Shown here in pieces: positions 1 to 64,000 of a DNA stretch of 64,000 nt. Where the stretch lies: positions 7,130,001 to 7,194,000 of the forward strand of contig NZ_CP130713.1 of the NCBI RefSeq assembly GCF_030553055.1. Reading direction: 5' to 3'. The position numbers and the translations under genes are program-made. This stretch comes from Streptomyces sp. XD-27 (GTDB lineage Bacteria > Actinomycetota > Actinomycetes > Streptomycetales > Streptomycetaceae). The notes under the pieces are model-generated. The model worked only from the letters and a program-made list of their open reading frames with translations. It did not search any database and was not told the origin of the DNA. Position 1 is the stretch's first letter; each line of letters begins with the position of its first letter.

Positions 1-455
1 GCCGGAGTGCAGCAGGTTGTGGTGGATGACGACGAGGTGGCCCGGTCGGGTGGCCAGCAGTCGCTCCTCGTGGTGGGGCCGGTCCAGCGCGTCGGGGGCG
101 ATCGTCACGGCGCGGCGGTGGGAGCCGGGGATGACGCGGAGGGGGCCCGCATCGTCCGTCATCGGCTGGAGATACGGGGGCCCATGACGGCTTCCGCGAA
201 CCGCAGCAGCCGGGGCCGACTGACCACCGGCCATACCTCCCGGGGATAGCGCTCCACCAGGTTGGTGACGAAAAGCGGCCGATCGTCGGTGCCGCCGGTG
301 AATCGAGTGTCGGCGACGGCCCGTTCGCGCAGCCTCCGGAAGCCGGTCACGTCCTCTTCGGTGAACAGGCCGTCGAGCACGATGTAACCGTCTTCCCGGA
401 AGGCCTCGACGGCTCGTGCGACGTCCTCGGGACGGTCGAGCAGATGGGTGATCAC
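1..455 (-). pseudogene. Phytanoyl-CoA dioxygenase (PhyH) family, internally deleted and frameshifted
   Basis: From a GTG start at 455 the minus strand encodes a PhyH-type N-terminus (a ~98-residue open frame containing DGYIVLDGLF and RLLRFAEAVMGP). After VMGP the frame dies, but the adjacent frame continues with YLQPMTDDAGPLRVIPGSH and ends at the window edge in LVVIHHNLLHSG, which is the C-terminal part of the same family. The join near 175-182 removes roughly 60-80 residues, including the expected first iron-binding HxD, and shifts frame. PhyH enzymes are Fe(II)/2-oxoglutarate oxygenases that often tailor natural products. The GTG start overlaps the stop of the upstream RiPP-type fragment (GTGA), so the two were translationally coupled. 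The 3' end lies outside the window. Confidence 0.8.
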
Positions 456-960
456 GGGCTTTCCACACTCCTCTTGTCTCGTGCCGTCCCGGCCGGTTCG
501 TCCGCCGCCGCTCTCTGGTGGGCCGCCGCGCGCGGCGCCTGCACCCAGAGCGTGTACATCCGGTTCTCCCTTTCGCGGGCGATGCCGAAGAGTCGGTTGG
601 CGTGCATGTGCGCGAGGCTCGCGTGGATCTCACGCGGGGGCCGCCACAGTCCCCGGCCCGGTGCAGCCTGTCCGCCGTGCCGGCGGCCGCGGGCAGCAGG
701 TCGGCGTACGGGCGGAGGAGGTCCGGCGGCGGGGCATCGTCCCGGGGCTCGGCGGGCACGGGGTGGTCCGCGGCGGTGATCCGCAGGCCGAGCCGGCGGA
801 CGAGGCCGCGGACGGTGTCGTCCGCGCGGTGGCCCTCGCTCAGGTCGGCTGCCAGGGAGAGGCGTTCGGCGGGGTCGAGTCCCCAGTGGGCGAAGAAACG
901 GTCCAGGGTGAAGGTGGCCTCCATGAGGCGGTCCGGGCCGGGTTCCGCGACGCGTCCGTC
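452..960 (-). pseudogene. C-terminal remnant of a lantibiotic-dehydratase/thiopeptide-type bacteriocin biosynthesis protein (SpaB_C domain)
   Basis: The minus strand reads DRLMEATFTLDRFFAHWGLD and then a Leu/Arg-rich helical stretch in one frame; after a one-base slip near 650-665 the next frame gives LWRPPREIHASLAHMHANR followed by LFGIARERENRMY. The HMHxNRLxGI signature is what I know from the C-terminal domain of class I lanthipeptide dehydratases and stand-alone thiopeptide-type proteins, which handle glutamate elimination or pyridine-forming cycloaddition. The N-terminal part is missing: sequence above ~960 is unrelated (TerD on the other strand). With the following dioxygenase it looks like the tail of a dead RiPP operon. 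The frameshift could also be a sequence error, but the missing N-terminus could not. Confidence 0.65.
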
Positions 961-1006
961 GTCATCGTCGACGCACCCACCGCGGCCCTCGATGCCGCCT
1001 CCGAGC

Positions 1007-1388
1007 GGCGACGAGTGGTTCGTCTTCTACAACAACCTGAAGCGCCCCGACGGTTCGGTGGAGCACACCGGCGATAACCGTCTTCCCGGCCTCGATCCAC
1101 GACGCCGACAACCCCGGGCAGACTTTCGGCCAGGTCGGCAACGCGTTCATCCGCGTGGTGAACCAGGCTGACGGCCAGGAACTCGCCCGCTATGACCTCA
1201 GCAAAGACGCGTCCACGGAAACGGTGATGATCTCCGGCGAGGTCTACCGACACGGCGGCGAGCGGAAGTTCCGCGCCGTTGGCCCGGGGTATGTGTCAGG
1301 GCTGCGAGGCATCGCTCTAGACTTCGAGGTCAATGTTTCGCAAAGCCAGGTACGGCGCGGGGGAGCCCCGTACAAAACGATTGGGTAG
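1007..1388 (+). pseudogene. TerD-family (tellurium-resistance/stress) protein, truncated and internally deleted
   Basis: The plus strand at about 1007-1077 encodes FVFYNNLKRPDGSVEHTGDN, the middle of a TerD protein. The frame then changes and, from about 1072, encodes TVFPASIHDADNPGQTFGQV and the typical TerD C-terminus (ARYDLSKDAS, GLRGIALDFEVNV). The first ~60 residues are absent, about 15-25 residues between the two parts are missing, and the natural stop after VNV has been lost so the frame runs to 1388. TerD proteins are Ca2+-binding beta-sandwich stress proteins. Its position directly before the DUF475 gene is the usual pairing of an intact terD with that gene in streptomycetes. Confidence 0.8.
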
Positions 1389-1391
1389 CCA

Positions 1392-2540
1392 GTGCTTCTG
1401 AAAACGTTCGGCTGGTCGTTAGCGGTCACCGCGCTCGGCCTGGTCGCGGCGGTGTTCTACGGGGGGTGGACCGGCTTCGGGGTCGTGGCGATCCTGTCCA
1501 TCCTCGAGATCTCGGTGTCCTTCGACAACGCCGTGGTCAACGCCGGGATCCTGAAGAAGATGAATGCCTTCTGGCAGAAGACCTTCCTCACCATCGGCGT
1601 CCTGATCGCGGTCTTCGGCATGCGCCTGGTCTTCCCGGTCATGGTCGTCGCCATCAGCGCCAAGATCGGTCCGATCGAAGCGGTACGGCTCGCGCTCGAC
1701 GACAAGGACAAGTACCAGCAGCTGGTGACCGACGCCCACCCGTCGATCGCCGCCTTCGGTGGCATGTTCCTGTTGATGATCTTCCTCGACTTCATCTTCG
1801 AGGACCGGCAGATCAAGTGGCTCGGCTGGCTGGAGCGTCCGCTCGCCAAGCTCGGCAAGGTCGACATGCTCTCCGTCTGCATCGCGCTCATCGTGCTGCT
1901 CGTCTCCGCGATGACCGTCGCCACCAACGCCCACCAGCACGGCGGCATCCATGCGGACAAGGCGGAGACCGTCCTGATCGCCGGCATCGCGGGCTTGATC
2001 ACCTACCTGATCGTCGGCGGCCTCTCCGGCTACTTCGAGAACAGGCTCGAGGAAGAGGAGGAGCGCGAGCACGAGGCCGAGGAAGAGGCCAAGAGGAGCG
2101 GCAAGAAGGTCCCGGCGGTCGTGATGGCCGGCAAGGCCGCGTTCTTCTTGTTCCTCTACCTGGAGGTCCTGGACGCGTCCTTCTCCTTCGACGGCGTCAT
2201 CGGCGCCTTCGCGATCACCAACGACATCGTCCTGATGGCGCTCGGCCTCGGCATCGGCGCGATGTACGTCCGCTCGCTCACGGTCTACCTGGTCCGCCAG
2301 GGCACCCTCGACGACTACGTCTACCTGGAACACGGCGCGCACTACGCGATCGGCGCCCTCGCCGTGATCCTGCTCGTCACCATCCAGTACGAGATCCACG
2401 AGGTCATCACGGGCCTCGTCGGCGTCGTCCTGATCGGCTGGTCCTTCTTCTCCTCGGTCCAGCGCAACCGCAGGCTGGCGGCGGCCGAGGGAAAGGACGC
2501 GGGGTCCAACGAGAAGGCTGAGGTCTCCTCCGGCGTCTGA
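1392..2540 (+). CDS. DUF475 (TerC-like) integral membrane protein
   Basis: A 382-residue multi-pass membrane protein from a GTG start four bases after the terD fragment. The N-terminal helix is followed by ILSILEISVSFDNAVVNAGI and later by the similar YLEVLDASFSFDGVIGAF; these two acidic, Asp-containing intramembrane repeats are the hallmark of DUF475/TerC-like proteins, thought to be metal-ion transporters linked to the Ter stress system. A highly acidic cytoplasmic segment (EEEEEREHEAEEEAKR, about residues 218-233) lies between membrane halves. Length and motifs look complete, so the gene survives although its terD partner is broken. With terD decayed, translation may now depend on its own signals; I see no strong ribosome site. 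Confidence 0.85.
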   Translation: MLLKTFGWSLAVTALGLVAAVFYGGWTGFGVVAILSILEISVSFDNAVVNAGILKKMNAFWQKTFLTIGVLIAVFGMRLVFPVMVVAISAKIGPIEAVRLALDDKDKYQQLVTDAHPSIAAFGGMFLLMIFLDFIFEDRQIKWLGWLERPLAKLGKVDMLSVCIALIVLLVSAMTVATNAHQHGGIHADKAETVLIAGIAGLITYLIVGGLSGYFENRLEEEEEREHEAEEEAKRSGKKVPAVVMAGKAAFFLFLYLEVLDASFSFDGVIGAFAITNDIVLMALGLGIGAMYVRSLTVYLVRQGTLDDYVYLEHGAHYAIGALAVILLVTIQYEIHEVITGLVGVVLIGWSFFSSVQRNRRLAAAEGKDAGSNEKAEVSSGV

Positions 2541-2946
2541 GCCGGGCCGCCAGCGCGGGCCGCGGGGCCGCCGCCAGGCGGAGGGTGTCTTCCGCGAGAC
2601 CCCACCGGTGGCCGACCACCGTCCTGGAATGGTTGTCCAGGAAGGGGAGGAGACACGTTTTGCGGCGGCCATCGATCCGCGGCCCGTGCAGAGCATCACC
2701 AATCCAGAGTTCGTTGGGCGGTCGGCCTCGAACCGGCCGAACGTCTCCTTCTGCCGGGGTGCCTTGAGCGCGATCAGCCCGGTGCGGCGGCCCGCAGAAT
2801 CCTTGTGACCTGCGCGGCCGTGCGCTCGGGGCTCTCCTTCTTCAGCGCCATCGCCAGATCGACCACCTCCGGCGGCGTGCGCGGCTGGGACTGGCGCGGA
2901 GAGGGAACCAGGGCATCGAACTTGCGTACCAGCGCGCCCCCCTGAC
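2541..2946 (-). pseudogene. Remnant of a transposase with an rve (DDE integrase) core
   Basis: Read on the minus strand, one frame gives ALVRKFDALVPSPRQSQPRT and a helical stretch ending in a stop; a neighbouring frame continues with FGRFEADRPNELWIGDALHG, PRIDGRRKTCLLPFLDNHSR and TVVGHRWGLAEDTLRLAAAP. The WIGDALHGP and FLDDHSR-like motifs hold two catalytic carboxylates of rve-type (IS481/Mu-like) transposases. At least two frame changes and missing ends show it is dead. It abuts a second, unrelated transposase fragment, so this stretch is an insertion-sequence graveyard between the DUF475 gene and the LLM oxidoreductase gene. Confidence 0.6.
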
Positions 2947-2947
2947 G

Positions 2948-3406
2948 TCAGGTCAGGCCCGGTTCTCGGATGACGGCTGGGACGCACGCCGCCACGTTGA
3001 ATGCTCGCTCCAGCTCGGTGAGTTCGTCGCCCTTGGGCTTTTCGGCCGGGTGGCGGAACCCGTCACCGATGTTCTCGTAGCCCAGGTCGGTCAGGGTGGG
3101 AACGCCGAGGGTGGCGGCGAGCCGGTTGAGGGCGTTGACGAGGCCGTGGGTGCGGGCGCAAGTGGTGCCGTGCTCGCGGCCCGGCCGGACCGGGGAGACC
3201 CACATCGGCCAGCCGTGCGGGGCCGCGATGCCGTTGTCCCGGGCGAGTTGGACGAGCCGGGTGCCGTTCTCGTTCCTACCAGGGGTTTCACGGATATTTG
3301 ACGCCGGGTCACCATCTCGACCACCTGCACGCGGTTCACGCACCGCAACTATGAGCGTTGCCGAGAAGGCCTCAATGAATAACTGATCGAGATGATGTCG
3401 TCCCAC
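2948..3406 (-). pseudogene. IS5-type DDE transposase fragment
   Basis: A minus-strand frame of about 150 residues containing WPMWVSPVRPGREHGTTCAR, THGLVNALNRLAATLGVPTL and TDLGYENIGDGFRHPAEKPK. This pattern (VSPxRPGxxHDTT, then ADLGYxG) is the catalytic core of IS5/IS1031-like transposases, but the Asp of the usual HDTT is Gly here and both the N-terminal helix-turn-helix and the C-terminal catalytic Glu region are missing. Hence a non-functional remnant. The sequence on the high-coordinate side is more A/T-rich than the neighbourhood. Confidence 0.65.
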
Positions 3407-3450
3407 CCAAGCGGGATGACGGGAGAATCATCGCATGGTATACAGGCGTA

Positions 3451-4332
3451 ATGCCTTTACAGCGCCCCTTCCGCTTCGGTGTCAACATGTTCGTTCCCGG
3501 ATCGCGACGTGAGTGGATCGCGAAGTGCCGCAGAGCCGAGGAACTCGGTTTCGATGTAGTCGGGGTGGCCGATCATCTGGGGTTCTCCGCGCCGTTTCCA
3601 GCAATGGTGCTCGCAGCCGAAACGACCGAACGGGTACGGCTGACGACGTTCGTGTTGAACACACCGTTCTACAACCCCGTCCTTCTCGCGCGTGACGTGG
3701 CGAGCACCGACCAATTCGTCGACGGGCGTATGGAACTCGGGCTCGGCGCAGGCTACGTGAAGGCCGAGTTCGACACCGCGGAGATACCGTTCCCCAGCGG
3801 CGGAAAGCGGGTCGAACAGCTGGAACAGACCGTCACCACGTTGCGCCGTCTGTTTGCGGACACGGAATATCAGCCGCGTCCGGCCCAACCATCCGGGCCA
3901 CCACTGCTGATTGGGGGCTGGGGCGACCGGCTGCTGCGGCTGGCCGCCACACACGCCGACATCATCGCCTTCACCGGAGGCTGGGCCAACACCACCGGTG
4001 ATGTACTCCAACTGGCCGGAAGCGCGCAGACGGAAGAACGGGTCGCCTACGTGCGCGGCCTACTCGGTGACCGCGCCGACGCCGTGGAGCTCAATCTCCT
4101 GGTGCAGCAGGTGATTCCGCCCGCCGAACGCGCCGCGGTACCTGACAGGTTCGAGCCGCTGCCGCCGGACGCCGAGCACAGCCCCGAGGAACTGCCCAGT
4201 GTGTTGATCGGAACCCCAGCGGAGATGGCGCAACAAATCAAGGAACGTCGCGAACGCTACGGCTTCACCTACTTCACGGTCATGGAATACAACATGGAGA
4301 ACTTCGCGCCGGTCATCGCCGCGCTGCGCTGA
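3451..4332 (+). CDS. LLM-class F420-dependent oxidoreductase
   Basis: A 293-residue luciferase-like monooxygenase TIM barrel. The start FRFGVNMFVPGSRREWIAK, then VVGVADHLG, RVRLTTFVLNTPFYNPVLLA, DGRMELGLGAGYVKAEFDTA and PPLLIGGWGDRLLRLAATHA, match the F420-dependent branch (TIGR03621-like in my recollection). Such enzymes use reduced F420 for hydride transfer to small organic substrates. It is the first intact gene after the transposase remnants and points towards the minus-strand alkaloid-type genes; whether it acts with them is unknown. TATACA at 3439-3444 lies six bases before the ATG and there is no clear ribosome site, so a leaderless transcript is plausible. Confidence 0.85.
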   Translation: MPLQRPFRFGVNMFVPGSRREWIAKCRRAEELGFDVVGVADHLGFSAPFPAMVLAAETTERVRLTTFVLNTPFYNPVLLARDVASTDQFVDGRMELGLGAGYVKAEFDTAEIPFPSGGKRVEQLEQTVTTLRRLFADTEYQPRPAQPSGPPLLIGGWGDRLLRLAATHADIIAFTGGWANTTGDVLQLAGSAQTEERVAYVRGLLGDRADAVELNLLVQQVIPPAERAAVPDRFEPLPPDAEHSPEELPSVLIGTPAEMAQQIKERRERYGFTYFTVMEYNMENFAPVIAALR

Positions 4333-4392
4333 ACTGCACACTTCGCCACAATGCCGCCGACGACGACGGCTGTGAGGGAAAGGGGCGACCCG

Positions 4393-5088
4393 ATGCGTAC
4401 TGGCTCCAGAACTGGTCAGGGAACGGCCGGCGTGAATCCCGCGCTCGCCGACCAGGGAAGCCCCACGACTCTTATGCTGCTACGCCACGGTGAGACGGCA
4501 TTGACACCGGAGAAGCGGTTGTCCGGCAGCGGCGGCTCCGATCCGGCGTTGTCGGAGGCCGGGCTGCGGCAGGCCGAGGCAGCCGCGAGGATGCTCGCCG
4601 CACGCGGCGCGGTGCAGGCGGTGGTGTCCTCACCACTGCGCCGAGCCCAGCAGACGGCCGAGACCGCGGCACGACGGCTGGGCCTGGAAGTCCAAGTCGA
4701 CGAAGGGCTCAGTGAGGCGGATTTCGGTGTCTGGGAGGGACTTACGTTCGCCGAGGTGCGCGAGCGCTACCCGGACGAGCTGGCAGCGTGGCGCGCCTCT
4801 CCGGCGGCGGTGCCGGGCGGAACCGGGGAGACGTTCACCTCGGTTGCGCGCCGGGCCGGACGCTCACGGGACCGGCTCCTGGCGCGGTACAAGGGACAGA
4901 CGGTGTTGGTCGTTTCGCATGTCGGGGTGTTGCGGACGCTCGTTCGGCTGGCGTTGGGCGCGCCGCCCGCGTCGCTGTTCAGGATGGAACTGTCGGCGGC
5001 ATCGCTGTCGGCCGTGGCCTATTACGGGGATGGGACCGCGTCGGTGCAATTGCTGAACGACACGTCGCACCTGACGGACCACCGCTGA
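4393..5088 (+). CDS. Histidine phosphatase (phosphoglycerate-mutase-like) family protein
   Basis: The product (231 residues from ATG 4393) has the catalytic LLRHGET motif near residue 30, VVSSPLRRAQQTAE with the second phosphate-binding Arg, EADFGVWEGLTF and the second catalytic His in VLVVSHVGVLR. It resembles the acid-phosphatase domain of bifunctional RNase HI/phosphatases and CobC-type enzymes, but stands alone; its substrate cannot be read from sequence. I chose ATG 4393 because GAAAGGGG lies about eight bases upstream; an in-frame ATG at 4351 has no such site. It follows the LLM gene by about 60 bases and is probably co-transcribed with it. Confidence 0.85.
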   Translation: MRTGSRTGQGTAGVNPALADQGSPTTLMLLRHGETALTPEKRLSGSGGSDPALSEAGLRQAEAAARMLAARGAVQAVVSSPLRRAQQTAETAARRLGLEVQVDEGLSEADFGVWEGLTFAEVRERYPDELAAWRASPAAVPGGTGETFTSVARRAGRSRDRLLARYKGQTVLVVSHVGVLRTLVRLALGAPPASLFRMELSAASLSAVAYYGDGTASVQLLNDTSHLTDHR

Positions 5089-5097
5089 CCTCGGCGG

Positions 5098-5134
5098 CCG
5101 ACGGGGGCGCTGCCCGGCACAGCGCCCTCGTCGG
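5098..5134. terminator. Hairpin between convergent genes
   Basis: CCGACGGGGGCGCTG pairs with CAGCGCCCTCGTCGG across a 7-base loop with one internal mismatch. It sits ten bases after the phosphatase stop and directly abuts the stop codon of the minus-strand dehydrogenase gene, so it can end transcription from both sides. Confidence 0.75.
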
Positions 5135-6496
5135 TCAGCGTCGAATCGTCTTGGTGCGCATGAGGAATTCAGCGAGGTAGCCGTCGTGCGGCAGTCCGTG
5201 CTCCATCCACGGGGTCGGATGGTCACCGACGTAGACGTTGGCGATGGTCGGCTCGGCCACCAATGCGTCGATCAGATTCTCGTCGGTGGTGACGGCAGTG
5301 AGGACGAGGGTGTCGCGCAGCGGTCGGATCCCGGCGTCACGGTCCCACGGTGCGATCCACGCACAGGGGAAGCCCAGTTCCATCCCGAGTTGTTCGGCGA
5401 ACGGGCTGTCGAGCTGGTGCACCGCCGGCCGGAGCACCGCGGAACCATCGCCGAGATCGTCGGCGATACCGTCACCGCCGAGCCACGCCTTGGTGCCCGC
5501 TGCCCGCTGCCGCAGATACTTCTCCCACCGACGGGCGGGACCGACGGGCATCACGGGCAGGACTGCGCGTTCGTCCGTCGCGGGCAGGCTGGGCAGCGCG
5601 GCGAGGCGTTCGGCGATCGCCTCGGCCACGGGGGAGGGGTCGCCCTCGACCAGTACGCCGGTGGCGTTGACGCAACCGGTGCCCCCACCACTGCTGATCG
5701 ACTCCACGATGGTGTCGACGATCGGCTCCCACTCGGTTTCGGCGGTGATGAGTATCTTGGAGCGCCCGGGGCCCTGCGGCAGAATGCGTCGGTCGCCCGC
5801 ATATTTGCCCACGACATCCGCACCGCCGTACACCATTCCGAAGTCGGCGTGCCGGAGGATGTCGTCGGCCACGTTGTGGTCGGTGGGCAGCAACGCGATT
5901 CCCTCGTCGCCGAAACCGGCCTTGCGCAGGGCAGTGACCAGCCGATGGGGGGTGAACGGTTCACGACGGGAGGGACGCACGGCAACGCGATAGCCGAGCG
6001 CGAGGGCATCGAACCAACCCTGGTGCACCGCAGGGTGATTGCCCGCCGCATGGACGGCGAACACCTCACCGCGCCGGGTCCACACCGCCGCACCGCCCCG
6101 GGCCCGCGGATCGCGCCACGAGCCGACCGCAGCGGCCGGTCGCGCGTTCTCCACGGTGTGGTGGATCAGCTCGGCGGCCCGTGCGATGTCGTCGGTGGCA
6201 TTGCGCACCACCGTGATCGGTATCCCGGTAACCGCGCTGACGGTGTGCTGATATTCCTCCGGCGTAAGTCCCGCGATCGACTGCGTGGCGAAAGCCCGCC
6301 CCGCCTGTGCGAGTGCCGCGATCCGTGTGTCGACGGGGAGCGCCGGCGCTCGGCGCAGGGCCTTTATCGCGCGGGTGATGTAGAGCGAGGGTGCGAGACT
6401 CAGCGTCGCGACCGGGTTTCCGGCAAGATCTCGAATGGTCTCCTGGCGCCGGGACCGATAGGGGCCGCCGGGGCCGAGAACGTCCAGGGGCAACAT
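5135..6496 (-). CDS. Aldehyde-dehydrogenase-fold acyl reductase (EhpG/LuxC-like)
   Basis: A 453-residue ALDH-superfamily protein. The nucleophile sits in SSGGGTGCVNATGV (Cys ~275), AVHAAGNHPAVHQGWFDALA is the cofactor-loop region and LDSPFAEQLGMELGFPCAWI a conserved C-terminal part. It is not a standard ALDH: the usual EMGG and GQxC contexts are replaced, as in LuxC acyl reductases and in phenazine-pathway enzymes such as EhpG that I recall working with the adenylating enzyme EhpF. Its ATG overlaps the stop of the upstream adenylating-enzyme gene (TGATG), so the two proteins are almost certainly partners: an acid is activated as acyl-AMP, then reduced through an enzyme thioester to an aldehyde. 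Substrate unknown. Confidence 0.75.
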   Translation of the reverse strand: MLPLDVLGPGGPYRSRRQETIRDLAGNPVATLSLAPSLYITRAIKALRRAPALPVDTRIAALAQAGRAFATQSIAGLTPEEYQHTVSAVTGIPITVVRNATDDIARAAELIHHTVENARPAAAVGSWRDPRARGGAAVWTRRGEVFAVHAAGNHPAVHQGWFDALALGYRVAVRPSRREPFTPHRLVTALRKAGFGDEGIALLPTDHNVADDILRHADFGMVYGGADVVGKYAGDRRILPQGPGRSKILITAETEWEPIVDTIVESISSGGGTGCVNATGVLVEGDPSPVAEAIAERLAALPSLPATDERAVLPVMPVGPARRWEKYLRQRAAGTKAWLGGDGIADDLGDGSAVLRPAVHQLDSPFAEQLGMELGFPCAWIAPWDRDAGIRPLRDTLVLTAVTTDENLIDALVAEPTIANVYVGDHPTPWMEHGLPHDGYLAEFLMRTKTIRR

Positions 6497-7554
6497 CAGT
6501 ACACGCCCTCGATCACCTTCGTATCGCCGAAGGACGCCACGGGTGCGACGTCTGCGACCGAATCACCGAAGCCGCCGTCCAGCGGTGCGATCCGGGTTGC
6601 GTAGTCCCGCTCGATGTTGTTGACCAGCAAGGCACTTCGGCTCATGTGATGCAGAACTATCTGCCCGCGGTCGCCGTACGGAACGACCTTGCCGGTGTCG
6701 GGGTCGATCACCCGGAACGTGGTGTACGGAGCGAACGAGTCGAACACGCACGGCTCGTCGGCACCAAGGCCGGGTCGCTCCACCGATGTCCCCAGCATCA
6801 TCGTGCCGCCGTACCCGCCGACGAACGTGGCGCTCGCGAACACCTCGTCGCGCAGCAGATCTCGGGTGTCAGCGTCCAGATGTGTACCACCCCAGATGAT
6901 CGCGCGAACCTTCCGGTTCACCAACTCGACCAGATCGTCGTGCTGCGCGAGGCGCTCCAGCATCGGCGGGGTGGCGAAGAGGACGCCCACGTCCTGGCTG
7001 GTCAGAATGTAGCCGACCTGTTCGATGAGGTGATCAGTGTAGGCGTCGGCCACGTCCATCCGGCCCTGGGCGAGGAGCTTCTTCACCCATCGCGGGTCCA
7101 GATCGATGCTGAAGTTCAGCCCACCCCGAGACATCGCGGTGTCGACCGCCATTGCTCCGACATTGTGCGGCCCGGTGGGAACCGCACTGAGCCAGTCGAC
7201 ATTTCGAGGTACGCCGTGAGAATCCAGTCGCTCACTGAACCATTCGACGCTGCGCCGATGCCACTCCGCGGCGTACATCACTCGCTTGGGCTGCCCTGTG
7301 GTACCGCCGCTTTCGTAGACGGCCGCCCCGTGCTCGTCACCGTAGCCACGGGGAATCAGCTCACGGACGCCGACATCGCGCAGCTCGTCCACCACGTTGG
7401 GAAACAAGCCGAGATCGTCGAAATCCCGGACATCGGTCAGCGGATCGAAGCCGAGGGTTTCGGCCCGTTTCAGCCAGAACGGTGACCCGGTCTCCGGACT
7501 GAAGTGCCACCGCATCATCTCCCGAACGAACTCTCCGCCAGTGTGCTCGACCAT
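6496..7554 (-). CDS. Small acyl-adenylate-forming enzyme (EhpF/LuxE-like, phenazine-biosynthesis type)
   Basis: At 352 residues this is much shorter than ordinary ANL synthetases and close to LuxE and EhpF. The ATP-binding loop is VYESGGTTGQPKRVMY at about residues 79-94; AIIWGGTHLDADTRDLLRDE and FVGGYGGTMMLGTSVE cover the adenine-binding region, and YGDRGQIVLHHM precedes the hinge. The mobile C-terminal domain of full ANL enzymes is lacking. The family activates a carboxylic acid (in phenazine clusters an aromatic acid) as acyl-AMP for a dedicated reductase, which is the next gene. A strong ribosome site GAGAGGAAAG precedes the ATG. About 200 bases separate it from the FAD oxidase gene, with a terminator-like hairpin between them, so it may have its own promoter. 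Confidence 0.75.
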   Translation of the reverse strand: MVEHTGGEFVREMMRWHFSPETGSPFWLKRAETLGFDPLTDVRDFDDLGLFPNVVDELRDVGVRELIPRGYGDEHGAAVYESGGTTGQPKRVMYAAEWHRRSVEWFSERLDSHGVPRNVDWLSAVPTGPHNVGAMAVDTAMSRGGLNFSIDLDPRWVKKLLAQGRMDVADAYTDHLIEQVGYILTSQDVGVLFATPPMLERLAQHDDLVELVNRKVRAIIWGGTHLDADTRDLLRDEVFASATFVGGYGGTMMLGTSVERPGLGADEPCVFDSFAPYTTFRVIDPDTGKVVPYGDRGQIVLHHMSRSALLVNNIERDYATRIAPLDGGFGDSVADVAPVASFGDTKVIEGVY

Positions 7555-7730
7555 GGACTTTCCTCTCGAAAGAATGGAACAAATGCCCGGCGACTGCTAC
7601 GTCGATGACGAAAATGATCCCGGGCATGATCGGTTCGTTGGTCTGGTCATGGGTCTCACCAAACGCCGCTGGAAGAAGCGTTCGACCAGGCGATCCGCTG
7701 CGGACGCTCCGCGAATCCCGACCCGCCACC

Positions 7731-7753
7731 GGGCGGAAGGAAAACCTTCGCCC
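7731..7753 (-). terminator. Hairpin after the FAD oxidoreductase gene
   Basis: GGGCGGAAGG, loop AAAA, CCTTCGCCC: a near-perfect stem with one bulge, about 20 bases past the FAD oxidoreductase stop on the minus strand. It suggests partial or full termination between this gene pair and the downstream adenylation/reductase pair. Confidence 0.5.
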
Positions 7754-7771
7754 GCCGCCCGGTGGACCGGC

Positions 7772-8884
7772 TCACCCAGTCTCGGCCGAACCACTGAGGC
7801 AGCGGTCGGTGGAGAGGCCGGCCGTGTCGGTCCAGGATTCCTTGTCGAGCACGAGGTTTCGGATGATCTCTCCGGCGGCAGGCGCTTGGCACAGTCCCTG
7901 ACCGGAGAATCCAGCCGCGTAGAGGAACGGGCGGGAGCGATCGCGGCCGATGAAAGCCATCCCGTCCGGGCTGACGTCGAGGTCTCCGCTCCACCCGCTT
8001 TCGAGGCCGTTGCCGGCGAGGGTCGGGAAGGTCGTGCCGAGGTGGTGTGACACCCGTTGGAGCCAGGCCTGTCGGGTTTCGTCCGGAGCGGGGCGGCCCA
8101 TCCCGACGAGGATGCGATCTCCCCAGCTTCGAATCCGCAGGCTGGACGGGTGCATGGTCATCGGCAGAGCGTGGCGCGGGGCACTACCAGGGGTGTCGGT
8201 CAGGAGCATTTCGACGGGGTATGTGGTCACAGGAATGTGCACGTCGGCCATGGCGGCGACCTTTCCCGCCCAGGGGCCTGCCGCGCAGACGATGGTGTCG
8301 GCGCGGATGCTGCCCGCAGGCGTGTGGACCCGCCCGTCCGGGTCGATGCCGGTGACGGGGGCTTCCGTGCACAGGGTGGCGCCGGCCTGCTGGGCGGCTG
8401 TGGCATAGCCGCGCACGATCGCGGCGGGGTCGCAGGCGTAGGCCTCGGGTGACCAGGCTGCCGCCAGGATGGTTCGCTCGTCGACCAGCGGGTTGAGCCG
8501 CGCTGCTTCAGCAGGGGTCACGAGTTCGACGTCCACTCCAGCTGCCTGCTGGGCAGCTTGGGTGTGTCGGAAGTCCTGCACCTGCTGTTCGTCGGTGAAC
8601 AGCACGAGTAAGCCGATGCGCTTCAGGCCGAGGTCGGTTCCGGTCCGTTCGGCAAGGGTGTGGTAAGCCGCCAGGCTCCGGGCGGCAAGGCCGCTGATGA
8701 GAGCGTTGCCGGGAAAGTAGGTACGCACAACGCCCGCAGTGGTCCCGGACGATCCCGATCCGAGCGCGCCACGCTCCAGCAGGACGGTACCGACGCCTGA
8801 CTCGGCGAGCTGGCACGCTATTGAGTTGCCGATGACGCCCCCGCCGATGACGACGGCGTCCGCGCGTTGGGGGAGTTGGCTCAT
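7772..8884 (-). CDS. FAD-dependent amine/amino-acid oxidase (DAO family)
   Basis: A 370-residue DAO-family flavoprotein. The dinucleotide-binding VVIGGGVIGNSIACQLAESG is near the N-terminus, GSGSSGTTAGVVRTYFPGNA is the typical flavin loop, and DVSPDGMAFIGRD plus LYAAGFSGQGLCQAPAAGEI the C-terminal FAD-binding end. The family (sarcosine, glycine and D-amino-acid oxidases/dehydrogenases) oxidises C-N bonds to imines. The ATG at 8884 overlaps the stop of the Pictet-Spenglerase-like gene (ATGA), so the two are co-translated. In that setting an attractive role is oxidation of a cyclic amine product (tetrahydro- to dihydro- or aromatic ring) or supply of an imine or keto acid; this is inference. 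Confidence 0.8.
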   Translation of the reverse strand: MSQLPQRADAVVIGGGVIGNSIACQLAESGVGTVLLERGALGSGSSGTTAGVVRTYFPGNALISGLAARSLAAYHTLAERTGTDLGLKRIGLLVLFTDEQQVQDFRHTQAAQQAAGVDVELVTPAEAARLNPLVDERTILAAAWSPEAYACDPAAIVRGYATAAQQAGATLCTEAPVTGIDPDGRVHTPAGSIRADTIVCAAGPWAGKVAAMADVHIPVTTYPVEMLLTDTPGSAPRHALPMTMHPSSLRIRSWGDRILVGMGRPAPDETRQAWLQRVSHHLGTTFPTLAGNGLESGWSGDLDVSPDGMAFIGRDRSRPFLYAAGFSGQGLCQAPAAGEIIRNLVLDKESWTDTAGLSTDRCLSGSAETG

Positions 8885-9849
8885 GACTGGCGGACCGGTT
8901 CGCTGGGGCGCAGCTGGCGCAGGTGATCTCCGGAGTCCCACGGGTACAGGTGGAGATTCCAACCGCCCAAACAGTTGACGTAGAGGGCTAGTTGGCTCGC
9001 CACGCTCAGGAAATCGTCGCGATCGAGCTGGTCGAGGCAGGCCAGGAAGCGCTGGGTGAAACTCCACAGCTGCTCCAGGCCGCAGTAGCCCAGAAACTCA
9101 GCCGGAATACCGACCAGCAGGCGCGTCATGTGACGCAAGGAATCCATCGGCATGCCCTGGACCGCGGCCCGGACCAGACCACCGTAGGTGGCGTACCCCA
9201 GCGGGCGGGTCTCACCGTTGACGAACAACAGAGTGGGCAACACCGTCTCGAAGCTCCCTGCCCCGGAAGGGATCACCCCCTCGTGGAGATCAGCGAGCTC
9301 CTGTGGTGCGGACAGCCAAGCCCGCTCGGTCGCGGTGTACACGTCGTGGATGAGACGGCTCGCGTCGGGATCTGCGGCGGTCAACTGGGGAATACGGTGG
9401 CCGCCTTCGGTTCCCGCCTTGCGGACCTCCACCAGGATCGGCTTCTTCGTCGAATAGACCGAATCCCAGGTCGCCTTCCCGGCCTCCAGTAGTGCGGGCA
9501 TATCCTCCTGCAGGATCCGGCCCACCGGGGATGCCGGCATCGGTTCGGTCAACGTGCCGTACTTGATACCTAAATGCTGTAGCGCGGAGCAGAATACGGT
9601 CCCATCGGGCGCCTCGCGTCGATCTGCTATCCGAGTCGACGCGGACAGATGCAGCAGCGACGGGATCGGTGCCGCGTGATACAGATGCTGTCCCGCCACC
9701 AGCGCGTGTCCCTGCAGACTCTGGTAGGGCAACGCCTCCCACAGCGCGTCGGCAAGTTCAGCGTTGCGGCCGTCGAGTTCCGCGGTCACGGTGATACCCA
9801 GGTCGGGCCAGGCGATCTCGACATGCCGACCAGAAAACGTTTCAGTCAA
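8881..9849 (-). CDS. McbB/KslB-like Pictet-Spenglerase (cucumopine-synthase family)
   Basis: The product (322 residues from TTG 9849) begins HVEIAWPDLGITVTAEL, a cyclophilin-like DUF3830-type fold, continues with LWEALPYQSLQGHALVAGQH, DGTVFCSALQHLGIKYG and LTEPMPASPVGRI, and ends in a helical bundle (IPAEFLGYCGLEQLWSFTQR, LYVNCLGGWNLHLYPW). This layout matches my memory of McbB (marinacarboline pathway) and cucumopine synthase, which condense Trp or His with an aldehyde or keto acid. Glu ~102 in LTE appears to occupy the place of McbB's catalytic glutamate. I prefer TTG 9849 (AAGGGG six bases upstream) to GTG 9906, because the longer start lies in transposase remnant sequence read in the same frame. 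First gene of a probable four-gene set. Confidence 0.75.
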   Translation of the reverse strand: MTETFSGRHVEIAWPDLGITVTAELDGRNAELADALWEALPYQSLQGHALVAGQHLYHAAPIPSLLHLSASTRIADRREAPDGTVFCSALQHLGIKYGTLTEPMPASPVGRILQEDMPALLEAGKATWDSVYSTKKPILVEVRKAGTEGGHRIPQLTAADPDASRLIHDVYTATERAWLSAPQELADLHEGVIPSGAGSFETVLPTLLFVNGETRPLGYATYGGLVRAAVQGMPMDSLRHMTRLLVGIPAEFLGYCGLEQLWSFTQRFLACLDQLDRDDFLSVASQLALYVNCLGGWNLHLYPWDSGDHLRQLRPSEPVRQS

Positions 9850-10545
9850 GATTTTCCCCTTGTTCAGTGAGATGTCGCCGCTGCGATTTCTCTGCGAAAG
9901 AGTCACGGACGGATTCGTTAAGTGCTGTTGCTGGTTGACGGCGAGGAGCGCGTGCAGCAGGCGGTGACCCGTCCGGGGCTGATGCGGATTTTGTGCAGCA
10001 CGCGCCAGCTATTGAGCTGGGCGAAGGGCCGCTCTGCGGGGGCTCGCAGGCGCGCAAGGGCGGTGTTGGCCAGCTTCTCCCAGCCGTTGCGGCTCTTGCC
10101 CTTGGGGCGCTTGATCGGGGGTGTGAACGGTGCCGTCGGCGTCTCGGCAGCCGGAGTCGGCGGTGATCTCCACGTCCTGCTCGGAGGCGGACTCGATGAT
10201 GCCGTCGGCGCGGCCGACGGTCAGGTCGTGCGTGGAGCCGACTCGGACCTCGCCGAGGAAGACCAGCTCGCCTTCGGCGGTGGTCAGCGCCTCGGCGGCG
10301 AGGGCGTCGGCCAGGGTGGGGGGTGGGGGCAGCGCGGCGAGGGCATCGATGCCCTCGTTGACGTAGCGGCGGGCGGTCTCGGTGCCGATCCCGAAGCGGC
10401 ATCCGAGCGGTTCAAAGGTGTCGCCCTTGGCGAGGAAGACCAGCAGCACGAGCGCCTGGCCCCACGGCGCCAGGGCCCGCCAGATACCGCCCGCGTCATC
10501 CCTTCGGGCGGTGGTCAGGTTCTCTCGTCAGGACCCAGCGACACG
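9850..10545 (-). pseudogene. IS5-like transposase remnant directly upstream of the Pictet-Spenglerase-like gene
   Basis: One minus-strand frame encodes the helix-turn-helix part (WRALAPWGQALVLLVFLAKG, FGIGTETARRYVNEGIDALA) and then jumps to LVFLGEVRVGSTHDLTVGRA and DVEITADSGCRDADGTVHTP, showing an internal deletion of the first catalytic block. After a slip near 10110 the other frame gives the C-terminal part TPIKRPKGKSRNGWEKLANT and AERPFAQLNSWRVLHKIRIS. This last frame runs without a stop into the start region of the Pictet-Spenglerase-like gene. The element is inactive, but it has replaced the natural upstream region of that operon, and may supply or have removed its promoter. Confidence 0.75.
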
Positions 10546-10776
10546 CTTCATTGACCATCTACGCCGCTCGGGAATGGGCGTGAATTTTTCAAGTCTTGTA
10601 TAAATGGCGGACGTTACGCAATTCTTGGCGAAATCCTCAGCGATATTGTCGCGCATAACGGCATCGCAAGTCACGCCGAAATATCTGGACTCCGGATTGC
10701 CTGGGCATGTTTTTGCGTGATCACCCCTCCGGCGCGTCGAGGGAGGAGTAAGTAATTCAGCAGCTACACGGGTCAT
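10528..10776 (-). CDS. Small unrecognised protein (82 aa), possibly a truncated N-terminus
   Basis: From ATG 10776, preceded by a good ribosome site (AGGGGG about seven bases upstream), the minus strand encodes 82 residues: MTRVAAELLTPPSTRRRGDH, then NPESRYFGVTCDAVMRDNIA and a C-terminus running into transposase remnant sequence. I do not recognise the family. Codon use is less G/C-biased than in neighbouring genes. A half-conserved iron-box-like sequence lies about 36 bases upstream. It may be the beginning of a larger gene cut by the insertion element, or a real small protein. Confidence 0.35.
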   Translation of the reverse strand: MTRVAAELLTPPSTRRRGDHAKTCPGNPESRYFGVTCDAVMRDNIAEDFAKNCVTSAIYTRLEKFTPIPERRRWSMKRVAGS

Positions 10777-10802
10777 GGAGAAGCCCCCTGGTGAAACCGT
10801 GT

Positions 10803-10831
10803 ACACCGTGAAGGTAAGCCTCGTTATAGGT
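10803..10831 (-). promoter_or_regulatory. Possible iron-box (DmdR/IdeR-like) upstream of the small ORF
   Basis: On the minus strand CTATAACGAGGCTTACCTTC contains AGGCTTACCT, close to the right half of the TTAGGTTAGGCTAACCTAA iron-box consensus I remember for DmdR/IdeR repressors; the left half is poor (about 11 of 19 positions match overall). Confidence 0.3.
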
Positions 10832-10849
10832 ATATCCACTGACAGTAAC

Positions 10850-11110
10850 TGGATTGCTAACTTGCGGCTGCCAACCGAACCGGTCTAACAAGGATCCCTC
10901 CGGGGTCTACCGAGGTCTTCCTAAACAATGCCGTCTCTCAATTAGAGAATACATGCCGCGATCAACTGGTCAACCCTTCGCATCGGATTCGAGCCAAGGT
11001 GCTCATACAGCGCTGGTGGATGTGTGGAAGCCGTCCGGCAGGCCGATGCCGGTGACCGGGTCGGTCCAATCCAGTAGCGGGACCAACACGTGCGGCCCGT
11101 AGTGCTCCAG
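10850..11110. other. Gene-free A/T-richer scar
   Basis: No convincing gene. The base composition is visibly lower in G+C than the flanks. A short minus-strand open stretch (LEHYGPHVLVPLLDWTDP and about 15 more residues, ending near 11005) has coding-like composition but no start and no family I recognise. It probably is a remnant left by insertion and deletion events between two transposase fragments. Confidence 0.4.
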
Positions 11111-11410
11111 TCAGAAATCGTTGCCTGAGCTGGTTTTTCTTCGGTAGTGGCAGTGCCGGGCTGTGGCCCGGTGACGTCTGCGCCAGCGGGATCAGCTCAG
11201 GGCGTGTGCGATGGGGCCGTTGGGGGGCTCGGGGCGGGGAAGTAGTACGTCCAGGAGCCGCCGGATCTCTGCCAGGGTGACGGGAACGGTGCTGGTGATG
11301 TGCCGGTGCCAGCCTGGGTAGCGGCGGACCTCGTACTGGTCCAGGCCGCACTCGTTCTGGCGGCCTGGAGTACTGCCGCTGGACACCAGCCGAAGCCGTG
11401 CCCTTCCCCC
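11111..11410 (-). pseudogene. IS701-type transposase C-terminal remnant
   Basis: The minus strand encodes NECGLDQYEVRRYPGWHRHI, then VTLAEIRRLLDVLLPRP and ALS, a TGA, and in the same frame SRWRRRHRATARHCHYRR. This is the C-terminal end of IS701-family transposases (GLDxYEVRxWxGWYRHIT, then VxEIRRLL, then WSRWRRxHQ). The stretch between RHIT and VTLAEIRRLL is deleted and the expected Trp before SRW has become TGA. The N-terminal two thirds are absent. Confidence 0.7.
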
Positions 11411-11529
11411 ATCCGCCACCGCGGGTCCACCCGCGAGAACCGTCCCGCCACCCGCGCGAAAACCGACAGGATTTCTCAAGCCGGGCAACAGTGCGGCTTC
11501 ACGCGCCCGTGGCGGGCCCCGGCATGCGG

Positions 11530-12174
11530 CTATCGCCTCCTCGGGGCTGCGGCCTCAAGGTCGTCGATGGTGCCGGACATGATGGTCCGGACGTGCTCGG
11601 TGATGTGCTCGGCCGGCCAGTCCCACCAGGCGATGGCCAGAAGGCGGGCGATGTCCTCATCGCTGTAGCGGCGGCGGATGAGTTTGGCCGGGTTGCCGCC
11701 GACGATGCCGTAGTCGGGGACGTCGTCGACGACAACGGAACCGGAGGCGATGATCGCTCCATGACCGATGCGGACGCCGGGCATCACCATGGCCCGGTAT
11801 CCGAACCACACGTCGTTGCCCACCACGGTGTCACCACGGCCGGGCAGGCCGGTGATCAGATCGAAGTGCTCGGCCCACGAACCTCCCATGATCGGGAAGG
11901 GAAACGTCGAAGGGCCGTCCATCCGGTGATTGGCACCGTTCATGATGAACCGCACCCCCTCGCCGAGGGCGCAGAACTTGCCGATGACCAGCTTCTCCGG
12001 CCCGTAGTGATACAGCACGTTGGACGTCTCGAATGCTGTCGGATCGTCCGGGTCGTCGTAGTAGGAGAACTCTCCGACGTCGATCAGCGGCGAGGTGATC
12101 AGCGGCCTGAGCAGTACCAGACGCGGCTGGTCCGGCATCGGGTGAACCACGTTCGGATCTGCGGGAACTGGCAT
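11530..12174 (-). CDS. Vat/CatB-family (xenobiotic) O-acetyltransferase
   Basis: A 214-residue left-handed beta-helix acetyltransferase, the normal length for the Vat/CatB class. It shows YYDDPDDPTAFETSNVLYHY, the catalytic-His region FIMNGANHRMDGPSTFPF, and hexapeptide repeats VVGNDVWFGYRAMVMPGVRI, GHGAIIASGSVVVDDVPDYG and IVGGNPAKLIRRRY. Members use acetyl-CoA to acetylate hydroxyls of streptogramin A, chloramphenicol or other xenobiotics; which substrate applies cannot be told. The ATG at 12174 follows GTGAGGAG. It looks intact amid decayed genes, so it may be under selection, for example as self- or cross-resistance. Confidence 0.85.
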   Translation of the reverse strand: MPVPADPNVVHPMPDQPRLVLLRPLITSPLIDVGEFSYYDDPDDPTAFETSNVLYHYGPEKLVIGKFCALGEGVRFIMNGANHRMDGPSTFPFPIMGGSWAEHFDLITGLPGRGDTVVGNDVWFGYRAMVMPGVRIGHGAIIASGSVVVDDVPDYGIVGGNPAKLIRRRYSDEDIARLLAIAWWDWPAEHITEHVRTIMSGTIDDLEAAAPRRR

Positions 12175-12256
12175 GACGAGTCGACTCCTCACAGGGAAAT
12201 GCAGGTGGAAATGATCAGCATGCCAGCCAAGCCACGGCCGGCCACGCACGGGCCCG

Positions 12257-13234
12257 TCAGGCCGGGTATCCGCCGTCGGCGGTGATGGTGGCGCCGGTGA
12301 TGTAGGCGGCGTCGGGGCCGGAGAGGTAGGCGACGAGGCCTGCGATCTCCTCCGGGGTGCCGAAACGGCGAAGGGCCGTGGCCGTGGTCATGACGTTGTG
12401 TGCGCGGCTGTCGGCAGAGGTCAGGTCGGTGCGGATGGGATCGGGCTGGATGTTGTTGACCGTGATCCCGCGAGTACCGAGATCACGGGCGAGGGCGCGG
12501 GTCATGCCGGCGAGGGCGGCTTTGCTGGTGACGTACGCGGACAGGGTGCCGAAAGGGGGCCAGTCGGCCTCGTTGAGCGGGGCGCCGGTCCGCAGCCGCT
12601 GCGGTAGGTCAGGGTTGGCCAGTGCCCACGCACCGACGGTGGCGACGTCGGCGAGTCCCGCTTCGATGTCTGCCGCCACCTCGGCCCGGTCGCGTCCGGG
12701 GCGGTTGACCAGCAGCGCGGTCGGCCACTGGGCACGCACGTCCCGCAGCAGTTCCTCATCCCCCAGATGCAGCAGGTGCACGTAGGCGAGGTTCAGCGGC
12801 GCGAGTTCGCTCACCAGATGGCGGTAGGTGTCGGGACCGGTGCTGCCCTCGTCCACGCGGCCCATCGGCGCGCCCGGCGACAGGCGGAGCCCCGTACGCT
12901 CGCCGCCGATCTCCGCGCTGACGGCCTGGGCTGTCTCCACGGTCAGTCGGGCGCGGTTGGCGAGGGAACCGCCGTAGATGTCATCACGGTGGTTGGAGCC
13001 CTCGCCGAGGAACTGGTGCAGCAGGTAACCGTTCGCGCCGTGGATCTCGACCGCGTCGGCGCCCGCCCGGATCGCGCGTGCGGCAGCCCGACGGAAGTCG
13101 TCGACCGTGGCGCGCACTTCCCCGGTGGTCAGCGCGCGCGGCATGGGGATGTCCTGCATCCCGGCCGCGGTGAACATCTGCTGCCCGGGGGCGATCGCCG
13201 AGGGCGCCACCGGCTGCCGGTGGTGGTCGGCCAC
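12257..13234 (-). pseudogene. Chimera of an Old Yellow Enzyme and a short-chain dehydrogenase, joined in frame
   Basis: One open frame of 325 residues with two half-enzymes. The first ~230 residues are OYE-like: PVAPSAIAPGQQMFTAAGMQ, FRRAAARAIRAGADAVEIHG with ANGYLLHQFLGEGSNHRDD, and VATVGAWALANPDLPQRL. It lacks the first ~100 residues with the flavin-binding N-terminus. From about residue 231 it switches to the C-terminal half of an SDR: SAYVTSKAALAGMTRALARD (catalytic YxxxK), GITVNNIQPDPIRTDL and YITGATITADGGYPA, without its Rossmann nucleotide-binding half. Both halves lack essential parts, so I call it a pseudogene produced by a deletion that happened to keep frame. Confidence 0.75.
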
Positions 13235-13416
13235 CTAATGAGGTCGGTCGACGACCCTGCCTCCCCCCGGCCAGTCGCCGATCTGCGACGGGAGTGTCCC
13301 AGCTGGGTGACAAGGAGCCGCCGCCGATGTGCCCCATGAACCGCTGTTGGTACCTTTCCCCCGTCCATGGGGGTGCGGCCGGAAATGGCCGCCTTTGAGC
13401 AGGGGGGAACACCTAC

Positions 13417-14112
13417 ATGCTTGCAACGCGGTTCAGATGCGTCGTCGGCCTTCTCGCGCCCATCGCGCTGGTGGCGCTGGCGACGGGATGCGCGAAGGAC
13501 GACACGGCCTCCGGGAAGCCGGCTTCCGGGAAGCCGGGCGCCGGGCAGCCGGACAAGAGCGCCTCGTCTCCGGCATCTCCGAAGTCCTCCGGCGGCCCGG
13601 CGGCCTCGGGCGGCACGGGCGGTTCGGGCGGGACGAGCGGGACGGGCAGCACCGGTGGCTCGGGCGGGACGGGCGGGGGAGAACCGGCGAAGAAGCCGAA
13701 CCCCAAGACGACCGGCCCCACCGCGCCCGCGCCGAAGAAGTCCCCGTGCGCGGACAAGCCGCCGACTCCGGATGAGGTGGACCCGGACGAGATCGCCCTC
13801 TACGGCACCGAGGAGATCGACGATCCCACGCACCTGAACCTGATCCTCCAGCACGGCGCCTGGGGCTGCCCCGGCAAGGACACGGACGGGGCCCCGTTCG
13901 TCACCACCGGGGAGGAGGCCCGGTGGGCCCTCGACCAGGCGGCGTACGTGTCCGCCACCACCCCCATCACGGACTCCGCGGAGAACCGGCGGATCGGCGT
14001 CCAGGAACTGGTCGACTGGCTGGCGGCGCACCCGAATTCGGGCCTGGTCTTCAAGTACCAGACCGGCGACGACGGGGCGATCCACCGGCTCGACCAGGTC
14101 TTCTCCCCCTGA
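13417..14112 (+). CDS. Secreted lipoprotein with Gly/Ser/Thr-rich linker and conserved C-terminal domain
   Basis: A 231-residue protein with a type II signal: a hydrophobic segment then the lipobox LATGC (Cys at 25). A low-complexity spacer follows (residues ~27-110: GKPASGKPGAGQPDK, then runs of GG, GT and GS, then a Pro/Lys-rich stretch). The C-terminal ~110 residues are globular: DEVDPDEIALYGTEEIDDPT, LILQHGAWGCPGKDTDG, ENRRIGVQELVDWLAAHPNS, with two Cys that may pair. I do not recognise the domain; it is probably a cell-envelope-tethered protein with the folded domain held away from the membrane. GGGGGGAA precedes the ATG. A strong hairpin follows the stop. Confidence 0.75.
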   Translation: MLATRFRCVVGLLAPIALVALATGCAKDDTASGKPASGKPGAGQPDKSASSPASPKSSGGPAASGGTGGSGGTSGTGSTGGSGGTGGGEPAKKPNPKTTGPTAPAPKKSPCADKPPTPDEVDPDEIALYGTEEIDDPTHLNLILQHGAWGCPGKDTDGAPFVTTGEEARWALDQAAYVSATTPITDSAENRRIGVQELVDWLAAHPNSGLVFKYQTGDDGAIHRLDQVFSP

Positions 14113-14114
14113 CG

Positions 14115-14159
14115 CGCCGCGGCCGGTCTCCACGGTCGCCCGTGGGACCGGCCGCGGCG
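14115..14159. terminator. Strong bidirectional hairpin
   Basis: CGCCGCGGCCGGTC pairs perfectly with GACCGGCCGCGGCG around a 17-base loop. It lies just after the lipoprotein stop and before the convergent protease gene's 3' end. Confidence 0.85.
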
Positions 14160-14248
14160 GTGGGACGCGGCGCCCGCCGCGCGTGGGGATGGCGGGCCCT
14201 GCCCTGGCCCCCCACCGCCATCCCCACGTCGACGGCCGAACCGGCGGC

Positions 14249-16612
14249 TCAGTGCGAGGGGCTCACCTGCACCGTCGTCAGCCGACCGTCCTGGGCCTCC
14301 TTCACCACCGCGATCCTCGTCCCGGTGTCCGGCACCTTCACCCCGACCTGCGGCAGCTCCTCGTTCCAGTACGTGCCCGTGTGGTCGTCGAAGACCGGCA
14401 CGCCCGGGCGCTCCGGGACGACCACGGGCACTCCGGCGCGGTGCAGCAGGATCTCGTCACTCGGCCGGAGCGAGAAGGGCGCGTCGAAGGTCTGCGCCCG
14501 CGCGTTGACCAGCGTTCCGTCCGTGAACCGCAGCGCCTGCGGCCGGGCGTCGACCGGCAGGAGCATGCCCTTGCCCGGGTGCGCCTTGGTGGTGTTGTCG
14601 CTGTAGGCGGTGTCCCAGAGCCAGACGAGCACGCCCTCCTGGTACGGGTAGAACTCCACCGTGTCCTTCTTCTCCGGGTGGGCGGCGTCGCCGGTCCAGC
14701 CGAAGTTGTACGGGCCGGTCTTCAGGTAGGCGCCGTACCCGGTGTGGCGGCGGTTCTCCACGAGGTAGGCCCGCGGGTGCTCGGCGGTGCCCGTGCGCCC
14801 CTGGGTCCGTGACCACTTCACGGCGCTCCAGCCGTTGGCGCCCTGCTCGGCGCCGTCGCGCAGCAGCTCGGTGCCGCCCGCGGTGATGCGGATGTCGTCG
14901 AAGGTGACGCCCTTGCCGTGGGTGTTGCTGTCGGAGGTCACCCGCAGCCGCAGCTGTACGCTCCGGCCGGTGAACCGGTCCAGCGGCACGCTCAGCTCCG
15001 TCCAGCCGCCCGAGGCGCCGGAGATCCCGTTGGCCGGAAGGGGCCGTCCGCCGACGGTGCCGGTCAGGGGGGTCCAGCGCACCCCGCCGTCCGTGGACGC
15101 CTCCACCGTCAGGAAGTCGTAGCCCTCCTCGGTGTCGTACCAGGCCCTGGCGTCGAGGCGGGCCGCGCCGCCCGCGGCGGTCAGGTCGACGGTGCGGGTC
15201 AGGGTGTTGTCCATGTAGTCGCCGGTGCCGCTCCACCACTGGCTGCCGCCCTCGTAGGGGTCGGTCAGGTCGGTGGAGGTGGTCGACGGCGGCAGGTGCA
15301 CCAAGAGCGCCTGCGGGTCCTCGGTGTTGTACCCGGACACGCCCAGCAGGGCGCGGGTCTTACGGCCCGCGTCGGCCTCGGTGTAGTCCAGCCAGCCCAA
15401 CTGCAGCTTGCTCCAGGCGTCGAGGTCGCCCGGATACTCGCCGGTCGTGTTGCGGCCCTTGGCCAGGTACGAGGCGGACGACATCAGCGACCAGAAGTTG
15501 ACGCTGTTGTCGCCGTCGGAGCTGTACATGTCCGGCAGGCCCAGGTCGTGGCCGAACTCGTGGGCGAACAGGCCGACCCCGCTGTTCTCGCCGCCGGTGA
15601 GGTAGTCGCCTGCCCAGATGCCGGACTCACCGACCGGGGCGCCGCCGTTCTTGTTGCCCTCGGGGCCCGCGGATCCGGCCTGGTTCCAGTACGCGAACCA
15701 GCGGTGCGCCCAGACGGCGCCGGTGCCCTGCTTGCCGCCGCCCCAGGTCTGGTCCTTCCCGGCGTGGACGATCATCAGGTGGTCGAGGTAGCCGTCGGGC
15801 TCGTCGAAGTTCCCGTCGCGGTCGAAGTCGTAGCGGTCCCAGACGTCGTACTCGGCGAGCTGGGCCTTGATCTCGGCCGGGGTGCGGCCCTTGGCCCGCT
15901 CGGAGTGGTACCAGGCGTTGGTGGCGTCGCGCACCAGGTCCCAGTTGGTGCGGCACTGACCGGACTCGGAGCAGTTGTCGGTGCCGTAGCGGTTCTCGTT
16001 CCAGGGCAGCTTCACCCAGTCGGTGACGTGGCCGTCCATGTCGTACCGGCCGGAGGACTGGAGCCGGTAGTAGTTGCGCAGGCTGACGGCGCCGGGCTTG
16101 TCGCCGAAGAACCGCTGCTGGTAGTAGGCGCGGTCGAAGTCCTTGCGCCAGACCGTGTGGTTGTCGGCCTTGGCGGGCTTGTCGATGGTGTTGTGCAGGG
16201 GGCCGGGCTCACCGCCGAAGCGGGGCTTGCCCTCGAACTCGGTGGTGTTGTCCACCTGCTCGCCGAACTCCGCGAGGATGACGAAGATCTTGTCCTTGCG
16301 TTCCTGGGCGAGTTCCACGTAGCGCTTTCCGACCTTGACCCGCTGCGGGAGCCGGCCGTCGACCGTGTCGATACGGCCCGCCGCCACCTGCTCCAGGGCC
16401 TGTCGGCGCACGGCCTGCTGCTGCAGTTCCTGGCGGCTGGGCGCCGGCGGAGCCTCGGCGCCGTGCCCGTGGCGGGCGTCGTGCGGGTGGTCGGCGGCCG
16501 GTGGAGGCGCGGTGACGGGTGCGGGTGCGGCGAGCGCCTGGGCGCTGATGGCGGGGGCGGCGAGGAGTGCGAGGGCTATCGCCGCTCCTGCCCCCTTGAG
16601 TCTGCGCGACAT
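14249..16612 (-). CDS. Secreted M6-family metalloprotease (immune inhibitor A-like)
   Basis: A 787-residue secreted protease: a twin-basic start and signal peptide (about residues 1-29), a pro-region, and the zinc motif HEFGHDLGLPD at 351-361 with GDNSVNFWSLMSSASY carrying the Met-turn. The long C-terminal part (residues ~450-787) is beta-rich with CBM-like features (VTFDDIRITAGGTELLRDGA). M6 peptidases of this type degrade host or environmental proteins; in streptomycetes they are probably nutritional. The ATG at 16612 has AAGGGATC ahead of it. Its promoter region contains a 17-base sequence identical to one upstream of the D-hydroxyproline dehydrogenase operon, linking it to the locus 30 kb away. 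Confidence 0.9.
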   Translation of the reverse strand: MSRRLKGAGAAIALALLAAPAISAQALAAPAPVTAPPPAADHPHDARHGHGAEAPPAPSRQELQQQAVRRQALEQVAAGRIDTVDGRLPQRVKVGKRYVELAQERKDKIFVILAEFGEQVDNTTEFEGKPRFGGEPGPLHNTIDKPAKADNHTVWRKDFDRAYYQQRFFGDKPGAVSLRNYYRLQSSGRYDMDGHVTDWVKLPWNENRYGTDNCSESGQCRTNWDLVRDATNAWYHSERAKGRTPAEIKAQLAEYDVWDRYDFDRDGNFDEPDGYLDHLMIVHAGKDQTWGGGKQGTGAVWAHRWFAYWNQAGSAGPEGNKNGGAPVGESGIWAGDYLTGGENSGVGLFAHEFGHDLGLPDMYSSDGDNSVNFWSLMSSASYLAKGRNTTGEYPGDLDAWSKLQLGWLDYTEADAGRKTRALLGVSGYNTEDPQALLVHLPPSTTSTDLTDPYEGGSQWWSGTGDYMDNTLTRTVDLTAAGGAARLDARAWYDTEEGYDFLTVEASTDGGVRWTPLTGTVGGRPLPANGISGASGGWTELSVPLDRFTGRSVQLRLRVTSDSNTHGKGVTFDDIRITAGGTELLRDGAEQGANGWSAVKWSRTQGRTGTAEHPRAYLVENRRHTGYGAYLKTGPYNFGWTGDAAHPEKKDTVEFYPYQEGVLVWLWDTAYSDNTTKAHPGKGMLLPVDARPQALRFTDGTLVNARAQTFDAPFSLRPSDEILLHRAGVPVVVPERPGVPVFDDHTGTYWNEELPQVGVKVPDTGTRIAVVKEAQDGRLTTVQVSPSH

Positions 16613-16643
16613 GACTGATCCCTTCGAAGGAGTCGCCGGGCGC

Positions 16644-16660
16644 GCAGTAATATTTCACAT
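16644..16660 (-). promoter_or_regulatory. Shared operator-like 17-mer upstream of the M6 protease (site A)
   Basis: On the minus strand this is ATGTGAAATATTACTGC, 31-48 bases before the protease ATG. The identical 17 bases occur at 45417-45433 before the D-hydroxyproline dehydrogenase operon. The core GTGAAATATTAC belongs to a family of six sites in the window. Position near the start suggests a repressor or activator site overlapping the promoter. Confidence 0.6.
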
Positions 16661-16816
16661 GTCACAGGTGAGGGGTAGATGTCGGAGACGTCCGATGGCG
16701 ATGCCGAGGCGGGAGCTGAAAGCATCCGCGATCTGGGGGATCTAGGTCATGATCTGACCCACATGGCCCGTAGCGTGGTTCTCGTCCGAGGGAACGGCAA
16801 CAACGGAGGCCGAGAC

Positions 16817-17344
16817 ATGAGCGAGACCACGACCGACACCGGTGAGCGCGCCGACCTGCTGGCGATGCTGGCCCAGCACCGGCACTTCCTGCGCTTCACC
16901 ACGCGCGACCTCACCGACGAGCAGGCCAGGAAGCGGACCACCGCCAGCGAGCTGTGCCTGGGCGGCCTGGTCAAGCACGTCGCCGCGGTCGAGCGGACCT
17001 GGACGGCCTTCATCCTGGAAGGCCCGTCGGCGATGCCCGACTTCACCACCATCACCGAGGCCGACCTGGCCCGGCGGGCCGACGAGTTCCGGCTGCTGCC
17101 CGAGGAGACCCTGGCGGGCGTGCTGGCCGACTACGCCGAAGCGGCCCAGCGTATGGATGAGTTGGTGGCCTCGCTGCCCGACCTGGGCGCGACCCAGCCG
17201 CTGCCGAAGGCCCCGTGGTTCGAGGCCGGAGCGTACTGGTCGGTCCGCCGAGTCCTGATGCACGTCATCGCCGAGACCGCCCAGCACGCGGGCCACGCCG
17301 ACATCATTCGCGAGTCCCTGGACGGCGCCAAGAGCATGGGGTAG
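16817..17344 (+). CDS. DinB/DUF664-family protein
   Basis: A 175-residue four-helix-bundle protein. The metal-binding His pattern is visible: GGLVKHVAAVERTW (first His), RRVLMHVIAETAQHAGHADI (second and third). DinB-like proteins include mycothiol-dependent transferases and many of unknown substrate; this DUF664 subgroup (DLLAMLAQHRHFLRFTTRDL, MDELVASLPDLG) is common in streptomycetes in many copies, and a second member lies at 28.0-28.5 kb. GGAGG lies eight bases before ATG 16817. It is divergent from the M6 protease gene. Confidence 0.8.
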   Translation: MSETTTDTGERADLLAMLAQHRHFLRFTTRDLTDEQARKRTTASELCLGGLVKHVAAVERTWTAFILEGPSAMPDFTTITEADLARRADEFRLLPEETLAGVLADYAEAAQRMDELVASLPDLGATQPLPKAPWFEAGAYWSVRRVLMHVIAETAQHAGHADIIRESLDGAKSMG

Positions 17345-17555
17345 CCGACCGGTTCGGCCGCAGCCGCCCCCGGTGAGTAGACCGAGTGCCGTGTCCGAGG
17401 AGGAGTTCGCTTCTCCGGATCCGTCGCGGCGGGTCACAGCACGGCCTCATCCTCGCCGATCGGCTGCGGTCACCACCCGCGGTGCCTAGAGTGCCGCGGT
17501 AAGGGTGGTTTGCGCCGGTGGGCGAACCGGCCGTACGGGGGGCGGGGGCGTACCG

Positions 17556-18523
17556 ATGAGTGGTGCGGGGGCAGGCCGGGCAGGGACCGCCGCGTGGGCG
17601 GAGCGTCTGCGCGACCGGCTGCTCGCGCCGATCGGCGCGGTGTTCGCCGGAAGTCCGGAGGCGGTGGAGCAGACGGTCATCTGCGCGCTCGCCGAGGGGC
17701 ATGTGCTGATCGAGGGTCAGCCCGGCAGCGGGAAGACGACCCTGGCCCAGGCCCTCGCCCGGGCGACGGCGGGCTCCTGCCGCCGGATCCAGTTCACCCC
17801 GGATCTGCTGCCCGCCGAGGTGACCGGCTACGCCGTGCCCGACGGTGTCGGCGGCGGTCTGCGGTTCCGGGAGGGTCCGCTCTTCGCCAACGTCGTGGTG
17901 GCCGACGAGATCAACCGCGCCTCTCCCAAGACGCAGTCGGCGCTGCTGGAGGCCATGGAGGAGCGTCAGGTGACGGTGGACGGCGAAACCCTGCCGCTGC
18001 CGGAGCCGTTCCTGCTGGCCGCCACCCAGAACCCCGTCGAGTTGCAGGGCACCTACCCCTCCCCGAGGCACAGCTCGACCGGTTCCTGATGCGGGTGGTG
18101 GTCGGCGACCCCGACGAGGCCACGGAGTGCGAGATCGCCGCCGGCCGCATCGGCAAGGCGGCCGACGTGCGCCCGCTGATGGCTCCCGGGGAACTGAACG
18201 CCGCGATCGAGGCGTTGGGCGCGGTGCCCGCCCCCGCGCCGCTGACCGCCTACGCGGTACGGCTCGCCAGGGCCACCCGCACCCACCCCGACGTGGCCCG
18301 GGGGGTGAGCGTCCGGGCCACCGCGGGGCTGGTCCGCGCGGCGCGGGCGCGGGCCATGCTGGCCGGACGCCGCTACCCGGTGGCGGACGACGTCCAGGCG
18401 CTGGCGGTGCCGGTGCTCGCGCACCGGATGGTGGTCCACCTCGGGTCGGGGCGGGAGCCGACGGACGTGGTCGCCGAACTGGTCCGGCGGGTACCGGTCG
18501 CCGAACGCACGGCGGTGCGGTGA
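17556..18523 (+). CDS. MoxR-type AAA+ ATPase, with a one-base frameshift
   Basis: MoxR-family ATPase of about 322 residues when the frame is repaired. Walker A is EGQPGSGKTTLAQALAR, Walker B VVVADEINRASPKTQSALLE, and sensor 1 ATQNPVELQGTYP. At 18053-18067 the expected TYPLPEAQLDRF is broken: the frame reads TYPSPRHSSTGS and stops at 18089, while the next frame continues with DRFLMRVVVGDPDEATECEI to a normal MoxR C-terminus ending at 18523. One base missing in a C-rich run explains this, so a sequence error is quite possible; if real, the ATPase lacks its lid domain. MoxR proteins act as chaperones for proteins encoded by adjacent DUF58 and transglutaminase genes. TGATG overlaps the next gene. 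Confidence 0.8.
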
Positions 18524-19863
18524 TGGACCGGGCCACGGGGCGGGCAGCGGTTCGGGGGTGGTTCACGAGGCGGGCCACCGCCCGAGGCCGGACTCCGGGC
18601 CGGACCACGGTCCAAGGCCGATTCCTGGGGCGGACCACGGTCCGGCCGACCACGCGCGGGCGGTGGCTGCTGGGCCTGTCCGCCACCGCGCTGGCCGACG
18701 CCTGCATCCTGCGGCAGCATCTGCTGGCCGGCCTCGGCGCGGCGGGGCTGGCCGCCTGCGCGGTGGCGCTGCTCAGCGCTCCCCGCCGCGTGCCGCTGGA
18801 CATCGTCCGCGAACGGCTGTCGCCTTCACCCGCTGTGCGCGGTCAGCGGGTCGAGACCGGCTACGTGGTCCGGGGCGCCACCCGGGCGGCGGGCGCCACG
18901 ACGGTCCGCGAACGCTGGCGCAGCACACCGCTCGGTACGGCGCAGGAGTGGGCGGTCGACGTCTCGGGCGCCGAGGGCCGCGCGCTGTCGCCGCCCCTGC
19001 GCCGAGGCGTCTGGGAAGCGGGGCCGCCGGCGCTGGAATGGCGGGATCCGACAGGGCTGGCCCGCGCCCGGGCGCATGTCGGCGCGGGCGCCCGGCTGTT
19101 GGTCCACCCCGCGGTCGTCGAGGAACTGCGCTGGCCCCGCGCGGTGGCGGGAGAGCTCTCCGGCACCACCCGCTGCGCCGATCCCGAGGACGTCTTCGAG
19201 TTCCATTCACTGCGCCCCCGTCAGCCGGGCGAGGCGCCGCGCCGGGTGCACTGGCCGGCGTCGCTGCGTACCGGCGTCCTCCAGATCCGGCAGAGCCCCT
19301 CGACCACGGGCGGAGGCACCGCGGTGCTGCTGGACCTGGCTCCCGTCCACGCGGACCCGGCCCCCGCTCCCAGCCGACCGGACCACGACCACGTGGAGTC
19401 GGCGGTCGACTGCGCCGCGAGCCTGGCGGTCGCCGCGCTGCGCGCCGACTCGCCCGTCGAGCTGTGGCACCCCGCGCTGACCCGCGGGCCGGTCGCCTGC
19501 CCGCCCGGGGCGGCGGGCCGCCGGATGGTGCTCGACGAGCTTTCCGCGGTGGCGCCTCCGGCCGGTCCCCGGGACGGGTGCGCGCCCGCCATGGAGCTGT
19601 CGGAGGCGGCCCGGGCCCTGGCCGCCGGACCACGCGCGGCACTGGCCGTGGTGTGCACCACCCGTGACCTCAGCGCCGCCGAGCCCCAACTGGCCGTGCT
19701 GGCCGGGCGCTTCCGCTGGGTGGCGGTGGTCCGCGCCGCCGAAGCGGCCACCGGGGCGTTCCTGCGCGTCGGGCGGGTGCGGTACGGCCAGGTGAGCCGT
19801 CCGGCGGAGCTGCCGCCCCTGATGCTGTCCCTGGCCCCTCTCCCCGACCACGACCGGGCATGA
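18523..19863 (+). CDS. DUF58 membrane-associated protein
   Basis: A 446-residue protein with an Arg/Thr-rich cytoplasmic start (repeats of GRTT and TVRP in the first ~45 residues), two adjacent membrane helices (about 47-88), and the DUF58 signature FEFHSLRPRQPGEAPRRVHW, typical of the VWA-like domain that pairs with MoxR ATPases. Its ATG overlaps the MoxR stop (TGATG), and the next gene starts six bases after its stop, giving a tight three-gene operon. The function of such modules is thought to be assembly or maturation of envelope complexes. The basic N-terminal repeat is unusual and could be a lineage extension. Confidence 0.85.
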   Translation: MDRATGRAAVRGWFTRRATARGRTPGRTTVQGRFLGRTTVRPTTRGRWLLGLSATALADACILRQHLLAGLGAAGLAACAVALLSAPRRVPLDIVRERLSPSPAVRGQRVETGYVVRGATRAAGATTVRERWRSTPLGTAQEWAVDVSGAEGRALSPPLRRGVWEAGPPALEWRDPTGLARARAHVGAGARLLVHPAVVEELRWPRAVAGELSGTTRCADPEDVFEFHSLRPRQPGEAPRRVHWPASLRTGVLQIRQSPSTTGGGTAVLLDLAPVHADPAPAPSRPDHDHVESAVDCAASLAVAALRADSPVELWHPALTRGPVACPPGAAGRRMVLDELSAVAPPAGPRDGCAPAMELSEAARALAAGPRAALAVVCTTRDLSAAEPQLAVLAGRFRWVAVVRAAEAATGAFLRVGRVRYGQVSRPAELPPLMLSLAPLPDHDRA

Positions 19864-19869
19864 CCGGCC

Positions 19870-21387
19870 ATGACGGCCATGACCGCGCCTGAGGCTTCCG
19901 CGGCGGCCGCGGTCGCCGCCGTCTGCCTGATGGCGGTGCTGCTGCTCGCCGGGCGCCGCGCCCCGCTACGGCACCGGCGCGGACTGAGCGCCGTGGCGGT
20001 GGTGACCGTCGCGTCGGCCGGTGCCGCCGCGGCGCTGCTCCCGTTGCCGCCTCGGGCGGCCCAGCGCCCCGCCCCCGCCCCGTCGTCCTCCGCACCCACG
20101 GAGCAGGACCCGCTCCACCGGCTGACGCGCCCGGCGCGGCACGGCGCCGCCGAGGTCTTCCGTGCGACCCTGACCGGCCGGCTGCGGACCCGGCCGCCGA
20201 CCTGGCCGCTGCTGGCGTACCAGGACTTCTCCGACGGCCGGGGCTGGTCGGCCGAACCGGCGCTGCGCCCCGCTCCCCGCCCCCGGCCCGCGGCAGGGCG
20301 GGACCCGGTCACCGTCACGCTGGCCCGTCCGGCGCGCCTGCTGCCGCACCCCTGGGGCGCGGTCGCGGTCGGCGGCTTCCGGGAGGACCCTCGCCACGAG
20401 GCGCTGTACGCGCCCTCGGCGGTCACGCGGTACGAGCTGACCGCGCCCGCCCCCGTCCCCCCGTCCCGCGCGCGACTCCGGGCCGCCGCACCGGTCCCCG
20501 CCGCCGACCGCGTGCCGCGCTGCGCCGCCCGTGCCCTGGACGGCCTGCGCAAGGACGCCCTGCGGGCCGGGCCGGCCGCGGGAGACCGGCTGGAGCGGCT
20601 GCGGGACCGGCTCGGCTCGCCGCCGTACCGGTACCGCCCGTCGGCAGGCCCGGGGACGGACTGCGCCGCCCTCCGCCAGCTGCTGACGACCCATCAGGGG
20701 AGCGGTGCGCAATACGCGACCGCCTTCGCCCTGACCGCGCGCACGCTGGGCGTCTCCAGCCGGGTCGTGGTGGGATACCGGCCCCGGCACGCTCCCGCCG
20801 GCGGTGTGGTGACGGTGACCGGGGCGGACGCGCTGGCCTGGCCGCAGGTGCGGTTCGCCGGGCTCGGCTGGACGGACTACCTGCCGCTGCCGGGCGCGGC
20901 GGGGCGGCGTACCGCCGCGCCGGATCCCGAGGCCGGTGCCGCCGCCCACACGCCCGAGCCCTCCGCGCACCCGGCCCGCTCCCCGTCCCATCTCCCGCTG
21001 TACGTCCGCCTCCTGATCCTGCTCGGCCTGTCGGCGATGTGGCCCGTCCTGGCAGGCGTACTCCGGGCCGTCCGCCGACGCCCCCGCGGCGGCCGCCGGG
21101 CCCCCGCCGACCAGCGCATCCTCGCCGCCTGGCAGGACGTCGTCCGGGTCGCCGAGGCCGGGCGGCCCCGGCCGGTCGGCTCGACGGCCCGTCAGACGGC
21201 ACAGGCGACGGGCCTGGCGCCGGTGCTCGCCCTCGCCAGGCTCACCGAACGAGCGCTCTACCACGTGGTGGACGACGATGACGCCCGGCGCGCGGTCCGG
21301 CTGGCGGCACACTGCCGCCGCGTGCTGCGCGCGCGCCGTCGCCGCGCCCTGGTCACGGCGGCGCTGCGTCCGGGTGCCCGTCGGTGA
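19870..21387 (+). CDS. TgpA-like transglutaminase-domain protein lacking the catalytic triad
   Basis: A 505-residue protein with two N-terminal membrane helices (about 13-28 and 39-58), an extracytoplasmic domain, a transglutaminase-like core (about 245-345), a further helix (~377-398) and a cytoplasmic tail. The core is recognisable as SGAQYATAFALTARTLGVSS, RVVVGYRP, GADALAWPQVRFAGLGWTDY. In active family members the first motif is YCEQFA, the second DAHAWP and the third FDPTP; here Cys is Gly279, His is Leu322 and Asp is Leu339. All three catalytic residues are gone while the fold is kept, so it is likely a pseudoenzyme. It is also shorter than usual TgpA proteins, with fewer membrane helices. 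Last gene of the MoxR-DUF58 operon. Confidence 0.8.
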   Translation: MTAMTAPEASAAAAVAAVCLMAVLLLAGRRAPLRHRRGLSAVAVVTVASAGAAAALLPLPPRAAQRPAPAPSSSAPTEQDPLHRLTRPARHGAAEVFRATLTGRLRTRPPTWPLLAYQDFSDGRGWSAEPALRPAPRPRPAAGRDPVTVTLARPARLLPHPWGAVAVGGFREDPRHEALYAPSAVTRYELTAPAPVPPSRARLRAAAPVPAADRVPRCAARALDGLRKDALRAGPAAGDRLERLRDRLGSPPYRYRPSAGPGTDCAALRQLLTTHQGSGAQYATAFALTARTLGVSSRVVVGYRPRHAPAGGVVTVTGADALAWPQVRFAGLGWTDYLPLPGAAGRRTAAPDPEAGAAAHTPEPSAHPARSPSHLPLYVRLLILLGLSAMWPVLAGVLRAVRRRPRGGRRAPADQRILAAWQDVVRVAEAGRPRPVGSTARQTAQATGLAPVLALARLTERALYHVVDDDDARRAVRLAAHCRRVLRARRRRALVTAALRPGARR

Positions 21388-21442
21388 TGCCGGGTCCGGG
21401 CCGCCGTCCGGTCGGCTGCCGCCGGGGGCCGGTCGGCGGTGG

Positions 21443-22285
21443 TCAGCAGCCGGGGGCGAGCGTGACGGTGGCCCGGTCCAGCAGCGTGCTGTGCGGGGGG
21501 ATTGTGATGGTCACGCCGGGCCGCCACCGCTCGGCCTCCTCGGCCCCGCTGGGGTCGAGCCAGTACACCGACAGCTCCGTGGGCCCGTAGTCGCGGCAGG
21601 TCCGGAAGACGAAGAGGTTCTTCTGCCAGGTCGTGGCGGTGAACCGGTCGGCGGTCTTGCGCTCCACCGGGTACTGGCCGTACAGCGGCTCGTCCGCGAG
21701 CGGCATCCCCGCACCGTCGGTGAGGATTCTGGAGACGATCCAGAGCCGCCCCTGGGATCCGTCCCCGGCGGGGTACCGGGGCACCGCGAGGGTGACGGTG
21801 GGGTACGGGGCGGTGGCGGAACCCCCGTCGCAGGGCGCGACGAACGCAGCACGGAAGCCGTGCGCCGCCTTGGTGGACCGGCAGGGCTTGTCCGGCGCCT
21901 GCGTGGGCGGAGGCGGCGAGGGGGTGACCGTCGGCGAGGTGGGCGGCGGCGGACTCGGCGGCGGCGTCGGCGAGGACGTCGGCCCGCTGGACGGGGTCGG
22001 CGACGCCGAGGATGCGGCGGCACCGCCGCCCCCGCCGGTGAGCCAGGGCGTGAAGGCCGTGACCAGGGCGGCGACGGCGGTGGCGATGGCGACGCCGCTG
22101 CCGATCGCCACCGGCCAGCCGACCCGCCGGGACCGTTCCGCGCCCGGCTCCCCACTCGGCTCACCACCGGCCTCCCCGTCCGCGGGGGCGGCGGCCGCGC
22201 CCTCGCCTGCCCCGTCCGCAGGGGTGGACGCGGTGCCCTCGGCTCTCTCGTCGGACGGGTCCGGTGGATCGGAGGGTGTGCTCAT
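21443..22285 (-). CDS. Membrane-anchored protein with Pro-rich linker and secreted-type C-terminal domain (paralogue 1)
   Basis: A 280-residue protein: an acidic, Ala/Pro-rich cytoplasmic part (1-50), one membrane helix (about 56-83), a Pro/Ser/Thr linker (to ~130), then a ~150-residue domain (FRAAFVAPCDG, VTLAVPRYPAGDGSQGRLWI, LFVFRTCRDYGPTELSVYWL, ending with a Cys two residues from the C-terminus). Four conserved Cys suggest disulphides outside the cell. The C-terminal domain is clearly homologous to that of the next gene upstream, so the two are tandem duplicates. I do not recognise the domain. A ribosome site (AAGGAGAC) supports ATG 22285. Confidence 0.75.
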   Translation of the reverse strand: MSTPSDPPDPSDERAEGTASTPADGAGEGAAAAPADGEAGGEPSGEPGAERSRRVGWPVAIGSGVAIATAVAALVTAFTPWLTGGGGGAAASSASPTPSSGPTSSPTPPPSPPPPTSPTVTPSPPPPTQAPDKPCRSTKAAHGFRAAFVAPCDGGSATAPYPTVTLAVPRYPAGDGSQGRLWIVSRILTDGAGMPLADEPLYGQYPVERKTADRFTATTWQKNLFVFRTCRDYGPTELSVYWLDPSGAEEAERWRPGVTITIPPHSTLLDRATVTLAPGC

Positions 22286-22378
22286 ACGGGTCTCCTTCGC
22301 GCCGGGACGGGGGCCGGCTGTCGCGGCCGTGCGACCGAGGTGCGCGCCGCGCGGTCAGCCGAGGTGCGCGCCGGGCGG

Positions 22379-23329
22379 TCAGCGGCAGGCGTCGTGCCGG
22401 GTCACGGTGATCCGGTCCATCAGGACGCTGTCCTCGGGGATGCGCACCGGTGTGGACTCGCGCCACTCCTGCTGCGCGTAGGCCAGACCGGCCGACGACA
22501 GCAGATAGATCCGCAACTGGACCCGGGTGCGGTCGGTCAGGGGAGCGCAGCCCTTCCCGACGATGACGTTGTTCCGCCAGACGTCCGGGTGGCCCGTCTC
22601 CTGGGACGTCCCAGGGCCCAGCGCCAGCGGGTAGAACTCCGAGAAGGTGTACGACTCGGGAAGCCGCCGACCGGCGGCGTCGGTGAGCACGGTGCCGGTG
22701 ATCACGAACGCCCCCTGGCCCTCGCCCGGGTACCTCGGCACCTTCAGCCGGACCGACACCAGTTGCGGGACCGCGGCCCCTTCGCAGGGGGAGGTGAAAC
22801 CGATCCGCAGTCCCTGCCACGGGCGCGCGTCCCCGCAGCGGTCCGGCCCGGGCGGGGAGGGCCCGGTGGCGGGGGACCCGGGAGGGGTGGTGCCCGGTGC
22901 CGGGGTGGCCGGCCCCGAGGGAGCCGGCCCGCGCGACGAGGGCTCATCGGTCCCCGGCAGACGCGAGAATGACGGCCGGTCAGGCACGCCCGCCGACGGG
23001 GAGGGCGGCTGCTGCCCGCCGTGATCGGTACGGTGCGTCGGGCTCGTCGGGCTCGTCGAGCCGCTGGAGCGCGAGGGTTCCGATGAACCGGTGCTCGGCG
23101 CTACGGACAGCGGCGGTGGAGCCGTTGGCGACGCGCTGCCGGACGCCTCGGCCGACGCCCCCGTAGGCGGCGAGGGCGCGATGCCCTCGCCATCGCGTGT
23201 CAGCGTCAGCCCGGTGGCCCGCGCAGGCTCTCCGTCGGACGCGCCGGGCCCCGCCGCGGCCAGTGCCGCCGCCACCCCGAGGGTGCACACGGCGCCGATG
23301 AACAGGTTGGATCTCCTGGCGCGTCTCAT
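22379..23329 (-). CDS. Membrane/secreted protein with Pro/Ser-rich linker (paralogue 2)
   Basis: A 316-residue protein from ATG 23329, chosen because GGGGGATC lies just before it (an upstream in-frame ATG at 23353 lacks this). It starts with Arg residues and a hydrophobic segment (LFIGAVCTLGVAAALAAA; signal peptide or anchor), followed by a long Ser/Pro/Thr/Gly linker (~25-165) and a ~150-residue domain (LRIGFTSPCEG, VRLKVPRYPGEGQGAFVITG, LTDAAGRRLPESYTFSEFYP, WRNNVIVGKGCAPL, VRIPEDSVLMDRITVT). The same order of motifs and Cys residues occurs in the downstream paralogue 93 bases away, and they are probably one transcript. Function unknown. Confidence 0.75.
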   Translation of the reverse strand: MRRARRSNLFIGAVCTLGVAAALAAAGPGASDGEPARATGLTLTRDGEGIAPSPPTGASAEASGSASPTAPPPLSVAPSTGSSEPSRSSGSTSPTSPTHRTDHGGQQPPSPSAGVPDRPSFSRLPGTDEPSSRGPAPSGPATPAPGTTPPGSPATGPSPPGPDRCGDARPWQGLRIGFTSPCEGAAVPQLVSVRLKVPRYPGEGQGAFVITGTVLTDAAGRRLPESYTFSEFYPLALGPGTSQETGHPDVWRNNVIVGKGCAPLTDRTRVQLRIYLLSSAGLAYAQQEWRESTPVRIPEDSVLMDRITVTRHDACR

Positions 23330-23556
23330 GATCCCCCGTGCCGAACTCGCCATGAATAAGCGGTAATTGGCTCACTTCAGCCTATCCGAAGACGCACCGC
23401 AAGGAGAGGTGACAGACGGTACTACCGTCGGGTAACGGGCGATGGCGTACATATGCTCGCCGCCGCTCGCCGTTGCTCGCGGAAGCGATTCCCCAGGCTG
23501 TGCGGCGCTGACGTGGTCGTGGATTTCCAGGGAGTCAGGGCGTATAGCCTGGAGAA

Positions 23557-24411
23557 ATGCTGACAGAAGTCATCGCCACCCGGTATGTCACGCCGCTGCG
23601 TGAGGGTGGCTCGCTCCCCGGCATCGTCGAGGCCGACGATCTCGGTACGTATGTCATGAAGTTCACCGGCGCGGGCCAGGGCCGCAAGACCCTGGTCGCC
23701 GAGGTCATCTGCGGACAGCTCGGCCGCCGTCTGGGGCTGCGCGTCCCGGAGCTGGTCGCGATCCAGCTGGATCCGGTCATCGGTCTGTCGGAGCCCGACC
23801 AGGAGGTGCAGGAACTGCTCAAGGCGAGCGGAGGGCTGAACCTGGGGATGGACTACCTCCCCGGATCGATCGGCTTCGACCCGCTCGCCTACCGGGTGGA
23901 CTCCCAGGAGGCGGGCCGGGTCGTCTGGTTCGACGCGTTGGTCAACAACGTCGACCGCTCGTGGCGCAACCCCAACATGCTGGTCTGGCACGGTGATCCG
24001 TGGCTCATCGACCACGGCGCCACCATGATCTGGCACCACAACTGGTCGACGGCGCGGACATCCGCCGCCAAGCCGTACGACGCCTCGGACCACGTGCTCG
24101 CCCCCTTCGCCCCCGACGTCGCGTCGGCCGCGGCCACGCTCGCCCCGCTGGTCACCGAGGAGCTGCTGACCGAGGTCGTGGCGGATGTCCCCGACGAGTG
24201 GCTGGTCGACGAGCCCGGCTTTGACTCCGCCGACGCGCTCCGCCGCGCCTATGTGGAGGCGCTGCTGCCGCGTGCCGCGACCATCGGTGAGCGCATCGGC
24301 CTCGGCCCGCGGGTGGAGCGCAAGCCCACCCCGGCCGCGGGCTGGCTGACCGAGCATCTGGCCGCCTGGCCGCACCCGACCAAGAACCAGCGCAAGGGCG
24401 GCGGGGAATGA
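23557..24411 (+). CDS. HipA-like kinase-fold protein
   Basis: A 284-residue protein with HipA-like kinase motifs: GIVEADDLGTYVMKFTGAGQ (phosphate-binding region), KTLVAEVICGQLGRRLGLRV, VWFDALVNNVDRSWRNPNML (catalytic-loop Asp/Asn, as HxDRHxxN in HipA) and PWLIDHGATMIWHHNW (metal-binding DHG). It is far shorter than HipA (~440) and there is no HipB-like gene; instead it overlaps a DUF3037 gene by four bases (ATGA). This two-gene arrangement is repeated in many bacteria as I recall, but its biological role is not established. It may phosphorylate a protein or small molecule. Confidence 0.75.
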   Translation: MLTEVIATRYVTPLREGGSLPGIVEADDLGTYVMKFTGAGQGRKTLVAEVICGQLGRRLGLRVPELVAIQLDPVIGLSEPDQEVQELLKASGGLNLGMDYLPGSIGFDPLAYRVDSQEAGRVVWFDALVNNVDRSWRNPNMLVWHGDPWLIDHGATMIWHHNWSTARTSAAKPYDASDHVLAPFAPDVASAAATLAPLVTEELLTEVVADVPDEWLVDEPGFDSADALRRAYVEALLPRAATIGERIGLGPRVERKPTPAAGWLTEHLAAWPHPTKNQRKGGGE

Positions 24412-24791
24412 GCGAGCGCCAGGTCTTCGAGTACGCGCTGCTGCGCGTCGTGCCGCGGGTCGAGCGCGGGGAGTGCTTCAACGCGGGCGTGGTCGTCTAC
24501 TGCCGGGCAGCCTCCTTCGTGGCCGCCCGCACGTATCTGAGCGAGGAGAAGCTGCGCGCGCTGGACCCGCAGGCCGACGTGGCCGGCGTGCGCGCGGCGC
24601 TGCACGCCGTCGAGGCGGTCTGCCGGGGCGGCGAGGACGCGGGGCAGGCTGCGGGCGACGACGCGGGGCGGCGCTTCCGCTGGCTGATCGCGCCGCGCTC
24701 CACGGTCGTCCAGCCGGGGCCGGTGCACACCGGCCTGACCACCGACCCGGAGGCCGAGGTCGAGCGGCTGCTGGAGCTGCTGGTGCGCTGA
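24408..24791 (+). CDS. DUF3037 family protein, partner of the HipA-like kinase
   Basis: A 127-residue protein: FEYALLRVVPRVERGECFNA then GVVVYCRAASFVAARTYLSE and FRWLIAPRSTVVQPGPVHTG, the pattern of DUF3037. It starts on ATGA inside the end of the kinase-like gene, so the two are translationally coupled and probably form a functional pair. A strong hairpin follows. No function is assigned to the family. Confidence 0.8.
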   Translation: MSERQVFEYALLRVVPRVERGECFNAGVVVYCRAASFVAARTYLSEEKLRALDPQADVAGVRAALHAVEAVCRGGEDAGQAAGDDAGRRFRWLIAPRSTVVQPGPVHTGLTTDPEAEVERLLELLVR

Positions 24792-24822
24792 CGGCGTACG
24801 TACGGCCGCGTCGGCCCGTGCG

Positions 24823-24852
24823 CGCCCCACCCGTGCGTCGGCGGGTGGGGCG
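24823..24852 (+). terminator. Hairpin after the DUF3037 gene
   Basis: CGCCCCACCC pairs with GGGTGGGGCG around a 10-base loop, 32 bases after the stop codon. Confidence 0.8.
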
Positions 24853-24967
24853 TTGACATGCGGTGGTGGGGCTTCTAGCGTCTCGTCTGCTGAAGCGACT
24901 AAGCGGTTGCTCACCGCCGCGCCCGCCGGCCGGGTGGTGAGCCGCTACCGAGGCGAGGAGAACCCGC

Positions 24968-25729
24968 ATGTCCACCACCGAGCAGCGCGTCGCCATCGTG
25001 ACGGGCGCGGCCCGCGGCATCGGCGCGGCCACCGCCGTGCGACTGGCCGCAGAGGGCCGCGCCGTCGCCGTACTGGACCTCGACGAGGGGGCCTGCGCGG
25101 ACACCGTGGCGCAGATCACCAAGGCCGGTGGCAAGGCCATCGCCGTCGGCGCCGACGTCTCCGACGCCGAGCGGGTCCAGGCCGCGGTCGCCCGGGTCGC
25201 CGAAGAGCTCGGCGCGCCGACGATCCTCGTCAACAACGCGGGCGTCCTGCGCGACAACCTTCTTTTCAAGATGAGCGACAGCGACTGGGACACGGTCATG
25301 AACGTGCACCTGCGGGGCGCGTTCCTGATGTCGCGGGCGTGCCAGAAGCACATGGTGGACGCCTCGTTCGGGCGGATCGTCAACCTCTCCAGCAGCTCCG
25401 CGCTCGGCAACCGCGGCCAGGCCAACTACTCCGCCGCCAAGGCCGGCCTGCAGGGCTTCACCAAGACCCTCGCCTTCGAGCTGGGCAAGTTCGGCGTCAC
25501 GGCCAACGCGGTCGCCCCCGGCTTCATCGCCACCGACATGACCGCCGCCACCGCCGAGCGCGTCGGCATGGGCTTCGAGGACTTCAAGGCGGCGGCCGCC
25601 ACCCAGATCCCGGTCCAGCGGGTCGGGGTGCCGGACGACATCGCCAACGCCATCGCCTTCTTCACCGGCGACGCGGCGGGCTTCGTCTCCGGCCAGGTCC
25701 TGTACGTGGCCGGCGGCCCGCTCAACTGA
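24968..25729 (+). CDS. 3-oxoacyl-ACP reductase-like SDR (FabG family)
   Basis: A 253-residue classical SDR. TGAARGIGAATAVRLAAEGR binds the nucleotide, VLDLDEG suggests an Asp that would favour NAD(H), NNAGVLRDN follows, then the catalytic Ser in NLSSSSALGNRGQANYSAAK with YxxxK, and DIANAIAFFTGDAAGFVSGQ at the end. It is annotated in many genomes as FabG, though a role in secondary beta-oxidation or acyl-CoA metabolism is as likely. A ribosome site (GGCGAGGAG) precedes the ATG. The next gene, another SDR, starts 17 bases after the stop, so both are probably one operon. Confidence 0.85.
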   Translation: MSTTEQRVAIVTGAARGIGAATAVRLAAEGRAVAVLDLDEGACADTVAQITKAGGKAIAVGADVSDAERVQAAVARVAEELGAPTILVNNAGVLRDNLLFKMSDSDWDTVMNVHLRGAFLMSRACQKHMVDASFGRIVNLSSSSALGNRGQANYSAAKAGLQGFTKTLAFELGKFGVTANAVAPGFIATDMTAATAERVGMGFEDFKAAAATQIPVQRVGVPDDIANAIAFFTGDAAGFVSGQVLYVAGGPLN

Positions 25730-25746
25730 CGGAAGGCGACAGCGAC

Positions 25747-26511
25747 ATGACCGCACAGGCAGCGGACACCGGAAAGGTCGCGCTCGTCACCGGGGCGAGC
25801 CGCGGCATCGGATACGGCGTCGCCGAGGCGCTGGTGGCGCGCGGCGACCGGGTGTGCATCACCGGGCGCAACGAGGACGCGCTGAAGGAGGCCGTGGAGC
25901 GGCTCGGCGCGGACCGGGTGATCGGGGTGCCGGGGAAGGCCCACGACGAGGCGCACCAGGCGGTTGCCGTCGAGCGCACCATGGAGGCGTTCGGCCGCGT
26001 CGACTTCCTGGTCAACAACGCGGGTACGAACCCGGTCTTCGGGCCGCTGGCCGAACTCGACCTCGCCGTCGCCCGCAAGGTCTTCGAGACCAACGTGGTC
26101 TCCGCGCTCGGCTTCGCCCAGCAGACCTGGAAGGCGTGGCAGAAGGAGCACGGCGGCGCGATCGTCAACATCGCCTCGATCGCCGGACTCGCGCCCTCGC
26201 CGTTCATCGGCGCGTACGGGGTGAGCAAGGCCGCGATGATCAACCTCACCGCGCAGCTCGCGCACGAGTTCGCGCCGGGCGTCCGGGTCAACGCCATCGC
26301 CCCGGCCGTGGTCAAGACCAGGTTCGCCCAGGCGCTGTACGAGAACCGCGAGGAGGAGGCCGCCGCGGCCTACCCGCTCGGCCGCCTCGGCGTACCGGAG
26401 GACATCGGGGGCGCCGCCGCGTTCCTCACCTCCGACCAGGCCGCCTGGATCACCGGCCAGACCCTGGTGGTGGACGGCGGGATCTTCCTCAACGCCGGGG
26501 TCGGTGCCTGA
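25747..26511 (+). CDS. Short-chain dehydrogenase/reductase
   Basis: A 254-residue SDR: TGASRGIGYGVAEALVARGD, NNAGTNPVFGPLAELDL, the catalytic Ser in NIASIAGLAPSPFIGAYGVS with YGVSK, and ITGQTLVVDGGIFL at the C-terminus. CITGRNEDAL after beta-2 (Arg) suggests NADP(H). Pairing with the upstream FabG-like gene suggests two steps on related substrates, for example an acyl-CoA pathway; nothing in the flanks identifies it. A terminator-like hairpin follows. Confidence 0.85.
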   Translation: MTAQAADTGKVALVTGASRGIGYGVAEALVARGDRVCITGRNEDALKEAVERLGADRVIGVPGKAHDEAHQAVAVERTMEAFGRVDFLVNNAGTNPVFGPLAELDLAVARKVFETNVVSALGFAQQTWKAWQKEHGGAIVNIASIAGLAPSPFIGAYGVSKAAMINLTAQLAHEFAPGVRVNAIAPAVVKTRFAQALYENREEEAAAAYPLGRLGVPEDIGGAAAFLTSDQAAWITGQTLVVDGGIFLNAGVGA

Positions 26512-26541
26512 GCGGATCACGGCGGACCCACCTCGTCGAGC

Positions 26542-26575
26542 GGCCGGGCGGCCCGGATCCGGATGCCGCCCGGCC
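26542..26575 (+). terminator. Hairpin between the SDR gene and ung
   Basis: GGCCGGGCGGC pairs with GCCGCCCGGCC around a 12-base loop, 31 bases after the SDR stop. Confidence 0.75.
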
Positions 26576-26648
26576 CTCGACGCGTGCGTTGTCAGTGGTC
26601 GCCGGTACGTTCGTCCTGTCACACCATCACGACCGGAGGAACACCCAC

Positions 26649-27329
26649 GTGAGCGACATGCTGCCCGAGTCCTGGCAGGCCGTGCTCGGCGACGAGCTGG
26701 AGAAGCCCTATTTCAAAGAGCTCACCGACTTCGTCGAGGAGGAGCGGGCCAGGGGCCCGGTGTACCCGCCGCGCGAAGAGGTGTTCGCCGCCCTTGACGC
26801 CACGCCGTACGACCAGGTCAAGGTGCTGATCCTCGGGCAGGACCCCTACCACGGCGCGGGCCAGGGCCACGGGCTGTGCTTCTCGGTGCGGCCCGGGGTC
26901 AAGACCCCGCCGTCGCTGCGGAACATCTACAAGGAGATGAAGGAGGAGCTCGGCCACCCCGTCCCGGACAACGGCTATCTGATGCCGTGGGCCCGGCAGG
27001 GGGTGCTGCTGCTCAACGCGGTGCTGACCGTCCGCGCCGGCGAGGCCAACTCCCACAAGGGCAAGGGCTGGGAGAAGTTCACCGACGCGGTGATCCGCGC
27101 CGTCGCCTCCCGGCCCGACCCGGCCGTCTTCGTGCTCTGGGGCAACTACGCCCAGAAGAAGCTGCCCCTGATCGACGAGGAGCGGCATGTGGTGGTCAAG
27201 GGCGCGCACCCCTCCCCGCTGTCGGCCAAGAAGTTCTTCGGCTCCCGGCCCTTCACGCAGATCGACGATGCCGTCGCGGCCCAGGGCCACCAGCCCATCG
27301 ACTGGCGGATCCCTGACCTGGGCGTCTGA
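26649..27329 (+). CDS. ung: Uracil-DNA glycosylase (family 1)
   Basis: A 226-residue UDG that removes uracil from DNA as the first step of base-excision repair. The water-activating motif GQDPYHG is at residues 63-69, GLCFSVRPGVKTPPSLRNIY binds uracil and DNA, VLLLNAVLTV and VLWGNYAQKK are conserved, and the leucine/His loop is HPSPLSAKKFFGSRPF. Length and all catalytic residues are normal. The GTG start at 26649 follows GGAGGA. Streptomycetes commonly have two ung copies, so this may be ung1 or ung2. Confidence 0.95.
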   Translation: MSDMLPESWQAVLGDELEKPYFKELTDFVEEERARGPVYPPREEVFAALDATPYDQVKVLILGQDPYHGAGQGHGLCFSVRPGVKTPPSLRNIYKEMKEELGHPVPDNGYLMPWARQGVLLLNAVLTVRAGEANSHKGKGWEKFTDAVIRAVASRPDPAVFVLWGNYAQKKLPLIDEERHVVVKGAHPSPLSAKKFFGSRPFTQIDDAVAAQGHQPIDWRIPDLGV

Positions 27330-27390
27330 ACCGGGGGCTTCGGCGTGTCCGGGGCTCCTGACCGGGATTGTCGGTGGCCGCGCGGCTAGC

Positions 27391-27434
27391 GTCGGGACAC
27401 GGCAACGAAAACGACGAGTCGGGACACGGCGACG
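27391..27434 (+). repeat. Two direct repeats before the TPR-like gene
   Basis: GTCGGGACACGGCAACG (27391-27407) recurs as GTCGGGACACGGCGACG at 27418-27434, 27 bases apart, in the leader before the gene starting at 27479. Could be an operator pair or chance in G/C-rich DNA. Confidence 0.4.
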
Positions 27435-27478
27435 GAGCGACGACGCCTATAGGCGACGCACACAGACGGGAGTGGGTG

Positions 27479-27973
27479 ATGGCACCAGCGCGGCACGAGC
27501 CGGCGGAGGACGTCGTGATGACCCGCATCGGGCAGGCGGTGATGCTGCATCAGGGCGGCGACCGGGAGGAGGCGCGCAACCGGTTCGCCCGGCTGTGGGA
27601 GCAGATCGGGGAGGACGGCGATCCGTACCACCGCTGCACCCTCGCCCACTACATGGCCGACACCCAGGACGACCCGGCCGACGAGCTGATGTGGGACCTG
27701 CTGGCCCTGGCGGCCGCCGACGCGGTCACCGGTGACGGTGCCGTGCGCCATCCGGCGCGGGTGGCGGTGCGCGCCTTCTACCCCTCGCTCCATCTCAACC
27801 TGGCCGCCGACTACGTGAAGCTGGGCCAGCGGGAGGCGGCCCGCGCCCAGCTGGCGCAGGCCCGGGCCGCCTCCGGTGTGCTGGGCGAGGACCCGTACAG
27901 CGACGGGGTCCGGGCCGCCATCGGCCGGATCGCGCTGCGGCTGGACGGGGACGCCGCCCCGCCGCACGCCTGA
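27479..27973 (+). CDS. TPR-like helical protein of unknown function
   Basis: A 164-residue helical protein: VVMTRIGQAVMLHQGGDREE, ARNRFARLWEQIGEDGDPYH, RCTLAHYMADTQDDPADELM, then YPSLHLNLAADYVKLGQREA and ARAQLAQARAASGVLGEDPY. The helix pairs with Ala/Gly spacing resemble tetratricopeptide repeats. Such single-domain proteins are common in streptomycetes, with no assigned role. ATG 27479 is preceded by GGGAGTGG. Confidence 0.7.
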   Translation: MAPARHEPAEDVVMTRIGQAVMLHQGGDREEARNRFARLWEQIGEDGDPYHRCTLAHYMADTQDDPADELMWDLLALAAADAVTGDGAVRHPARVAVRAFYPSLHLNLAADYVKLGQREAARAQLAQARAASGVLGEDPYSDGVRAAIGRIALRLDGDAAPPHA

Positions 27974-28020
27974 CCGAGAGGGCCTGGCGGGAGCGAGGGC
28001 GGCGCGGGCCGAGCGTGCGG

Positions 28021-28545
28021 TCAGCTGCCGGTGGCGCCGTCGATCCGCTCGCGCAGCAGGTCCGCGTGGCCGTTGTGCCGCGCGTACTCCTCGATCATGT
28101 GGACGTAGATCCAGCGCAGGCTGACCACCCGGTCCTCGCCCGGGCTCTTGCGCCTCTTCCAGACCCCGGTGTCGTCCAGCGCATGGCGGGCGGCCGACTC
28201 GCGCGCCGCGGCGATCTCCGCGCGCCAGGTGTCGAACGCCTCCTTGGCCGTGTCCTGACCGCTCACATGCAAGTCCCCGTCCGGGTCCTCCTCGCTGTAA
28301 TACAGCGGCCCGATCTCCTGCTGGGACAGCACCCGGCGGAACCAGGCGCGCTCCACCTCCGCCATGTGCCGTACGAGTCCGAGCAGCGTGAGATCGGAGG
28401 GCGGCGCGGACGCCTCCCGCAGCTGCTCGTCGGAGAGCCCCTCGCACTTCGCGGCGAGGGTCTCCCGGTGGAACTCCAGCCAGTTCTCCAACATGGTGCG
28501 CTCGTCGGCTTCCCCGGTCGGAATGGTGCGCTCAGTCGTCGTCAT
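28021..28545 (-). CDS. DinB/DUF664-family protein (second copy)
   Basis: A 174-residue DUF664/DinB four-helix protein: MLENWLEFHRETLAAKCEGL, TLLGLVRHMAEVERAWFRRV (first metal His), and IYVHMIEEYARHNGHADLLR with the other two His. More distant from the copy at 16.8 kb than a recent duplicate would be. It may be a thiol-transferase or detoxification protein. The start is ATG 28545; sequence further upstream in the same frame belongs to the broken TetR gene. Confidence 0.85.
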   Translation of the reverse strand: MTTTERTIPTGEADERTMLENWLEFHRETLAAKCEGLSDEQLREASAPPSDLTLLGLVRHMAEVERAWFRRVLSQQEIGPLYYSEEDPDGDLHVSGQDTAKEAFDTWRAEIAAARESAARHALDDTGVWKRRKSPGEDRVVSLRWIYVHMIEEYARHNGHADLLRERIDGATGS

Positions 28546-28589
28546 GGCCGCCATCATCGTCACCCAAGTGGCCGGTGCGCCAGGGGATG

Positions 28590-29023
28590 TCAGCGTGCCA
28601 GCATCCCGCACAGCAGCTCCGCGCAGCCGGCCCGCAGCTCCTCCCGGGTCGGCGACGCCTGGTGGTACGAGCCCGCCGAGCACGAGAACAGGATCCCGTC
28701 GCACCACGCGGTCAGGGCCAGCCGCGTGCCGCTCCGGCGCCGCCGACCCCGCCGCCCGCATCAGCGCGACCAGCATCTCCTGGAAGACCCGGCCCGACGC
28801 GTCGTAGATCTCCCGCAGCTCCGGCCGGCGGGTCGCCTCCAGCGCCAGCTCGTAGCGGGCGACCAGCAGATGGCGATGGGCCGTCAGATAGCGATGCAGC
28901 GAGAGCGAGAGGGCGTCGGCCAGCTTCTCCGGTCCGTCCCACGGGCCGGGCATCTCCTCCGGGGTCAGCACCCGCGCCTCGCGCTGCGCCAGCCTCCGCA
29001 CCGCCGCGGCCAGCAGGGCGGCC
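28590..29023 (-). pseudogene. TetR-family regulator, HTH deleted, C-terminal frameshift
   Basis: The minus strand encodes a TetR C-terminal ligand-binding domain: ALLAAAVRRLAQREARVLTP, LSLSLHRYLTAHRHLLVARY, LREIYDASGRVFQEMLVALM. The DNA-binding N-terminus is absent: a TAG at the 29024 border directly precedes ALLAAAV, the point where the HTH domain should end. Near 28737-28760 a one-base slip moves the frame; the correct end is LTAWCDGILFSCSAGSYHQA and a stop at 28590. The missing N-terminus coincides with the missing N-terminus of the divergent monooxygenase, so one deletion destroyed both. Confidence 0.75.
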
Positions 29024-30157
<1,134 letters not shown>

Positions 30158-30181
30158 CGGCCCGTATCGCCGCGGTCGAGG

Positions 30182-31776
30182 TCAGCGCCCCGCGCCCGCA
30201 CGCGCGGTGCGCGCCGGCCGTGTGCGGCGCGCGGGAGGCCGCCGGTCCCGGCGGCCGGTCACCGACCGCCCCGCCGTCATCCCGCCGTACAGCGCCAGCG
30301 CGGCCATCGACCCGTACACCGGCCAGTCCCCGAACCGCACATAGGGGCTGGTGCCACGGCCGAGCGGCACCGGGTAGACGGCCGCGGTGCTCCGGTCGGT
30401 GCCCAGCCGCGCGCCGACCGGCTCACCCCGCGGCCCGTACACCGCGCTCACCCCGGTCAGCGTCGCGTGCGCCATCGGCCGCCAGGTCTCCGCGGCCCGC
30501 AGCGCGGCCAGCGAGGCGTGCTGCGCCGGTGCCCAGCTGTGCTGGAAGGAGGACGTCGCCGACTGGGCGATCAGCAGTTGCGCCCCGTCCCGCGCCAGCC
30601 GCCGGCTCATGTCGGGGAACGCCGACTCGAAGCAGACCAGCGGACCGATCCGCAGCCCCGGCCCACCCGGGAGGGGCATCACCACCGGCGCGGTGCCGCG
30701 CCTGCGGTCCTCGCCCGCCGCCTTGCCCACCGACGTGGCCCAGCCCAGCGCGCCCCTGAGCGGGACGTACTCGCCGAACGGCACCAGACGCATCTTGTCG
30801 TAGTGGTCGCCGGTGGGCCCCTGGGCGCCGACCAGCACCGCGCTCTTGAAGATCCCCCGCTCGCCCCGGCGGCGCGCGTCCACGTTCACCAGCAGGGGCG
30901 CGTCGACCGTACGGGACAGCGCGGCCAGCCGCCGCCGCAGGTCGGCACGGCGCGTCACATCCTGCCCGATGCTGCTCTCGCCCCAGACGACCAAGTCCAG
31001 GCGCCGCCCGGCGAGCCGCCGGGTCAGCTCCTCGTCCCGGTCGAAACGCCGCTCGTACCCCGAGACCACCCCCGTCTGCACCACCGCGACCCGCACAGTC
31101 CCCGCGCGCTCCGGCTGCGGCGCCCACGCCCACACCCCGCCGGCCGCCGCGGCGCACGCCCCCGCGCCCGAGACCGCCACCAGGGCGGTACGCGCCCGCG
31201 GCACCGCGACCAGCACCACCAGCGCCGTGTTCAGCGCCACGATCAGCCAGCTCACCAGCCATACGCCGCCGACCGACGCCAGCCGCAGCGCGGCCGGGAC
31301 CTGCCACTGGCTCGCCCCCAGCAGCCCCAGGGCCCGCCCAGGTACTCCCACGACCGCACCAGCTCCACCATCAGCCACCCCGACGGCACCAGCACCACGG
31401 CCGCTGCCGCCCGGCCCGGACCCGGCGCCCCGCGCAGCAGCCGGTGCGCCAGCCAGCCCCACGGGGCCCAGCACAGCCCCAGCAGCGCCGCCAGCACGAA
31501 GAGGAAGACATGCAGGCTCGGCAGCAGCCAGTGGTGCACGGCCAGCATGAACCCCGCCCCGCCCAGCCAGCCGTCCAGCGCCGCCCGCCGCCCCGACCCG
31601 GCCGACCGCACCAGCAGCAGCCAGGGCACCAGCGCCGCGTAGGCCAGCCACCACAGGGCGGGTGCCGGGAACGCCGGCGCGGGCAGCGCCCCGGCCGCCA
31701 CCGCCGCGACCCCGCGCGCCCACCGGGAGGCGGCCGCCCGCCTCCACCGACCGCTCCGGCCGACCGACCACGGCAT
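30182..31776 (-). CDS. lnt: Apolipoprotein N-acyltransferase, with a one-base frameshift
   Basis: Lnt transfers a third acyl chain to the N-terminal Cys of lipoproteins. The membrane part (about six helices) is read from ATG 31776, preceded by GAGGGAGG, to WLMVELVRSWEYLGGPW, where a one-base loss near 31319-31345 shifts the frame; the adjacent frame then gives LLGASQWQVPAALRLASVGG and the complete nitrilase-fold domain. The catalytic triad is present: Glu in VVWGESSIGQDV, Lys in YDKMRLVPFGEYVP, Cys in LVCFESAFPD. As all domains are otherwise conserved, the frameshift may be a sequence error. Confidence 0.85.
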
Positions 31777-31896
31777 GCCGCGCCTCCCTCGTCGGATGAG
31801 GCCACCAGTGTGCGCGACGGAGGCGATCACGCACAGGGGGCGCCACGACGCCCGGTGCGCGGCCGAACGTACGTCAGCCGAGAGCCGGAACGTACG

Positions 31897-34325
31897 TCAG
31901 CCGAGGGCCGGGTGGAGCGGCTGCTCGGCCCAGATGGTCTTCCCCGCCTGCCGTAGCGGCTTCCCCAGCGGGTGGTGAGCTGCGCGACGAGGAACAGCCC
32001 CCGGCCGCCCTCGTCGGTGGTCTCCGCCCGCCGCAGCCGCGGCTGGGTGTTGCTGGGGTCGGTGACCTCGCACACCAGGACGTTCTCCCGGACCAGCTGC
32101 AGGCCCACCGGCCCGCCCGCGTACCGGATCGCGTTGGTGACCAGCTCGCTGACGACCAGTTCGGTGGTGAAGACCAGGTCCTCCAGCCCCCACGCCGTCA
32201 GCTGCCGGGCGGCGGCCTCGCGGGCGTCGGCGACGGCCGCGGGATCGGCCGGGAACTCCCACGCCGCGACGGACTCCGGCGGTACGACCCGGGTACGGGC
32301 CAGCAGCAGCGCGATGTCGTCGCGGTGGCGGCGGCCGCTGAGGTCCGCCAGCAGCTCGCGCCGGATGTCCCCCAGCGGCCACCGGGGCCCGTGCGCGGCG
32401 AGGGTGTCCCTGAGCCACCGCACCGCCTCGTCCGCGCTGCGGTCCTCGGCCTTGAGCAGCCCGTCGGTGTACATCGCGAGCACGCTGCCCGGCTCCAGCT
32501 CCACGGTGGCGGCCTCGAACGGCGTGTCGCCGGCACCCAGCGGCGGCCCGAGGGACATCTCGATGACCTCCGCACTGCCGTCGGGCCGGAGCACCACGGG
32601 CGGCGGATGCCCGGCACCGGCGAAGGTGCAGCGCCCGGAGACCGGGTCGTAGACGGCGTACAGCAGCTCGGAGCCGGTGATGTCCTGGACGCCGGGGCCG
32701 GTCTCGCCCGACAGCCGCTGGACCAGGTCCTCGATGTGGGTGAGGAGCTCCTTCGGATCGAGCTCCAGGTCGGCCAGGGTCTGGATGGCGGTGCGCAGCC
32801 GGCCCATGGTGGCGGCGGCGTGCAGGCCGTGGCCCTCCACGTCCCCGACGACCAGGGCGACGCGCAGCGACGGCAGCGGGATGACGTCGAACCAGTCGCC
32901 GCCGACCGCACCGCCCGCCGGCAGGTAGATGCCCGCGGTCTCGGCCGCCGGGGTGTCGGCCATCGCGGGCGGCAGCAGGCTCTGCTGGAGCGCGATGGCG
33001 GTGCGGCGCTCACGGGTGTACCGGCGGGCGTTGTCCAGGCTGAGCGCCGCCCGCGTCGCCAGCTCCCGCAGCAGCTCGGCGTCCCCCTTGTCGAAGGGCT
33101 CGGGCCGCTCCATACGCCACGCCAGCACGGCACCGAGCAGCAGCCCGCGGGCGAACAGCGGCGCCGCGGCCAGGGAGTGCCCGCCGGGCGGGACGAGCTG
33201 GTCGGCCACCCCGGCGCCGCCGAAGACGTTCAGCGCCCAGGTCCGGTCGGCCACCAACGCCTGTCCTCTTTGTATGAAGCGCTGTTCGGGGTACTCGGGA
33301 AACGGCGGGACGATGCCGCCCACGCCGAGGAAGCCGGGCGGCGGGTTCCCGGCCGACGCCGCGCTGGCGACCAGCCGCAGCGGATGTCGGCGCCGGTCCA
33401 CGAACACGGGCGGCTCGTCGCCGTCGAGCACGGCCTCGGCCACCGCGACCGCCGCCAGGTCCGCGAAGGGGACGAGCACGTCGGCGAGTTCCTGCGCGGC
33501 GCGGGTGACGTCGAGCTCCCCGCCGATCCGCGTGGCGGCCTCCAGGACCAGGTCGAGCTGGCGGCGGGCCCGCGCCTGGGCGGTGACGTCGATGAACGCC
33601 GAGGCGACGCCGGTCGGGACGCCGCCGGAGTCCTCCAGCCGGAAGGCGGACAGCGACAGGGTGCGCTCCCTGCCGCGCAGCAGCGGCGACCGCAGCCGCT
33701 GCTCCTTGCCGAGCACCGGCACCCCCGTCTCCAGGACCTCGCGCAGGATCGCCTCGGTGTCCTGCGCGCCCATGAGGTCGGCCGCGTCGACGACGGGCGA
33801 CCGCGCCCGCCGGCCGAACGTCGCGGTGGCGACGTTGGTCCGTACGGTGCGCAGATCCATGTCGTGCAGCCCGAGCCCGATGACGTCCTGGGCGAGCAGG
33901 GCGCGCACCAGGGACGCGCCCTGCTGCCACTCGGTGAGGCGGTCCGTGGGCACGGCGGCGACCAGGAACTCCGCGGTGCCGTCCAGCGGCAGGACGCGGT
34001 AGGTGACGTCGACGGTGCCTCCGGAGCCGCGGCTCAGCAGCGCCCGGCCGGTCGGGGGGAGCCGGGAGGCGCACGGCGCCACGCCGGTGGCCGCGCCGCC
34101 GTCCGCCGTGTCCCCGCCGGTCTCGCCATCGCGGCCGGTCTCGCCGCCGGTGGCGAGCAGCGCGTGCACAGGACGTCCGCGGACCTCCTCGGCCGTCCTG
34201 TCCAGCAACCGCGCCGCCGTCTGCGACCACCGCAGCACCGTTCCTCCGCCATCGACCACGGCGGTCGCGACGGCGTCGAGAAGCGCCGCCGCGCCGTCGC
34301 CCGGATGATCGGTGTGCACGCCCAT
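31897..34325 (-). CDS. PAS/GAF/SpoIIE phosphatase with C-terminal ATPase domain, C-terminal frameshift
   Basis: About 810 residues. Order: N-terminal PAS (~15-120), second PAS (~145-270), GAF (~300-470: DRTWALNVFGGAGVADQLVP, LLGAVLAWRM), SpoIIE PP2C-type phosphatase (~485-690: VGGDWFDVIPLPSLRVALVV, GDVEGHG, AGAGHPPPVVL, MYTDGLLKA, DDIALLLARTR) and HATPase (~700-800: FTTELVVSELVTNAIRY, DEGGRGLFLVAQLTTRW). These modules regulate anti-sigma/anti-anti-sigma networks in response to signals. Near 31955 one base appears lost or gained: the expected GKTIWAEQPL ending is in the neighbouring frame, stopping at 31897, whereas the uncorrected frame runs to 31827. ATG 34325 has CAGGAG six bases before it. 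Confidence 0.85.
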
Positions 34326-34554
34326 CTCGCTCCTGGCTGGTGGCGGACCTGCCGCCACCGGGAGGTTGCTCTCAGTATCGGCGACGTGGGGTGTTCCTGC
34401 CCGCCGAGCAGCCCGTCCCGTCCTCCACGCGTCGGCTGCTGTTCCGTTCTGCGCGGATCTGCCAGCCTGTTCTCTGTATCGCTGTTCGCTGTTCTGAACA
34501 CGCCAATGGAATGCCGATGCGCGTCGATGGACGCCGACGGGGGGGGCTGACGGT

Positions 34555-35289
34555 ATGCCTGGTGCTCCGGATCCGCAGGGGGCGGAGTCGACAACTGCCG
34601 GTACGTCAGGCCGGCGGGTGCGGGTGCCCGGCGGCGTGCGCGGCCGGCTGGCCGTCGGAGCGCTGACGCTCGCGGTGCTGCTGGGCGGCGGATACGCCGT
34701 CGGGTACGCGGTCGGATACACGGTCTGGGACGGGCCGAGCGGCGACGCCGGAGACAGGCCGGGGGCGTCTGCCGCAAACAGGCGGCAGGCGCCCTCGCGT
34801 ACGGTGGCGAGCCCCATGCCGGAGAAGACGTCCGACGCGGCGTCATTACCTCTGCCGGGCGCGTACCGGATCCGCTCCGCCCTGTCCTCCCTCTGCCTGT
34901 CCGAGAAGGCGGATTCCGAATCGGGCAACGTCTACCAGTCCCACTGCCGGGACAGCATCCCGGCCTACAGCGTGGAGGCGGCTGGTGGCGGCACCTACTG
35001 GATCCACTCCCTCCACCCGGTGTTCGACGAAGGGTGCCTGGGAGTGGCCCGCGGCAGCACCGAGGCGGGCGCCGGGATGACGGACGACTACTGCGGGCAC
35101 CGCGGCAAGGCCGAGCGCTTCCGCCTCGAGGAGGTCCGGACCCCGGTACGGGGCTACCGCATCAAGCCGTCGCACACCGGCCACTGCCTCGCCGCGCCCG
35201 GGGCGACGCCCTGGTCCCGTGTGGTGCAGTTCCCCTGCGCCGCGGGCGACCGCGGGCAGGTCTTCCGCTTCGAACCGGTCGGCCGATGA
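34555..35289 (+). CDS. Single-pass membrane protein with ricin-type beta-trefoil-like domain
   Basis: A 244-residue protein: cytoplasmic Arg-rich start, one membrane helix (about 33-57, with YAVGYAVGYTV), a linker, and a ~150-residue extracellular domain with repeats CLSEKADSESGNVYQSHC, CLGVARGSTEAGAGMTDDYC and CLAAPGATPWSRVVQFPC. The spacing of Cys, small loops and QxF residues (QVFRFEPV) is that of RICIN/CBM13-like beta-trefoils with three subdomains, usually carbohydrate-binding. A run of seven G lies a few bases before the ATG. It may display a sugar-binding domain on the cell surface. Confidence 0.7.
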   Translation: MPGAPDPQGAESTTAGTSGRRVRVPGGVRGRLAVGALTLAVLLGGGYAVGYAVGYTVWDGPSGDAGDRPGASAANRRQAPSRTVASPMPEKTSDAASLPLPGAYRIRSALSSLCLSEKADSESGNVYQSHCRDSIPAYSVEAAGGGTYWIHSLHPVFDEGCLGVARGSTEAGAGMTDDYCGHRGKAERFRLEEVRTPVRGYRIKPSHTGHCLAAPGATPWSRVVQFPCAAGDRGQVFRFEPVGR

Positions 35290-35324
35290 GCGGGCGCTGC
35301 CCGGAACAGGCCCGTTGACCGGCA

Positions 35325-35699
35325 CTAAGGCGCGGCGAACAAGTCGTCGATGTCGGGGGAGAGGTGCGGGCGCAACGCGGCCACCAGGTCGGGGTCGGAG
35401 TCGGCGATGGCCGACAGCACCCTTCTCGTCAGATGGCGGGCGCGCTCGGGTTGCAGTTCGAGGTGGCGGCCGACCTCGCGGACGAGTTCCGCGGCCCCTC
35501 CCGTGGAGCGGGGAACCGTGGCGTACGCCGCGTCGCGGTCGGCGGCGGGCAGCGCGCGCTGCAGCAGCCGCCGCTGCGGAATCTCCAGGTGGAGCGCGAG
35601 CTCGGCGAGGACGATCCTGGCGACGTGTCCGGCGTCCGCGCCCCGGGTGACGCGGACCTCGTCCGCGGCCTCGGCGATCAGCCGTTCGTGAGTGATCAT
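35325..35699 (-). CDS. DUF2267 protein
   Basis: A 124-residue helical protein: VRVTRGADAGHVARIVLAEL, RRLLQRALPAADRDAAYATV and HLTRRVLSAIADSDPDLVAA, the two-repeat pattern of DUF2267. AGGAGG ahead of ATG 35699 is an ideal ribosome site. Role unknown; members are often stress-associated. The sequence between this gene's start and the next gene (35700-35922) shows nothing convincing. Confidence 0.75.
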   Translation of the reverse strand: MITHERLIAEAADEVRVTRGADAGHVARIVLAELALHLEIPQRRLLQRALPAADRDAAYATVPRSTGGAAELVREVGRHLELQPERARHLTRRVLSAIADSDPDLVAALRPHLSPDIDDLFAAP

Positions 35700-35922
35700 G
35701 GTTCCTCCTGGCGGGAGGTTCTGGATGGCGTACGTCCCTCCCCTGGGCGTCCCTCCTGCTGGGCCCCCTCCGAGTACCCAGGGCCGCACCGCCCATGCCC
35801 GGGCGCGCACGATGGACGACCGGGTCGCGGACGTCCCCCGGCTGCCGGCCTCCCACCGCGCGGACGGGCGGCCCGGCAGCCCCTGGGCCCGCCCGTCCGG
35901 CGTCGCCTGAGTTGTCAGCGTC

Positions 35923-36984
35923 CTACGGGTGGGACGGGCCGTCCGCGGCGCGGGGGATGTAGGCCAGGCCGTGGGCGCCCGGCTCGCCCGCGCGGTCGAC
36001 TTCGAGGGTGGTGACGACCCTCAGCCGCCGCAGGTCCACCACGGTCACGGTGCTGGACATGACGTTGGCGACGAAGCCCAGGGAGCCATCCGGCGAGGAG
36101 CTGATGGTGAGGGGGAACTTCCCGACCTCGACCTGTCCGACCTGTTCGAAGGTGTCCGGCGCGAAGACGGTCAGGACGCCGTTGGTCTGCGCGCCCAGCG
36201 CGCTGCCCGGACCGGTGGCCATCCGCAGTTCACCCGCGAGCACCAGGCCGGTGGCCGTGGTGTGGACGGGGAAGACCACGCCTTCGGTGTGCAGGACGTG
36301 CGCCACCTCGTCCTCGGCGGTGTCGATCACGCGGATCCCCGGCCGGTCCTTGGGGTGGGGCCCGAAGTCGCCCTTCGGCGCGGCGACGTAGACGTACCCG
36401 CCGTCGGGTGAGACGTCCAGCCCCTCGCTTCCGGGCACCTCGATCCGTCCGATCAGCCGGTCCTGCTCCAGGTCGACGACCGACACGAACGGCGCCTCCT
36501 TGTTGGCCGCGTAGCCGCGGCGGCCGTCCGGGGTGATCGCGAACCAGTGCGGGCCCGGCGCCATGGTGGAGATCCTGCCGATCCGGCGCCGGTCCCGGGT
36601 GTCGTACACGATCACCCCGCCCGGCTCGGTGTCGGTGGCCTCGACGCTGACGTACAGGCGGTGCCGGGCGGGATCGAGGGCGAGACCGTGCGGCCCGTGG
36701 TCGGGGGAGGTGTCGATGACGTCGACCACCTCGCGGGTGTCGGCGTCGATGACGCTGACGTCGCGGGCCCGGCCCTGGTTCGCGTGGTAGTAGCCCGAGA
36801 CGTAGGTGCCGGTCGCGTACAGCAGCCGGTGCTCGGCGTCGAAGCACAGCTCGTGCGGCTCCGGGGGGAGCGCCAGCACGTCCTGCCGTTCAAAGGTCGC
36901 GGCGTCGAAGAACGTCACGCTCGGGCCGCTCTGGCTGACCACCGCGAGCGTGTCATGGGAAGGGTGCGTTTCCGTGGTGTTCAT
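35923..36984 (-). CDS. YVTN-type beta-propeller protein, probably cytoplasmic
   Basis: A 353-residue beta-propeller with six to seven repeats of the YVTN/lactonase kind: LYATGTYVSGYYHANQGRAR, VSVIDADTREVVDVIDT, LYVSVEATDTEPGGVIVYDT, GYAANKEAPFVSVVDLEQDR, VYVAAPKGDFGP and GFVANVMSSTVTVVDLRRLR. No signal peptide is visible from ATG 36984. Such propellers are lactonases or binding proteins; many His residues between blades (PHGLALDPARHR, HWFAITPDG) could hold a metal. Divergent or unrelated to the LysR gene about 170 bases upstream. Confidence 0.75.
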   Translation of the reverse strand: MNTTETHPSHDTLAVVSQSGPSVTFFDAATFERQDVLALPPEPHELCFDAEHRLLYATGTYVSGYYHANQGRARDVSVIDADTREVVDVIDTSPDHGPHGLALDPARHRLYVSVEATDTEPGGVIVYDTRDRRRIGRISTMAPGPHWFAITPDGRRGYAANKEAPFVSVVDLEQDRLIGRIEVPGSEGLDVSPDGGYVYVAAPKGDFGPHPKDRPGIRVIDTAEDEVAHVLHTEGVVFPVHTTATGLVLAGELRMATGPGSALGAQTNGVLTVFAPDTFEQVGQVEVGKFPLTISSSPDGSLGFVANVMSSTVTVVDLRRLRVVTTLEVDRAGEPGAHGLAYIPRAADGPSHP

Positions 36985-37156
36985 GCCGCGAGCCTGGTCG
37001 ACGGCCCGGCCGGTGATCCAATGCCGCCTGGGCAAGGTGTCGTTGCACCGGGCGAAGGAATCCTGGTGGAGGCGCACGGACAGGGCGGGCGACGTGACGC
37101 GGATCACCGACCGTCCGGGTCATCCATCGCCGGCGGCGCCGATCGGTCGGCCCCGC

Positions 37157-38125
37157 TCAGGCGTACGCCACCGGGGCCGCCTCGGGATGCCGCGCGCGCC
37201 AGCGGGCGTACGCGGGGCTCGCGGCGCAGGTGGCCAGGTAGCCGGCGGCGACGTCGCGCAGGATCTCGTCGCCGTGCGCGGCGAGCGGACCCTCGCGGTG
37301 CCAGGCCAGGAGGTGCCGGTACCAGAGCGGGTTCCCGCGCAGGGGGCGGACGGTGACGCCGGGGACCTCGATGAAGGTGGCCTGGCAGAGGCTGACCGCC
37401 AGCCCCGCCCTGACCAGCTCGATCAGCTGACGCCCCTCGGCCTCGTACGGCGCGTGCGGGCGGCGGTCCGCCAGGGCGACGGCGGATGACCAGTATTCGC
37501 GGGTCCGGTCGCGGTCGGGGCGGGGCACGGCCCAGTCCTCGTCGGCGAGCTGCTCCAGACCCACCTCTTCCTGCGCCGCCAGGGGGTGGGCCGCCGGCAG
37601 CAGGGCGAAGACGGGCTCGGTGACCAGCGGGGTGAGCACCACCCCGTCGCGCGGCGGGAGTTCCTGGTCGGGGTGGTCGCCGAGGACCGCCGCTTCCAGT
37701 CGGCCCGCGGCCAGGTCGTCCAGCAGCGGCGCGGGGGAGTACTGGCAGCGCGAGGTCACCTCGGCTTCCGGCAGCGCCGCCCGTACCGCCACGACGAGCC
37801 GGGCGAGCAGCGGGGCGCCGACCGAGCCGAGGCGGACCCGTTCCGGGGCCGCGCGGACGCGGGTGGCCCGCGCGGTGTCGGCGAGGAGCGCGTCGACCCC
37901 CGGAAGGATGGCGCGCGCCCGCTCCAGCACCAGGTCGCCGAAGGGCGTGGGCGCCACCCCGGCCTTCCTGCGGTCGAAGAGCACCCCGCCCAGCATCGCC
38001 TCGATGCGCCGCAGCTGGGTGCTGAGCCCCGGCTGGGTCATGCCCAGCCGGGCGGCGGCGCGGGTGAGGCTGCCGGCCTCGGCGATCGCGCACACCACGC
38101 GCAGATGCCGTACCTCCAGATCCAT
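37157..38125 (-). CDS. LysR-family regulator divergent from the M6 protease
   Basis: A 322-residue LysR regulator: HTH MDLEVRHLRVVCAIAEAGSL, TRAAARLGMTQPGLSTQLRR, then the effector-binding domain (VRLGSVGAPLLARLVVAVRA, AVLGDHPDQELPPRDGVVLT, GRQLIELVRAGLAVSLCQAT). It is divergently transcribed from the secreted metalloprotease gene with only 98 bases between starts, the same geometry as the classical streptomycete LysR-type regulators (MprR/SnpR) that activate adjacent small neutral protease genes. It therefore probably controls that protease. Confidence 0.9.
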   Translation of the reverse strand: MDLEVRHLRVVCAIAEAGSLTRAAARLGMTQPGLSTQLRRIEAMLGGVLFDRRKAGVAPTPFGDLVLERARAILPGVDALLADTARATRVRAAPERVRLGSVGAPLLARLVVAVRAALPEAEVTSRCQYSPAPLLDDLAAGRLEAAVLGDHPDQELPPRDGVVLTPLVTEPVFALLPAAHPLAAQEEVGLEQLADEDWAVPRPDRDRTREYWSSAVALADRRPHAPYEAEGRQLIELVRAGLAVSLCQATFIEVPGVTVRPLRGNPLWYRHLLAWHREGPLAAHGDEILRDVAAGYLATCAASPAYARWRARHPEAAPVAYA

Positions 38126-38186
38126 GGCGCGGATGTTATGGACCGGCGACAGCTTTCGGACAGTGGCCGGAGACCGTCAAGATTAT

Positions 38187-38198
38187 GTGAAATGTCAC
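38187..38198 (+). promoter_or_regulatory. Operator-like motif upstream of the second M6 protease (site D)
   Basis: GTGAAATGTCAC within TTATGTGAAATGTCACACGG, 26-37 bases before the protease ATG. It shares ATGTGAAAT with sites at 16644, 45312 and 45419, and is a good palindrome (TGTGA-4-TCACA). Confidence 0.55.
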
Positions 38199-38223
38199 AC
38201 GGCACACTCGGAGGTTGTTGCCC

Positions 38224-39423
38224 ATGAGACGGTCCCATCCCCTGACGGCGGCGCGCGGAGCGGTCCTGGCCGGCCTGGTCGCCGCATCGATCGTGCTCCT
38301 TCCCGGTACGCCTCCCGTCCAGGCGGCACCCAAGGCGCCGGACAGGGTGTCGGACTGCGCCCTGCGCGGCACCACCGGCTGGACGGACGAGGGGCACACC
38401 ACCGACTCCTCCGTCTTCCAGCGCCCCACCGGGACCAAGAAGGTCGCCATGATCTTCGTGGACTTCCCGGACGCACCCGCCACGGAGTCCCCGGCCGACG
38501 ACGCGGCCCAGATCACGCCCGGCGCGGACTGGGTGCGGAACGCCTCGTACGGCAAGACCCGGCTGGCCATCAGCCAGCACCAGCGCTGGGTGCGGATGCC
38601 GCACAACTCGACGGACTACGGCTTCGAGCGCGGCCTCACCCACGAGACCCACGAGGCGTACATCAAGGACGCGGTGCGGGCGGCCGACCCGGATGTGGAC
38701 TTCTCCGCCTACGACATGGTGTACGTCGTGGCGACGAAGAACGCGAAGGCCATCTCCTTCACCCCCACCTACATCTACGACCCGGGCACGGAGGGAGTCG
38801 TCGCCGACGGCAACCGGCTCAAGTGGGCGGTCACCTTCGGCCAGGACATGTGGCACTGGGGCCCCAAGCTGGTGGGCCACGAGACCGCGCACACCTTCGG
38901 CCTGCCCGACCTGTACGCGTTCGACGGCACCGACGCCCACCGCCACGTCGGCGGCTGGGACGTGATGGGCCTGATCAGCGGCGCGGGACCGCAGTACTTC
39001 GCCTGGCACTCCTGGAAGCTCGGCTGGACCGCCGACCGCCAGGTCGTCTGCCGGGCATCGAAGGGCAGCACCACCGTGCACCTGAAGGCGGTCGAGTCCG
39101 GCGGCGGCAAGAAGATGGCCGTCGTACGCACCAGCCCCACCACCGCGTACGTCGTCGAATCGCGGCGGAAGGTCCAGGCGGACACGGGCCTGTGCGCGAC
39201 CGGCGCGCTGGTCTACAAGGTCGACTCGTCCGTCGAGACCGGCAAGGGGCCGATCCGGGTGATGGACGCCGAGCCCGACGCCACACCGGCGAGCGGCTGC
39301 CGTCCGCTGGACGACGCTCCCTACGGGGCGGGTGAGTCGTTCACCGACTCCGCGGCCGGTGTGACCATCAAGGTGCTGAGCTCCGACGCGGGCGGTGACA
39401 CGGTCCGCGTCACCAAGTCGTAG
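38224..39423 (+). CDS. Secreted M6-type metalloprotease
   Basis: A 399-residue secreted protease: signal peptide (about 1-35, cleaving near VQA/AP), then VAMIFVDFPDAPATESP, typical of M6-domain starts, and zinc motif HETAHTFGLPD at 219-229 with GGWDVMGLISGAGPQYFAWH carrying the Met-turn. It lacks the large C-terminal domains of the other M6 protease in the window. GGAGG nine bases before ATG 38224 supports the start. The divergent LysR gene and the shared operator-like motif suggest induction together with the oligopeptide/hydroxyproline genes downstream: it would generate peptides for the transporter. Confidence 0.9.
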   Translation: MRRSHPLTAARGAVLAGLVAASIVLLPGTPPVQAAPKAPDRVSDCALRGTTGWTDEGHTTDSSVFQRPTGTKKVAMIFVDFPDAPATESPADDAAQITPGADWVRNASYGKTRLAISQHQRWVRMPHNSTDYGFERGLTHETHEAYIKDAVRAADPDVDFSAYDMVYVVATKNAKAISFTPTYIYDPGTEGVVADGNRLKWAVTFGQDMWHWGPKLVGHETAHTFGLPDLYAFDGTDAHRHVGGWDVMGLISGAGPQYFAWHSWKLGWTADRQVVCRASKGSTTVHLKAVESGGGKKMAVVRTSPTTAYVVESRRKVQADTGLCATGALVYKVDSSVETGKGPIRVMDAEPDATPASGCRPLDDAPYGAGESFTDSAAGVTIKVLSSDAGGDTVRVTKS

Positions 39424-39438
39424 GTGGCCGGACAGACC

Positions 39439-39472
39439 AGTGCCCTGGATCCCGCCCGGGATCCAGGGCACT
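39439..39472. terminator. Perfect long hairpin after the M6 protease
   Basis: AGTGCCCTGGATCCCG pairs perfectly with CGGGATCCAGGGCACT with a 2-base loop, 15 bases after the protease stop. Confidence 0.9.
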
Positions 39473-39484
39473 CCTGTCGCTACG

Positions 39485-39529
39485 GAGGCTCCGCTCCCAG
39501 ACCCCCCTGCGGTCCGGGGGCGGAGCCTC
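39485..39529. terminator. Second hairpin, serving the transporter operon
   Basis: GAGGCTCCGC pairs with GCGGAGCCTC around a 25-base loop that itself contains an inner C-run/G-run stem. It lies four bases from the end of the minus-strand transporter operon. Confidence 0.75.
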
Positions 39530-39532
39530 GTC

Positions 39533-40513
39533 TCAGGCCCCCTCGGGGAAGTGGCAGGCCACCTCCCGGGCCTCGCCCGGGCGGGTGATCCGCAGCAGGG
39601 GGGCCTCGCTCCGGCAGATGTCCTGCGCCTTGGCGCAGCGCGGGTGGAAGGTGCAGCCGGGTGGGGGAGAGGCCGGGCTCGGCGGGTCGCCGAGCAGGGT
39701 GATCCGCTCCCGGCTCCGCTCGGCCGCCGGATCCGGCAGCGGGACGGCCGACAGCAGCGCCCTGGTGTACGGATGGGCGGGGGCCGCGTAGACCCGCTCC
39801 TTCTCGCCGATCTCGACGATGCGGCCCAGGTACATCACGGCGACCCGGTCGCAGACCCGCTTGACCACCGACAGGTCGTGGGCGATGAACAGGTAGGCGA
39901 GGCCGAGCTCCCGTTGCAGTCGTTCCATCAGGTTGACGATCTGGGCCTGTACGGAGACGTCGAGCGCCGAGACCGGTTCGTCGGCGACCACGAGCCGGGG
40001 GCCGGTGGCCAGCGAGCGGGCGATGCCGATGCGCTGGGCCTGCCCGCCGGAGAACTCGTGCGGATAGCGGTCGATGTGCTCGGGGATGAGCCCGACCAGC
40101 TCCATCAGCTCCACCGCGCGCTTGCGCGCGTCCGCCGCCGAACTGCCCTGCACCAGCAGCGGGTCGGAGATGATCCGGGCCACGGTCTGGCGGGGGTTGA
40201 GCGAGGAGTGCGGGTCCTGGAAGACCATCTGGAGGTCCTTGCGCAGCGGTTTGAGCGCGCGCTGCGACAGGTGGCTGATGTCGCGTCCGTCGTAGGTGAT
40301 CGAGCCGGCGGTGGGTTCGAGGAGCCGGACGATCATGCGGCCGGTGGTGGACTTGCCACAGCCGGACTCGCCGACCAGGCCCAGCGTCTCGCCCGCCGCC
40401 ACGTCGAAGCTGATGCCGTCGACGGCCCGGACCGGGGCCGAGCGGGCCCGCTTGCCGGGAAAGGCCATCGTCACGTCTCGTACGGAGAGCAGGGGTTCGG
40501 CGGTGGTGGTCAT
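39533..40513 (-). CDS. Oligopeptide ABC transporter ATP-binding protein (OppF/DppF-type)
   Basis: A 326-residue ATPase. Walker [14 protein letters not shown]-loop [16 protein letters not shown], signature [15 protein letters not shown], Walker [18 protein letters not shown]-loop FIAHDLSV, and the C-terminal oligopeptide-type region with four Cys ([26 protein letters not shown]), which in this family binds an iron-sulphur cluster or structural metal. It overlaps the upstream OppD-type gene (ATGA). Last gene of a five-gene operon; powers import of peptides. Confidence 0.95.
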
Positions 40514-41559
40514 GAGGCGACGCCTTCGTGCGCGGGGAGATGACAGGCGACCGGGTGGCCGGTCGGGCCGCCGAACGACGGGCGCTCGGTCTCGCAGCGG
40601 GTCCGCTCCTCGTCCGAGGCGGTCGCCAGCCGCGGGCAGCGGGGCGCGAACGCGCAACCGGGGGCGGGGGTGAGCAGGGACGGCGGGCTGCCGGGGATCG
40701 CCCGCAGCGGCTCGTCGTCCCGGTCGTCGAGGCGCGGGAGGGAGTCGAGCAGACCGCGGGTGTAGGGATGGGACGGGGCGGCGAACAGCAGGTCCACCGG
40801 CGCCTGTTCGGCGGCCCGGCCGCCGTACATCACCAGCACCTCGTGGGCGACCCGGGCGACGACCCCCAGATCGTGCGTGATCATGATGACCGCCAGGCCC
40901 CGGTCCTGCTGCAACCGGGCGATCAGCTCCAGGATCTGGGCCTGGACGGTGACGTCCAGCGCCGTGGTCGGCTCGTCGGCGATGAGCAGATCCGGCTCGC
41001 AGGCCAGCGCCATGGCGATCATCACGCGCTGCCGCATGCCGCCGGAGAACTGGTGCGGGTACTCGCCCGCCCGGCGGCGCGGCTCGGGGATGCCCACCTC
41101 GGCGAGCGCCTCGATCGCCCGCTCCCGGGCCGCTTTGCGGCGGGAGCCGAAGTGGACCCGGTGGTGTTCGGCGATCTGCTCGCCCACGGTGTAGTACGGG
41201 TGCAGGCTGGAGAGCGGGTCCTGGAAGACCATCGCCATCTTCCGGCCGCGCAGCCGGTTCAGCCCGCGCTCGGGCAGGCCGACCAGCTCCTGCCCGTCGA
41301 GGACGACGGAGCCGGTGGTCTCGGCGCCCGTGTGCAGGCCCATCACCGCCATCGAGGTGACGGACTTGCCGGAGCCGGACTCCCCGACGATGCCGAGGGT
41401 CCGCCCCCGGTGCACGTCGAAGCCGAGGGAGTCGACGGCCCGGACCGGGCCGTGTTTCGTGGCGAAGGTGACGGTCAGGTCCCGTACGGACAGCAGGGGC
41501 GCGGAGCCGGCCGTCTCAGGGGCGGCCGACACGGGGTCAGCCATCACAGGGTCGGCCAT
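40510..41559 (-). CDS. Oligopeptide ABC transporter ATP-binding protein (OppD/DppD-type)
   Basis: A 349-residue ATPase with Walker [16 protein letters not shown]-loop [16 protein letters not shown], signature [15 protein letters not shown], Walker [17 protein letters not shown], and C-terminal CAFAPRCP region. The start [10 protein letters not shown] contains a short repeat, so translation could begin at either of two ATGs; ATG 41559 overlaps the permease stop (TGATG). Partner of the OppF-type ATPase as the usual heterodimer. Confidence 0.95.
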
Positions 41560-42545
41560 CAGTACCTCACTCGCGGGTCGACGACGGCGTACAGCAGGTC
41601 GACGGCCAGGTTGGCGACGACGATGAAGGTGGCGGCGAGCAGCGTGACGCCGAGGATGACCGGTTGGTCGCCGCTGGACAGCGCGCCGTAGAAGAGCCGT
41701 CCGATGCCGGGGAGCCCGAAGATGGACTCGGTGATCACCGCGCCCGCCAGCAGCCCGCCCAGGTCCATGCCGAAGATGGTCAGGATCGGGGTCATGCCCG
41801 CCCGCAGCCCGTGCTTGACGACGACGGTGCGGCGCGGCAGGCCCTTGGCGCGGGCGGTGCGGATGTAGGGCTCCGCCATCGTCTCGATCATCGAACTGCG
41901 GCTCTGCCGCGCGTACATCGCCGCGTACAGGATGGCCAGCGCCAGCCAGGGCAGCAGCAGGTTCGACGCCCAGTCCACCGGGTCGTCCGCGAACGGCACG
42001 TAACTCGGGTAGGGCAGCCAGCCGGCCGTCCGGATCACCCCGTAGATCATCAGCATCGAGGTGAAGTAGACCGGCAGCGAGGCGGCGGCCACGGCGCCGA
42101 CCATCAGCACCTTGTCGGTGAGGGTGTCCTTGCGCAGGGCGGCGACGACCCCCGCGGAGAGCCCGAGGGCCAGCCAGAGCACGGCGGCGCCGAAGGCCAG
42201 CGAGGCGGAGACCGGCAGACGGTCCATCAGCAGGTCCCAGACGGGCTCGCTGTTCTCGTAGGAGTAGCCGAAGCACGGGAAGTCGCAGTGCAGCTCGTAC
42301 TGGCCCGACCCCATGGTGCGGCCGGTGAAGATGCCGGTGACGAAGTCGCCGAACTGCTTCCAGAGCGGCTGGTCGAGACCCATGTGCGCACGGATCGCCT
42401 CCAGCCGCTCGTTGCTGCACGACTTGCCGCACGCCGCGGCAGCCGGGTCGGAGGGCAGGACGAAGAAGATGGTGAAGGTGACGGCGGCGATGGCGATCAG
42501 CACGCCGAGGACACCGAGCAGCCGGCGCCCGATGTAGAGGATCAT
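41559..42545 (-). CDS. Oligopeptide ABC transporter permease (OppB/DppB-type)
   Basis: A 328-residue permease with six membrane helices; the first (LLGVLGVLIAIAAVTFTIFF) is followed by a periplasm-facing stretch with several Cys (ACGKSCSNE, HCDFPC), which is less usual. The EAA loop is YIRTARAKGLPRRTVVVKHG. Overlaps both neighbours (ATGA with the C-type permease, TGATG with OppD). Confidence 0.93.
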   Translation of the reverse strand: MILYIGRRLLGVLGVLIAIAAVTFTIFFVLPSDPAAAACGKSCSNERLEAIRAHMGLDQPLWKQFGDFVTGIFTGRTMGSGQYELHCDFPCFGYSYENSEPVWDLLMDRLPVSASLAFGAAVLWLALGLSAGVVAALRKDTLTDKVLMVGAVAAASLPVYFTSMLMIYGVIRTAGWLPYPSYVPFADDPVDWASNLLLPWLALAILYAAMYARQSRSSMIETMAEPYIRTARAKGLPRRTVVVKHGLRAGMTPILTIFGMDLGGLLAGAVITESIFGLPGIGRLFYGALSSGDQPVILGVTLLAATFIVVANLAVDLLYAVVDPRVRY

Positions 42546-43485
42546 GTGCGGCTTCCCCTCGGGTCCAGCACGTCCCGCAGCGCGTCGCCGAGCAGCGTGA
42601 ACGCGAGCACGGTGAGGAAGAGGCAGGTGCTGGGGATGACGAAGTACATGGGGTCGGTGTCGTAGAAGGCGACGCTCTCGGCGATCATCTGGCCCCAGGA
42701 CGGGGTGGGCGGGCGGACGCCGACGCCCAGATAGCTCAGCGCCGCCTCGGTGGCGATCATCCCGGGGATGATCAGCGTGGTGTACGCGATGACCGGCCCG
42801 GCGACGCCCGGGAGGATGTCCCGGGTGAGGATCCGCCAGGGGCCCGATCCGCCGACGCGGGCGGCGTCGACGTACTCGCGGTGCTTGAGCGAGAGCGTCT
42901 GGCCGCGCACCACGCGGGCGATGCCGGGCCAGCCGAAGAGCCCGATGACGGCGATCATCAGCACGATCCGGTTGACGTCCCGCGCCACCGACATCATCGC
43001 GATCATGAAGATCAGGGACGGGAAGGACATGGTGAGGTCCATCAGCCGGGAGAGCACCGCGTCGGTGCGGCCGCCGAAGTAGCCGGCCGCGATCCCGGCC
43101 GCCGTGCCGACGATCACGACGATCGCGGTGGCGGCGAAGGCGATGAGCAGCGAGACCTGGGCGCCGTGCACCACCCGGGCGAACAGGTCGCGGCCGGTGA
43201 CGGGTTCGACGCCGAGCCAGTGCTCGGCGGAGATCCCGCCGAGCGGCCCGATCGGCGTTCCGCCCAGGTAGGGGTCGACGGCGGTCTTGTCGAACTCGTC
43301 GGGCTCCCAGCCGCCCAGCTTGCTCAGCAGCGGGCGGCCACCGCCATGACCGCGAAGAGCGCGATCACGACGAGGGAGATCTTGACGGAGAGGCGGCGGC
43401 TCAGCTGCGCGCGGGCGAGCTGCCAGGGGCCGCTGCCCGCCGGGGCGGCCTTGGCGGCCGGGGCGCTTGTGGAGGTGGTGGCCAT
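42542..43485 (-). CDS. Oligopeptide ABC transporter permease (OppC/DppC-type), with a frameshift near the N-terminus
   Basis: The start is ATG 43485 (GAGGAGCG upstream) and the N-terminal frame gives SRRLSVKISLVVIALFAVMA before a stop; in the neighbouring frame the protein goes on with PLLSKLGGWEPDEFDKTAVD and a full DppC body including YVDAARVGGSGPWRILTRDI (EAA loop). One missing base in the G/C-rich 43331-43345 stretch explains it, within the first membrane helix. All other operon genes except the binding protein are intact, so an error in the sequence or a recent loss are both possible. Confidence 0.85.
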
Positions 43486-43499
43486 GGTGGGGGCGCTCC

Positions 43500-45244
43500 T
43501 CAGCCCTGGCTCTTGGACGGGTCCTTGAGACCGACCGAGGCGTAGTCGAGCTGGCCGCCGAAGGAGGTCTGGCCGTACGCGCCCGCGATGTTGGTCCCCA
43601 CCACCAGCGGCCAGCGCCGGACCAGGACCGGGACGGTCGGGGCCTTGGCGAGGATCTCACCGTCGAGTTCGCGCCAGGCGTCGGCCGCCTTCTTGGCGTC
43701 CGTCATCGCCGCGATCTCGTCGATCCGCTTCATGGTCGCCTCGTCACGGAAGAGGGAGTGGTTGCCCTGGTTGCCCTTCTCCTTGATGTAGCGGCCGTCG
43801 AAGACGAAGGGCAGGAAGGTGGAGCCGGACGGGTAGTCCGGGCACCAGCCGGTGTAGACCATGTCGGTGCGGTTGGTGGTGTTGCCGATGGTGCCGTAGA
43901 ACGCGGCCGGGTCGACCGTCTCGATGGTGACCTTGATGCCGGCCTTGGCGAGCGCCTGCTGGATGGCCTCGGCCCGTCCCTTGTCACCGTTGGAGACGGT
44001 CATCTTGGTCGTGAAGCCGTCCGGCTTGCCGGCCTCCTTCATCAGCTGCTTGGCCTTCTCCACGTCGCCGGTGGCGGGGATCTTGAGGGTGTCGGGCTGC
44101 TTGCCGTCGAAGAGGGTGGCGGGCATGTAGGCGGTGGAGACGTCGTTGAAGGCGGGGCCGCCGGAGGAGGTGACCACCACCTCCTTGTCGAGGGCGTACT
44201 GCACGGCCTGGCGGACCTTGGCGTTGTCGAACGGCGCCCGGCCGGTGTGCATCTGGATCATGTCGGTGCAGTTGGTCGACTCGGCCAGCAGCCGCTTGCG
44301 GACCTCGGCCTTGGGCAGCACCTTGGCGGCGCTCTCGGGGCGCAGCGCGTACCACGGGACGGCGGAGGCGTCCCCGCCCTGGCTGGCGATCATCCGGTCG
44401 TCGATCTGGTTGGGCTTGAGCCCCATGACCATGACCATCTTGTCCGGGTACGCCTTGCGTATCTCGTCCGTCTTGGGGTCCCAGTGGGTGTTGCGGACCA
44501 GGACGAGCTTCTTGTTGCGCTGGTACGACTCGATCTTGTACGGCCCGGACGAGAACGGCCGGTTGTCGTACTTGGGGCCGTTGTCCTTCGCCTTGGGCAC
44601 CGGTGCGAAGGTCGGCATGACCGTCGCGTTGGGGAACTCGGCGAAGGGCTTGCGCAGTTCGAAGACGATCGTGCGGTCGTCCGGCGTCTTGATGGAGTCC
44701 AGGTGCTTGCCGTCGGCCGGTCCCTTGTAGCCCTCGGCGTCCTTGAGGTAGCGGGCCGCGTAGTCCGCGCCGCCGGGCAGGTCGGGGGAGAAGGACCGCT
44801 CGACGTTGTACTTGATGTCCTTGGCGGTGACCGGGGTCCCGTCCTCGTACTTGACCCCCGGCTTGAGGTGGAAGGTCCAGGTCTTGGCGCCGTTGGAGGG
44901 GGTGCCGAGGTCGGTCGCGAGGTCGGGGACCAGCTCGCCGCCCTCCGTCCCGGGGGCCGCCTTGTACGTCACCAGGGTGCGGTACAGCGTCCGGGTGCCG
45001 AACTCCATGGCGTTCACGACCCAGTTGCGGGCTGGGTCGAGGTGCTCGAAGTCCTGGTTGGACAGGATCGTGAGGGTGCCCCCTTCTGCGGGGTGCCGCC
45101 GATCACCTTGCCGAGGTTGGCGGTGGCGGGGTTCCTGCCGCCCTGGTTGCTGCCTGAATGCTTGCCGCTGGAACAGCCGGTCGCGCCGAGCGTGAGGGCC
45201 GCCACGAGGGCGGTGGCGAGGGCGGTACAGGTGCGCTTGTTCAT
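43500..45244 (-). CDS. Peptide ABC transporter substrate-binding lipoprotein (family 5), with an early frameshift
   Basis: From ATG 45244 there is a lipoprotein signal with lipobox GATGC (Cys 24) and VIGGTPQKG; one base is missing in a C-run (G on the coding strand) at 45079-45083, after which the frame continues with GTLTILSNQDFEHLDPARNW and a full SBP_bac_5 body: EFGTRTLYRTLVTYKAAPGT, WTFHLKPGVKYEDGTPVTAK, DIKYNVERSFSP, YTGWCPDYPSGSTFLPFVFD. About 580 residues in all. First gene of the operon; divergent from the D-hydroxyproline dehydrogenase operon with 190 bases between, including operator-like sites. It should bind peptides, plausibly Pro/Hyp-rich ones from collagen. Confidence 0.88.
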
Positions 45245-45291
45245 CAGGGGTCACTCCGTGAACAGTCGGCCAGCCGAGGGGTGGCTGGAAT

Positions 45292-45323
45292 GTGACCTGT
45301 AACATAGTAATGTGAAATTGCAC
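45292..45323 (+). promoter_or_regulatory. Two operator-like sites in the divergent promoter region (sites C)
   Basis: GTGACCTGTAAC (45292-45303) and GTGAAATTGCAC (45312-45323) lie 20 bases apart, two helical turns, upstream of the binding-protein gene. Each is preceded by AT, matching ATGTGA in the other sites; together with 45419-45430 they give three copies between the divergent operons. Confidence 0.6.
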
Positions 45324-45416
45324 TGGCAAGACGTTGGCCGCTTCGTTACGTACCCGTGCTCCGTGGAGGGGTGAAGCGCTCGGCTTTGATCGCGCCCCCT
45401 TGGCAGAGGCAGTGCA

Positions 45417-45433
45417 ATGTGAAATATTACTGC
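45417..45433 (+). promoter_or_regulatory. Operator-like 17-mer at the start of the D-hydroxyproline dehydrogenase operon (site B)
   Basis: ATGTGAAATATTACTGC, identical to the site before the M6 protease at 16644-16660. It ends directly before the GTG start at 45435, so it must overlap the promoter (TATTAC could be the -10) or the transcription start; a leaderless mRNA is likely. Confidence 0.6.
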
Positions 45434-45434
45434 C

Positions 45435-46592
45435 GTGCTCACGAGAGACGACTCCGCGGATGTCATTGTGGTCGGCGCCGGCGTGGTCGGCGCGGCCTCC
45501 GCCTACTACGCCGCCCGCTCCGGCCTCCGCGTCACCGTGCTCGACCGCGGTCCGGTGGCCGGCGGCACCACGGGGGCCGGCGAGGGCAACCTCCTGGTCT
45601 CCGACAAGGAGCCGGGCCCCGAACTCGAACTGGCCCTGCTGTCGACGCTCATGTGGCGGGAACTGGCCGAAGAACTCCCGCCGGGCATCGAATACGAGCC
45701 AAAGGGCGGACTGGTCGTCGCCTCCGACGCGACCCGGATGGCCGCGCTGCGGGACTTCGCGGCCGGACAGGAGAAGGCGGGTATTACGGCGGAGGAGGTC
45801 CCGGCCGACCGCCTGCACGACCTGGAGCCCCACCTCGCCACCGGCCTGGCAGGCGGCTTCCACTACCCCCAGGACGCGCAGGTCATGCCGGCGCTGGCCG
45901 CCGCGCACCTGCTGCGCGGCGGCGGCGACCGGGTCCGGCTGCGACTCGGTACGGAGGTCACCGGCCTGCTCACCGGGGCCAGTGGCGAGGTGCGGGGGGT
46001 GCGGACGGCGACCGGTCCGATCCACGCTCCGTACGTGGTGAACGCCGCGGGCACCTGGGGCGGCGAACTCGCCCGCCTTGCCGGTGTGGACCTGCCCGTA
46101 CTGCCCCGCCGGGGCTTCGTCCTGGTCACCGAGCCGCTGCCGCGCGTGGTGCGCCACAAGGTGTACGCGGCGGACTACGTCGCCGACGTGGCCAGCGGCT
46201 CCGCCGCGCTCCAGACCTCGGCGGTGGTCGAGGGCACCCCGGCGGGCCCGGTCCTGATCGGCGCCAGCCGGGAGCGGGTCGGCTTCGATCGCACGCTGTC
46301 GGTCGAGGTGCTGCGGCGCCTCGCGGCCCAGGCCACGGCGCTGTTCCCGGTCCTGGCCACGGTGCGGGCGATCCGCACGTACCCGGGCTTCCGCCCCTAT
46401 CTGCCGGACCATCTGCCGGCGATCGGCCCCGACCCGCGCGTCCCCGGACTGCTGCACGCCTGCGGGCACGAGGGCGCGGGCATCGGGCTGGCGCCGGCGA
46501 CCGGGCTGATCGTCGCCGAGTCCCTGGTCGGCGGCGAAGTGCCACTCGACATCCACCCGTTCAGACCGGAGCGCTTCGACTCCACCGCCTGA
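45435..46592 (+). CDS. D-hydroxyproline dehydrogenase, DAO-type FAD subunit
   Basis: A 385-residue DAO-family flavoprotein: DVIVVGAGVVGAASAYYAAR, GGTTGAGEGNLLVSDKEPGP, VVNAAGTWGGELARLAGVDL and LHACGHEGAGIGLAPATGLI. Together with the next two genes (a small 2Fe-2S protein and an FAD/2Fe-2S-type oxidoreductase) it forms a heterotrimer of the kind known for D-hydroxyproline dehydrogenase and related amine dehydrogenases, which oxidise cis-4-hydroxy-D-proline to pyrroline-4-hydroxy-2-carboxylate. The downstream epimerase and deaminase make this substrate assignment likely. GTG 45435 directly follows the shared 17-mer. Confidence 0.85.
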   Translation: MLTRDDSADVIVVGAGVVGAASAYYAARSGLRVTVLDRGPVAGGTTGAGEGNLLVSDKEPGPELELALLSTLMWRELAEELPPGIEYEPKGGLVVASDATRMAALRDFAAGQEKAGITAEEVPADRLHDLEPHLATGLAGGFHYPQDAQVMPALAAAHLLRGGGDRVRLRLGTEVTGLLTGASGEVRGVRTATGPIHAPYVVNAAGTWGGELARLAGVDLPVLPRRGFVLVTEPLPRVVRHKVYAADYVADVASGSAALQTSAVVEGTPAGPVLIGASRERVGFDRTLSVEVLRRLAAQATALFPVLATVRAIRTYPGFRPYLPDHLPAIGPDPRVPGLLHACGHEGAGIGLAPATGLIVAESLVGGEVPLDIHPFRPERFDSTA

Positions 46593-46702
46593 ACCCGACC
46601 GCCGCCGTCCGCCGAAGTCCATCCGCCCGAGCCCGTCCGCCACAGCGCCGTCCATCGACGCCCTGCCCGACGAAGCCCGTCCGTCCCGAGAGGAGTGCCC
46701 AC

Positions 46703-47017
46703 ATGGCCCGTACCCCCGCCGAGCTGGTCGGGGCGCAGCCCGATCCGCCGTTCGAGATCACGATGGACGGCAGGACCGTGACCGCCCTGCCCGGGCAGTC
46801 CGTCGCCGCCGCCCTGTGGGGCGCCGGCATCGTCGCCTGGCGCACCACGCGCGGCGGCGGGCGCCCGCGGGGCGCGTTCTGCGGCATCGGCCAGTGCTAC
46901 GACTGCCTCGCCACCATCAACGGAGAGCCCAACAGGCGGGCCTGCCTGGTCCCGGCCCGGCCGGGGGACGCGATCACCACCCAGGAAGGACACGGCCATG
47001 CCGGGCTCGGCGTCTGA
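46703..47017 (+). CDS. 2Fe-2S ferredoxin-like subunit of D-hydroxyproline dehydrogenase
   Basis: A 104-residue protein with the cluster-binding cysteines in AFCGIGQCYDCLATINGEP then RACLVP (Cx4Cx2C...C), matching the small electron-transfer subunit (Fer2_4) of heterotrimeric amino-acid dehydrogenases. GAGAGGAG lies before ATG 46703. It overlaps the next gene by 20 bases, which suggests translational coupling. Confidence 0.88.
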   Translation: MARTPAELVGAQPDPPFEITMDGRTVTALPGQSVAAALWGAGIVAWRTTRGGGRPRGAFCGIGQCYDCLATINGEPNRRACLVPARPGDAITTQEGHGHAGLGV

Positions 47018-48458
47018 ACCCTACGACCTCGCGGTCATCGGCGCGGGCGCCGCCGGCCTGTCCGGCGCCGTCACCGCCTCCGAACACGGGCTGTCGGTCG
47101 CCCTGCTGGACGCGTCCGGCGCCGTCGGCGGCCAGTTCTACCGGACTCCGGAACCCGCGCTCGGAGCCGCCCGGCCCGAGGCGCTGCACCACGAATGGGC
47201 GGCCTTCGCCGACCTGCGCCGGCGCCAGAAGGCGCGCAGCGGCATCACCCACCTCGCCGAACACCACGTCTGGACGGTGACACGGGAGAGCGGCGAGCTG
47301 TGGGCGGTGCACGCCGTGACCGGCGCGGACGGTGCGCAGGGGCGGCCCGTGTGCGTCCGGGCACGGGCGGTCCTCGTCGCGACCGGTGCGTACGAGCGCC
47401 AACTGCCCTTCCCCGGCTGGACGCTGCCCGGGGTGGTCGGCGCCGGAGGCGCCCAGGCGATGCTCAAGGCGGGCCTGGTGCTGCCCGGAAAGCGGGTCGT
47501 CGTCGCGGGCAGCGGGCCGCTGCTGCTCGCCGTGGCCTCCTCGCTCGCCGCGGCCGGGGCCCGTGTCCCGGCGGTGGTGGAGGCGTCCGGGTATCTCGGA
47601 TACGCCCGCTTCCCCCGGGCCCTCGCCGCCAATCCGCACAAGCTCGTCGAGGCGGTCGTCCACGGCTCGGCGCTGCTGCGCCACGGGGTCCGGCTGCGCA
47701 CCCGCAGCGCGGTCACCGAGGTCCACGGCGGCGAGCGGGTGGAGGCGGTCACCGTCTCCCGGCTCGACCGCGACTGGCGGCCGGTGAAGGGGAGCGGCCG
47801 CCGCATCGAGTGCGACGCGCTGGCCGTGGGCCACGGTCTGGCCCCGCAGATCGAACTCGCCGTCGGGCTCGGGTGCGCCACCCGGCGCACCCCGGACGGA
47901 ACCTCCGCCCTCGTCCTGGACGGCCTCCAGGAGACCTCCGTGCCCGGCGTGTGGGCGGCGGGCGAGACCGGCGGGGTCGGCGGCGCGCGGCTGGCCCGCG
48001 CGGAAGGCGAACTGGCGGGCATCGCCGTCGCCGCCCGCCTGCTGGGCCGCCCCGCGCTCGCCGTGTCCGCACACGTGGCGCGACTGCGCCGCCGACGGGA
48101 CCGCATGCGGTCCTTCGCGGACGCCATGGCGGTGGCACACGCCCCCGGTCCCGGCTGGCCCCGGTGGCTGGCCGACGACACCGACGTGTGCCGCTGCGAG
48201 GAGGTGACCGCCGGACGGATCCGCGAGGCGGTCACCGACCTCGGGGCCCGCGACGCGCGGACCGTCAAGCTCCTCACCCGGGCGGGCATGGGCTGGTGCC
48301 AGGGCCGGATGTGCGGCGCGGCCGTGGCCTGCCTCGCGGCCGAAGGCGGCGGTGCCGTACCGCCGTCGGACGAGCGCCGCCCGCTCGCCGTCCCGGTGCC
48401 CCTCGGCGCGCTCGGGGCCCTGGACCAGCCCACGAAAGACCACAACGCCACACACTGA
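46998..48458 (+). CDS. D-hydroxyproline dehydrogenase, large FAD/(2Fe-2S) oxidoreductase subunit
   Basis: A 486-residue protein with two nucleotide-binding sites: DLAVIGAGAAGLSGAVTASE at the N-terminus and VVVAGSGPLLLAVASSLAAA in the middle, GVWAAGETGGVGGARLARAE near the flavin, and a C-terminal BFD-like 2Fe-2S domain with Cys in DVCRCEEVTAGRIREAV and MGWCQGRMCG. This is the electron-accepting subunit that completes the three-part dehydrogenase (family also seen in HcnB/OoxA-type opine and proline dehydrogenases). A tandem-repeat spacer separates it from the next gene. Confidence 0.87.
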   Translation: MPGSASEPYDLAVIGAGAAGLSGAVTASEHGLSVALLDASGAVGGQFYRTPEPALGAARPEALHHEWAAFADLRRRQKARSGITHLAEHHVWTVTRESGELWAVHAVTGADGAQGRPVCVRARAVLVATGAYERQLPFPGWTLPGVVGAGGAQAMLKAGLVLPGKRVVVAGSGPLLLAVASSLAAAGARVPAVVEASGYLGYARFPRALAANPHKLVEAVVHGSALLRHGVRLRTRSAVTEVHGGERVEAVTVSRLDRDWRPVKGSGRRIECDALAVGHGLAPQIELAVGLGCATRRTPDGTSALVLDGLQETSVPGVWAAGETGGVGGARLARAEGELAGIAVAARLLGRPALAVSAHVARLRRRRDRMRSFADAMAVAHAPGPGWPRWLADDTDVCRCEEVTAGRIREAVTDLGARDARTVKLLTRAGMGWCQGRMCGAAVACLAAEGGGAVPPSDERRPLAVPVPLGALGALDQPTKDHNATH

Positions 48459-48485
48459 AGACGTCACGCACGGCCGGCGTCGCCG

Positions 48486-48529
48486 CGAAATGCGGCACCA
48501 CGAAATGCGGCACCACGAAAAGCATCACA
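48486..48529 (+). repeat. 15-bp tandem repeat before the deaminase gene
   Basis: CGAAATGCGGCACCA occurs twice head to tail (48486-48500, 48501-48515) followed by a degenerate third copy CGAAAAGCATCACA. It lies between the dehydrogenase stop and the deaminase start and may be a copy-number-variable spacer. Confidence 0.8.
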
Positions 48530-48552
48530 CCTTCACGAAAGGCTCGATCGGC

Positions 48553-49464
48553 ATGACCGCCACCACCACCTGGAACCCCACCCGCCCCTGGCGCGGCGTC
48601 ATGGTCGCCACCGCGCTCCCGCTGCGCGACGACCTCTCCGTCGACTACGACGCCTACGCCGAGCACGTCCGCTGGCTCGTCGACAACGGCTGCGACGGCG
48701 TCGTCCCCAACGGCTCGCTCGGCGAGTACCAGACCCTCACCGACGAGGAGCGCGCCCGAGTGGTGCGGATCGCGGTCGAGGCGGCGGGCGACGGGGCCCG
48801 GGTGATGCCCGGAGTGGCCGCGTACGGAAGCGCCGAGGCCCGCCGCTGGGCCGAGGACGCGGCCGAGGCCGGCTGCGGCTCGGTCCTCCTGCTGCCGCCG
48901 AACGCCTACCGTGCCGACGAGGCGGCCGTGCACGCCCACTACGCCGAGGTGGCCGCGGCCGGTGTGCCGGTCGTCGCCTACAACAACCCCATCGACACCA
49001 AGGTCGACCTGGCCCCCGCCGTCCTCGCCCGGCTCCACGGCGACGGGCACATCGTGGCCGTGAAGGAGTTCAGCGGCGACGTACGGCGCGCGTACGAGCT
49101 CGCCGAACTCGCCCCGGAGCTCGACCTGCTGATCGGCGCCGACGACGTGCTGCTCGAACTCGCCGTGGCCGGGGCCGTCGGCTGGATCGCCGGATACCCC
49201 AACGCCTTCCCGGCCACCTGCTCCGAGCTGTACCACGCCGCGGTCGCCGGCGACCTGGCCACGGCCCTGCCCCTGTACAGGTCGCTGCACCCGCTGCTGC
49301 GCTGGGACTCCAAGACCGAGTTCGTCCAGTCGATCAAGCTTTCGATGGACATGGTCGGGCGCCGCGGCGGCCCGGTGCGGCCGCCGCGCGCCCCGCTCAC
49401 CGGCGAGATCGAGGCCGGGGTGCGGACCGCCACCGAGAAGGCCGTGGCCGACGGCCACCGCTGA
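48553..49464 (+). CDS. DapA-superfamily deaminase (pyrroline-4-hydroxy-2-carboxylate deaminase-like)
   Basis: A 303-residue TIM-barrel aldolase/dehydratase. The Schiff-base Lys is in IVAVKEFSGDVRRAYELA (Lys 171), the GxNGSxGE motif is VVPNGSLGEYQTLT, and VAYNNPIDTKVDL carries the conserved Tyr. In hydroxyproline catabolism this family member turns pyrroline-4-hydroxy-2-carboxylate into alpha-ketoglutarate semialdehyde and ammonia, which fits exactly between the dehydrogenase before it and the semialdehyde dehydrogenase two genes later. ATG 48553 follows GAAAGG. Confidence 0.85.
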   Translation: MTATTTWNPTRPWRGVMVATALPLRDDLSVDYDAYAEHVRWLVDNGCDGVVPNGSLGEYQTLTDEERARVVRIAVEAAGDGARVMPGVAAYGSAEARRWAEDAAEAGCGSVLLLPPNAYRADEAAVHAHYAEVAAAGVPVVAYNNPIDTKVDLAPAVLARLHGDGHIVAVKEFSGDVRRAYELAELAPELDLLIGADDVLLELAVAGAVGWIAGYPNAFPATCSELYHAAVAGDLATALPLYRSLHPLLRWDSKTEFVQSIKLSMDMVGRRGGPVRPPRAPLTGEIEAGVRTATEKAVADGHR

Positions 49465-49524
49465 CCGCCCGCTGACCGCCGACCGCACCGCCCCCCGACC
49501 GCTGACCGCTGACAAGGAACCTCC

Positions 49525-50526
49525 GTGCGTACTCGTCATGTCTTCCACGCCGTTGACTCGCACACCGAAGGGATGCCCACCCGTGTGATCACCGGTGGGG
49601 TCGGGGTGATCCCCGGCGCCACCATGGCCGAGCGCAGGCTCCACTTCATCGAGCACATGGACCACCTCCGTACGCTCCTGATGTACGAGCCGCGCGGCCA
49701 CTCCGCGATGAGCGGCGCGATCCTCCAGCCGCCCACCCACCCCGACGCCGACTACGGCGTGCTGTTCATCGAGGTGTCCGGGCTGCTGCCCATGTGCGGG
49801 CACGGCACGATCGGCGTGGCCACCGTGCTGGTGGAGACCGGGATGGTGCCGGTCACCGAACCGGTCACCACCGTCCGCCTCGACACCCCGGCGGGCCTGG
49901 TCTCCGTCGACGTACGGGTGGAGGACGGGGCGGCGCGGTCGGTCACGCTGACCAACGTGCCCGCGTTCTGCGTGGGCCTGGACCAGCAGGTCGACGTGCC
50001 CGGGTTCGGCACGGTGAGCTACGACCTCGCCTTCGGCGGCAACTTCTACGCCTTCGTCGAACTCGACGCCCTGGGCCTGCCGTTCGACCGCGCCCGCAAG
50101 GACGACCTGCTGGCCGCAGGGCTCGCCATCATGGACGCCATCAACGCCACCGACCGGCCGGTCCACCCCGAGCACCCCGAGATCGGCGGCGTCAAGCACG
50201 TCTACCTCGCGGCTCCCGGCTCCGACGCCGAGCGGTCCCGGCACGCCATGGCCATCCATCCCGGCTGGTTCGACCGCTCGCCCTGCGGCACCGGCACCTC
50301 GGCGCGCATGGCGCAGCTCCACGCGCGCGGCGAGCTGCCGCTGCACCGCGACTTCGTCAATGAGTCCTTCATCGGGACCCGGTTCACCGGCCGGCTCGTC
50401 GGTGAGACGGAGGTCGGCGGCGTGCCGGCCGTCGTCCCCACCGTCACGGGCCGGGCCTGGATCACCGGGACGGCCCAGTACCTCCTCGACCCGGACGACC
50501 CCTTCCCCGGAGGTTTCCTCCTGTGA
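49525..50526 (+). CDS. 4-hydroxyproline 2-epimerase (proline racemase family)
   Basis: A 333-residue proline-racemase-family enzyme with both catalytic cysteines: LLPMCGHGTIG (Cys 91) and RSPCGTGTSARMAQLH (Cys 254). Two Cys mean a racemase/epimerase rather than the Cys/Thr dehydratase type; the context gives 4-hydroxyproline as substrate (trans-4-hydroxy-L-proline to cis-4-hydroxy-D-proline, first step of the pathway). GTG 49525 with AAGGAA upstream. The next gene starts within its stop (GTGA). Confidence 0.9.
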   Translation: MRTRHVFHAVDSHTEGMPTRVITGGVGVIPGATMAERRLHFIEHMDHLRTLLMYEPRGHSAMSGAILQPPTHPDADYGVLFIEVSGLLPMCGHGTIGVATVLVETGMVPVTEPVTTVRLDTPAGLVSVDVRVEDGAARSVTLTNVPAFCVGLDQQVDVPGFGTVSYDLAFGGNFYAFVELDALGLPFDRARKDDLLAAGLAIMDAINATDRPVHPEHPEIGGVKHVYLAAPGSDAERSRHAMAIHPGWFDRSPCGTGTSARMAQLHARGELPLHRDFVNESFIGTRFTGRLVGETEVGGVPAVVPTVTGRAWITGTAQYLLDPDDPFPGGFLL

Positions 50527-51896
50527 CCACCACCCTGTCCCCGGTTGTCTCGCGCAACCCTGCCGACCCCTCCGATGTCGTCGTGGAGGTGGCCGCGCCC
50601 GGCGCGTTCGCCGCCGCCGACGGCGTCGAGCGGGCGCGCGCCGCCCAGCCCGGCTGGCTGCTCGGCGGCGCGGCCGCCCGTTCGGCCGCGCTCACCGCGA
50701 TCGCCGCCGCCATCGAGGCCGCGGCGGACGAGCTGGCCGCCCTCGCCGTACGCGAGGTGGGCAAGCCGCTCGCCGAAGCACGGGCCGAGGTGGCGCGGAC
50801 CGTCGCGATCTGGCGCTACTACGCCCAGGCGCCCTACGAACCGGCCGGCGCCGTCCACGAGCCGGCCGCCGGCGCGGGGCTGCTGCTGACCCGCCGCCGC
50901 CCGCACGGGGTCGCGGGGCTCGTGACGCCCTGGAACTTCCCCTTCGCCATCCCCAGCTGGAAGGCCGCCCCGGCGCTCGCGGCCGGCAACACGGTCGTGC
51001 TCAAGCCCGCGCCGGAGGCCACGGCGTGCGCCCTGCGGCTCGCCGAGATCCTCCAGCAGGCCTTGCCGGAGGCGGTGTTCACCGTCGTCCCCGGCGGCGC
51101 CGCCGAGGGCAACGCCGTCATCTCGGCCGCCGACGTCGTCTCCTTCACCGGATCGACCGCGGTCGGCCAGGCGGTCGTCCGCGCGGCCACCGCCCGAGGC
51201 GTCCCGGTCCAGGCGGAGATGGGCGGCCTCAACGCGGCGATCGTCCTCCCGGACGCCGACGTCGAGCGGGCCGCCGCCCACATCGCCGCCGCGATCTCGG
51301 GTTACGCGGGCCAGAAGTGCACCGCCACCAGCCGGGTGATCGCCGTCGGCGCCGCCTACGACCCGCTGCGCGAAGCCCTGGCGGAGGCGCTGCGGACCGT
51401 GCCGGTGGGAGACCCGGCCGACGCCGCCACGGTCTGCGGGCCGCTCATCTCCGAGCAGGCCCGCGGGCAGGTCAGCGGCGCCTGGGACGGCCTGTCCGTG
51501 GTCGCCGGCGGCACCGTCCCCGACGGCTCCGGCTGGTACGCGGCCCCCACCCTGGCCGAGGGAGTGGCACCGGACCACCGACTGCTGCGCGAGGAGGTCT
51601 TCGGGCCCGTCGCGGCCCTGCTGGCGGCCGACGACCTGCCCCACGCGGTACGCGTCACCAACTCGGTGCCGTACGGCCTGGTCACCTCGGTGCACACGGC
51701 GGACCTGGACGCGGCGCTGTACGGACTCGACCGGCTCGACACCGGCATGATCCGGATCAACGCGCCGTCCAGCGGCGTCGACTTCCACCTGCCCTTCGGC
51801 GGTGCCAAGTCCTCCAGCCACGGCCCGCGCGAACAGGGCCGCGCGGCCCTGGAGTTCTACACCGCGGGCCGCACGTACACACTGTCACCCGGGTAA
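50523..51896 (+). CDS. Aldehyde dehydrogenase (alpha-ketoglutarate semialdehyde dehydrogenase-like)
   Basis: A 457-residue NAD(P)+ ALDH: VTPWNFPFAIPSWKAAPALA, SFTGSTAVGQ, the general base in AEMGGLNAAIVL (Glu 232), nucleophile in YAGQKCTATSR (Cys 266), EEVFGPVAAL. Typical of the last step of hydroxyproline catabolism, producing alpha-ketoglutarate. It is slightly shorter than the usual ~480. GTG start overlaps the epimerase stop. Confidence 0.9.
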   Translation: MTTTLSPVVSRNPADPSDVVVEVAAPGAFAAADGVERARAAQPGWLLGGAAARSAALTAIAAAIEAAADELAALAVREVGKPLAEARAEVARTVAIWRYYAQAPYEPAGAVHEPAAGAGLLLTRRRPHGVAGLVTPWNFPFAIPSWKAAPALAAGNTVVLKPAPEATACALRLAEILQQALPEAVFTVVPGGAAEGNAVISAADVVSFTGSTAVGQAVVRAATARGVPVQAEMGGLNAAIVLPDADVERAAAHIAAAISGYAGQKCTATSRVIAVGAAYDPLREALAEALRTVPVGDPADAATVCGPLISEQARGQVSGAWDGLSVVAGGTVPDGSGWYAAPTLAEGVAPDHRLLREEVFGPVAALLAADDLPHAVRVTNSVPYGLVTSVHTADLDAALYGLDRLDTGMIRINAPSSGVDFHLPFGGAKSSSHGPREQGRAALEFYTAGRTYTLSPG

Positions 51897-51901
51897 ACAA
51901 T

Positions 51902-51913
51902 GTGACATTGTAC
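51902..51913 (+). promoter_or_regulatory. Operator-like motif before the GntR gene (site E)
   Basis: GTGACATTGTAC within ACAATGTGACATTGTACAAT, 36-47 bases before the GntR start. It contains ATTGTACAAT, a palindrome of a kind often bound by GntR/FCD proteins, suggesting autoregulation; the ATGTGA start is shared with the other five sites. Confidence 0.55.
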
Positions 51914-51948
51914 AATCGGGTGGTCCGTTGCGGCGCGAAAGGAACACC

Positions 51949-52620
51949 ATGGGGCACCTCAGGCAGCGCACCCTCGTCACCACCAGGGAGCGGCTGCGCG
52001 ACCAGGTCGCCCACGCCCTGCGGGCCGCCCTGATCTCCGGCGAACTCCGGCCGGGCGCGGTCTATTCCGCGCCCGGTCTCGCCGAGGACTTCGGCGTCTC
52101 CGCGACGCCGGTGCGCGAGGCGATGCTCGACCTGGCCCGGGAGGGCCTGGTCGAGCCCGTCCGCAACAAGGGCTTCCGGATCACCGAGGTCACCGAGGGC
52201 GACCTCGACCAGTACACCGAGATCCGGGCCCTGATCGAGATCCCCATGGTGGGCCGGATCACCGGCACCGCGGACCGCGCGGCGCTGGAGGCGCTGCGAC
52301 CGGTCGCCGAGGAGATCGTGCGCGCCGCACGCGAGCACGACCTCATCGGCTATCTGGAGTCCGACCGCCGGTTCCACCTCTCGCTGCTGGCGCTCTCCGG
52401 CAACGACCGGCTCGTCGAGACCGTCGGCGACCTGCGCAAGCGGTCCCGCCTCTACGGGCTGACCGCGCTGGACGAGCGGAACCAGCTGATCCCCTCGGCC
52501 GAGGAGCACCTGGAGCTGCTGGAGCTGATGCTGGCGGGCGACGCGGAGGGGGCGCAGAGGTGCATGCGCCGGCATCTGGGCCACGTGCGGTCGCTGTGGG
52601 CGAAGTCCGAGCGGTCGTGA
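51949..52620 (+). CDS. GntR/FCD-family transcriptional regulator of the hydroxyproline locus
   Basis: A 223-residue regulator: winged helix (LRDQVAHALRAALISGELRP, SAPGLAEDFGVSATPVREAM, GLVEPVRNKGFRITEVTEGD) and FCD effector domain (YTEIRALIEIPMVGRITG, FHLSLLALSGNDRLVETVGD, HLELLELMLAGDAEGAQRCM, RRHLGHV with metal/acid-binding residues). FCD regulators bind small carboxylates. Position after the catabolic genes and the motif just upstream make it the probable controller of the locus. ATG 51949 has GAAAGGAA ahead. Confidence 0.88.
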   Translation: MGHLRQRTLVTTRERLRDQVAHALRAALISGELRPGAVYSAPGLAEDFGVSATPVREAMLDLAREGLVEPVRNKGFRITEVTEGDLDQYTEIRALIEIPMVGRITGTADRAALEALRPVAEEIVRAAREHDLIGYLESDRRFHLSLLALSGNDRLVETVGDLRKRSRLYGLTALDERNQLIPSAEEHLELLELMLAGDAEGAQRCMRRHLGHVRSLWAKSERS

Positions 52621-52636
52621 GGGCCACCGTCCTGTT

Positions 52637-52724
52637 CATCCCGCTGCCGACGTGACAGCCACTGTCCCATTCATCTCGGCCACTGCCCTATCCATCCCGC
52701 TGCCGATGTGACGGCCACTGCCCC
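52637..52724 (+). repeat. 32-bp direct repeats before the hydrolase gene
   Basis: CATCCCGCTGCCGACGTGAC plus 12 more bases at 52637-52668 recurs at 52693-52724 with three mismatches, start to start 56 bases apart. Both copies hold GTGAC(A/G)GCCACTG. Function unknown; may be an operator pair or a local duplication. Confidence 0.6.
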
Positions 52725-52751
52725 GTTCTTCCCGCTGCCGGAAAGGGAGCC

Positions 52752-54017
52752 ATGAACCCCGCGTACGCGACCGTCGACCATGTCTTCACCGTGCCCCTGG
52801 ACCACTCCCGACCCGACGGGCCCACCATCGAGGTGTTCGCCCGGGAGGTCGCCGACCGGGCCCGTGCCGACCGGAAGCTGCCCTGGCTGCTGTACCTGCA
52901 GGGCGGCCCGGGCGGCAAGTCGCCCCGGCCGTCCGCCGGGTCGCCCGGCTGGCTGGACCACGCGCTCAAGACCCACCGGGTGCTGCTGCTCGACCAGCGC
53001 GGAACCGGCCGTTCCACGCCCGTCACGGCACGCGAGGCCGCAGCGGTGGCCGACCCGGCCCGGCTCGCCGCGTACCTCACCCACTTCCGCGCCGACGCGA
53101 TCGTCGCCGACGCCGAGCTGATACGCCGCGAGCTGTGCGGCGACGAGCCGTGGGAGACGCTCGGCCAGAGCTACGGCGGCTTCATCACGCTCACCTACCT
53201 GTCCCTGGCGCCCCAGGGCCTCAAGGCGGCTTACGTCGCAGGCGGCCTGCCGGGCCTCACCGCGACCGCGGACGACGTGTACGCGCGCACCTACCCCCGG
53301 GTGCGGGACCGCGTGCGCGAGTACTACGCCCGCTACCCGGACGACGCGGACCGGCTGCGCCGTATCGCCGACCTGCTCGCCGCCACCGAGGTCCGCCTGC
53401 CCGACGGAGACCGGCTCACCGTCCGCCGCCTGCGCACGCTCGGCCTCTCCTTCGGCATGGGCGACGGCTTCGAGCGGGTGCACTGGCTGCTCGACGAAGC
53501 CCTCGACGCGCGCGGCGAGTTGACCGACACCTTCCTCCACCAGGTGATGCACGTGACGGGGTTCACGGACAACCCGCTCTTCGCCGTCATGCAGGAGTCG
53601 ATCTACGGCCAGGGCGCCGCCCCCGCCCGCTGGGCGGCGGACCGGGCTCTGCCCGGACACCCGGAGTTCGCCGACGACGCCGACCCCCTGCTGCTCACCG
53701 GCGAAATGATCTACCCGTGGATGTTCCGGGAGGTCGCCGGCCTGCGGCCCTTCGCCGACGCCGCCGACGCCCTGGCCGAGAAGACCGACTGGCAGCCGCT
53801 GTACGACACCCGTGCCCTCGCCGCCAACCAGGTGCCGCTCGCGGCCGTCGTCTTCCACGACGACATGTACGTCGACGCGGGCCTGTCGCTGAGCACCGCC
53901 CGCGCGGTGGGCGCCACCCGTGTCTGGGTCACCAACGAGTGGGAGCACGACGGCATCTCGGCCTCGGGCGGCCGCGTGCTGTCCCGCCTCATGGACATGG
54001 CCGCGGGCCGGGCGTAA
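52752..54017 (+). CDS. Prolyl aminopeptidase-like alpha/beta hydrolase (peptidase S33)
   Basis: A 421-residue alpha/beta hydrolase. Oxyanion-hole motif LQGGPGGKSPR (51-61), LLLDQRGTGRSTP, nucleophile elbow LGQSYGGFITL (Ser 140), and a C-terminal His in WEHDGISASGG. This is the layout of S33 proline iminopeptidases, which release N-terminal proline (or hydroxyproline) from peptides. Located directly after the hydroxyproline regulator, it would free Pro/Hyp from imported oligopeptides. GGAAAGGGAG precedes the ATG. Confidence 0.85.
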   Translation: MNPAYATVDHVFTVPLDHSRPDGPTIEVFAREVADRARADRKLPWLLYLQGGPGGKSPRPSAGSPGWLDHALKTHRVLLLDQRGTGRSTPVTAREAAAVADPARLAAYLTHFRADAIVADAELIRRELCGDEPWETLGQSYGGFITLTYLSLAPQGLKAAYVAGGLPGLTATADDVYARTYPRVRDRVREYYARYPDDADRLRRIADLLAATEVRLPDGDRLTVRRLRTLGLSFGMGDGFERVHWLLDEALDARGELTDTFLHQVMHVTGFTDNPLFAVMQESIYGQGAAPARWAADRALPGHPEFADDADPLLLTGEMIYPWMFREVAGLRPFADAADALAEKTDWQPLYDTRALAANQVPLAAVVFHDDMYVDAGLSLSTARAVGATRVWVTNEWEHDGISASGGRVLSRLMDMAAGRA

Positions 54018-54057
54018 ACCGACCCGCAGGGGACCTCCGTCTCACCGGACATCCGCC

Positions 54058-54642
54058 TCACCGGACGTCCGGCTCACCGGACTCGAGGACGGCCTCGACG
54101 TCGACGACGACATCGACCATGTCGCTGACGACCACGCCGCCCCGGTCGACGACGTCGTTCCAACTCACCCCGAAGTCGTGGCGGTTGAGGCGTGTCGTGG
54201 CGGAGAAGCCGGCGCGGCGCCTGGGGCCGAGGTTCCGGCCGTCCTCCCACCAGGGGGTGTCCCACTGCCCCAGGTAGGTGACGTCGAAGGTCACGGGGCG
54301 CGTGACACCGCGCACGGTGAGATCCCCGGTGACCTCGAACCCGGTGGAGCCCACCTGGCGGACGCGCGACCCGGCGAACCTCCACGTCGGGTGGTGCTCG
54401 ACGTCGAAGAAGTCCGCGCTGCGCAGGTGGGCGTCGCGCTCGGGGGAACCGGTGTACACCTGGGTCGCGTCGATCACCGCCTCGACGCGGGCCTTCTCCG
54501 GCTCGTCGGGATCGACCTCCAACGAGCCGTGCACGTTCTTGAACTGCCCACGCACGTAGGTGACCATCATGTGCCGGGCACGGAACTCCGCGCCCGTATG
54601 GCTGGGCTCGAAGAACCACTTGGTCGTCTTGGTCGCTGCCAT
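54058..54642 (-). CDS. YceI family protein
   Basis: A 194-residue lipocalin-like YceI protein without a signal peptide: TGAEFRARHMMVTYVRGQFK, AVIDATQVYTGSPERDAHLR, SADFFDVEHHPTWRFAG, GDLTVRGVTRPVTFDVTYLG and FSATTRLNRHDFGVSWND. YceI proteins bind isoprenoid-like lipids (polyprenyl chains). Seven bases separate it from the upstream DoxX-like gene, so they form one operon. Confidence 0.9.
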   Translation of the reverse strand: MAATKTTKWFFEPSHTGAEFRARHMMVTYVRGQFKNVHGSLEVDPDEPEKARVEAVIDATQVYTGSPERDAHLRSADFFDVEHHPTWRFAGSRVRQVGSTGFEVTGDLTVRGVTRPVTFDVTYLGQWDTPWWEDGRNLGPRRRAGFSATTRLNRHDFGVSWNDVVDRGGVVVSDMVDVVVDVEAVLESGEPDVR

Positions 54643-54648
54643 GGCCGG

Positions 54649-55083
54649 TCACCGGTGCCCGTTCGCGCCCTCGGCGATGAGGGAGAGGCCGATGCCCAGC
54701 ATCCAGACGTCCTTGGCCAGCGGGATTCCCTGCTCCGTGGGGCGCAGGCTGCCCTCCTGGCGCATCCCCGGCGTGCGCAGGTAGAGCCCCAGCGTGCCGG
54801 CGGAGAACGCGGTCAGCGCGGCTCCGGCGACGGCGGCGGGGACCACCGGCAGGAGCAGCGCGGCGGCGACGGCGAGCTCGCCGGTGGAGAGCAACCGGGC
54901 AAAGCGCCGGGCGTCGAGCGTGCCCAGGAACGGATAGGTGCCGGCCGCGAACTGCTGCAACCCCTCGGCGGTGGCCTCGTCCGCGTCCCGCTTCGCCAAC
55001 CCGGAGTTCAGGAAGAACGCGCCGACGGTGAGCCTGAGCGGCAGCTGCCGCGCCGCGCATCGCCATGCGGAACCGGATCCCAT
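54649..55083 (-). CDS. DoxX-like membrane protein
   Basis: A 144-residue protein with four predicted membrane helices: LPLRLTVGAFFLNSGLAKRD, TGELAVAAALLLPVVPAAVA, GAALTAFSAGTLGLYLRTPG, LAKDVWMLGIGLSLIAEGAN. The DoxX/DUF4267-like pattern (N-terminal Arg-rich helix, central glutamate, C-terminal Lys-Asp) is clear. Members are associated with redox or sulphur metabolism. Operon with YceI. Confidence 0.75.
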   Translation of the reverse strand: MGSGSAWRCAARQLPLRLTVGAFFLNSGLAKRDADEATAEGLQQFAAGTYPFLGTLDARRFARLLSTGELAVAAALLLPVVPAAVAGAALTAFSAGTLGLYLRTPGMRQEGSLRPTEQGIPLAKDVWMLGIGLSLIAEGANGHR

Positions 55084-55184
55084 GCGGAGCCTCCAACCGG
55101 TCGCCCCCGCCTACCACCCTGCCACCCGCCCGAAGCCTGTCAAACGCGGGCGGCCCGCTCGGGGGAACGGCGACAGCGATGGCA

Positions 55185-55544
55185 TCAGTGCAGGTGCCGC
55201 CGCCAATCCGCGGGGACCTTGCCCCGCGGGCCCGGGGTCGGCTGGGAGGCCGGGTGCGCGGTGGGCGGGGGCAGCGGCGGCCCTTCGTGGTACTGGTCGG
55301 TCTCGATGTTCCAGAACCAGCTCTCGCCCGGCTCGAAGCTGGTGAGGAACGGGTGTCCGGCCTCGCGCGCATGCTTCGTACCGTGCTGCGAGGGCGAGGA
55401 GTCGCAGCATCCGATGTGGCCGCACGCGGCACAGCGCCGCAGGTGCAGCCACCATCCCGGCCCGTCACCCGCCAGGCACTCGACGCAGCCGTCTCCGCTC
55501 GGAGCCGCGGTCGGATCGATGCCCGGGATCGGTTCTTGTCCCAT
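55185..55544 (-). CDS. UBP-type zinc-finger protein
   Basis: A 119-residue protein with the ZnF-UBP motif: CVECLAGDGPGWWLHLRRCA, ACGHIGCCDSSPSQHGTKHA, REAGHPFLTSFEPGESWFWN. Cys and His at each zinc site are present. Bacterial UBP-finger proteins are short, cytoplasmic, and of unknown function. ATG 55544 was chosen over an upstream in-frame ATG because the protein family starts at this point. Confidence 0.85.
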   Translation of the reverse strand: MGQEPIPGIDPTAAPSGDGCVECLAGDGPGWWLHLRRCAACGHIGCCDSSPSQHGTKHAREAGHPFLTSFEPGESWFWNIETDQYHEGPPLPPPTAHPASQPTPGPRGKVPADWRRHLH

Positions 55545-55609
55545 GGACCCAGCATGCATCCGCCGGCTTCGGCGCGCGTTCGCGCGTACCGGAGCCGGCG
55601 GGTCCGGCA

Positions 55610-57103
55610 TCAGGCGCGGGCGGAGCGGCTACGGGCGACCAGGCGGGCGACCAGGCCGACCACCGTGTCCACGGCGAGGAACAGCACCAGTCCGATGCCG
55701 AACAGCGGCACCAGCCAGCCGACCACCGCGAGCGCGCCCACCAGCGGCAGCAGCGTCGGCAGCGGGACGCGCCGCCACGTGCCGCGCGGCGTCGGCCGTC
55801 CGACGCCGAGCCGGCGCTCCCGCGCGGGCCGCCGCTGCCACCACATCCGGTAGCCCCACACGATGAGCAGGATGAGCCCCAGCATCAGGGCCGCCAGCGC
55901 GATCTGGTTGGCCAGCCCGAACAGCACGCCCGAGTGGCCGTCGATGCCCCAGCGGGTGAGCTTGGCGAGCAGCGGATAGTCCGCGAAGCGCAGCTCGTCG
56001 ACGACCGCGCCCGTACCCGGGTGCACGGCGATCGAGTCCAGGTGCACCGGCCACTGCTTGTCGATCTGCTTGACGACGTACGCGCCGCCCTCGCTCGGCG
56101 CGGCGATCTCGAGGGGAGCCTCGGTCAGCTTCTTCTCGCGGGCGACGGCGAACACCCGGTCGATGCCGATGTCCGGGTCCTTGGCGTGGCTGCCGCCGCC
56201 ACCGCCATGGCCGGCGTGGTCCCCGTGTCCGCTTCCGCCGGCCATCTCGCCGGCGCCGGGCAGCGTCGCCGTGATGGCCGGGGTGGCGCCGCGCAGCTCC
56301 GTACGCAGCACGTCGATCTTCTCGCCCGCGTACGTCGACCAGGTCAGACCGGTCGCCGAGAGGAACACCAGCCCCAGCACGGCCCACAGGCCGACCGCCC
56401 CGTGCCGGGTCAGGGTGCGCTTGCGGCCCTTCGCGCCGCGCTCCGGGAGGAGCAGGCCGCGCGCGCCGCGGCCGTCCCGCTTGCGCTTGACCCACAGCAG
56501 CAGGCCGCCGAGGGCGACGACCCACAGCCAGCTGGCGGCCAGCTCGCTGTAGAGCCGGCCGGGTTCGCCCAGGTGCAGGTTTCCGTGCAGGTCGGAGACC
56601 CAGGAGCGGAAGGGCAGCGCGCCGAAGTCGCTTTCCAGCGCGCCGCGCACCTTGGCGGTGTACGGATCGACGAACACGGTGAGCGACTTGTCCTCGGCCA
56701 CGCTCGGGTCGCTGAGGATGACCTGGGTGGTGGCGCCGTCCTCGGCGGACGGCCGTACCGAGGTGAGCGTGCCGTCCGGATGCGCGTCGAGGGCCGCCCG
56801 CACCTGACGCGACAGCGGGACGGTGTGCTCACCGACCGGGACGCGCAGCTCGTCCGCGTAGAGGTACTTCTCTATCTGGAACGACGCCGCGTAGAGCGTC
56901 CCCGTGACGGCGGCGACGAGCAGGAAGGGCGCGATGAGCACGCCCGCGTAGAAGTGCAGCCGCAGGACGAGCGGGCGCAGCCCGGCCCAGCCGCGCTGCC
57001 GCGCGGTGGTGTCCGCCGTGGGAGGCGCCTCCTCGGGTCTCTCGGCGGCCTGGTCCTCGGCGCGGACGGGATCGGTCCCCTGCGCGGGGTCGTCGACGGA
57101 CAT
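55610..57103 (-). CDS. PepSY-domain membrane protein (PepSY_TM)
   Basis: A 497-residue membrane protein with four PepSY_TM helices: first VLRLHFYAGVLIAPFLLVAA, others near WLWVVALGGLLLWVKRKRDG, VGLWAVLGLVFLSATGLTWS and LANQIALAALMLGLILLIVW; two PepSY repeats lie outside. A His/Gly-rich loop (GGSGHGDHAGHGGGGGSHAK, about residues 278-297) suggests metal binding. Such proteins reduce or transport metal/siderophore partners. GAAGGAA precedes ATG 57103. The upstream gene encodes another His-rich membrane protein. Confidence 0.88.
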   Translation of the reverse strand: MSVDDPAQGTDPVRAEDQAAERPEEAPPTADTTARQRGWAGLRPLVLRLHFYAGVLIAPFLLVAAVTGTLYAASFQIEKYLYADELRVPVGEHTVPLSRQVRAALDAHPDGTLTSVRPSAEDGATTQVILSDPSVAEDKSLTVFVDPYTAKVRGALESDFGALPFRSWVSDLHGNLHLGEPGRLYSELAASWLWVVALGGLLLWVKRKRDGRGARGLLLPERGAKGRKRTLTRHGAVGLWAVLGLVFLSATGLTWSTYAGEKIDVLRTELRGATPAITATLPGAGEMAGGSGHGDHAGHGGGGGSHAKDPDIGIDRVFAVAREKKLTEAPLEIAAPSEGGAYVVKQIDKQWPVHLDSIAVHPGTGAVVDELRFADYPLLAKLTRWGIDGHSGVLFGLANQIALAALMLGLILLIVWGYRMWWQRRPARERRLGVGRPTPRGTWRRVPLPTLLPLVGALAVVGWLVPLFGIGLVLFLAVDTVVGLVARLVARSRSARA

Positions 57104-57267
57104 GGGGTTCCTTCGGGATTCGGCGGCCGCGTCCGGGCAGGGCCGTACGCGGCGATGACGAGGGGGAGTGGCCGCCGTGATGTCTGACCACGGCGGCGCG
57201 CGCCCATCGCCCGGCCGAGGCCGGAAGGACTGTCCGGTCCTTCCCCAGGTCGCTTCCTCAGGAGGAT

Positions 57268-57999
57268 TTACGTCCCTTGTGCCTGCGGGCCGACGGGCGC
57301 GGTGTGGAGGAACACTGCGCTGGTCGGCGGCGGCCCGCGCCGGGACAAGGCGTGACCGAGGAGTGCGCTCCGCAGGCGCCCGTCGCCGGTGTACCGCGCG
57401 GGTGGCGGTACGGACGGAGCCGTGGCCCATGGCCGGATGGCGGCCATGGCCAGCGACAGCGGTGTGAAGGCGAGCGCGCGCACGCAGCGCAGGAGCTGGA
57501 AGAAGGCGGCCTCACCGCGCCACAGCCACAGCGCGCAGAGGAGCGCCGCGAGCAGGTGGACGGTGAGCATGGCCGTGGAGCCGTAGCCGGTCGCGCCCAT
57601 GGCCGACTCGGCGCGGTCGGCGAGGATCGCCGGGTCCGGCGGATGCGTCGCGTGGCGGGCCGCGTGCTCAGCGGCGTGCCGCGCATGCGCGCCGTGCGTG
57701 GCATGCGCTCCTTGCGTTACTGCCCCCTGCCCGCCCGCGAAGATCAGGTGGACGCCCCCTTGCACCGCAAGCAGCCCGCCGCCGATCGCGAGGACGCCGC
57801 GCCTGCGGCCCCCGGCGAGCCATGCGGTCGCGCCCGTGACGCCGAACGCCGCCAGGAGCGCCGACGGCGGGATGTGATGGCCCGATGTCGCAGCGTGTCC
57901 GACCGCTGCCAGCAGCACGCACACCGCCGCGAACAGCGCGGCACGTACGAGCCGCACAGGCGACCGGGCTTCCACCATGACGCGACATGTTCGCATCAC
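57268..57999 (-). CDS. Small His-rich membrane protein of unknown function
   Basis: A 243-residue protein with about four membrane helices (VRLVRAALFAAVCVLLAAVG, ALLAAFGVTGATAWLAGG, VLAIGGGLLAVQGGVHLIFA, TAMLTVHLLAALLCALWLWR). Between the third and fourth is a His-rich loop (THGAHARHAAEHAARHATHP). I do not recognise the family. With the His-rich PepSY protein downstream (about 160 bases) it may form a metal-handling pair, copper being a common choice in actinomycetes. Confidence 0.6.
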   Translation of the reverse strand: MMRTCRVMVEARSPVRLVRAALFAAVCVLLAAVGHAATSGHHIPPSALLAAFGVTGATAWLAGGRRRGVLAIGGGLLAVQGGVHLIFAGGQGAVTQGAHATHGAHARHAAEHAARHATHPPDPAILADRAESAMGATGYGSTAMLTVHLLAALLCALWLWRGEAAFFQLLRCVRALAFTPLSLAMAAIRPWATAPSVPPPARYTGDGRLRSALLGHALSRRGPPPTSAVFLHTAPVGPQAQGT

Positions 58000-58192
58000 G
58001 GCACGACGGGCGTGTCGGCGGGGCGGCCTCTACCAGTGGGGCCGTGCGCCGCCCCTGCGCTGGCACGGGGCGGCCGGTTCCGGCCCGTCCCCGGGCCGCC
58101 GCGACCACGGTCATGCGTACGGTCGTGCCCGCTGGGCAGCGTGACGGTGCGGCAGAGCGCCGCGGGCAGTGACAGGCGCGAGGGGAGCGGAC

Positions 58193-59983
58193 ATGGCCGG
58201 TGGGGCATTCGACCGTCTCGGCGACACCGCGGGGACGGCCGCACACGACGCGGCGCACCGGAGCGGGGCAGGGGAGGACCACGCGGGGACCGGGCACGGG
58301 GCGGTGCACGGCGGCGGCGCGCTGCCGCGCCGGGTCGCCGAGGCCTACGTGGACGCCCTCATCCGGCTCGACCCGCTCGTCGGCACCTTCCTCGGCGTAC
58401 CGGAGAGCTCAGGTGACCTCCCGGACTTCTCGCCCGCCGGTCAGGAGGCCACCGCCGAGCTCGCCCGCACCACGCTCGGACAGCTCGGCGAGGCCCAGGC
58501 CCGGCCGGGCGCGGACAGCGACGCGGAGCGGCGCTGCGCGCGCCTGCTGCGCGAGCGGCTGACCGCCGAGCTCGCCCTGCACGAAGCGGGGGAGGGGCTG
58601 CGGCAGGTCAGCAACCTCGCCTCTCCGCTGCACCGGGTCCGCAAGATCTTCCCCCTCATGTCCACGGGGACCGAGGACGACTGGGCCGCGATCGGCCGCA
58701 GGCTGCGGGCGGTCCCCGACGCGTTCGACGGCTACCGGGCCGCGCTCGCCGAGGGCGTACGCCGCGGCCTGCCGGCCGGACCGGCGCAGGTCCGCGCCAA
58801 CATCGGCCAGTTGGAGGAGTGGCTGGGACCGGACGGCGGCTGGTTCGCCGACTTCGTCGCCGCCGGTCCCGAGGCGCTGCGTACCGAGCTGGCCGAGGCC
58901 GCGGAGACGGCCACGGACGCCGTCGCCGAACTGCACGACTGGTTCCTCAACGTGTACGGTCCGCGCGTCGCGGACGCCCCGGACGTGGTGGGCGGTGAGC
59001 GCTACGCCCGCTTCGCCCGCTACCACACCGGCACCGACCTGGACCTCGACGAGGCCTATGCCTACGGCTGGTCCGAGTTCCACCGCCTGCACGCCGAGAT
59101 GCGGGCCGAGGCCGAGAAGGCGCTGCCCGGGGCAGCCACCCCGTGGGAGGCCCTGGCCTGGCTGGACCGGCACGGCCAGGCCGTGGAGGGCGTCGAGGAG
59201 ACCAGGGCCTGGTTGCAGTCCCTCATGGACGAAGCCGCCGAAGCACTGGACGGCGCCCACTTCGAGCTGGGGGAGCGGATCAAACACGTCGAGTCCCGGA
59301 TCGCGCCACCGGGAAGCGCCGCCGCGCCCTACTACACCTCTCCCTCGCTGGACTTCTCCCGCCCGGGCCGCACCTGGCTGCCCACGCTGGGCCGCACCCG
59401 CTTCCCCGTCCACGGTCTGGTCTCCACCTGGTACCACGAGGGCGTCCCCGGACACCATCTCCAGCTCGGCCAGTGGACCCTGCTCGCCGACGAACTCTCC
59501 CGGTACCAGACCCGGGTGGGCAAGATCAGCGCCAACACCGAGGGCTGGGCGCTGTACGCGGAGCGGCTGATGGACGAACTGGGCTTCCTCACCGACCCCG
59601 AACGCCGACTCGGCTATCTCGACCACCAGATGATGCGGGCCATCCGGGTCGTCGTCGACATCGGCATGCACCTGGAGCTGCGGATCCCCGCGGACTCGCC
59701 CTGCCACGCCGGAGAGCGCTGGACGCCCGCCCTGGCGCGGGACTTCTTCGGCCGGCACTCCGGCCGCCCCGCCGCGTACCTCGACAGCGAGATCATCCGC
59801 TACCAGGGCCGGCCGGCCCAGGCCATCGGCTACACACTCGGCGAACGCGCCTGGCTGCGGGGCCGGGAGGCCGCCCGCGCCCGGCACGGCTCCGCGTTCG
59901 ACCTCAAGCGCTGGCACATGGCCGCGCTGTCCCAGGGCTCGCTGGGCCTGGCCGACCTCGAAACCGAACTCGCCCTGCTCTGA
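58193..59983 (+). CDS. DUF885-family metallopeptidase-like protein
   Basis: A 596-residue DUF885 protein: AYVDALIRLDPLVGTFLGVP, VNLYGP-type FLNVYGPRVADAPD, and the zinc-binding HEGVPGHHLQ with EGWALYAERLMDE downstream, which form a gluzincin-like active site. Members are predicted secreted or cytoplasmic carboxypeptidase-like enzymes; no signal peptide is seen here. The N-terminal ~45 residues (Gly/His-rich) are not conserved in the family, so the true start could lie further in. ATG 58193 has GAGGGGAG ahead. Confidence 0.85.
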   Translation: MAGGAFDRLGDTAGTAAHDAAHRSGAGEDHAGTGHGAVHGGGALPRRVAEAYVDALIRLDPLVGTFLGVPESSGDLPDFSPAGQEATAELARTTLGQLGEAQARPGADSDAERRCARLLRERLTAELALHEAGEGLRQVSNLASPLHRVRKIFPLMSTGTEDDWAAIGRRLRAVPDAFDGYRAALAEGVRRGLPAGPAQVRANIGQLEEWLGPDGGWFADFVAAGPEALRTELAEAAETATDAVAELHDWFLNVYGPRVADAPDVVGGERYARFARYHTGTDLDLDEAYAYGWSEFHRLHAEMRAEAEKALPGAATPWEALAWLDRHGQAVEGVEETRAWLQSLMDEAAEALDGAHFELGERIKHVESRIAPPGSAAAPYYTSPSLDFSRPGRTWLPTLGRTRFPVHGLVSTWYHEGVPGHHLQLGQWTLLADELSRYQTRVGKISANTEGWALYAERLMDELGFLTDPERRLGYLDHQMMRAIRVVVDIGMHLELRIPADSPCHAGERWTPALARDFFGRHSGRPAAYLDSEIIRYQGRPAQAIGYTLGERAWLRGREAARARHGSAFDLKRWHMAALSQGSLGLADLETELALL

Positions 59984-60001
59984 CGGCTCCCGGCCGACAC
60001 G

Positions 60002-60029
60002 TCAGCGCTTGGGCCTCAGCGCTTGGGCC
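60002..60029 (+). repeat. 14-bp perfect tandem duplication at the ATPase stop
   Basis: TCAGCGCTTGGGCC appears twice head to tail (60002-60015, 60016-60029). The second copy encodes the last codons and stop of the minus-strand ATPase; the extra copy sits just after the stop and does not alter the protein. Confidence 0.85.
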
Positions 60030-61179
60030 AGTGCCACAGCGGTTCGTCCAGCAGGCCCTCGCGGCCCGCGACCCCCGTCTGGCCGAGGCCGTCCTTGACC
60101 AGGGCCAGGGAGTTGACGTCGAGCCGGTGACGTCCGGCGCCCGCGGTGAGGGCGTCGGCCAGGTCCGGCGCGTGGGTGACCACCACGATCTGGGTGTCCC
60201 GCGACGCGGTGAGGATCAGGTCCGCCAGCGGGGGCAGCAGCGCCGGGTGCAGGCTGGACTCCGGCTCGTTGAGCACGAGCAGCGCGGGTGGGCGAGGGGT
60301 GAGCAGCGCCGCGGTCCACAGCAGGTAGCGCAGTGTGCCGTCGGACAGCTCGGCCGCGCCGAGCGGGCGCAGCAGCCCGCTCTGGCGCAGCCGCAGCTCG
60401 AACCGGCCGCCTTCACTGGCGATCTCCACCCTGCTGCCGGGGAACGCCGCGTCCACGGCGGCGTCCAGCGCCTCGTGGTCGCCGATCTCGCGGATCGTCT
60501 GGAGCGCGGCCGCGAGGTCCGCGCCGTCGTGGCCGAGCACCGGTGTGCGGGTGCCGACCTGCGCGCTGCGGGCGGGTGCGTGCGCGTCGGTGCGCACGTG
60601 GTCGTAGAACCGCCACGACCGCATGTGCTCGCGCAGCCGCAGCAGGTCGGGGGCGAGCCGCGGGTCGGCGAGTTCGCCGAGCATGCTGTCGTAGGGGCGG
60701 AGGGTGTTCACCGACGTGTGCCAGGTGCCGTCCGCGGCGCGGGTGCGCACGGCGGGGCCGGAGCGGTCCGAGAGGAGCGCGGCCGGGCGCAGCACGGGGC
60801 CGGCCCAGCTGCACTCGCGCTTGATCTCGGGGTCCAGGTTGAACAGGGACGGCGCACCCGTGCTGCCGGAGGTCGGGACCGGGTGCCCGAAGTCGACCGC
60901 GTAACCGAACTCGTCCCCGGCGAAGCCGAGGCGGAGGCTGACGGCCGGCGAGCGGCCCGTACCCCGCCGCTCGCCCGCCCACAGGGTGGACGGTAGCCCG
61001 CCCTCGCGCGCCAGCGCCGCCACCGCGCCGCCCCGGGCCGCGTCCGCCAGCAGCCGCAGGGCCCGGTACAGGCTGGTCTTGCCCGTGCCGTTCGCGCCGG
61101 TGATCACGTTCAGCCGGTCCAGCGGGACGATCAGGCGGCGCAGGGAGCGGTAGTTCTCGACAGCGAGGGTGGTGAGCAT
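60016..61179 (-). CDS. AAA family ATPase (AAA_21/RecF-like)
   Basis: A 387-residue ABC/SMC-like ATPase: Walker A VITGANGTGKTSLYRALRLL close to the N-terminus, a central insert, signature-like ELSDGTLRYLLWTAAL, Walker B LLVLNEPESSLHPALLPPLA and H-loop VVVTHAPDLADAL. This is the stand-alone AAA_21 class, sometimes paired with nucleases in defence (OLD, Gabija); here there is no Toprim or helicase partner and the neighbours are ordinary genes. ATG 61179 has only a weak ribosome site. Confidence 0.85.
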   Translation of the reverse strand: MLTTLAVENYRSLRRLIVPLDRLNVITGANGTGKTSLYRALRLLADAARGGAVAALAREGGLPSTLWAGERRGTGRSPAVSLRLGFAGDEFGYAVDFGHPVPTSGSTGAPSLFNLDPEIKRECSWAGPVLRPAALLSDRSGPAVRTRAADGTWHTSVNTLRPYDSMLGELADPRLAPDLLRLREHMRSWRFYDHVRTDAHAPARSAQVGTRTPVLGHDGADLAAALQTIREIGDHEALDAAVDAAFPGSRVEIASEGGRFELRLRQSGLLRPLGAAELSDGTLRYLLWTAALLTPRPPALLVLNEPESSLHPALLPPLADLILTASRDTQIVVVTHAPDLADALTAGAGRHRLDVNSLALVKDGLGQTGVAGREGLLDEPLWHWPKR

Positions 61180-61283
61180 CGGATCTCTCGGTACGGAGCG
61201 GGCGGATCGTTCCCCAGTGTGGCAAGGGGGTCTGACAGCGCCGGTCCGCCCGGGGCGGACCGGCTGGTCAGCGGCCCGGCCGG

Positions 61284-62753
61284 TCAGCGGGCCGGCCGTT
61301 CCCGCACCGGATACGGCACGAAGGTGCTGCTGTTCTCGTCGATGGCGAGGGGCCGGCCGAGCGGCGGTACGGCGCGCTGCGGGCAGTCCAGGCGTTCGCA
61401 GACGCGGCAGCCCATGCCGATCGGGGTCGCGGCGGCGGCGTTGTCGAGGTCCAGCCCGTCGGAGTAGACGACCCGGGAGGCGTGCCGGATCTCGCAGCCC
61501 AGGCCGATGGCGAAGGTCTTCCCGGGCTCGCCCCAGCCGCCCCGGTGGCGGGTGACCGTGCGAGCGGTCCACAGATGGCGCTGCCCGTCCGGCATGGCGG
61601 CGATCTGGACATGGATGCGGCCCGGCGCGGCGAACGCCTCGTACACGTTCCACAGCGGGCAGGTGCCGCCCGCGCGCGAGAAGTGGAAACCGGTCGCGGA
61701 CTGGCGCTTGGACATGTTGCCCGCCCGGTCCACGCGGACGAAGGAGAACGGCACCCCGCGCAGCCGCGGGCGCTGGAGGGTGCTCAGCCGGTGGCACACG
61801 GTCTCGTAGCCGAGCCCGAAGCGGTCGGTGAGGCGTTCGATGTCGTAGCGCACCTCCTCCGCGGCGGTGTGGAAGGCGCGGTACGGCAGGATCAGCGCGG
61901 CCGCGAAGTAGTTGGCGACCCCGATCCGGGCCAGCGACCAGGTGGCGGAGCCCTCCTCGTAGTCCTCCGAGGCCAGCCGGGAGAGCTCCGCGCCGTGTTC
62001 GAGCAGGGCGAGCTGGGTGGCCATGCGGAACGCCTGCTGGCCGGGGCGCAGCCGACTCGACAGATACAGGACCCGGGCGGCCGGATCGTAGTGGTGCAGC
62101 CGGTCGGATGGGTGCGGCGGGTCGGAGCGGTGCGGCCGGTCGGAGTGGTGGGGCGGGTCGGAGTCGGCGGCGAGGCGTACGCCGTGCCGTTCGGCGAGCC
62201 GGGTGGTGAGGGCGCGCAGCACCTCGCCGGGCCGGATGCCGAGCTCGCCGGCCAGTTCCTCGGCGCCGAGGTCCGCATCGTGCACGTAGTTCCGCCGCCG
62301 GTAGAAGAACTCGCGGATCTCCTCGTGCGGCGAGCGCGGCGCGGCCGTACCGGCGGCGGCCCCGGCACGCCCCTCGGAGACGTGCGCGAGCTGCTCGGTC
62401 AGCGCCTGGTTGCGCCGCCCCAGGTCGAGCAGGACCGCGGCGACGGCGGGCAGCCGGGAGGCGAGTTCCGACAGGTCGGAGGGGGAGATCCGGGCGCTCG
62501 CGACCTCGTCCGCGAGCGCCTCCCGCAGGTCCGCCAGAACCCGGCCGGTGTCGTGGTCGGAGAAGAAGCCGGGGTCCACCCCGAACGCCTCGGTCAGCCG
62601 CAGCAGCACGGGCACGGTCAGCGGCCGGGAGTCGTGCTCCATCTGGTTCAGATAGCTCGGGGAGATGGCCAGCACCCGGGCGAGCTCGGCCTGGCTGAGC
62701 CGGCGCTCCTCGCGCAGCCGCCGCAGCCGCGCCCCCGCGTAGGTCTTGCTCAC
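61284..62753 (-). CDS. RamB/ScfR-type XRE regulator of acetate/glyoxylate metabolism
   Basis: A 489-residue regulator from GTG 62753: XRE HTH (ARLRRLREERRLSQAELARV, ISPSYLNQMEHDSRP), then the short-chain fatty-acyl-type sensor (FFYRRRNYVHDADLGAEELA, FRMATQLALLEHGAELSRLA, ATGFHFSRAGGTCPLWNVYE) and the C-terminal four-Cys region GMGCRVCERLDCPQRA. The family senses acyl-CoAs and controls isocitrate lyase/malate synthase genes; here it faces aceA. Unusually it contains a low-complexity insert (residues ~199-222: repeats of DPPHxSDR) encoded by 18-bp repeats at about 62090-62165. Confidence 0.9.
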   Translation of the reverse strand: MSKTYAGARLRRLREERRLSQAELARVLAISPSYLNQMEHDSRPLTVPVLLRLTEAFGVDPGFFSDHDTGRVLADLREALADEVASARISPSDLSELASRLPAVAAVLLDLGRRNQALTEQLAHVSEGRAGAAAGTAAPRSPHEEIREFFYRRRNYVHDADLGAEELAGELGIRPGEVLRALTTRLAERHGVRLAADSDPPHHSDRPHRSDPPHPSDRLHHYDPAARVLYLSSRLRPGQQAFRMATQLALLEHGAELSRLASEDYEEGSATWSLARIGVANYFAAALILPYRAFHTAAEEVRYDIERLTDRFGLGYETVCHRLSTLQRPRLRGVPFSFVRVDRAGNMSKRQSATGFHFSRAGGTCPLWNVYEAFAAPGRIHVQIAAMPDGQRHLWTARTVTRHRGGWGEPGKTFAIGLGCEIRHASRVVYSDGLDLDNAAAATPIGMGCRVCERLDCPQRAVPPLGRPLAIDENSSTFVPYPVRERPAR

Positions 62754-62773
62754 TCGGAATCCACCCTTCGCAT

Positions 62774-62807
62774 GATTGGCAAACCACGTGCAGAAGATGC
62801 GCAAATC
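62774..62807. promoter_or_regulatory. Candidate RamB/ScfR operator between the regulator and aceA
   Basis: GATTGGCAAACC (62774-62785) and GATGCGCAAATC (62796-62807) are direct repeats of GATnnGCAAAnC, 22 bases apart. They resemble the TTTGCAAA-type core I recall for RamB sites and lie in the divergent intergenic region, 20-55 bases from the regulator's start. Confidence 0.5.
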
Positions 62808-62975
62808 TTGGCACGCGGCCACGGTTGATGGCACCCAGTGCCGCTGACAGAGTCTCAGTACGGCCGGTCAACCCCCGTGGTGCGGCGGCCGCTCAGCAGA
62901 AATCGGCACTCAGTGACGTGCCCTTCGCACTGTTCACAACAGCGGTGCGCATCCACGCGACTCCGGGAGACGGTC

Positions 62976-64000
<1,025 letters not shown>

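Follow-up and report, generated by a model that had tools for sequence, protein, structure and literature searches.

The intact six-gene set described here, from the soil bacterium Streptomyces sp. XD-27, is probably a cluster for a β-carboline of the pyridindolol type, pyridindolol being a known alkaloid derived from tryptophan. It was found in a stretch of 64,000 nucleotides, which is called the window below. The product assignment relies on one published strain in which the gene set occurs and pyridindolol was detected, and on a known producer that carries a syntenic region. Six gene families have been reported as a putative pyridindolol cluster in Streptomyces sp. ID38640, a strain in which LC-MS detected pyridindolol; S. 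alboverticillatus, a producer, has a syntenic region with over 90% identity (Iorio et al. 2021; PMC7955054). The published assignment was made with no knock-out of any cluster gene, and it left the roles of the ligase and the phosphatase open.

The cluster of ID38640 comprises a Pictet-Spenglerase (PS), an FAD oxidoreductase, an AMP ligase, an aldehyde dehydrogenase, a histidine phosphatase and an LLM F420 oxidoreductase, and all six are present in one locus of the window. In this order, the products have 322, 370, 352, 453, 218 and 293 aa in ID38640 and 322, 370, 352, 453, 245 (start uncertain) and 293 aa here, the match being one of families and sizes. The flanks differ: an AraC regulator and flavin reductases are given for ID38640, whereas a transposase fragment and a Vat-like gene border the genes of the window. 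The gene set had therefore been published as a proposal in 2021, and the first-pass annotation, which regarded the combination as not described, has to be amended on this point.

Gene content and intactness of the locus

Four open reading frames had been placed together on the minus strand, and all were found there: a McbB-type PS (8881-9849, 322 aa, TTG start), an FAD amine/imine oxidase of the DAO family (7772-8884, 370 aa; PF01266, 214 bits), an EhpF/LuxE-like adenylating enzyme (6496-7554, 352 aa; AMP-binding, 46 bits) and an EhpG/LuxC-like acyl reductase of the ALDH superfamily (5135-6496, 453 aa; PF00171 Aldedh, 44 bits). The ATGA overlap of the PS and FAD oxidase genes and the one-base TGATG overlap of the LuxE-like and LuxC-like genes were likewise confirmed. 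The four-gene reading was nevertheless incomplete, overlooking two plus-strand genes, namely those for an F420-dependent LLM oxidoreductase (3451-4332, 293 aa; TIGR03621, 349 bits against a cut-off of 213) and a histidine phosphatase (4351-5088; PF00300, 197 bits; RHGE at residue 45), the start codon of the latter being uncertain. The true start of the FAD oxidase is the ATG at 8884. The TTG start of the PS, which all 10 aligned relatives retain, lies behind an AAGGGG ribosome site.

Comparison of the cluster genes with those of five relatives gave dN/dS values of 0.14-0.47, revealing purifying selection and bearing out the earlier view that the cluster is intact; 28 of 30 gene comparisons tried were used, one orthologue having been missed by the gene finder and one value being undefined. 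The remark that the region is decayed holds on the upstream side, where a transposase fragment (10009-10449) stops some 160 bases short of the PS start and a chimeric OYE/SDR open reading frame occupies 12257-13234. A scan for sigma-70 promoters returned one site against 0.7 expected. A hairpin seen by eye between the FAD and LuxE-like genes (about 7727-7766) was considered as a terminator and rejected: the terminator scan did not find one, and the spacer, 42-543 bases long and unconserved in 10 relatives, argues against one there.

The Pictet-Spenglerase and FAD oxidase core

The protein encoded at 8881-9849 belongs to the McbB/cucumopine-synthase family, as had been claimed. A profile search matched PF18631 (Cucumopine_C) with 151 bits, over the cut-off, and residues 8-313 aligned with McbB (PDB 3x27) at E 1.4e-86. 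The structure comparison agreed with the profile: in Foldseek, a predicted model of mean pLDDT 65.6 had 3x27 as its best match (E 1.2e-16, TM 0.71), and the six matches that reached an E of 0.001 or lower were all McbB or KslB. A search of NCBIfam gave no family for the PS. Both domains, including the Cucumopine_C domain, stand in the McbB order. KslB entries seem to have the domain order swapped, since their counterpart of residues 10-143 of the window protein is found in the C-terminal half (182-315 in 9ns6). McbB (marinacarboline) and KslB (kitasetaline) share the Pictet-Spenglerase family with the window protein, and L-tryptophan is bound in their solved entries. All 81 homologues have Arg77, His92, Tyr97 and Glu102, and, with a 21-residue tag offset taken in the chain numbering, Arg77, His92 and Glu102 align with Arg72, His87 and Glu97 of McbB. 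Arg72 and His87 are presumably catalytic residues of McbB. Glu97 is given as catalytic in one secondary passage. The window protein is thus a McbB-type Pictet-Spenglerase, predicted to turn over L-tryptophan and an aldehyde. Comparison of specificity positions between 47 phosphatase-linked and 33 other PS (L113 left out) gave five positions that distinguish the two groups, none of them cationic, and so lends no support to a phosphate pocket.

The gene neighbourhoods of the PS were surveyed in 81 loci, starting from an alignment of close relatives, of which 80 of 116 were kept. In 14 of these 80, contig ends cut the locus to less than 20 kb, and absences there are soft. Genes of the relatives were called with a codon-usage finder; tblastn reproduced the counts and recovered one further gene, the L049 phosphatase, which the finder had missed. 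The FAD oxidase shares the locus with the PS in 80 of 81 cases, and the adenylating/reducing pair is absent from 66. The suggestion that the FAD enzyme aromatises the new ring is plausible. According to Table 4 of PMC7955054, streptonigrin StnK2 (PS) and StnP2 (FAD enzyme) are 49% and 39% identical to the ID38640 orthologues, respectively, and most other sequences of the pyridindolol cluster lack a counterpart in the streptonigrin system.

Probable roles of the EhpF/EhpG-like pair and the phosphatase

The LuxE-like protein matches the EhpF structures 3hgu and 3l2k over residues 7-352 (E 2e-78), in agreement with its earlier description as EhpF-like, and carries an adenylation motif, SGGTTGQPK, at residue 82. 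It is 39.8% identical to the AMP-binding protein of a Pantoea phenazine operon, and the LuxC-like protein is 35% identical to the ALDH-family protein of the same operon, in which the two genes adjoin and overlap by one base, in the order seen in the window. Cys275 of the LuxC-like reductase is invariant in 23 of 23 sequences and, by analogy with the ALDH superfamily, would be the catalytic cysteine. With the LuxC profile PF05893, at E up to 0.1, 12 of the 23 alignment members match and the window protein does not. At 90% identity or more, the LuxC-like protein occurs in exactly 3 of 296 genomes, each time adjoining a PS.

The EhpF and EhpG relatives in Pantoea (35-40% identical) and Proteus stand in a phenazine context, as opposed to the β-carboline context here. 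Phenazine operons yield an aromatic product that bears the carboxyl, and the role of EhpF/EhpG in them is the reduction of an aromatic carboxyl. The Pantoea pair is therefore a precedent for the kind of reduction that the 3-hydroxymethyl group of pyridindolol needs. Regarding the two roles offered for the pair by the first-pass annotation, 66 of the 81 loci have a PS but no pair, all but one of the 66 with the FAD enzyme, and some of these PS are up to 85% identical to that of the window; the core is thus independent of the pair. This distribution makes reduction of the ring carboxyl, the second of the two roles, more probable for the pair than the supply of an aldehyde to the PS.

Of the 46 clusters that have the LuxE/LuxC pair and/or a carbamoyltransferase, 45 contain the histidine phosphatase, as against 0 of 35 others. 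This enzyme and the housekeeping paralogue are distinct. Six Nocardia genomes carry a cluster phosphatase with 71-80% identity to that of the window, and a second copy of their own with only 46-51%, which indicates that the phosphatase travels with the cluster. A single recruitment of the phosphatase is weakly supported in a rooted tree (82/59). The distribution of the phosphatase among the clusters and its co-travel into Nocardia point to a phosphorylated aldehyde as the PS substrate.

Proposed pathway and possible modular organisation of the family

We infer every chemical step, as well as the step order, as follows. The PS would join L-tryptophan and a phosphorylated C3 aldehyde to give 1-(dihydroxyethyl phosphate)-tetrahydro-β-carboline-3-carboxylate, the tetrahydro-β-carboline ring would be aromatised by the FAD oxidase, and the histidine phosphatase would take off the phosphate. 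The EhpF-like enzyme may then adenylate the 3-carboxylate for conversion by the EhpG-like enzyme to the 3-aldehyde, and the F420 enzyme or a host reductase would carry out the last reduction to the 3-hydroxymethyl group; the F420 enzyme may also set the side-chain carbinol. The stereochemistry bears on the donor. In a synthesis of (R)-pyridindolol, L-glyceraldehyde was the source of chirality (PMC6274020), and the R-(-) form is also named in reference titles. The configuration of (R)-pyridindolol is that of L-glyceraldehyde, and is thus not accounted for by D-glyceraldehyde-3-phosphate on its own; used directly, this donor would lead to the opposite centre.

One solution keeps pyridindolol as the product and sets the stereocentre late: either the PS would condense tryptophan with the phosphate of a C3 keto-aldehyde, or ring oxidation would leave an intermediate that tautomerises to a 1-acyl form, and the F420 enzyme would reduce the ketone to the (R)-carbinol. 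Besides accounting for a configuration that is not directly obtainable from D-glyceraldehyde-3-phosphate, this route is in line with the oxaloacetaldehyde reported for McbB (PMC7024544) and with the confinement of the F420 enzyme to loci with only the LuxE/LuxC module (11 of 12; 0 of 69 others). That confinement is confounded by shared ancestry, the 11 Streptomyces loci of this type forming one clade (support 98) whose nesting among Nocardia rests on 80-92, and we regard the route as possible yet rather unlikely.

Departing further from the proposed pathway, the pair could act upstream, converting some carboxylic acid to the aldehyde for the PS and giving a new alkaloid. A PS does need an aldehyde or keto acid, and by family the pair is an acid-to-aldehyde module; the many close PS without it, its relatives in phenazine operons (a Pantoea record and a Proteus paper) and the published detection of pyridindolol, which fits ring-carboxyl reduction, make this very unlikely. 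Silencing in this strain, with intact genes unexpressed after transposase insertion upstream, would be consistent with the fragment close to the PS start and the decayed neighbours; however, it is improbable in view of the dN/dS values, of a transposase-derived flank visibly common to at least two relatives keeping the six genes (L044 and L046), and of the stretch just before the start codon, which is alike in most of the 10 aligned relatives, though not in L050, L051 and L089.

Beyond pyridindolol, a carbamoyltransferase module marks a sister family in 34 of 81 loci. The carbamoyltransferase/deaminase/SRPBCC module occurs without the pair in 31 loci, and both modules are present in three, of which two are from Nocardia and one is from Streptomyces. 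Among the strains with the carbamoyltransferase branch are S. cellostaticus, S. diastatochromogenes and S. echinatus. The genome of the window contains an apparent decayed copy of the sister cluster, and the literature searched returned no paper on carbamoyltransferase-bearing β-carboline clusters. Xanthine dehydrogenase was ruled out as an enzyme of the sister cluster only, since it occurs in 54 of 296 genomes; it is present in all 11 genomes with both a PS and a carbamoyltransferase (Fisher p 3e-9, kinship ignored). Tentatively, and with somewhat more doubt than confidence, these clusters may be read as a modular actinobacterial alkaloid family, with a core of PS, FAD oxidase and dedicated phosphatase acting on a phosphorylated sugar-derived aldehyde, and with swapped end modules. 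These would be EhpF/EhpG in the pyridindolol branch, where the F420 enzyme would be responsible for the (R)-carbinol, carbamoyltransferase/deaminase/SRPBCC in the sister branch, or both; the sister branch would make O-carbamoylated β-carbolines, which a molybdenum hydroxylase might oxidise.

What at first seemed a new lead is now tied to a published, still unproven assignment of genes to a metabolite, and this assignment becomes a series of testable steps, namely the role of the phosphatase, the role of the ligase/reductase pair and the stereochemical problem with the obvious aldehyde donor. In addition, the comparison indicates a larger sister family in Streptomyces and Nocardia, made up of carbamoyltransferase-bearing β-carboline clusters.

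The Pictet-Spenglerase cluster and its published counterpart

The gene cluster around the Pictet-Spenglerase (PS; 8881-9849, minus strand) is real, intact, conserved and biosynthetic, and its product is most likely pyridindolol, an assignment already proposed in print for such a cluster. The four minus-strand genes, which the first-pass annotation had judged apparently intact, were confirmed as real and intact. The proposed membership of the PS in the McbB/cucumopine synthase family, for which the first-pass annotation had made a structural match the test, was also borne out by a PF18631 match of 151 bits, an alignment with McbB (PDB 3x27) over residues 8-313 (E 1.4e-86), and a structural model, predicted with modest quality (mean pLDDT 65.6), to which McbB is the nearest solved structure and KslB the second. 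McbB and the window protein share one order of the two domains, which is apparently swapped in the PDB entries of KslB. R77, H92 and E102 of the window PS, invariant in 81/81 homologues, align with the catalytic residues R72, H87 and E97 of McbB; Glu97 is named in a passage of a secondary source. The FAD enzyme, a DAO-family oxidase (7772-8884, minus strand), starts at 8884 with an ATGA overlap with the PS. An F420-dependent oxidoreductase (3451-4332, plus strand) and a histidine phosphatase (4351-5088, plus strand) converge on the four minus-strand genes and travel with them.

The section of PMC7955054 on Streptomyces sp. ID38640 reports pyridindolol detected by mass, MS2 and UV, together with a cluster of the same six families (322, 370, 352, 453, 218 and 293 aa). 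The window agrees with it in all six families and, apart from the phosphatase with its uncertain start, in sizes, as compared through the published table. Because these families are in print, the claim that the combination is undescribed was wrong. According to the same section, S. alboverticillatus, a known producer, has a syntenic region with >90% identity, and the authors propose a route in which the PS joins tryptophan to a C3 unit that may be glyceraldehyde (phosphate), with aromatization and carboxyl reduction as further steps. The ligase and phosphatase are left without a role there, and the section contains no mutant of the cluster.

Distribution of the accessory modules

Among 296 genomes near that of the window, a PS match was found in 18 (15 near full length, three as fragments only). 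The LuxC-like protein occurs at ≥90% identity in exactly three, each time beside a PS; in another 42 genomes, the matches at E 1e-100 are all to paralogues (≤62%). A carbamoyltransferase (CT), marking a sister branch, is present at ≥70% in 12 genomes, 11 of which also carry a PS (G017 does not); xanthine dehydrogenase occurs in all 11 and in 43 other genomes.

When named genomes were scanned, 116 relatives emerged; the 80 that were kept make 81 loci with the window, and these were sorted by gene calls, repeated by tblastn. The FAD enzyme is found in 80/81 (exception, L063), and in L069 it does not adjoin the PS. The LuxE/LuxC pair alone is present in 12 loci, CT alone in 31, both in three hybrid loci and neither in 35. 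Among the sister clusters (L052-L088, for example L062 and L074; also L036), the CT-only loci contain PS, FAD oxidase, CT, SRPBCC protein and histidine phosphatase in 31/31, a GuaD-like deaminase in 25/31 and xanthine dehydrogenase in 18/31. A literature search, with most subscription journals outside its coverage, returned nothing relevant on carbamoyltransferase with Pictet-Spenglerase or beta-carboline. The 35 loci lacking both modules (33 from Nonomuraea and Actinomadura, two from Streptomyces) have, where sampled, a P450 and a phosphomannose-isomerase (PMI)-like or AMP-ligase gene. L090-L123 except L113 (Nonomuraea, Actinomadura) show PS and FAD oxidase with no phosphatase, followed in many by a gene of the family sampled as P450 and one of that sampled as PMI-like or AMP ligase.

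Suggested roles of the reducing pair and the phosphatase

In phenazine operons, a pair of the same kind as the window's LuxE/EhpF-like (6496-7554, minus strand) and LuxC/EhpG-like (5135-6496, minus strand) genes is credited with reducing an aromatic carboxylic acid. The EhpF match spans the whole LuxE-like protein (E 2e-78), and an adjacent pair with a one-base overlap in a Pantoea phenazine operon matches both genes (39.8% and 35.1%). The LuxC-like protein is a clear member of the ALDH superfamily with an invariant Cys275; the formal LuxC profile matches 12/23 of its alignment, the window's own protein not being among them. A passage of PMC11278526 shows the annotation ehpF-ehpG in a phenazine operon of Proteus, with gene lengths nearly equal to those of the window pair. 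Since the pair is absent in 66/81 loci, the PS is independent of it, and the pair is, judging from this distribution, probably a tailoring module and not the aldehyde supply of the PS. Second LuxC-like and LuxE-like fragments (48% and 55%) lie side by side elsewhere in the window's genome (G000:C1:1135515-1136294; L124 9516-10295).

The phosphatase is present in 45/46 loci with the pair and/or CT, the sole exception being the distant member L113 from Nocardia brevicatena, and in 0/35 others (gene calls, repeated by tblastn); it belongs to the cluster. The F420 enzyme is found in 11/12 LuxE/LuxC-only loci and 0/69 others. A phosphatase paralogue elsewhere in the window's genome is 73% identical. 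A tree was built from ten Streptomyces genomes, each contributing two copies, and from a further ten cluster copies of named loci; a single branch (99/99) splits its 20 cluster copies from its 10 housekeeping copies. In six Nocardia genomes, the cluster phosphatase is 71-80% identical to that of the window and the other copy 46-51%. Rooted on Nocardia copies, the best tree places 22 cluster phosphatases in one clade; as its support is weak (82/59), a single recruitment is the favoured reading.

Because the phosphatase is kept across CT and LuxE/LuxC clusters, a phosphorylated aldehyde donor would fit; against this, the PS alignment contains no cationic position marking the PS of phosphatase-linked clusters. 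Natural pyridindolol is presumably the (R) form, going by reference titles in which R-(-) stands. D-glyceraldehyde-3-phosphate would give (S) by CIP reasoning. Either the donor is not D-glyceraldehyde-3-phosphate or the centre is reset, with the F420 enzyme as a candidate for this step. In a passage of PMC6274020, the chirality of synthetic (R)-pyridindolol derives from L-glyceraldehyde.

Flanks and evolution of the cluster

A transposase fragment (10009-10449, minus strand) lies just upstream of the PS, and a flank resembling it precedes the aligned PS in L044 and L046. Beyond it are a hexapeptide acetyltransferase (11530-12249, minus strand) close to the streptogramin acetyltransferases of the Vat type (251.7 bits against a cut-off of 300 bits) and a chimeric ORF (12257-13234, minus strand), which looks like fused remnants of the C-terminal parts of an old yellow enzyme and a short-chain dehydrogenase. 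On the other side, a DUF475/TerC-like membrane protein gene (1392-2540, plus strand; family name taken from the L044 relative) is near the cluster in 8/81 loci, the window counted.

In a quick-method PS tree of 81 rows, the 11 LuxE/LuxC-only loci from Streptomyces group together as one clade (support 98); its neighbours (support 80-92) are CT-bearing loci from Nocardia, some of which have the pair as well. On the simplest reading of this topology, a CT cluster would have gained the pair and lost its CT module later. A decayed CT-type sister cluster is probable in the window's own genome (G000:C1:1145600-1152300; L125), where the xanthine dehydrogenase trio (90-92%) and GuaD-like gene (67%) are kept, the PS has shrunk to a fragment of 36 residues, and the SRPBCC protein survives as a weak fragment (38% over 45 residues). 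With xanthine dehydrogenase widespread in the genus, the PS fragment carries most weight. Searches for a CT gave no match in the surrounding 34 kb at E 1e-3, nor in the genome as a whole at E 1e-120. Beyond the published proposal, the present analysis offers comparison-based suggestions for the roles of the phosphatase and of the ligase/reductase pair, an objection from stereochemistry, and the sister family.
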